Shown: positions 1-23,046 of the stretch, in pieces
How positions within the stretch are numbered: the first letter of the stretch is position 1
Layout of the letters: each line of letters opens with the position of its first letter
IMG/VR virus record: IMGVR_UViG_3300030333_002949
Span: 1 to 23,046 of that record
Direction: 5' to 3' (one strand)
Origin: a virus
Length of the DNA: 23,046 nucleotides
Position numbers and translations under genes: made by a program
Notes under the pieces: model-generated
Seen by the model: the letters and a program-made list of their open reading frames with translations, nothing else
Databases searched by the model: none
Told to the model about the DNA's origin: nothing

Positions 1-297
1 AGGAATTGTAGTTGTTGTGGTCAAAGGAAACTCTACCTATCCTACATAGATAGGGGCGGTCAAGAGATGCCCGGAGCACCCGTATTTCCCGATGTAGAGT
101 ATTGGACTTGTTTCTCATGTGGATGGAAAGAGAAAGGCAGTATCGAGTATACGACACATGGGGTTGACCTTGCCGGACAATCACTCTATGCAGGCATGAC
201 CACACGCGAAGTCGCAGAGATGTGCGTTTGTGATGACCCAGAATATGGACCTAATAATTGTAGGAATCCTGAGTGCATGAGAGATTGGTATTACTGA
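1..297 (+). CDS. Zinc-ribbon protein, 5' end outside the window
   Basis: The reading frame is open from base 1, so this is the tail of a longer gene. An ATG at 67 exists, but the codons before it encode a Cys cluster (CSCC, residues 3-6 of the visible part) that pairs naturally with WTCFSC (Cys 37 and 40) to make a zinc ribbon, so 67 is unlikely to be the real start. A second Cys-rich stretch follows near the C-terminus (MCVCDD, then NNCRNPEC). About 98 residues are visible. It probably binds zinc and perhaps nucleic acid or another protein; no specific function can be assigned. It converges with the minus-strand gene at 696-1196. Confidence 0.6.
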   Translation, partial: RNCSCCGQRKLYLSYIDRGGQEMPGAPVFPDVEYWTCFSCGWKEKGSIEYTTHGVDLAGQSLYAGMTTREVAEMCVCDDPEYGPNNCRNPECMRDWYY

Positions 298-695
298 CCC
301 TGTATAGGGTGGCTTGCGGTAGAGCAACCGCAGGCAAGAGGTTTAGAGAAACCTTGTGGATAAAAGAAAGGAGAACTCTTCTCTCCGCCCCAGAGAGAAA
401 AGGTGGTAGGTCTTGATTGCAGTCTCATGCTCATGCCCAGCTCGAGATTTTTCCCCGACCTACCGAAAGGAATAGGTGGAGGCTTTTGTCGGCCAACGGC
501 TCGGTGCTTCTACCGCCTCTATTAACCCCTGAGGCTCACTTAAGTGAGAAGGGAAACACCTCGGAATTGGTTTGGACTACCCCGAATGTGTAGCCTCGCC
601 TCCTTTATGTGTGCTCCGTCTTGTCCTGTGCTCTTGGGGGACGGAGCCACCCCAAGCAGGCCAGATTCTCGCTGAAAGTGCGTTGCGAGTGTTAC
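298..695. other. Non-coding convergent region rich in inverted repeats
   Basis: I see no convincing gene in these 398 bases. They hold many short perfect inverted repeats: 312-320 with 327-335 (9 bp including one GU), 339-344 with 349-354 (6 bp, AGAG loop), 370-374 with 382-386, 405-412 with 457-464 (8 bp), a perfect 14-bp palindrome CTCACTTAAGTGAG at 535-548 inside GAGG/CCTC arms (531-534, 559-562), 613-620 with 640-647 (8 bp) and 668-672 with 685-689. The density suggests structured RNA, or termination signals for the two converging genes. A weak TATA-like TGTATAGG lies at 301-308. Confidence 0.5.
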
Positions 696-1196
696 TCAGG
701 AAGTTTGAGGGGTTGCGGTTTCCTCGGCCTTAGCCTTCTCTTCCGCTTCCTTAGCCTCGGCCTCAGCCTTAGCCTTGTCCTCTGCCATTTTCTCCACAAT
801 GGTCTTAGCCTTAGTGCTCCATGTGGATGGATGTCTCGCAAGTTCGAGTGCTTTCTTCCTGCTCGTTGCTCCTGTCTTTTGAAGAGAAGCAATATTAAGG
901 TCCTTTACACCCTTCTCGTGAGTTCCTGTTAGAACGACTGTGTGCTTATCAGGTCGGTTGCTGATAGGAGCGTCTGCATTCTCGGTTAGATAGATTCTCA
1001 CCTGCATACCTCCAATCTCTTGGCAACCCTTCTCGCGCCACAGACCATTTATCCCGTAGAGATTATACTTCGAGTGTCCGTGTGTCGCATCACCTTCCGA
1101 CCACTTAGGGATAGGAGGAACTTCTTTCTTCTCTTCCTTCTTTGTGGTCTTTTCTGCCTTAGTCGTCTTTGACTTGGTCTTTTTGTTTGTGCTCAT
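696..1196 (-). CDS. Lys/Ala/Glu-rich protein, only minus-strand gene
   Basis: The protein has 166 residues. The first 25 are almost all Lys, Thr and Glu, a compact middle (about 28-125) contains GINGLWREKG, and a charged, probably coiled-coil tail (about 125-160) is rich in Lys, Ala and Glu. I do not recognise the family. The composition would suit a nucleic-acid-binding or packaging protein, but this is inference. Expression signals are the best in the window: a Shine-Dalgarno GGAGGTGA (complement of 1203-1210) just before the ATG, a TATA box TATATATG, and the operator palindrome upstream. High expression is likely. It is the only gene transcribed leftward, divergent from 1458-1898. Confidence 0.7.
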   Translation of the reverse strand: MSTNKKTKSKTTKAEKTTKKEEKKEVPPIPKWSEGDATHGHSKYNLYGINGLWREKGCQEIGGMQVRIYLTENADAPISNRPDKHTVVLTGTHEKGVKDLNIASLQKTGATSRKKALELARHPSTWSTKAKTIVEKMAEDKAKAEAEAKEAEEKAKAEETATPQTS

Positions 1197-1261
1197 AACA
1201 ATTCACCTCCTCGGGGTTTCGCAATCCTCCCGCTTCGCATACTACAACTACGCGGAAGAAG

Positions 1262-1289
1262 CATATATATGTTCCTAACTCTTGAGTTA
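1262..1289 (-). promoter_or_regulatory. Operator plus TATA promoter for the minus-strand gene
   Basis: Read on the minus strand, the palindrome TAACTC-AA-GAGTTA (1276-1289) is followed by TATATATG starting at 1269, 18 bases after the A of ACTC. A CGGTAGAG element (1292-1299) lies just upstream. The predicted transcription start near 1240 gives a 44-base leader carrying the Shine-Dalgarno. Confidence 0.7.
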
Positions 1290-1363
1290 CGCTCTACCGA
1301 TTATTCCCTATATCTACTCTTACGCGCGTAGGAGCGACTTCTCTAATTACAGATAAAAGATTC

Positions 1364-1413
1364 CGGTAGAGGCGTCTCCCGCCCCGACATGTAGCGACTT
1401 AGAAATGTTTATG
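1364..1413 (+). promoter_or_regulatory. Archaeal promoter for 1458-1898
   Basis: AGAAATGTTTATG at 1401-1413 matches the TATA half of the operator promoters but lacks the palindrome. CGGTAGAG occurs at 1364-1371. Transcription should begin near 1437. A perfect palindrome TACGCGCGTA at 1321-1330 lies between this promoter and the divergent one. Confidence 0.5.
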
Positions 1414-1457
1414 TGCTTACAATCCAAATGTGTAGTTATGATGCGTGAGGCGATAAT

Positions 1458-1898
1458 ATGAAAAAATGTGAGGCGATGGGATGCGACAGTGAGGTTGAGT
1501 TATTTTGTAATGACCAATTTTTCTGTGAGGCGTGTGGGGTAGAGTATTCAAAGGCTACACGACACATGACTCAACCTATTATGATGGCTTCTCAATTAGA
1601 CGACATGGATGAAGATGAGCGGATGATGCTTGACCCGCTTACAGTCATTGTAGACGACAATGAACACAATCGAGAGCATAAAACATTCTCAACATCTGAT
1701 ATAGATACTCATGAGACACTTCTTGTTCAAGAGGGAATTACTATTGTAGGAGAACCTATTGTTATGGCGAGATGTATATTCTGTGAGGCATACGCTATCG
1801 GTCACATAAATAAGGTCGGCGGGTGGCTTGCGAGGCATCAGCACTACCACGGATATATTGAGCACAGTGATGACGATGACCACCCACTTGCCTCTTGA
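1458..1898 (+). CDS. Protein with N- and C-terminal zinc motifs
   Basis: This 146-residue protein starts with a Cys cluster (C4, C9, C17, C23, C26, including FFCEACG) and ends with a C2H2-like motif (C106, C109, H127, H131) and an acidic, His-containing tail. The middle (about 45-70) is acidic and Met-rich. I do not recognise the family; two zinc modules suggest nucleic-acid or protein binding. GAGG at 1447-1450 supports the ATG at 1458. A seven-codon ORF (ATG 1438, at the predicted transcription start) ends in an ATGA overlap with this start and might couple translation. The stop codon overlaps the operator of the next promoter. Confidence 0.65.
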   Translation: MKKCEAMGCDSEVELFCNDQFFCEACGVEYSKATRHMTQPIMMASQLDDMDEDERMMLDPLTVIVDDNEHNREHKTFSTSDIDTHETLLVQEGITIVGEPIVMARCIFCEAYAIGHINKVGGWLARHQHYHGYIEHSDDDDHPLAS

Positions 1899-1916
1899 GT
1901 CAGAAATAGTTATAAG
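1891..1916 (+). promoter_or_regulatory. Operator plus TATA promoter for the helicase operon
   Basis: CTC-TT-GAGT (1892-1900) lies within the end of the upstream gene and is followed by CAGAAATA and GTTATAAG (1909-1916). Spacing matches the other operator promoters. The first base of the palindrome is C instead of A. It should drive 1955-4555. Confidence 0.65.
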
Positions 1917-1954
1917 CATGGACGGGGTTTGTAGATTGAAAGGAGGCGAAGCCG

Positions 1955-2224
1955 ATGGCTAAGAGAATTATGGACGAGATAACTATCCACATATTGACCT
2001 GTGGTAAGTGTGAGAAAACAACGACTATGACGCACGAAGAGTTCCATCCCGAAAGAGCAAAGTGCTGTGGAGTGCTTTACACCGACTGGGCTTTAATGAC
2101 CAAGAAAGGACATGACCGCGGGAGATTTTGGAGTGTAATCAACATGATAAGAACCGAGAAATTAGATTCTTGCGAGAATAAAATATGGAGGACGCATCAC
2201 TATGAGCAAAACAGCAGAAGATGA
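1955..2224 (+). CDS. Small zinc-binding protein
   Basis: The protein has 89 residues with a likely zinc site made of C16, C19 (TCGKC), H31 and C37/C38 (AKCCG), followed by a basic helix-rich C-terminus. I do not recognise a named family. A good Shine-Dalgarno AGGAGGC near 1940-1946 supports the ATG. It is the first gene after the operator promoter at 1891-1916 and overlaps the next gene by 23 bases, so the two are probably translationally coupled. Small zinc proteins of this kind in viruses often modulate host proteins; nothing here proves that role. Confidence 0.65.
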   Translation: MAKRIMDEITIHILTCGKCEKTTTMTHEEFHPERAKCCGVLYTDWALMTKKGHDRGRFWSVINMIRTEKLDSCENKIWRTHHYEQNSRR

Positions 2225-2765
2225 GATAGAGGAGTGGAAAGAACCAGAGTTCCCTATGGACTACCTAATTAGAACACAGGAGAATACAATTACTCAAACG
2301 AAATACCTATTCTACAAACTCTATGATGTGAGTGATAAAGGATGGAGTGACGAACAGAAGGAAGAGTGGGGTCATCATGTTAATGAGGATGGTTTCAGAA
2401 AGTCCGAGTTGTTCGACAAAGTGCCTGCTGAGCATAGATATGTGGTAGCAATACCCGAGACAGGCGAGTGGAAATCATTTAGAACAAGGTCAGAAGTGAC
2501 TCAAGACAGGACCGGTGGTGCTATGTATCCTTATGCTCAATGGTCAGTCCATGAAACGGCTCGAATGGAATCCTATGGAGCGATAAAATTGATGAGCCTT
2601 GCGTGTTCTAAGGTCCTTCCTGAGAATGCAGACGACGGGATTACACTTCTCCAACCAAAGGATATAGAGAGAGCAGCACTTATGCTTCTTGACCTCGAAG
2701 CGGAGCGAAGGGAACTTATGACCTTAGTATATGACGACTATGGGGGAGAATTCAATGACTATTGA
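2202..2765 (+). CDS. Hypothetical protein upstream of the helicase
   Basis: The product has 187 residues, is acidic and soluble, and has no signal peptide or membrane segment. I see no catalytic motif. A mixed alpha/beta region (about 70-110, including RYVVAIPETGEWKSF) is followed by a helical C-terminal half. GGAGG about 12 bases upstream serves as Shine-Dalgarno. Its 3' end overlaps the SF2 helicase start by 11 bases, which suggests coordinated production and perhaps a helicase accessory role. That role is inferred from position only. Confidence 0.6.
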   Translation: MSKTAEDEIEEWKEPEFPMDYLIRTQENTITQTKYLFYKLYDVSDKGWSDEQKEEWGHHVNEDGFRKSELFDKVPAEHRYVVAIPETGEWKSFRTRSEVTQDRTGGAMYPYAQWSVHETARMESYGAIKLMSLACSKVLPENADDGITLLQPKDIERAALMLLDLEAERRELMTLVYDDYGGEFNDY

Positions 2766-4401
2766 GATAGAAAATCTGCCGAGTGGTGTTTCCGAGCGGC
2801 TAAAAGAACTCGATGATACCAAGAGAACAGATATGAGCCTGTATCTTTGGCAGGAGGGAGCCATTCAAGCGTGGGCTGGAGTGGGAATTGCAAAAGAGCC
2901 ACTAACAGAGAAACCACTTCCCGATGACCAAGAATATCGAGGCATCATTTCAGCAGTGACCGGTGCAGGTAAGACCTATGTTGCGTCCGAGTGCGCGTGG
3001 GTCTGGCTTCAAGAGCACCCTGTTGGTCGTATAACAGTCTTGGTCCCTTCAAGAGCATTACAGAATAAGTGGAGAAAAGACATGGCTCAGGCATTTCCAA
3101 ACATGAGAATAGGTATGATTGGTGGCGGTAGGAGGGATTTCAGACAAATCTCTATCGTGACCATGAATACGGCCGCGAAAGGTCTTCCAGAGACAGACGG
3201 TGACCATCTTATCATCGTTGATGAGTGCCATAATATAGGGTCCGAGTTCCGACAATATGCTATTCGCAACAACGACCACACTGCAATTTTAGGTCTTAGC
3301 GCAACTCCAGCAAGAGAAGATAGCGGTTTGACCGTTGTATCACACCTATGCGGTCCGGTCGTGTATGAGTATAAGTATGACCAAGCCCTTGAGGATGATG
3401 TTATTATCCCGTTTAGAGTCAGAGCAATCAACATTCCTCTAACACGCATGGAACGAGCGGAATATGACGACTATACAAATCGAATCCGCAAAGTCTCTTT
3501 CATTCTCAAGAAGCGATATGGAGCAGGGACCAATTGGTTCGCCATGAAGGAGGACCCTAACGAGCCGGATATGGCCTTAACTCGATTTAAGGAGTTATGT
3601 ATGCGCCGTAAGAGACTTGTTAATGAGTGCCATTTCAGATTCGAGTGCGTTGATGAGATTCTTAGGATTCACGAGCACAGTAAGACCATGATATTTCACG
3701 AGCGCATAGCGCAGTTAGAGTGGATGAATACGAAATATAGTGCTCAAGAACTCCCATACATAGCAAACTCAAGCGAGGAAGGCTTCCCCCTCACATGGGA
3801 AGAAGTCGGTTTAGAGCAACCGGACACTTCCGAGTGGGAAGGGATGAACCCCGAGATATATCACGGCGACCGAAGTAAAGGTGAGAATGATAAAGCATTC
3901 GAGCGATTTGCAGAAGGTGAGTCAAAACTTCTCCTATCCTGTAAAGCACTTAGAGAAGGAGTTGATGTGCCTTCGTGCGACTTAGGTATCATGGTGAGTG
4001 GGACTAATTCGGCTCGTGCAAGAGTTCAGACACTTGGTCGTTGCCTAAGACGGGGAGAAGGTAAGACTGAGGCAATAGTCTATGTTCTCTTTGTCCCAAA
4101 TACGACCGATGCTAAAGGACTCGCTAACCTAAAATATGGCGGTAGGCTCCCCGAAGGCACTATCGAGTGGTGGAAATACAATCCAAACAAGGGTCTTAAG
4201 AAGATTGGAGAAGAAGAGAAGCCCGAAATACCCAAGAGCCGTCCTAAAGCAGAGAAGCAGAAACATATATGCGAGTCATGCCACAAGGTCTTTCATACAG
4301 AGTCAGCGTCAAAACCAGAGAACCACCATTGTTCCCCGAGATTGACTAAGACAGGTCGTAAGCCGATAGACCTTTGGGGTGAAATGATTGGTCGAAGGTG
4401 A
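2755..4401 (+). CDS. SF2 helicase, XPB/Rad25-like, with C-terminal zinc motif
   Basis: This 548-residue enzyme shows the superfamily 2 motif set in order: a Q-like LWQEGAIQAW (31-40), motif I AVTGAGKT (67-74), Ia LVPSRAL, motif II DECH (156-159), motif III LSATPA (181-186), motif V ALREGVDVP (398-406) and motif VI QTLGRCLRR (425-433). The arrangement resembles XPB/Rad25-type and phage SF2 helicases. It should use ATP to translocate on or open duplex DNA in repair, recombination or replication. A C-terminal zinc module (C506, C509, H514, H525, C526) is appended. The start at 2755 is chosen because GGGGGAG lies just upstream; an ATG at 2731 would place that site inside the gene. Confidence 0.92.
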   Translation: MTIEIENLPSGVSERLKELDDTKRTDMSLYLWQEGAIQAWAGVGIAKEPLTEKPLPDDQEYRGIISAVTGAGKTYVASECAWVWLQEHPVGRITVLVPSRALQNKWRKDMAQAFPNMRIGMIGGGRRDFRQISIVTMNTAAKGLPETDGDHLIIVDECHNIGSEFRQYAIRNNDHTAILGLSATPAREDSGLTVVSHLCGPVVYEYKYDQALEDDVIIPFRVRAINIPLTRMERAEYDDYTNRIRKVSFILKKRYGAGTNWFAMKEDPNEPDMALTRFKELCMRRKRLVNECHFRFECVDEILRIHEHSKTMIFHERIAQLEWMNTKYSAQELPYIANSSEEGFPLTWEEVGLEQPDTSEWEGMNPEIYHGDRSKGENDKAFERFAEGESKLLLSCKALREGVDVPSCDLGIMVSGTNSARARVQTLGRCLRRGEGKTEAIVYVLFVPNTTDAKGLANLKYGGRLPEGTIEWWKYNPNKGLKKIGEEEKPEIPKSRPKAEKQKHICESCHKVFHTESASKPENHHCSPRLTKTGRKPIDLWGEMIGRR

Positions 4402-4555
4402 GATTCATAGATGCGACTTAGAATTGACCGGATTCACCTATAACTCCAAAAATTGGACCGTTATCGAGGAATATACCTGCAAAGAGTGCGGAGCAAGAGC
4501 CACGAAAAAAGTCGAAAAAGTCTACAGTATTGACGAGTATTCAGCGAATCTTTGA
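4388..4555 (+). CDS. Small zinc peptide with TTG start
   Basis: This 55-residue ORF is easily missed because it starts with TTG, overlapping the helicase end by 14 bases. The Shine-Dalgarno GGGGTGA at 4378-4384 supports it. The product has HRC near the N-terminus (H7, C9) and YTCKECG (C31, C34), a zinc pattern resembling the C-x-H...C-x2-C modules elsewhere in this genome. The clear zinc signature and the ribosome-binding site argue that it is real. Function is unknown; it is the last gene of the helicase operon. Confidence 0.6.
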   Translation: MVEGEIHRCDLELTGFTYNSKNWTVIEEYTCKECGARATKKVEKVYSIDEYSANL

Positions 4556-4561
4556 TTGTGC

Positions 4562-4604
4562 CGGTAGAGCCTTAGCAACTCAAGAGTTCGCAATGTTTAT
4601 ATCC
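4562..4604 (+). promoter_or_regulatory. Operator plus TATA promoter of the ArdC operon
   Basis: CGGTAGAG (4562-4569) is followed by AACTC-AA-GAGTT (4577-4588) and CAATGTTTATATCC, with TTTATA at 4596-4601, 18 bases after the A of ACTC. The ATG at 4625 lies about 26 bases after the TATA centre, so the transcript is predicted to be leaderless. Confidence 0.75.
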
Positions 4605-4624
4605 TTAATTGATTATTTAGTAGT

Positions 4625-5839
4625 ATGGCGAAAGCAGGAGACTTCGGAAGGAAGATGAGCGGTGAAGCCCGTAAAGAGTTTGAGCGCAAACTCGCAGACG
4701 ACTTCATCTCACAAATCAAATCCGGCAAGGTCGGTGCTTGGAGTTCCGGTTGGGACAATCTCGGAGGAGCGGCAATACCTCATAATCCGAAAGGTCGTCC
4801 ATACTCAGGCATAAATACGGTCATACTATGGCTTAGAGGTTGGGAATACAACTCTAATACATGGGGGACCTATAACGCTTGGAAAGAGGTTGCGAGGAAA
4901 CACGCAATAAAAGAGGGCAATTTTGAGTTAAAAGTTGGCCGAGACGGAAAACCATACAAGCACACGACCGAGTGGTTTGGAGTTAAGAAAGGTGAAGAGG
5001 GAACGAATATCATTCTCTGGAAACCGCTCACTTACAAAAGCGAGAAGGAAAATAAAACGACAGGCGAAATGGAGACAACCATAGGCACGACAATGCTTAT
5101 GCGAGTCTTTACGGTATTCAACCGTGACCAAACAGGATTACCTGAGATTATCACAGATACCGAGTTAGAAGAAGCAGAGGACTTCAATAGACCAGAACAG
5201 GAATTGGAGAACTGCCTAAACTACTATATTGAGAAACCAAATAGGAAACTCATAGGTGTTGGTGAGATTTTACCATCAGGAGAAAAAGCCGAAGAACCCG
5301 AGTGGGTTATCAAGAGCGGGGAAATCTTGCTCAAACACGGCGGGGATAGAGCGTTTTATACATCTGGTCGCGATAGGATAGCACTTCCTCTTCGCGAGCA
5401 ATTCAAATCTAATGCGAGATACCTATCTACTAAGGGGCATGAGATTATCCATAGCACAGGTCATCCACTTCGACTTAACAGAAATCTTGGAAACTCCTTC
5501 GGGAGTGAAGATTATGCTAAAGAGGAGTTGATTGCCGAGTTCGGAACAGCGTTCCTCATCGGCTCATTCGGCATACAAGGAGAACTTCGCAATGTTGAGT
5601 ATATCAATAATTGGGCGGCGGTCTTGAGCAAAGAACCAAGATTCCTCATTACGGCGGCTCAAAGGGCGCAGAAAGCGGTCAATTATGTTCTTGACCCTTG
5701 GCTCGAACACGAGGTATGGCGTGAGCAAGAAATGGAGTCTTTGGCTGAGAAATTAGAAGGTAAGACCATCGTGATTGAGGAACAGGCACTTAACCGACTA
5801 CACGGAGAACTTCACGATTTGAAGGAGGAAGAGGAATGA
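4625..5839 (+). CDS. ardC: ArdC-type antirestriction protein with zincin domain
   Basis: The 404-residue product has the two-domain ArdC layout: an N-terminal ssDNA-binding domain (about 15-170, with PHNPKGRPYSGIN and NTWGTYNAWKEV) and a C-terminal zincin-like metallopeptidase domain. The zinc site is visible as HEIIH (272-276) followed by EELIAEFG (300-307), whose Glu should be the third ligand. The family is known from plasmids and phages, where ArdC binds single-stranded DNA and protects incoming DNA from host restriction. A leaderless, operator-controlled promoter and first place in its operon fit an early protein made on entry. Substrate and protease activity cannot be judged from the sequence. 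Confidence 0.9.
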   Translation: MAKAGDFGRKMSGEARKEFERKLADDFISQIKSGKVGAWSSGWDNLGGAAIPHNPKGRPYSGINTVILWLRGWEYNSNTWGTYNAWKEVARKHAIKEGNFELKVGRDGKPYKHTTEWFGVKKGEEGTNIILWKPLTYKSEKENKTTGEMETTIGTTMLMRVFTVFNRDQTGLPEIITDTELEEAEDFNRPEQELENCLNYYIEKPNRKLIGVGEILPSGEKAEEPEWVIKSGEILLKHGGDRAFYTSGRDRIALPLREQFKSNARYLSTKGHEIIHSTGHPLRLNRNLGNSFGSEDYAKEELIAEFGTAFLIGSFGIQGELRNVEYINNWAAVLSKEPRFLITAAQRAQKAVNYVLDPWLEHEVWREQEMESLAEKLEGKTIVIEEQALNRLHGELHDLKEEEE

Positions 5840-5961
5840 TTTGGTGTCCCGAGTGCAAAGAAGATTGGGAGTCCTGTGGCTCTACAAGACCTGATGGTGA
5901 CGAGGAATGTTTGAAATGCGGAGCAATCTTTTGTCGGTGTTGTGGGAGTGCGATAGTATGA
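5836..5961 (+). CDS. 41-residue Cys-rich zinc protein
   Basis: The ATG overlaps the ArdC stop (ATGA), with AAGGAGGAAGAGGA just upstream. Eight of 41 residues are Cys: CPEC (4, 7), C14, CLKC (25, 28) and CRCC (33, 35, 36). That is enough to bind one or two zinc ions. The 3' end overlaps the next gene by ATGA. Start and stop coupling on both sides and the Cys spacing make it very likely real. Function unknown. Confidence 0.65.
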   Translation: MIWCPECKEDWESCGSTRPDGDEECLKCGAIFCRCCGSAIV

Positions 5962-6350
5962 AGGTCTTAAAATTAGAGATAAATATGGATGCAGAGAATA
6001 AGGACGACTTCGTAAATGCAATTATGGAGTTGAGCCCAAAAGAGTTAAAAGAGCACATAACCGTCAGTAGAGAGATTCTTCATCCACTTGACCACGCGTC
6101 CGGTTGGGACCCTTGGGGTAATGAAAAAGGTCGATTTTGGTCATACAAATCCACTAAGGTTCTCTATCAGTATATTGAGAGACATCACGCCGAGTCAATG
6201 TTAGATAGACCAATAAGCCCCGAAGAGTGGGACCGATTCCTAAAGAGATTTCAAGACACATACGCGGAGTTAGCATCCGAGTTAGCATACGAGTGTCTAC
6301 AAACATGGGATTGGGAGGAAAAAGAAAATGATGACCAGAAAACACTTTGA
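5958..6350 (+). CDS. Hypothetical helical protein
   Basis: This 130-residue protein has no recognised domain. It looks mostly helical and is rich in Trp and acidic residues towards the C-terminus. I start it at ATG 5958, which overlaps the upstream zinc gene by ATGA; an in-frame ATG at 5907 would run through that gene. It overlaps the next gene by 23 bases. It belongs to the ArdC operon of small accessory proteins. Confidence 0.6.
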   Translation: MKVLKLEINMDAENKDDFVNAIMELSPKELKEHITVSREILHPLDHASGWDPWGNEKGRFWSYKSTKVLYQYIERHHAESMLDRPISPEEWDRFLKRFQDTYAELASELAYECLQTWDWEEKENDDQKTL

Positions 6351-6522
6351 GAGAATTGCAGAAATACTGAACGACAATACTATGAGAGATGGTAATATAG
6401 ATAGAGAGGTTGTTAGCGACCTTGCTATATTCTTCGGAGAAGATAATCCTAATTTCGACATAGAAAGATTCCTCAAGGCCGCGAGAAAAAAAGTGACCGA
6501 TTGGATGTTCGAGGATATGTGA
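6328..6522 (+). CDS. Small phage-type protein (MTRKHFE family)
   Basis: This 64-residue protein carries the pattern TRKHFERIAEIL ... NPNFDIERFLKAA, which I recognise from many tailed-phage small proteins of unknown function. GGGAGG at 6313-6318 precedes two adjacent ATGs (6328 and 6331); the second corresponds to the usual start of the family. Finding this family next to archaeal promoters suggests gene exchange between viruses of the two domains. No catalytic residues are known. Confidence 0.75.
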   Translation: MMTRKHFERIAEILNDNTMRDGNIDREVVSDLAIFFGEDNPNFDIERFLKAARKKVTDWMFEDM

Positions 6523-6526
6523 TATT

Positions 6527-7018
6527 ATGGGAGAATTTATTGAGGAAGTCCCAATATACTACTATGTAGGAGACCCCTGTTATGTTATTGACGACAATAG
6601 GTGGGATGAGTTTTGCAACCAACTCTTTTCAAAAGATAGTAGCGGTTATCCGGTCGGCATAAAATGGGAAGTCGATGGTGAGACATACGACATCGAAGTT
6701 TGGAATTCTCCCGGAGGTGATGGGGTTTGGGGATTTTCTCAAACCGATAGTCTCGGTAATAGTGTTCATCTCGGCGTCGACGCTGGATTACTTGCTATTG
6801 TGCCGGTAGAGTGTTGTGAAAGAGAAGAACTTGGTTCCTCCTTTGGTGCTTGGTTCTCACACCGTCCCGATTTAGAGACAGATGATGGACCATTTATGGG
6901 AGGTTATGTTATGCTTAATGGAGAAAAAGACAATAGTTGGACCCAATGTTGGGAGTGTGGTGAAGAGCAAAGATATGATTTCGACTATTGCGACAACTGC
7001 GGATTGGAGGTGAATTGA
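6527..7018 (+). CDS. GDPCYV-motif protein with C-terminal zinc ribbon
   Basis: The 163-residue product starts with a beta-rich domain containing GDPCYVID (15-22) and WDEFC (26-30), a pattern I know from uncharacterised phage and bacterial proteins. It ends in a zinc ribbon (C141, C144, C155, C158). The middle region (about 50-95) is rich in Gly, Trp and Asp. No enzymatic role is known to me. It sits in the ArdC operon and is followed by another zinc protein one base after its stop. Confidence 0.65.
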   Translation: MGEFIEEVPIYYYVGDPCYVIDDNRWDEFCNQLFSKDSSGYPVGIKWEVDGETYDIEVWNSPGGDGVWGFSQTDSLGNSVHLGVDAGLLAIVPVECCEREELGSSFGAWFSHRPDLETDDGPFMGGYVMLNGEKDNSWTQCWECGEEQRYDFDYCDNCGLEVN

Positions 7019-7213
7019 ATGAGTGCAAAAGAAAATGCGATAAAACTCTGTAAGAGAAACGGGCATGATTGGGAAGTCGGTATTAACGACAGTTTCGATG
7101 AAGTGACCGTAAATCTTCTATGTCGAAACTGCGAAGCGACATGCGAGGCGACTGGTGATGTTCGGGCAGACGACGGGAGATTCTTATACGTAGATATTGA
7201 ATACCGATATTGA
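7019..7213 (+). CDS. Small C-H-C-C zinc protein
   Basis: The product has 64 residues. Its zinc ligands are probably C11, H16, C35 and C38, with C42 spare, in the pattern C-x4-H-x-W ... C-x2-C. The same module appears at the C-terminus of the protein at 8001-8456. The Shine-Dalgarno GGAGGTGA (7006-7013) is excellent and the ATG directly follows the upstream stop. It is the last gene of the ArdC operon. Function unknown. Confidence 0.65.
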   Translation: MSAKENAIKLCKRNGHDWEVGINDSFDEVTVNLLCRNCEATCEATGDVRADDGRFLYVDIEYRY

Positions 7214-7247
7214 GTGGTTATACTCAAGAGTCAGAAATCTTTTTATG
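7210..7247 (+). promoter_or_regulatory. Operator plus TATA promoter for 7284-7493
   Basis: Three half sites are stacked: TTGAGT (7210-7215), ACTCAA (7222-7227) and GAGTCA (7228-7233), so the palindrome ACTC-AA-GAGT at 7222-7231 is flanked by an extra inverted half site. AGAAATCTTTTTATG follows. Transcription should start near 7270, just before the Shine-Dalgarno. Confidence 0.65.
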
Positions 7248-7283
7248 TAAGAACCTCAATGTGGTAGCATAGGAGGTGAAAAA

Positions 7284-7493
7284 TTGGAAATGCAAAGAGA
7301 AAGATATGTTGGGAGTCTTGAAGTATCTACCTATATTGCGAGATGTAAAAATATAGAGTGTGATGTTAGAGATTATCAATACACAATGAGAATAGTATCT
7401 ACTGTTTCGCAATCAGAGTTTCTACTAATACCATCGACATGTCCGGTATGCAAAGAAGAGAAGATTAACAAGCATAGAAATCCTCATTTTTAG
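7284..7493 (+). CDS. Small zinc protein with TTG start
   Basis: This 69-residue protein has two Cys pairs (C21, C26 and C53, C56) likely to form one zinc site. I place the start at TTG 7284 because AGGAGGTG (7271-7278) lies at ideal spacing; ATG 7290 is two codons later and also possible. It has its own operator promoter and is followed by the promoter of the RNA candidate, so it looks like a monocistronic unit. Function unknown. Confidence 0.6.
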   Translation: MEMQRERYVGSLEVSTYIARCKNIECDVRDYQYTMRIVSTVSQSEFLLIPSTCPVCKEEKINKHRNPHF

Positions 7494-7496
7494 AGA

Positions 7497-7524
7497 TGAC
7501 TCAAGAGTCAGCAATGTTTATATC
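7497..7524 (+). promoter_or_regulatory. Operator plus TATA promoter of the RNA candidate
   Basis: TGACTC-AA-GAGTCA (7497-7510) is the most perfect copy of the operator after the minus-strand one. CAATGTTTATATCC follows with TTTATA at 7517-7522. Transcription is predicted near 7546, the first base of a 10-bp stem. Confidence 0.75.
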
Positions 7525-7545
7525 CTTCCCCCGCCTATGCGTAGA

Positions 7546-7644
7546 TGTAGGGGGCTATGAGGCGAAATGAATCATCCTGAGGTTTCACCAACCTCCTTTC
7601 TACACATAGTATATTTTCTCGTTCAGAGAGCCTCGCCCCCTACA
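7546..7644 (+). ncRNA. Candidate structured viral RNA, about 100 nt
   Basis: TGTAGGGGGC (7546-7555) pairs with GCCCCCTACA (7635-7644). After a 3-base bulge, GAGGC (7559-7563) pairs with GCCTC (7630-7634). Inside are a hairpin GAGGTT-TCACC-AACCTC (7579-7595) and a smaller one TCTC-GTTCA-GAGA (7617-7629), giving a three-way junction. The predicted promoter start coincides with the 5' end of the outer stem. It could be a free small RNA or the leader of the 7741 operon. Family unknown; it is not a tRNA or any RNA I recognise. Confidence 0.5.
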
Positions 7645-7740
7645 CAGGCGGTGAGATTTTGCCGTTAAGAGTGGGTAGATTTGAAAGGATGATGAGAACA
7701 TTTAGGAAATACAGAGAAATAGTAAAGGAGGAATTAAATC

Positions 7741-8004
7741 GTGGAGACAAACAGTAAATACAGAGAATATGAAATCAAGGTAGGAAGAGTTATGGAAAAT
7801 GCTTCGAGACATCAGTTAATGGAGTGTATCAAAGAGTTAAGAACTCAATTGAGTAATGTATCTGACCTAATTTTCAATTTAGGAGCCAATTCCAATTGGG
7901 ATAGCGAGTTAGCACTCCACAGGTGGTTAGATGAGAGCATTGAAAAAGGATTTTATGAGCCACCATTTGGTCTTCAAGAGCAAATTACGGGGGATGATAA
8001 ATGA
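7741..8004 (+). CDS. Hypothetical helical protein with GTG start
   Basis: The product has 87 residues and is predicted to be largely helical, with heptad-like spacing around residues 20-50. I recognise no domain. AAGGAGG at 7725-7731 supports the GTG start. It overlaps the next gene by ATGA. It is the first protein gene downstream of the operator promoter and RNA candidate at 7497-7644, with about 195 bases of leader if that transcript continues. Confidence 0.55.
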   Translation: METNSKYREYEIKVGRVMENASRHQLMECIKELRTQLSNVSDLIFNLGANSNWDSELALHRWLDESIEKGFYEPPFGLQEQITGDDK

Positions 8005-8456
8005 GTGCTACAATGATAATCCCGTCAAGAGATGATACGCATGACGAGGATGGAATCGGTCTTTATTGGCCGTTAGAAGAGAGAATCGACAGGGTTGTGC
8101 AATTTAGGGGCTCTGGACTCCCTTTTACTTTCGACACAAGCAGTGTTAGGGAATGTCCGGTAGGCTCTGTGAGCCACTATTGGAAAATACTTCACGGAGA
8201 TGATGTAGCATTAGATAGAGCGTGGGCTTATTTTAGACCACCAGATTGGGAGTATGGTGTGATTTGGGTCGAAGCCCATTGGTTCGGACCTTTAGGTGGT
8301 ATCATTCCGGTCTATGGCGACACGCCTGCCGACACTAAGTTATATCTCTTTGGTTGTGTTGAGCACAAATGGAAAAAGACCAACTTAGGTAATTGTTATA
8401 ATGAGAAGACTTGCGAGATATGCAAATATGGTTGGAGGATTGATTCGAGTGGCTAA
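8001..8456 (+). CDS. Hypothetical protein with C-terminal zinc module
   Basis: The first 110 residues form a Trp- and Gly-rich, probably beta domain of unknown role. The C-terminus is a zinc module with C119, H122, C138 and C141, ending in WRIDSSG. This C-x2-H-x-W ... C-x2-C ... DSSG pattern looks like a small zinc module I have seen in phage proteins. The ATG overlaps the upstream stop (ATGA), and the end overlaps the next gene. Function unknown. Confidence 0.6.
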   Translation: MSATMIIPSRDDTHDEDGIGLYWPLEERIDRVVQFRGSGLPFTFDTSSVRECPVGSVSHYWKILHGDDVALDRAWAYFRPPDWEYGVIWVEAHWFGPLGGIIPVYGDTPADTKLYLFGCVEHKWKKTNLGNCYNEKTCEICKYGWRIDSSG

Positions 8457-8733
8457 ATTATTGAGATATATAGGGACGGAGAAGGATTTAGGTCGTTTTC
8501 CGACAGAAGTTAGTTTTGAGGAAGTTAGAAAAATGGTCGGAGGATATGCTAAACCAATTGTCCTCGATACAGGCCAAAGAGCATTCGTTAATGAGGATGC
8601 GGAACTGTCCGACTTGCCTTTGAATCCACTCGCTTTTCTCCACCATATTTACACAGGCGGTAGGAGAATCCATGTTAGAGGTAATGTTGTGACCATTACC
8701 GATAAAGAGTGGAACGCATGGGGAGGTTTTTGA
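8449..8733 (+). CDS. DUF3846-like phage protein
   Basis: The 94-residue product has the DUF3846 pattern: a short N-terminal strand, then VRKMVGGYAKPIVLD, AFVNEDAELSDLPLNPLA and a C-terminal HVRGNVVTIT segment. The family is widespread in phages and mobile elements and has no established function that I know. I start it at GTG 8449, after GGAGG around 8432 and with an 8-base overlap of the upstream stop; an upstream ATG at 8401 would overlap that gene's zinc module by 56 bases. Confidence 0.7.
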   Translation: MAKLLRYIGTEKDLGRFPTEVSFEEVRKMVGGYAKPIVLDTGQRAFVNEDAELSDLPLNPLAFLHHIYTGGRRIHVRGNVVTITDKEWNAWGGF

Positions 8734-8880
8734 ATGACGACATATAAGATAGTGAGATTTAGATTTGATGGAGACCATAAAACGATTAAGACCGGCTTGA
8801 GTCTTGAAGAAGCGAAAGAGCATTGTAATGACCCAGACACAGAAGGAGAAGGTTGGTTCGACGGTTTTGTTGAGGAATAA
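8734..8880 (+). CDS. Small phage protein, TIKTGLSLEEA family
   Basis: This 48-residue protein reads YKIVRFRFDGDHKTIKTGLS, then LEEAKEHCNDPDTEGEGWFD, with GFVEE at the end. I recognise this as a common small tailed-phage family with conserved Cys-x-Asp-Pro and WFDG near the end. Its function is not known. The ATG lies one base after the preceding stop (TGAATG). It is too short for many gene callers, but the family match makes it secure. Confidence 0.8.
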   Translation: MTTYKIVRFRFDGDHKTIKTGLSLEEAKEHCNDPDTEGEGWFDGFVEE

Positions 8881-8882
8881 GT

Positions 8883-9071
8883 ATGGGGAGAAAGAGTTAT
8901 TATTGTAGTGCGTGTGGGTTTGAGACACCCGCCGTTGAGGTTGGGGTTAGAGTAAAATCTCTTGGAGGGTATTATTTCTTTGAGACCGAAAAGGATATGG
9001 AAGAGTTCTTAGAGGAAGAGTTTGATAATCATTTAGAGTTTTGTGACCATATTTTTGGAGAAGAAGAATAA
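8883..9071 (+). CDS. Small zinc-finger protein
   Basis: The product has 62 residues with a classical CxxC ... H-x3-C-x-H arrangement (C8, C11, H50, C54, H56) separated by a long acidic loop. It probably binds one zinc ion. It starts two bases after the upstream gene and is the last gene of the operon. No family is recognised. Confidence 0.6.
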   Translation: MGRKSYYCSACGFETPAVEVGVRVKSLGGYYFFETEKDMEEFLEEEFDNHLEFCDHIFGEEE

Positions 9072-9159
9072 TTCTTTCTCTCTTATTAGTGAATGCCGGT
9101 AGAGTGTTTGAGAAACTCAATGAGCGAGATGTAGGAAAGTAAATCATCCGGAGCGAACT

Positions 9160-9167
9160 CTTATAGG
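9160..9167 (+). promoter_or_regulatory. TATA box CTTATAGG
   Basis: CTTATAGG sits about 25 bases before the GTG at 9188, so a leaderless transcript is likely. Upstream are CGGTAGAG (9098-9105) and a 9-of-10 match to the operator, ACTC-AT-GAGC (9116-9125), which here has no TATA box at the usual distance. Confidence 0.5.
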
Positions 9168-9187
9168 AACAGGGGCTAAAAAGAGCA

Positions 9188-9397
9188 GTGCGGGGCTTTC
9201 TCACGCGAGGCTACGGAACGGACGAGATGGAAGAGGAAATACCGGTCACGGTATGGGAGTGCATTAACTGTGATGCTCAGTTCTACCTTATTACGAACAT
9301 TACTCCAGATTACTGCCCGACTTGTCTAAAATATGGGACTTTGAGGTTCTTAGATGATATTGAGAACGATAGTTGGAGGCCTCCGGACTCGGAATAA
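9188..9397 (+). CDS. Small zinc-ribbon protein
   Basis: The product has 69 residues with a zinc ribbon (C25, C28, C43, C46; WECINC and YCPTC). The GTG at 9188 fits a leaderless start 25 bases after CTTATAGG. The alternative is ATG 9227, which begins MEEEIPV and keeps the whole ribbon. I prefer the GTG only weakly. Function unknown. Confidence 0.6.
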   Translation: MRGFLTRGYGTDEMEEEIPVTVWECINCDAQFYLITNITPDYCPTCLKYGTLRFLDDIENDSWRPPDSE

Positions 9398-9400
9398 GAC

Positions 9401-9406
9401 TATATA
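9401..9406 (+). promoter_or_regulatory. TATA box TATATA
   Basis: TATATA (9401-9406) follows a purine-rich GGAATAAGAC and lies about 25 bases before ATG 9429, consistent with leaderless transcription. No operator palindrome is present. Confidence 0.6.
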
Positions 9407-9428
9407 CCGCCTTCAATAACACCCCAAT

Positions 9429-9911
9429 ATGGGAAAACTTAAGCAAAAAAGAGGACCACTACAAACGACTCACCCCCATGAAGAACATTTAGTCAGAGAA
9501 CTTAATACAACTGAGTTTGAGGCCAAACAGGTTTATTTTGGTTGGTGGAAGAGATATAGCAAGAATAGAATTGATGAGCCATGTTTAGTCTTTTGGTCGA
9601 AAGAACTGAAAAGAAACATTTTAGTTAGAGGTCCCGAAAAGATAGGTAAGTTATTCGGTCAAACCCTGTATGCCGAGAATATGGACGGGGATTTTGTTAT
9701 GGAATGTATGCTTGAGGACGGTTTAGAATGGCTCACACTTAATTTAAGGATAGTCTTAGGTATGGAGGATTGGGTTCATGGTAATGCTAAATATGCGGGT
9801 GCAAAAGGGAGCAAACTAACATTTTCATTAGTTGGTGGCGGTCCGCACCCAACGACACCTTCTTTATGGTTTAATGGTTATGAGATGGATGATGTTTGGA
9901 GGGAAGAATGA
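9429..9911 (+). CDS. Hypothetical protein
   Basis: The 160-residue product has a basic N-terminus (about 1-45, with GWWKRYSKNR) and a mixed alpha/beta body. I recognise no family and see no catalytic motif. It has its own TATA box and a leaderless start and is the first gene of a three-gene unit (to 10362) joined by ATGA overlaps. Confidence 0.6.
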   Translation: MGKLKQKRGPLQTTHPHEEHLVRELNTTEFEAKQVYFGWWKRYSKNRIDEPCLVFWSKELKRNILVRGPEKIGKLFGQTLYAENMDGDFVMECMLEDGLEWLTLNLRIVLGMEDWVHGNAKYAGAKGSKLTFSLVGGGPHPTTPSLWFNGYEMDDVWREE

Positions 9912-10042
9912 TGATAACGATAAATGATATTACTTTAGAAGTAAATGGTAGATTATACACTACTAAAGAGGACTTTGACCATTCAATTATTTGTGATATG
10001 ATAGACATTGAGGATTTAGTATTACTGGAGGAAGAAGAATGA
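9908..10042 (+). CDS. 44-residue acidic protein
   Basis: ATG 9908 overlaps the upstream stop (ATGA), and the stop overlaps ATG 10039 (ATGA). The product is 44 residues, begins MMITINDITLEVNGRLYT and ends in an acidic tail LLEEEE. The double overlap is the main evidence that it is translated. No family is recognised. GGAGGGAAGA upstream acts as Shine-Dalgarno. Confidence 0.5.
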   Translation: MMITINDITLEVNGRLYTTKEDFDHSIICDMIDIEDLVLLEEEE

Positions 10043-10362
10043 AACCTACAATTCATAGGAGACACAGGGCATACTGTAAGATATGCGATACGCCTCTTTC
10101 AAGAGAAAACAAAAGAAATAAGAATACGACAGGAATGTGTAGAAATTGTCTAAATAATCACGACTTAAGACCTAAGTGTAAAGGCGTTAATAAAAGAACA
10201 GGAGAACCATGTAGGCAAAGAGCGTCAATGGAACTCGAATGGATTGATGATAGAAACGCAGTAGGTTGGTGTGGAGTGCATTTTAAGATGAAAGAGGGGA
10301 CTTTTGTTCCAAATAAACTCCGTAATTTTCCAAATGGAAGGACATGGTCAAGAAAGAAATAA
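10039..10362 (+). CDS. Double zinc-motif phage-type protein
   Basis: The basic 107-residue product has an N-terminal CxxC...CxxC finger (C13, C16, C34, C37) and a second module C47 ... GEPC58 ... GWC78GVH81. The second resembles the C-x-n-TG-x-PC ... C-x2-H module of many small phage proteins, often found near terminase or HNH genes. It may bind nucleic acid. It ends the operon and is followed by a T-rich stretch that could terminate transcription. Confidence 0.65.
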   Translation: MKPTIHRRHRAYCKICDTPLSRENKRNKNTTGMCRNCLNNHDLRPKCKGVNKRTGEPCRQRASMELEWIDDRNAVGWCGVHFKMKEGTFVPNKLRNFPNGRTWSRKK

Positions 10363-10370
10363 TTGGGTAG

Positions 10371-10390
10371 TTTAATTCTTTTTATTCTTT
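10371..10390 (+). terminator. T-rich putative terminator
   Basis: Thirteen or more T residues in 20 bases directly after the stop at 10362 fit the U-tract terminators of archaea. There is no required hairpin. Confidence 0.4.
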
Positions 10391-10413
10391 CAATCCCCTA
10401 CTGAAATAATAAC

Positions 10414-10430
10414 AGGGGCGTAGTGCATCG
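10414..10430 (+). repeat. 17-bp direct repeat, copy 1
   Basis: Identical to 10534-10550. The GGGG at its start recalls the G-string of archaeal origin boxes, but the rest does not match that consensus. Confidence 0.75.
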
Positions 10431-10533
10431 AAACTCCGTATATATTTTATTTCGTGTAGGGTATTTATCTACTCTACTGTCTCGTGCGTAGTGTCTATAC
10501 ATCTACATAGGGAAATAAAAGAATTAGTCCAGT

Positions 10534-10550
10534 AGGGGCGTAGTGCATCG
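10534..10550 (+). repeat. 17-bp direct repeat, copy 2
   Basis: Identical to 10414-10430, 120 bases downstream and in the same orientation. The core GCGTAGTG is also at 10486-10493 between the two. Confidence 0.75.
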
Positions 10551-10722
10551 GTTTATTCTTTTTGTAGTCTACAGAAATAATTAAAAGAATTAATTTGGTG
10601 CAAAGGTTCTTAAGGGGATGGTGTGTGTGAAGGCCATAAGCCGCACATTGCTAACGAGCAGAACAACATTTAGAGATATTAACAACATGAAGGAGATTAA
10701 GAATTAACGAAGTGGCTTACCA

Positions 10723-12060
10723 ATGGTGAGCAAAATGGATATTTTTCAATCAACACAAAATTACTGTGACCTTAACTATCTGATAGACTTAGAGGATAAG
10801 ATACCTATATTCTTATGTTCTGTTGGCTCGCATATATTCAATTCTATGAACAAGTGCGCTACCTGCGATTTTACAGAAGGCGAAGAGTTCGTAATCGAAC
10901 CCTGCCCCATGAGACACCCTAATGCGCCATTCTATACACCCGGAGCCAGAGCGGCCGACACACGCCTACACATACTAATGAGAGGCATGAAAGGTTCGGG
11001 TAAATCAATCCTAATCGACACATTCTTAGCGCAAGGCACAGGTCTTCTTTGGAACGCTAAAGGATTCAAGGGCGAGGGCTTCCGAACCATGATAGGACCT
11101 AATAGCGTGACCGAAGCAGGTATGTTTGGCTCGGTAAATGAAGATGGTATTATAGTGGGGCGACCACTTGCACGCGAGATGTGTGGCGGATTCTTAGGTT
11201 TTGAAGAGTTTAGCACATTGGTTGATGCGGGGAATAAAGACCATAGCACCGATATGATGAATCAAATGCTAACCTCAACAGATAATGGTCGCGTCAATAA
11301 GTCTATGCGAAGTGGATGGGTGAGATATACAACCCGATATACTGTATGGGGTGGAACTCAGCCCGGTCGTTTTGAATTAGAATCCGGCCTTGATAGGAGA
11401 TTCTTCATAATAGATATAGACATGAACCCTGAGAAGGAATTAGCATTTAAGAGGGCAAACCAAAAACAAGCAAATATGCCCCACGAAAGAAGGCTCAAGA
11501 TTCATAACCTTAGAGAAGCGATTAGAAAGTTTATGATGGAACGGCAGATGGAGGCTATATTGAATCCCCCTGTTCAAGTGCGCTTCGGTCAAGATGTTCA
11601 AGATTGGTTAGAGAATAAAGATGTTCGTTCATGGGAGGCAGACTTATTCCGCCGACTTATGTTAGGCTATTGGATGATGCAAGAAGAGTATAATCCTATG
11701 CCCGTTTTTGAGATTAAGATAGACAATAAATTGAGAAAGTTTCTTGATGACGCATTGAGGATGCGAAGAACCGTAATGGATGCAGATATGGAGTTAATCA
11801 AATCAACATTTTGGGGGCGCGACCTTCCTAAATCAACATTGGTTAAGGAGGTTGCTAAGATGGTCACTAACGGGGATTATCAATCAGCGAAGCGTTGGAT
11901 AGAGGAATCATTAGAAGGTAATTCATGGTATCGTGAGTTTAAGGCGCAGAAAGAAGGCAGAGGAAGAAAAGGGATTATGTGCCGAATAGGTTATGAACCT
12001 CAACCTGTTCGCAAGAAACCAGAGTTGAATTGGGGCGAATGGCAGGAGGCTGAGCAATGA
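10723..12060 (+). CDS. MCM-like AAA+ ATPase, probable replicative helicase
   Basis: The 445-residue protein has an N-terminal zinc module (C32, H37, C45, C48, perhaps C61) and an AAA+ core: Walker A GMKGSGKS (88-95), an MCM-like helix-2 region (VTEAGMFGSVNEDG), Walker B FLGFEE (157-162), NQMLTSTDNGRV as in the MCM EQQ...I region, sensor 1 near GGTQPGRF (211-217) and an arginine finger in SGLDRRF (221-227). The C-terminus (about 360-430) looks like a winged helix. It is much shorter than host MCM (about 650-700 residues), lacking most of the N-terminal ring. The call as viral MCM rests on motif order. ATG 10735, preceded by GGTGAG, is an equally good start. Confidence 0.65.
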   Translation: MVSKMDIFQSTQNYCDLNYLIDLEDKIPIFLCSVGSHIFNSMNKCATCDFTEGEEFVIEPCPMRHPNAPFYTPGARAADTRLHILMRGMKGSGKSILIDTFLAQGTGLLWNAKGFKGEGFRTMIGPNSVTEAGMFGSVNEDGIIVGRPLAREMCGGFLGFEEFSTLVDAGNKDHSTDMMNQMLTSTDNGRVNKSMRSGWVRYTTRYTVWGGTQPGRFELESGLDRRFFIIDIDMNPEKELAFKRANQKQANMPHERRLKIHNLREAIRKFMMERQMEAILNPPVQVRFGQDVQDWLENKDVRSWEADLFRRLMLGYWMMQEEYNPMPVFEIKIDNKLRKFLDDALRMRRTVMDADMELIKSTFWGRDLPKSTLVKEVAKMVTNGDYQSAKRWIEESLEGNSWYREFKAQKEGRGRKGIMCRIGYEPQPVRKKPELNWGEWQEAEQ

Positions 12061-12689
12061 AAACAAGAAAGATGATTGAGGAAAAGTTAGCAACCGTTGG
12101 TTCTAAAGGAGATTGGTTCGATGCTCTTAGATGGGTTCTTCAAACGCCCGACTGTCCTATGTGCGAAGCACCTAATAGACATGAGTTAGAAATGAAGTTA
12201 TACAGGGGCGAGACTACCGCATCATTCTTAGAACAAAAGTATGGTTGGCTACCCGGCTCAGTAAATGTTCATCTAAACGACCATGAAGATTTTGACCCAC
12301 TAAAGGCGGGGCTTATCGAAGCAATGCGACAAGATACGATAAACACAGTTAATCTCGCTGAAAATATGGCTCAAAGACTATCAACATGGATTGATGAATT
12401 AGAAGCACAACGGTCCGAAGAATGGATTGATAGCGACTTTATTGCTGACGCAACAAGACTCACCGCACAATTAGGCGGTTATCTCAAATTAGCGGGACAA
12501 TTGAAGAAGGAGATTGGTGTTGATAATCAACTTCTCTTAGCACAAAGACAATTAGATGAGGTAATGTATGTCCTTGTCGATACGCTCAAACAACACCCCG
12601 AATTACTTGACCAAATAGAATTAAGAGTATCAACACTTAAAGCCCCTGTTATGGAAGCAAAATACACAGTTGAGGATTTAGATGACTAA
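12057..12689 (+). CDS. CxxC...HxxxH protein, possibly terminase small subunit-like
   Basis: The 210-residue product has CPMC (33-36) followed by a helix-turn-helix-like segment (about 42-76; RGETTASFLEQKYG, GSVNVHLNDH) with H72 and H76, then a long helical C-terminal half. C-x2-C plus 'G-x-n-HxxxH' is typical of short phage DNA-binding proteins, including some annotated as terminase small subunits. An origin- or helicase-associated role is equally possible because it overlaps the MCM-like gene by ATGA. No large terminase is in the window to decide. Confidence 0.55.
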   Translation: MKTRKMIEEKLATVGSKGDWFDALRWVLQTPDCPMCEAPNRHELEMKLYRGETTASFLEQKYGWLPGSVNVHLNDHEDFDPLKAGLIEAMRQDTINTVNLAENMAQRLSTWIDELEAQRSEEWIDSDFIADATRLTAQLGGYLKLAGQLKKEIGVDNQLLLAQRQLDEVMYVLVDTLKQHPELLDQIELRVSTLKAPVMEAKYTVEDLDD

Positions 12690-13014
12690 GTTTAAGTATC
12701 TCGATACGGATTACATTCCTACCGAAAACGATATAGAAGTAATCGCTGATATGATACCTACAAAGAAAGGCAGGGAAAAGTGGAGAAAAAGAAATAAGCA
12801 TATAGCGACTAAACCTATACCAACAGAATTATTCCCCACACTCGCTAATCTGATGATAGAAGATGGTATTAGATTTGTTTTAGACGACGAAGGTTATCAA
12901 TGGTTTCACGAGGAATACAAGGTCACCACTACCGCTATTCGTGAAGTATGGGGCTTAACCGAACATCAATGGAGGCGGTTTATGCGGTGGTGTTATAAGG
13001 GGTGGCCTGTCTGA
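12682..13014 (+). CDS. Hypothetical basic protein, HTH-like C-terminus
   Basis: The 110-residue product has a basic stretch (about 30-48; GREKWRKRNKHIATK) and a C-terminal helical segment (TTTAIREVWGLTEHQWRRFM) that may be a helix-turn-helix. It overlaps the upstream gene by 8 bases. Family unknown; position suggests a role in replication or packaging. Confidence 0.55.
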   Translation: MTKFKYLDTDYIPTENDIEVIADMIPTKKGREKWRKRNKHIATKPIPTELFPTLANLMIEDGIRFVLDDEGYQWFHEEYKVTTTAIREVWGLTEHQWRRFMRWCYKGWPV

Positions 13015-13021
13015 ACACATT

Positions 13022-13132
13022 ATGGACGAATGGGACGAATACTTAAGATTTAAGAATGAACTCGATGAACATATTGATAGTCTTATAGAAGAGTTTGAGT
13101 CCAAAGAACAGGAGGAAAATAACGATGGTTGA
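13022..13132 (+). CDS. 36-residue acidic coiled-coil ORF
   Basis: ATG 13022 begins seven bases after the upstream stop and the ORF overlaps ATG 13125. The product is acidic, nearly all helix-forming and heptad-like (DEYLRFKNELDEHIDSLIEE). It carries the Shine-Dalgarno of the next gene (AGGAGG, 13110-13115) near its end. There is no clear ribosome site of its own, so confidence is moderate. Confidence 0.4.
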   Translation: MDEWDEYLRFKNELDEHIDSLIEEFESKEQEENNDG

Positions 13133-13607
13133 AGTGGATAAGTTTGGAGAAATAGAACCCGATGCGATAGAGTGGAATGCTGATGTATGGCTTAACAGAA
13201 ATAAGAACGACTATTCAATAGTTAGTGTTATGGCGGGTTGTATTGTTGAAAAGGGTAGCGAACATCACTTTGATGAGATGGTTAAGAATCTTGGTGCAAA
13301 GCATCCCGCAATACTCATAGGGACGGCAATTACTCTTCCCGATTTAGAAGATAGGGACCACCCATTACCCGAAACAGGGGGTAGGCATGACCTATTCTTT
13401 GCATTTCATAATTTAGACATAATGCGTGTTGCAGTTCCTCGTTTAATGTATGGTATTAGATGGTGGTCAGATGTTGTGGATAACGAATGGAATAATTTAC
13501 CTCTTCACGCCAAAGACTCTTATAGGGAATGGACTATATATCCCGACTATGTTTTTGATACCGTTGAGTTTGGTGAAAATGAAGTAAGGAGTGCTGAGGA
13601 AGAATGA
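13125..13607 (+). CDS. Hypothetical protein
   Basis: The 160-residue product has no domain I recognise. It is rich in His, Asp and Trp (PLPETGGRHDLFF, GIRWWSDVVDNEW). AGGAGG at 13110-13115 fixes the start at ATG 13125; the frame is open upstream from TTG 13095, but that start lies before the ribosome site. It ends in an ATGA overlap with a 25-codon ORF. It is part of the MCM operon. Confidence 0.6.
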   Translation: MVEVDKFGEIEPDAIEWNADVWLNRNKNDYSIVSVMAGCIVEKGSEHHFDEMVKNLGAKHPAILIGTAITLPDLEDRDHPLPETGGRHDLFFAFHNLDIMRVAVPRLMYGIRWWSDVVDNEWNNLPLHAKDSYREWTIYPDYVFDTVEFGENEVRSAEEE

Positions 13608-13681
13608 GTAAAAAGAAATTGAGTAAAGATGGGTTAGAGATATTTGAGTTCAAACTACCATCAAAGGAGGAAGAAGAATGA
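13604..13681 (+). CDS. 25-residue coupled micro-ORF
   Basis: The ORF begins and ends in ATGA overlaps with its neighbours, filling the space between them exactly. The product MSKKKLSKDGLEIFEFKLPS plus an acidic tail has no recognised relative. It could be a real microprotein or simply keep ribosomes loaded for the next gene. Confidence 0.4.
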   Translation: MSKKKLSKDGLEIFEFKLPSKEEEE

Positions 13682-13968
13682 TTGATAAAGCCTCAAGAAG
13701 AAATGCTATTTACGACACAGTTATGAGATGGGAACATACTACCGATAATCACCCATTCACAACGATAGACATAATTAACTCTGGTATCATATCAGATGTT
13801 GGTCTAAATGGAAGGATTATCCCGCGAGGGCTAAATCGTTCTTTTTCAGCGATTAACGCTGGTCTTTCCGAATTAGAAAGAAAGGGCGTATTGATTCAAA
13901 CAAGAGAACAGGGGAAAGGGGAAATTAGGCAATGGCGAGTAATATCAAATGGAGAGGCTATTGCATAG
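13678..13968 (+). CDS. Winged-helix DNA-binding protein
   Basis: The 96-residue product looks like a single winged helix: helices around 5-20 and 60-75 (SAINAGLSELERKGVL), followed by a wing (IQTREQGKGEIRQWRV). Such proteins usually bind DNA as transcription regulators; this is a candidate for the factor reading the ACTC-NN-GAGT operator. AAGGAGGAAGAAGA precedes the ATG. It overlaps the next gene by 37 bases. Confidence 0.6.
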   Translation: MIDKASRRNAIYDTVMRWEHTTDNHPFTTIDIINSGIISDVGLNGRIIPRGLNRSFSAINAGLSELERKGVLIQTREQGKGEIRQWRVISNGEAIA

Positions 13969-14177
13969 AATGTTGCAAATGGCGACACTCTAAACATACA
14001 ATTCAAAATATCAGGTCAGGTGAAATGAGATGCAAAATATGTATAACTCGACTTCTCATGATATGTCCTGTATGCGAAGGCGAAGGGAAACTCAGCCACA
14101 AAGAAGGCAAAGAGCAATGTGGTTCATGTGCCGGACACCGAGTTATACCACAACAACCAATTGAAGAGGTGAAATAA
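13932..14177 (+). CDS. DnaJ-like zinc-finger protein
   Basis: The 81-residue product has two Cys pairs near the N-terminus (C11, C14 and C34, C37) and then CPVCEGEG (45-52) and CGSCAGHR (63-70), the CxxCxGxG repeats of the DnaJ central zinc domain. No J domain is present. Stand-alone DnaJ-type fingers are frequent in viruses and may recruit host proteins. It overlaps the wHTH gene by 37 bases and the next gene by one base (TAATG). Confidence 0.7.
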   Translation: MASNIKWRGYCIECCKWRHSKHTIQNIRSGEMRCKICITRLLMICPVCEGEGKLSHKEGKEQCGSCAGHRVIPQQPIEEVK

Positions 14178-14845
14178 TGGGAGTAATAATTTATGCGGGT
14201 GATGATAAGGATTTCAAGACCGGCGATTACATAGTAATGTATGGCGAAATAACATCTCCGCCTACTGCACCTAACACAACATATATTCTTCATTGCGAGT
14301 CGTTCCCTATGTCTTTGGCGAAAGAATGGGCGGGCTTAGTGCAATATAGGCTTGTAGTCATCCCACGAAAGGGAATAAGGGGGGTTCGTGAAGGGGATAA
14401 CATACTAATCCACAAGTCAGCCAAGACCGCCAAAAGTAATTACAACTCACCAATCAATGCTATGTTCAAATGGAATGACCGAAACAGGGCATGGAAAACA
14501 ATGAAACCCGTTCCTCTTGCACTTGCAGAAGCATTCCATAGGGTTAATAGACCGGATGGGATAGAAGAGCAAAGAATAATCAGTAAAGCACGCTATCAGA
14601 TGGAAGAGGAATATGCAAAGGCCGCTCTTGTGTTCGGAATAACCCCAATCCCTAACGACTTCGTGTCTTGGCCGAAAAAGAAGGCAGACGAAGATGACTC
14701 AATCCACTTTGGCTTCAGGTCTACCGATGTGTATGCAGATATGATAGTGCAGAACGCCCCCGAAGTGCGAAATAAACTTAGAACGATTGACCAAGCACCT
14801 TCTACTATCAAGAAACGGAAGGAAACTTTGCTGGAGTGGTTATAG
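14177..14845 (+). CDS. Unknown protein with C-terminal LLEWL peptide
   Basis: The 222-residue product is of no family I know. The first 85 residues look beta-rich (GVIIYAGDDKDFKTGDYIVM), the rest mostly helical. The end reads KKRKETLLEWL, a basic stretch followed by a peptide similar to archaeal clamp-binding (PIP) ends and matching the VEWL ends of the two modification enzymes at 20028-22168. It may be a replication accessory factor, for example a partner of the lone RFC small subunit, but that is inference. GAGGTGA upstream supports the ATG. Confidence 0.6.
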   Translation: MGVIIYAGDDKDFKTGDYIVMYGEITSPPTAPNTTYILHCESFPMSLAKEWAGLVQYRLVVIPRKGIRGVREGDNILIHKSAKTAKSNYNSPINAMFKWNDRNRAWKTMKPVPLALAEAFHRVNRPDGIEEQRIISKARYQMEEEYAKAALVFGITPIPNDFVSWPKKKADEDDSIHFGFRSTDVYADMIVQNAPEVRNKLRTIDQAPSTIKKRKETLLEWL

Positions 14846-15018
14846 TGGCTTATTTCTATGAGTTTGTTATTATAGCCTCTCTACTATGGAATCCAACAAT
14901 GCGTTTAGTGTTTAGATTTATAAATACACTCGGATTTTTTAAGCCGGAAAAATTCTCCGGCGCGAGAGGCGAAGAGGGTAATGATTTGATGTGGTCATCG
15001 ACTTTTCTTGAACAGTAA
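14845..15018 (+). CDS. Small membrane-protein candidate
   Basis: The GTG at 14845 overlaps the upstream TAG by one base. The 57-residue product starts with a hydrophobic segment (YFYEFVIIASLLWNPTMRLV), a plausible single transmembrane helix, then a polar tail. It is the only convincing membrane segment in the window. An internal hairpin GCCGGA/TCCGGC lies at 14943-14961. Translation is unproven. Confidence 0.4.
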   Translation: MAYFYEFVIIASLLWNPTMRLVFRFINTLGFFKPEKFSGARGEEGNDLMWSSTFLEQ

Positions 15019-15020
15019 GG

Positions 15021-15028
15021 TTTTTAAG
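15021..15028 (+). promoter_or_regulatory. TATA box TTTTTAAG
   Basis: TTTTTAAG is centred 27 bases before GTG 15052, predicting a leaderless transcript for the wHTH/zinc gene. No operator palindrome is upstream. Confidence 0.5.
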
Positions 15029-15051
15029 CGATAACTTCTCCGATAACCCAT

Positions 15052-15570
15052 GTGTCTATCAAGAGAAAGTCTTGGGGTTCGCGGGGCGAAAAGCCTCATG
15101 AAGACCGGACAGGCTTAAGAGGAAGGACACTTTACTATATGGGAAGAAGAAGTAGGGGAAAAAGGATGACGGCACACAACGCAAGAATAAGAAGGGAACT
15201 CATCTATATTCTATGGGATATTGAAGAACCATTGACCAAACAAGAGATTACAACAGAATTAACGAAAAGGATGAAACTAATCAACACACCATCCCCTATA
15301 TCATTAGGCACTATATTATCCCGAAACCCTCAAGTTAATTCATCTAATTCCATCATCATTACTACTGGTGACGGTAGAAGAAGGCGCGTTCCGCAGTATG
15401 AAATCAATGAAGAGTTAATTCAGCATCCCGATGATATTATTCTTACACTCCCATACAACGCACTAACTAAGAAGGAGAAAGAATCGGCGGTATTGTGTAA
15501 AGGATGCGGTAGGAGAAGATACTTCACAGAAGATATGGAACTATGTTTGCAATGCACTCGTTGCCCCTAA
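15052..15570 (+). CDS. Winged-helix plus zinc-ribbon DNA-binding protein
   Basis: The 172-residue product has a very basic N-terminus (1-45), a winged-helix-like domain (about 46-125; RELIYILWDIEEPLTKQEIT) and a C-terminal Cys cluster (C149, C152, C165, C168, C171). It is a likely transcription factor and a candidate for the viral switch protein. The GTG start fits a leaderless transcript. An out-of-frame ATG at 15050 encodes only 22 residues and is rejected. It precedes the RFC unit. Confidence 0.65.
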   Translation: MSIKRKSWGSRGEKPHEDRTGLRGRTLYYMGRRSRGKRMTAHNARIRRELIYILWDIEEPLTKQEITTELTKRMKLINTPSPISLGTILSRNPQVNSSNSIIITTGDGRRRRVPQYEINEELIQHPDDIILTLPYNALTKKEKESAVLCKGCGRRRYFTEDMELCLQCTRCP

Positions 15571-15575
15571 CAATG

Positions 15576-15581
15576 TTTATA
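15576..15581 (+). promoter_or_regulatory. TATA box in CAATGTTTATAAC
   Basis: TTTATA is centred about 27 bases before ATG 15606, predicting a leaderless transcript. The CAATGTTTATA string matches the TATA part of the operator promoters at 4591 and 7512, but the palindrome is missing. Confidence 0.65.
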
Positions 15582-15605
15582 ACTAACTTCTTGCCTGCTT
15601 AGGTT

Positions 15606-15806
15606 ATGGCGGAACTTCCCATAACGAGACAACCAGTAAAAATAAGAACCGGACAAGATGAGGAATGTTATTTCTGTAATGTTGTAATAGATGACCCAGA
15701 AGGTGTTATCTATTATAGAGCGAAAACTTCATTCCGTTGGGAGGCCGTTCCTGTATGCGAACAATGTTGGCGAGTTGCGGAAGAAGTAAGAGGGTGGTTT
15801 GAATGA
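15606..15806 (+). CDS. Small zinc protein upstream of RFC
   Basis: The 66-residue product has one CxxC...CxxC site (C21, C24, C51, C54) with a beta-hairpin-like spacer. It has a leaderless promoter and overlaps the RFC gene by ATGA, so the two are cotranscribed. A replication or regulatory role is inferred from position only. Confidence 0.65.
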   Translation: MAELPITRQPVKIRTGQDEECYFCNVVIDDPEGVIYYRAKTSFRWEAVPVCEQCWRVAEEVRGWFE

Positions 15807-16720
15807 AAGTAATATGGGCTGAAAAGTATCGACCTAAAGCATTGGATGAAGTATTATCACAGGATGCGGTAGTATCTGAAATGCGAGCGGTGGTTAATGG
15901 TGATGCGCCCATGCAACACTTCCTCTTTCATAGTCCAGAGCCGGGTAGTGGTAAAACCACTATGGCGAGGGTTATGGCCGAAGAATTAGGTTATCAACTC
16001 CATGAGTTCAATGCTTCGACTAAGAAACAAAGGGGAATAGATTTTGTCGAAGATGATATATCCCCTATGTCTCGTATCGGTCAATGGGAAACTATTTTTC
16101 TCCTTGATGAAGCCGATAGGATTACACCGACTGCACAGGACGCTTTGAAAGGTGTTATTGAGAACGCGCAGGGATATTTCATATTGACCTGTAATGACTT
16201 AAACAAAGTGAGCCCTTGGCTCAAATCGAGATGCCAAGTTAGGACCTTCAAACCTATACCCGATGATTTGGTAATGGAGAGGCTTAAGCATATCTGTGTT
16301 CAAGAGGCGGTGGAAATGACCGAAGATGATTTGTTAATAATTATTAACAAGCATGGCGGGGATATGAGAAATGCAATAGGCGCACTTCAAGCGGCCTCTT
16401 ATTTATCCCCTATTGATAGACAACAATTCATCTCTTCTATTAGTGCGCCCGACATTGATGCGGGCAAAGTGCTAACATTACTGACCAAGAACCATGATGT
16501 TCAGTCAGCCGTTGATTTATTATCTACTACGCCTGCGCGTGAGGCAATACACCATGTATTCTTGAAAGCGGTAGATGCTAATATGAGTAACATTCCATTG
16601 AAGATGCTTGTTGTTGAGGGGGCAATACAGGCACGCCGAGATATCATAAACGGCGTTCCCGAATCTTATGTAGTATGGGAGTTTTGCAGATTTATTAGTG
16701 AATCATGCAAATGCTTATAA
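15803..16720 (+). CDS. rfcS: Replication factor C small subunit (clamp loader ATPase)
   Basis: The 305-residue AAA+ protein begins WAEKYRP, the hallmark of RFC subunits. It has Walker A PEPGSGKTT (45-53), Walker B FLLDEAD (99-105), sensor 1 LTCN (128-131) and the SRC motif with arginine finger (142-144), then an RFC collar-like C-terminal domain. It should open and load the sliding clamp at primer ends using ATP. Host archaeal RFC has small and large subunits; no large subunit is seen here, so it may form a homo-oligomer, use a host large subunit or use an unrecognised viral partner. Its stop codon lies in the TATA box of the next promoter. Confidence 0.95.
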   Translation: MKVIWAEKYRPKALDEVLSQDAVVSEMRAVVNGDAPMQHFLFHSPEPGSGKTTMARVMAEELGYQLHEFNASTKKQRGIDFVEDDISPMSRIGQWETIFLLDEADRITPTAQDALKGVIENAQGYFILTCNDLNKVSPWLKSRCQVRTFKPIPDDLVMERLKHICVQEAVEMTEDDLLIIINKHGGDMRNAIGALQAASYLSPIDRQQFISSISAPDIDAGKVLTLLTKNHDVQSAVDLLSTTPAREAIHHVFLKAVDANMSNIPLKMLVVEGAIQARRDIINGVPESYVVWEFCRFISESCKCL

Positions 16721-16721
16721 G
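16714..16721 (+). promoter_or_regulatory. Palindromic TATA box CTTATAAG
   Basis: CTTATAAG overlaps the RFC stop codon. The predicted transcription start near 16743 lies after the first GTG codons of the downstream frame, which affects the choice of its start. Confidence 0.6.
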
Positions 16722-16762
16722 GGGTGGCTTGTGTGGGACAAGTAGAATTAACAGGTGATAAT

Positions 16763-18010
16763 GTGACCGAAATAAATGTTGACCAAATAGTAAAAGACCT
16801 TGCGAGCAACTTAGGTGTTGCCGAAGATAGGTTGAGATTGAAGATGAATGAGGTATTGGCCGAAAATGGAACTGCATGGACCAATGCCGGAAAGGATGAG
16901 CAGACTTGCACTATCCTATCTGCCCGAGTTGCAGGCCGTCAGTTGAAGATGACGCAAGAGAAACTTAAGAAGAGTGGATTGGAACAGTTCGAGGGAATGT
17001 TTATCCGTGTGCCTCCTTACAAGGACTGGGCTCAGATTGCTTACAGAAAGGCAGAAAGAGAACTTACTGCAAGAAACGATGTAAATGACCCTGCTACACA
17101 GGCGCAGATTAGAAATGGTGCTTTGGTGTATTTCGAGGCTAATGGTGCAGGTTATACCCGACATGCAAATGCCGGTCTAATCAACCGAACCACAATGACT
17201 GATGAGATTAGTGAAGCGACTGTTGATTCGCTTCCACGCATCCACCACGAGTTGCCTAACGGTGATGCTTTCTACCTTATTTGGAATAACACAACACCGA
17301 CATTCCCGTCCGGTGATGCTAACTTCAAGTATGGAGCACCAAGACCTGCTTCTGAAAGAGAAAGGACCTGCCAATTCTTAGGACGAAAGGTTGGTAGCAA
17401 TGACGAGCCAGCACTAATTAGCGTTAGAGCAAATGGTAAAACGGCTGATATTCAACACGCAACATTCCTACCCGGAGTTATTGGGCTTAGACCCGGTCGA
17501 GACGGTAAGGTAGCATACGCTAAAGAACTAAGCGACCTTGTTCCTAACGATGAAGTGGCCGGTATTTTCTCAGCACCACCATTTGCTATTGGTGAGAATG
17601 GACCAGAAGGTATCGTCACAGAGATGTTGGGTGGCCTATATCCTAACGGAGGATTGTTGCCTTCGTTTGCGACACTTGAACAGTATCATACAGACCACAA
17701 AGACGATGACGATTGGTGGGACCAATGGGTTGGAGTTGTTGGCGAAGTGGTGCATATAGACCCACGCGAGCGCGGTGGATTTACGGTCACATTAGGTGAC
17801 CTTGACTTAACGAGCACCGCCGCAGGTCAAGATTTGGTTATTCCAAAATCACAAGAGCACCTTCTTAACTTTGGATTAGGTTCTCAAATACTAATTGTGG
17901 GACAAACATACAAGAGCCGTGATGACGAGATGCGCTTTACCACGCATGGTTGGTGGTGCGTCGATTCTGTTGAGGCAGTAAGCGTCGATGACGAATCGTG
18001 GGAGGACTAA
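16763..18010 (+). CDS. RPA-like single-stranded DNA-binding protein
   Basis: The product has 415 residues. The N-terminus (VDQIVKDLASNLGVAEDRLR and following) resembles the short helical domain that begins archaeal RPA proteins. The C-terminal part (about 315-400; VVGEVVHID, FTVTLGDLD, GSQILIVGQTY) looks like an OB fold, and the tail is acidic (VDDESWED), as in many SSBs. Its place between RFC and a RecA-like gene supports a ssDNA-binding role. I start at GTG 16763, after AGGTGAT, because the promoter at 16714 would start transcription near 16743; GTG 16724 gives 428 residues and is the alternative if read from the RFC transcript. Confidence 0.6.
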   Translation: MTEINVDQIVKDLASNLGVAEDRLRLKMNEVLAENGTAWTNAGKDEQTCTILSARVAGRQLKMTQEKLKKSGLEQFEGMFIRVPPYKDWAQIAYRKAERELTARNDVNDPATQAQIRNGALVYFEANGAGYTRHANAGLINRTTMTDEISEATVDSLPRIHHELPNGDAFYLIWNNTTPTFPSGDANFKYGAPRPASERERTCQFLGRKVGSNDEPALISVRANGKTADIQHATFLPGVIGLRPGRDGKVAYAKELSDLVPNDEVAGIFSAPPFAIGENGPEGIVTEMLGGLYPNGGLLPSFATLEQYHTDHKDDDDWWDQWVGVVGEVVHIDPRERGGFTVTLGDLDLTSTAAGQDLVIPKSQEHLLNFGLGSQILIVGQTYKSRDDEMRFTTHGWWCVDSVEAVSVDDESWED

Positions 18011-18012
18011 GT

Positions 18013-18960
18013 ATGGCGTGGGCTCAAGGTGCAAAGCCGAAGGCGTCGAAACCTTCCGCCCCCACATACTCTGTGGACCATTACAGGGATTTGTTCAATA
18101 AGAATGCCGAGCGCAAACTTGAGACACCTGTTCGTATGGCGTTGGTAGGTAAAGAGAATACTGCTAAGACAGGACTCGCATTATCCCTATCAAGAACACC
18201 CGAAGAGATTAAGGCAGGCAAAAAGGTCATTCTGTTTGATTTTGATAACTCGGCAGAAGCGACAGTTAATTTTGCTTATCCTAATGACCCTAATGTAATT
18301 ATTCTAAAACTATTCGACGAAACTGATGATTCAATCTTTGAAGAAGATGGAGTAACTGTATCGTGGACCGGCTTAGTCAAGAAGGTTAAAGCCTTTGTGA
18401 CCATAGCAGGGGATTTAGTTAGTGATGGAGAAGTGGCCGCGATTATTTTTGATGGTGGCTCAACATACCTAAAGTGGTGTGAGTTTGCTATGCGCGAATC
18501 ACTATTGGAAAAGGGAGTTATAGAGGACGAAGGGGATTCATTCAATCAGAAAGAATGGCGCGAGCGTAATCAAACATTCCGAGATACTTTATACCGTGTT
18601 CAAGCCCTTCCGGTCAATCGTGTATTTTTCACATTCCACTTGAAGGACCACAAACAATATCTTAGTGATGGTGGAGGTAAGAAAGTTCTCATGAAAACAG
18701 GAGAAAAGCCGGATTGGGTCGATGGGACACAACGAAACATGAGCCAACAGATATTCTTATCGAGATACACCAAGAAAGGAGACGACGCGGCAGGGGTCAA
18801 AGCAGATAAGAGTCTGAAAGAAAATGAGTTCGTTATCAGAGCAACCATCGAAGAGATGAAAGGGACAGGTAGTGAGTTTGTTGGGACTTCACACAATGTT
18901 TTGAGAATCAAGGATAACAATGTTGAATGGAACGGTCTACCTGATTTGGGGTTGATATGA
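18013..18960 (+). CDS. RecA-like ATPase, Sak4/RadA-type
   Basis: The 315-residue product has a P-loop GKENTAKT (46-53), in which Ala replaces the usual Gly before Lys, a Walker B IIFDGGS (144-150) and a RecA-core layout like phage Sak4 and AAA_24 proteins. These anneal or pair single strands with their SSB during viral recombination. Gene order after an RPA-like protein supports this. GGAGGA (18001-18006) sets the start at ATG 18013; the frame is open from GTG 17998, but that lies upstream of the ribosome site. It overlaps the previous gene's end only by its ribosome site. Confidence 0.65.
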   Translation: MAWAQGAKPKASKPSAPTYSVDHYRDLFNKNAERKLETPVRMALVGKENTAKTGLALSLSRTPEEIKAGKKVILFDFDNSAEATVNFAYPNDPNVIILKLFDETDDSIFEEDGVTVSWTGLVKKVKAFVTIAGDLVSDGEVAAIIFDGGSTYLKWCEFAMRESLLEKGVIEDEGDSFNQKEWRERNQTFRDTLYRVQALPVNRVFFTFHLKDHKQYLSDGGGKKVLMKTGEKPDWVDGTQRNMSQQIFLSRYTKKGDDAAGVKADKSLKENEFVIRATIEEMKGTGSEFVGTSHNVLRIKDNNVEWNGLPDLGLI

Positions 18961-19142
18961 TGGACGACAACGAAAATAGAGATTTTAGTGCTAAGATGAC
19001 TTCTGTTGAAATCGACATAAATAGTCTTTTACTTGAACAGAGACAAATGCGCGAAGAAATAAGAGATTTGAAAGAATCTGTTAGAGTAATGGCTGAGCGA
19101 CTGGCTAAAGAACATGATGAGCCTCTTATCAAATGGACTTAG
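18957..19142 (+). CDS. Short coiled-coil protein
   Basis: The 61-residue product has a clear coiled-coil segment (about 18-50; LLLEQRQMREEIRDLKESVR). It overlaps the RecA-like gene by ATGA. It ends EPLIKWT, faintly similar to the EWL ends of other proteins here. It could be an oligomerisation partner of the recombinase. Function unknown. Confidence 0.6.
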   Translation: MMDDNENRDFSAKMTSVEIDINSLLLEQRQMREEIRDLKESVRVMAERLAKEHDEPLIKWT

Positions 19143-19153
19143 TTCTCACAAGA

Positions 19154-19161
19154 CTTATAAG
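19154..19161 (+). promoter_or_regulatory. Palindromic TATA box CTTATAAG
   Basis: CTTATAAGTAAATGC is centred about 26 bases before ATG 19184, so the clamp-like gene is probably leaderless. The box drives the unit 19184-22168. Confidence 0.65.
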
Positions 19162-19183
19162 TAAATGCAGGGTGGATTAGAAT

Positions 19184-20023
19184 ATGTTGGCGAAGGCATC
19201 AAACATCAGACGACTATTAGAAGTGACCGCACGAAAGCAATTTGTAAATGGGAAACCTCAGCAACAAGTTATTGGTTGCGTTCTTAGACCTTGGGGTGGT
19301 TCAACCTCTATGACCGAAGTATGCACTACAAGTTTGGTCCGTGATGGGAAAACATCTATCGGACAATTCTCAACCGTATGTGATTGGAAAGAGGGTGAAG
19401 ATGCTATCGTTATCCCCGACATTGAAAGGGCTTTAGGAGTTCTATCAGCGCATGGTGGAGATATTCAATTAACACAGGACGGAGGTTCGCTTAGAATTAA
19501 GAGCAAGAACAAGCAAACAACATTGGTTGCTGAGCCGGGTAGTCTTGCGTTCCCGCACAGTCAAGAGACTATTGCACAATGGGAGGAAAAATCACTATCG
19601 CTATCTGAGCAAATCAATGCCGAAGCAGGTTCATACAAAATGCGAGATGGTTCTGAAAGAAGGGCATTCCTAATGGTTGAGACTTCTGCTTCTATTCTTC
19701 ACGAGGCTTTGCAGGCGGATAATATGAACTCGCAGAAATTGAATCAATATACTTTTGTCTATGACGGTCACAATGTATTAGCAGTAAGGACCGGAACTGA
19801 CTTGAAAGGTGAAACTGAGACAATTCTAAACGATGATGCACAACAAGAGGTTGAAGCGTTTGAAGCAACCTATGAAGGTGGGCTTGAGCAGGTTCTATCT
19901 AAGTATGACGGCATGGTCAAACTATACTTCTTAGACTTCCGACCAGAAGGACAGGGGATTAGACTAATCGTTGTGTTCGACAATTCAGATTGGATTTTCC
20001 AAGCGGCTATTCTCAAGAGATGA
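19184..20023 (+). CDS. Probable PCNA-like sliding clamp
   Basis: The 279-residue product has the duplicated beta-alpha-beta rhythm of clamps. The segment IPDIERALGVLSAHGGDIQL then GGSLRIKSKNKQTTL resembles the PCNA helix and following strands, and the end (VKLYFLDFRPEGQGIRLIVV) resembles a C-terminal clamp sheet. It is slightly longer than archaeal PCNA (about 250). The clamp loader, RPA-like and recombination genes just upstream support the call. It would encircle DNA and tether partner enzymes, which may include the EWL-tailed proteins. Similarity is weak, so an unrelated beta-rich protein cannot be excluded. Confidence 0.5.
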   Translation: MLAKASNIRRLLEVTARKQFVNGKPQQQVIGCVLRPWGGSTSMTEVCTTSLVRDGKTSIGQFSTVCDWKEGEDAIVIPDIERALGVLSAHGGDIQLTQDGGSLRIKSKNKQTTLVAEPGSLAFPHSQETIAQWEEKSLSLSEQINAEAGSYKMRDGSERRAFLMVETSASILHEALQADNMNSQKLNQYTFVYDGHNVLAVRTGTDLKGETETILNDDAQQEVEAFEATYEGGLEQVLSKYDGMVKLYFLDFRPEGQGIRLIVVFDNSDWIFQAAILKR

Positions 20024-20027
20024 TTTA

Positions 20028-21215
20028 ATGAGTATCGAAAGACACATTATTAGGACACCGCTAAAGGAGCGTTATGGCGCACCACCTTTCAGCATACTCG
20101 ATGCCCGACAGGGTTATTGGCAGGACCGAAAGCGTTGGTGGACTCGTAAAGGCATTCGGTCTGAATTAGGCAGGGGCGAGGCACTTATCGCTATGTCTAA
20201 GTCGAACATGAAGTATATGTTCGGTAAAAAAGAGTATGATGTTGACCAATTACAGAAGGAGGGTATTCTTCTAAGTGATGAGGAAGTGGCTACCGGTGGT
20301 GATTCAAAAGGCAGTGCTAAGACATTCGCTATTGGAGATAAAGCAACATGGAATGCTGAACAAGAGGCAAAGAAAGACTTAAGAGCAATTCCCGGAGGTG
20401 GGACAGGTAAAAATAGTGCTTGGCTCCATAAGAAAGAAGATGGTTCGATGGGCGCGGCTCTTCAAGATGAAGATGCTTTCAAGAATAGAGCAACCGGCAC
20501 TTCGATATTTGACCCTGTGCTAACTGAGTTAATGTATGATTGGTTTTGTCCCGATAATGGTAGCATTCTTGACCCGTTCTGTGGTGGTTCAGTTAGGGGG
20601 ATAGTAGCGGCTCATGGTAATCATCAGTATGCAGGTATGGAGTTGCGTTCTGACCAAGTGCAGGCTAATAGGATTCAAGGATTAGAGATTTTAGGTAATA
20701 CAGACTATCCTATGCCTAATTGGGTTGTTGGAGATGCTTTAGACATTCAAGAAAAGATTGGAGACAAATGGGATATGATTTTCTCCTGCCCCCCGTATGG
20801 TGACCTTGAAGTATATTCAGAAGATGATAGGGACTTATCCACTATGGAACATCATGAGTTCCTCGATACATACCGCACCATCATTCAGCGTTCTGTTGAA
20901 ATGCTCAAGGATAATAGATTTGCAGTATTCGTTGTTGGAGATTTTAGAAATGAAGATGGGTTCTATCGAAACTTCGTCAGCGACACTATTGACGCATTCC
21001 AATCAGCAGGTGCTACACTATACAACGAGTGTATTCTAATCACCGTTGCAGGTAGCCTACCTATCAGAGTCCATAAGCAATTCGCTAACAACCGAAAACT
21101 CGGTAAAACACATCAGAATGTGCTTATCTTTTTCAAGGGAGACCCAAAGACTATACAGGATGAGTTCCGTTATCTTGATGTTGAGGATAAGACAGAGGAT
21201 GTCGAATGGCTTTAG
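20028..21215 (+). CDS. DNA methylase of the phage CPPY family
   Basis: The 395-residue product begins with the conserved segment PPFSILDARQGYWQDRKRWW, typical of phage DNA methylases. It then has SAM-binding motif I LDPFCGGS (181-188) and motif IV SCPPYGDLE (253-261), in the order of amino-methyltransferases (N4-cytosine or N6-adenine). The residue before PPY is Cys rather than Asp, Asn or Ser; I recall this as a family feature. It ends KTEDVEWL, shared with its neighbour. The ATG at 20028 matches the family start; the frame is open upstream to GTG 19971, inside the clamp gene. It overlaps the next gene by 10 bases. Confidence 0.85.
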   Translation: MSIERHIIRTPLKERYGAPPFSILDARQGYWQDRKRWWTRKGIRSELGRGEALIAMSKSNMKYMFGKKEYDVDQLQKEGILLSDEEVATGGDSKGSAKTFAIGDKATWNAEQEAKKDLRAIPGGGTGKNSAWLHKKEDGSMGAALQDEDAFKNRATGTSIFDPVLTELMYDWFCPDNGSILDPFCGGSVRGIVAAHGNHQYAGMELRSDQVQANRIQGLEILGNTDYPMPNWVVGDALDIQEKIGDKWDMIFSCPPYGDLEVYSEDDRDLSTMEHHEFLDTYRTIIQRSVEMLKDNRFAVFVVGDFRNEDGFYRNFVSDTIDAFQSAGATLYNECILITVAGSLPIRVHKQFANNRKLGKTHQNVLIFFKGDPKTIQDEFRYLDVEDKTEDVEWL

Positions 21216-22168
21216 ACTTTAGCGAGTTCGTGCCTTTAACAATAGATAATTACAGAGGCTTTAGGAACGGTCTTTATCGTGCCTACCGGCATCCACGATA
21301 TTATCAATCCCCGCTTAGGTTAATGCACCAACCCCATGTGTTCAAGGTAGGGTATGTTGATGATGACTTGGTCGTTCTGAAAGACAGACAAATAATGGGA
21401 ACACAGGTTCTCTATTCTATACTGCCCCCTAATAATTGGGAGGTTATAGAACGATTAACAGAAGGAGGTGTTCCTTGTTTTCTAAGTGATGAAGATGTAT
21501 TCAACGCTCCTAAGAAACACGGTCTTATTCCTGTGAAAGACAACATAGAGTATGTCTATCATCTTTCTGCTTTCTCAGATAGATACGGGGTGAATAAGAA
21601 TCAACTTAGAAGGCCATGTAATAAGGCTGAGTCGCTTCGCGAGTCGGGTGCAATTAACATTGAAGCGCATTGGGGCAATGTTCCCTACGAAACGCTTGAA
21701 TCATGTAATACTTTGACCGCCAAATGGTTAGGGCAGAGGGATAAGAAAGCATGGAAGCCTAACTTCTTTATTGACTCGTTCAATGCTTATTCTAAATTAG
21801 AAACTTCTCTTCTTCTGACTGTTATGCAGGGGGATAGATGCTTAGGCTACCACCTATCACATAGGGTATGTAATGGTCTAATCTATGATGTGGCCTGTAA
21901 AGATTATGAGGACACACCGATTAAGGATATGACCCCTGTCCTTCTTCACTATGCTTCTAAGGCATGGGCTGAGAAATACCCTTCGCAGGTTGAATACACA
22001 AGGGTTAATAGAGGAGCGGCAGTTAGGGGTGCTTCGAGTAAAACTGCTAAAGACAAACTAAGACCGCTATTGAAGAATCAGATATACAAGACAGTTCCTC
22101 CTATCAAGATGACTAAAGAATTGAAATCATCATACTTTGAAGTAAAACAGAATGTCGAGTGGTTATAG
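21206..22168 (+). CDS. GNAT-fold (DUF2156-like) acyl/aminoacyl transferase
   Basis: The 320-residue product resembles DUF2156/FemAB-type GNAT-fold proteins: YVYHLSAFSDRYGVNKNQLR with RRPCNKAE (N-terminal lobe of the fold), W...KR spacing, strands LLLTVMQGDRCLGYHLSH and LIYDVACKDYED, then KDKLRPLLKNQIYKT at the end. Members transfer acyl or aminoacyl groups. Overlap with the methylase gene and the shared C-terminal VEWL peptide suggest that both work on the same substrate, perhaps a DNA base, as GNAT-fold Mom does in phage Mu. Substrate not visible. Confidence 0.6.
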   Translation: MALDFSEFVPLTIDNYRGFRNGLYRAYRHPRYYQSPLRLMHQPHVFKVGYVDDDLVVLKDRQIMGTQVLYSILPPNNWEVIERLTEGGVPCFLSDEDVFNAPKKHGLIPVKDNIEYVYHLSAFSDRYGVNKNQLRRPCNKAESLRESGAINIEAHWGNVPYETLESCNTLTAKWLGQRDKKAWKPNFFIDSFNAYSKLETSLLLTVMQGDRCLGYHLSHRVCNGLIYDVACKDYEDTPIKDMTPVLLHYASKAWAEKYPSQVEYTRVNRGAAVRGASSKTAKDKLRPLLKNQIYKTVPPIKMTKELKSSYFEVKQNVEWL

Positions 22169-22174
22169 CAAAGC

Positions 22175-22182
22175 CTTATAAG
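22175..22182 (+). promoter_or_regulatory. Palindromic TATA box CTTATAAG
   Basis: CTTATAAGTAATGCC follows the stop of the GNAT gene. Transcription should start near 22204, giving a leader of about 32 bases before ATG 22236. Confidence 0.65.
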
Positions 22183-22186
22183 TAAT

Positions 22187-22220
22187 GCCTATGTCGGGTA
22201 ATAGTAGTAAGCCCATAGGC
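22187..22220 (+). promoter_or_regulatory. Inverted repeat spanning the predicted transcription start
   Basis: GCCTATG (22187-22193) and CATAGGC (22214-22220) form 7-bp arms, with the predicted transcription start between them. The position suits a repressor site, perhaps for autoregulation by the HTH protein encoded directly downstream. Confidence 0.5.
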
Positions 22221-22235
22221 AGAAGGCCATAACAA

Positions 22236-22532
22236 ATGAAACTTAGTTTAGTAATAGAGACAGAAGAAGAAACGACAACAGTTCCGATAGAACCGAATGC
22301 GCGAGTAATCATAGATGGAGTTTACTATGTTCTATCTACCGGTATCGCTATGCGAAACCCCACCGGACATAAGCCATATAGAGATAAGAATTGGCTAAAC
22401 GCTATGTATATTGATGAAGAACTCACTTTGAAAGAAATAGCCGACGGTTGTGGTGTAAGCCCAATGACTATCAATCAGTGGCTCTTCAAGCACAAGATAC
22501 CAAGCCGACCAAGAGGGAGGCGTAAGGAGTGA
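22236..22532 (+). CDS. Helix-turn-helix protein
   Basis: The 98-residue product has a beta-rich N-terminal half (about 1-38) and a C-terminal homeodomain-like HTH (about 50-92; ELTLKEIADGCGVSPMTINQ, WLFKHKIPSRP) with a basic end. It resembles HTH modules of phage regulators and HNH-linked proteins. It may bind the inverted repeat at 22187-22220. It overlaps the next gene by GTGA. Confidence 0.7.
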   Translation: MKLSLVIETEEETTTVPIEPNARVIIDGVYYVLSTGIAMRNPTGHKPYRDKNWLNAMYIDEELTLKEIADGCGVSPMTINQWLFKHKIPSRPRGRRKE

Positions 22533-23032
22533 GCGTCACATTTTATTTATGTGGACCGATACTTGATGGAAAAGAAAGATTCCGTTCCCTTCAATGGCGA
22601 GAAACCGCCTATGATATTCTATCATCAAGAGGCTTCAATGTTTTCAACCCTATGGTTAGTGAAGAATATGGGAATGTGTATTATGATGAGCAATTTAAGG
22701 AATTGATTGTCCCACGAGATAAACTAATGATAGACCGTTCAGATGTAGTAATTGTGAATTGGATTCCTAAAGAAATGAGTATAGGGACTTGCATGGAAGT
22801 CATGTATGCTCATCAGCAGGGGAAGAAGGTAATATGGTTCGCAGAAGACCAACCACTTGCTCTTGAACTTGAAGAAAATCCTTGGGTCATAGCACACAAT
22901 GATTGGGAGTTTGTTAGACCATTTGATGCCGACTGTGTTAGGGATGTAGCAGATTGGTTTTCATGCTTCAAGAATAAGCCTATGGTCAAGTTTTTGAATA
23001 CTGAACACACCCGTCCTCGTGATATGTGTTAA
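22529..23032 (+). CDS. Nucleoside 2-deoxyribosyltransferase-like enzyme
   Basis: The 167-residue product has the family pattern: YLCGPI (6-11), RGFNVFNP (34-41), RDKLMIDRSDVVIVNW (63-78) and GTCMEVMYA (86-94), with E90 at the catalytic Glu position. Relatives cleave or exchange the base of deoxynucleosides or deoxynucleoside monophosphates. In a virus this would salvage or alter the nucleotide pool, and it might supply or remove precursors linked to the modification genes upstream. Which reaction it does cannot be told. The GTG start overlaps the HTH stop, with GGGAGGCGTAAGGA just upstream. Confidence 0.8.
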   Translation: MSVTFYLCGPILDGKERFRSLQWRETAYDILSSRGFNVFNPMVSEEYGNVYYDEQFKELIVPRDKLMIDRSDVVIVNWIPKEMSIGTCMEVMYAHQQGKKVIWFAEDQPLALELEENPWVIAHNDWEFVRPFDADCVRDVADWFSCFKNKPMVKFLNTEHTRPRDMC

Positions 23033-23033
23033 T

Positions 23034-23041
23034 CTTATAAG
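23034..23041 (+). promoter_or_regulatory. Palindromic TATA box CTTATAAG at the right edge
   Basis: CTTATAAGCAATA begins one base after the stop at 23032. It implies another gene beginning just beyond the window. Confidence 0.6.
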
Positions 23042-23046
23042 CAATA

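Follow-up and report, generated by a model that had tools for sequence, protein, structure and literature searches.

A palindrome adjoining the BRE as putative operator of early promoters in a clade of tailed viruses, probably of archaea

Genes and promoters of the locus

The window (the whole stretch of DNA analyzed, 23,046 nucleotides) harbors five predicted promoters in which the palindrome ACTC-NN-GAGT, here called the operator, precedes a BRE and a TATA box. They lie in front of the genes for a Lys-rich protein, a helicase operon, an ArdC-like anti-restriction protein, a 69-aa Cys-rich protein, and an RNA candidate with the operon downstream of it (Table 1). A sixth promoter of the same build precedes the gene for a 146-aa Cys-rich protein. 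Its palindrome is lost in the window (TGTAGCGACT) and is kept as ACTCGTGAGA, with one outer mismatch, in the orthologue from IMGVR 3300030104_003872 (75.3 kb). Rfam gives no match in the window, and no tRNA was found in the relatives.

Table 1. Predicted promoter elements and genes of the window
Feature	Position	Strand	Evidence
Operator ACTCAAGAGT, Lys-rich protein promoter	1278-1287	-	exact decamer, composite scan, promoter alignment
BRE taggaaca, Lys-rich protein promoter	1270-1277	-	
TATA box TATATA, Lys-rich protein promoter	1264-1269	-	promoter alignment
GTAG, predicted initiator, Lys-rich protein promoter; offset 24 from first TATA base	1242-1245	-	
CGGTAGAG element upstream of Lys-rich protein operator	1292-1299	-	
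Lys-rich protein gene, 166 aa	696-1196	-	
CGGTAGAG element upstream in sixth promoter	1364-1371	+	
TATA (TTTATG), sixth promoter	1408-1413	+	
GTAG, sixth promoter	1432-1435	+	
Gene for 146-aa Cys-rich protein, behind sixth promoter	1458-1898	+	
Operator CCTCTTGAGT (one mismatch), helicase operon	1891-1900	+	
TATA register GTTATA, helicase operon promoter	1909-1914	+	
GTAG, helicase operon promoter; offset 22	1931-1934	+	
Helicase operon: 89-aa protein, 187-aa protein (2202-2765), superfamily 2 helicase (to 4401), 55-aa protein	1955-4555	+	
CGGTAGAG element, ardC promoter	4562-4569	+	
Operator ACTCAAGAGT, ardC	4578-4587	+	
BRE tcgcaatg, ardC promoter	4588-4595	+	
TATA box TTTATA, ardC promoter	4596-4601	+	
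GTAG, ardC promoter	4620-4623	+	
ArdC-like anti-restriction protein gene (ArdcN + MPTase-PolyVal)	4625-5839	+	Pfam, PHROGs
Operator ACTCAAGAGT, 69-aa Cys-rich protein	7222-7231	+	
TATA register TTTTTA(TG), 69-aa protein promoter	7240-7245	+	
GTAG, 69-aa protein promoter, in register with other copies	7264-7267	+	
69-aa Cys-rich protein gene	7284-7493	+	
Operator ACTCAAGAGT, RNA candidate and operon downstream	7499-7508	+	
BRE cagcaatg, RNA-candidate promoter	7509-7516	+	
TATA box TTTATA, RNA-candidate promoter	7517-7522	+	
GTAG, RNA-candidate promoter	7541-7544	+	

All five operator copies listed in the first-pass annotation are present. The window has four exact copies of ACTCNNGAGT, at 1278-1287, 4578-4587, 7222-7231, and 7499-7508, and no others, and the copy at 1891-1900 deviates from ACTC-NN-GAGT by a single base. 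The four exact copies compare with 0.35 expected in the window, a count of four being reached by 1 of 100 shuffles, and with one mismatch allowed the decamer is not enriched (11 against 7.6 expected in the window). Enrichment of the decamer alone is modest, and the composite of operator and TATA is far above chance. A scan with ACTCNNGAGTNNNNAATNTTTATA, which comprises decamer, BRE, and TATA, recovers with up to three mismatches exactly the five reported sites (four forward, one reverse), against 0/1 matches for the reversed control in the window. The strict composite, CTCNNGAG-N8..10-TATA, is found three times in the window against 0.06 in shuffled sequence, and 10, 5, and 8 times in three related records against 0.15, 0.11, and 0.02, respectively. 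The earlier statement that chance is an unlikely cause is thereby upheld, and the proposed comparison of the window and related viruses with shuffles places the composite far above chance in four records. When all 4-base palindromes with gaps of 0-8 upstream of TATA are counted without bias, ACTC-2-GAGT comes out as the leading gapped palindrome in the window and in three relatives (G1, G2, and G3, described below); the same search finds it absent upstream of TATA in five operator-less relatives.

The spacing is equally regular. An offset of 17 from CTC to TATA dominates in every record scanned, and the first operator base stands 18 nt from the TATA register at all five window sites. The annotation had placed TATA at 18-19 bases in four copies and about two bases off in the copy at 7222; the fixed spacing stands, but the shift is only apparent, since the GTAG of this copy occupies the position seen in the other copies. 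The promoter at 1891 has a GTTATA box, and its GTAG is 2 nt closer than in the other copies. Of the findings that would have spoken against the motif, neither frequent occurrence inside genes nor random spacing is seen: 20 of the 22 exact decamers that the four main records contain are at promoters, and the offset of 17 holds sway in each. As to transcript starts, which the annotation expected about 26 bases after TATA, the sequence proxy GTAG lies about 25 nt after it. Sixteen other contigs with the exact composite motif were dismissed as chance, as each has a single site and no homology to these viruses. A second motif scan returned several more contigs of the chance type, most with weak PolB similarity or none, together with two true relatives.

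Anatomy of the promoter module

The promoter structure was derived from an alignment of 30 promoters, from which two G2 orthologues that duplicate window sites were left out (G2 9058 was kept beside window 7499). The CTC and GAG half-sites show no variation at five of their six positions, and drift is seen at the two central and the outer bases. An 8-nt BRE segment follows, with G-6 in 24/30 and A-3 in 28/30 promoters; both occur together in 22/30 operator promoters compared to 18/165 other TATA-like sites. This combination is the one that characterizes the preferred TFB site (PMC11065993). The TATA element is TTTATA or a close variant. GTAG is located at an offset of 20-28 from the TATA start in 25/30 promoters (null 0.77), most commonly at exactly 24, and likely represents the initiator; about 25 nt past TATA, it serves as a sequence proxy for the transcript start. 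The ardC ATG lies about 5 nt after the GTAG start, and some transcripts would have little or no leader.

Within 50 nt upstream of the operator, CGGTAG is present in 10/30 promoters (null 0.5) and AACTCGAG in 4/30 (null 0.12). In 5′ to 3′ order the module is thus composed of CGGTAG or AACTCGAG (in about half), ACTC-NN-GAGT, an nnGAAAnn BRE, TTTATA, about 18 nt, and GTAG. Two further candidates were rejected: another CTC-NN-GAG ahead of the operator (1/30, null 1.2) and longer hairpins in the leader, whose mean stem is below the null. A short GC-purine-GC motif is enriched (14/30 promoters, null 0.9).

Related viruses and the genes behind the operator

The window aligns with positions 2433-24636 of IMGVR 3300030329_002067 (G2, 51.7 kb; aligned blocks 93-98% identical) and 40778-63613 of 3300030104_003872 (G1, 75.3 kb), and as the alignment covers only part of both records, it is a partial virus. 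Record 3300032278_000110 (G3, 25 kb) shares the early region and structural genes with the window, and 3300001450_000034 (G4, 62.7 kb), with an MCP that is 93-94% identical, was added by the later motif scan and record search. Composite sites number about 11 in G1, about 8 in G3, five in G2, and four in G4. They are clustered in the two longest records: all G1 copies are within 33.3-47.3 kb, and the four of G4 are at 0.6-4.5 kb, with none in the rest of its 62.7 kb. An MCP scan yielded 279 relatives. Scanning 44 records for the module with up to two mismatches gave matches in three, namely two near-clade records (MCP 93-97% identical) and one chance-like site. At the same threshold, the module is absent from 10/10 far near-complete records of 55-68 kb (MCP 62-65% identical). 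Five of these ten possess the structural and replication core and miss nearly all operator-region genes, so that the module belongs to a lineage-specific early region of small genes, the term “early” being deduced from location and gene content.

The viruses encode a portal-like protein, a Terminase_6C terminase, and a family B polymerase, for which the best full-length matches (about 23%) are from haloarchaeal tailed viruses. An RFC-like clamp loader and the TATA/BRE promoters point to archaea, and these tailed viruses probably infect archaea. They might belong to Magrovirales, archaeal tailed viruses with PolB, portal, and terminase that infect Poseidoniales; PolB, a portal-like protein, and Terminase_6C are found here, and the MCP has no match in INPHARED. 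The helicase and the MCP had no homologue when proteins of bacterial and archaeal genome contigs were scanned, and among GenBank phages neither the MCP nor the terminase had a close match.

The first-pass annotation had described the sites as marking a viral regulon on both strands, which agrees with the retention of the operator at the orthologous ArdC, Lys-rich protein, helicase operon, and RNA loci and is supported at this level. Across records, the operator stays in front of ardC (71-79% identical), of the genes for the Lys-rich protein and its paralogues, and of the gene for a 235-aa protein. For the helicase operon and the Cys-rich protein of 142-146 aa, it is intact in some records and degenerate in others, and the remaining targets are small genes that are each unique to one virus. 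In six near-clade records, 8/10 members of the Lys-rich paralogue family have an operator upstream. The operator-linked gene of a known anti-defence type is the ArdC homologue, a function predicted from Pfam and PHROGs. The composition of this set (ArdC, helicase, Lys-rich paralogues, and many small proteins) fits a role in takeover and counter-defence. CTC-NN-GAG 17 nt before TATA with GTAG 24 nt after it may be used as a sequence tag that lists probable early takeover and counter-defence genes in an uncultured clade where homology yields almost nothing. With cloned promoters, it becomes possible to test how tailed viruses of uncultured archaea transcribe their early genes, and the clade-specific gain beside operator-less relatives makes a case for studying the origin of a viral regulatory network.

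Known systems and mode of regulation

The module resembles the early regulatory sequences of crenarchaeal viruses (SIRV2 and others, Aca8), where one shared sequence accompanies a strong BRE and TATA in front of many unrelated small early genes (PMC11065993). Those sequences differ from virus to virus, and in SMV2 inverted repeats overlap the BRE (PMC11065993). Unlike in the crenarchaeal systems (PMC11065993), the viruses here form a tailed clade, the operator abuts the BRE, a GTAG initiator and CGGTAG are present, operons occur besides single genes, and no Aca8-like winged-helix gene was seen under the operator. A second parallel are the class I intergenic repeats of halovirus HF2, which likewise repeat a promoter module in a tailed virus of archaea and have a conserved initiator about 26 nt from the TATA start (PMC8707807). 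For the HF2 class I repeat, however, no symmetrical operator is described (an inverted repeat is found only in IR4.5), and mutating the BRE made no difference there (PMC8707807). By analogy, the module is seen as an early regulatory sequence of the crenarchaeal-virus/HF2 kind with its own operator. The literature search found no such regulatory sequence described for this virus clade.

As judged from sequence, the geometry is fixed, the half-sites are under selection, and the sites are confined to the early region. We infer a symmetrical, dimeric regulator that binds CTC-NN-GAG and controls all operator genes together. The palindrome is very likely the operator through which the early genes of these viruses are regulated as one set, and we place slightly better than even confidence in a regulator that represses its strong promoters. 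The host machinery would read the strong core promoter at once after infection. The dimeric regulator would then bind CTC-NN-GAG beside the BRE and shut the promoter off by blocking TFB/TBP. Virally encoded repressors of early genes are a proposed model in crenarchaeal viruses, with Aca8 shut-off in SIRV2 as an example (PMC11065993). With a strong BRE that matches the preferred sequence (G-6, A-3), the promoter should work unaided, and a dimer bound at the directly abutting operator would more naturally block TFB. We lean toward a repressor for these reasons, with an activator as the less probable choice and a host factor or other cause making up the remainder.

The first-pass annotation had taken the site as one for activators, which is not supported, as the adjoining BRE is strong and a dimer bound there might just as well keep TFB out. 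On a less probable reading, an activator encoded by the virus would recruit TFB or TBP from the operator and switch the genes on together. Activators in archaea tend to bind upstream of BRE/TATA, and the Thermococcales TFB-RF1 regulon likewise has a palindrome (TCTG-N5-CAGA) at a conserved distance just upstream of BRE and TATA (PMC5937170). The spacing of the viral operator is similarly rigid. TFB-RF1 is a cellular activator that acts at weak BREs (PMC5937170), whereas the BREs and TATA boxes of these viruses are strong and near consensus; moreover, the operator set has no regulator assigned to it.

Three proteins had been proposed to bind the site. The product of 13678-13968 is winged-helix-like (moderate model with pLDDT 63, weak fold matches) and is disfavored because it was not detected in the operator-bearing G4 (62.7 kb, four operators), a contig that may be incomplete. 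The proteins of 15052-15570 and 22236-22532 are not tied to the operator since operator-less relatives have homologues too. The Lys-rich family shows the right distribution for a regulator, and its split into paralogues also suits an effector; no HTH was seen in it, and its structure model is poor and uninformative (pLDDT 44.5). That this family is an autoregulated operator binder, with the operator promoters as exchange points where early, possibly counter-defence, gene cassettes come and go, is a speculative and quite improbable proposal.

A host transcription factor could bind the operator if the virus had copied a host regulatory signal, which is unlikely. It would account for the lack of a recognizable clade-specific viral DNA-binding protein conserved across all operator-bearing records, including the missing detection of the best winged-helix candidate in the 62.7-kb record. 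The site is, on the other hand, absent from the ten near-complete relatives with 62-65% MCP identity, which may not share the host group.

Very unlikely is that the repeats are merely duplicated promoter cassettes from recent copying and recombination with no bound regulator, since flanks, middle NN, and outer bases vary across divergent records while CTC and GAG stay constant, copying would not spare six half-site bases, and BRE, TATA, and initiator need no palindrome. Exchange at these repeats is nevertheless suggested once, between the operators at 7222 and 7499. The segment of about 277-299 bp between them, with the 69-aa gene, is absent from G2 (51.7 kb), and the single G2 promoter consists of the upstream flank of the 7222 copy joined to the downstream flank of the 7499 copy. 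Recombination between promoter repeats, as gain or loss, would simply explain the G2 arrangement in this one case.

Leaders and a variable operator promoter

Over their initial 25 nt, the leaders show an excess of GC-purine-GC, which occurs in 14 of 30 operator promoters (from the window and the 75.3-kb, 51.7-kb and 25-kb records) against 0.9 expected by chance. It frequently takes the form GCGGAAGC or GGCCGGAAGGCC 5′ of the ribosome site. The window has a segment of ~277–299 bp that is missing from the closely related 51.7-kb record; it carries a single operator promoter together with the gene for a 69-aa protein, and its junction falls within the repeated promoter.

The conserved start GTAGATGTAGGGGGYTRTGAGG lies 3′ of the 7499 promoter, and the window has a long pairing between GTAGGGGGC and GCCCCCTAC; together they make a structured RNA possible, for which Rfam returned no matches.

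Regions without the operator

The five operator-free TATA-like sites, which precede replication and later genes and several of which are of the type CTTATAAG, may constitute a second promoter class. Upstream of the replication operon, a region with two direct copies of AGGGGCGTAGTGCATCG and with TATATATTTTATTTCGTGTAGGG likewise lacks the operator; it could be another promoter or an origin-like region.

Other conserved features

The carrier of the ArdC homologue (ArdcN plus metallopeptidase) is probably an archaeal tailed virus. Near the window start, a conserved intergenic stretch contains short inverted repeats, e.g., GGAGAACTCTTCTCTCC, as well as CGGTAGAG.

Coordinates in the window and in two relatives (L044, a related-virus sequence; L046, the 51.7-kb record)
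Feature	Window	Relative
Conserved intergenic stretch	300-690	L044 740-1100
ArdC homologue	4625-5839	L044 4802-6034
Presence/absence segment	7200-7498	L046 9040-9120 (compared)
RNA candidate	7541-7660	L044 ~7280
AGGGGCGTAGTGCATCG/TATATATTTTATTTCGTGTAGGG region	10364-10620	L044 ~11037
Operator-free TATA-like sites	15003-15020, 15570-15590, 16698-16712, 19146-19166, 22168-22190
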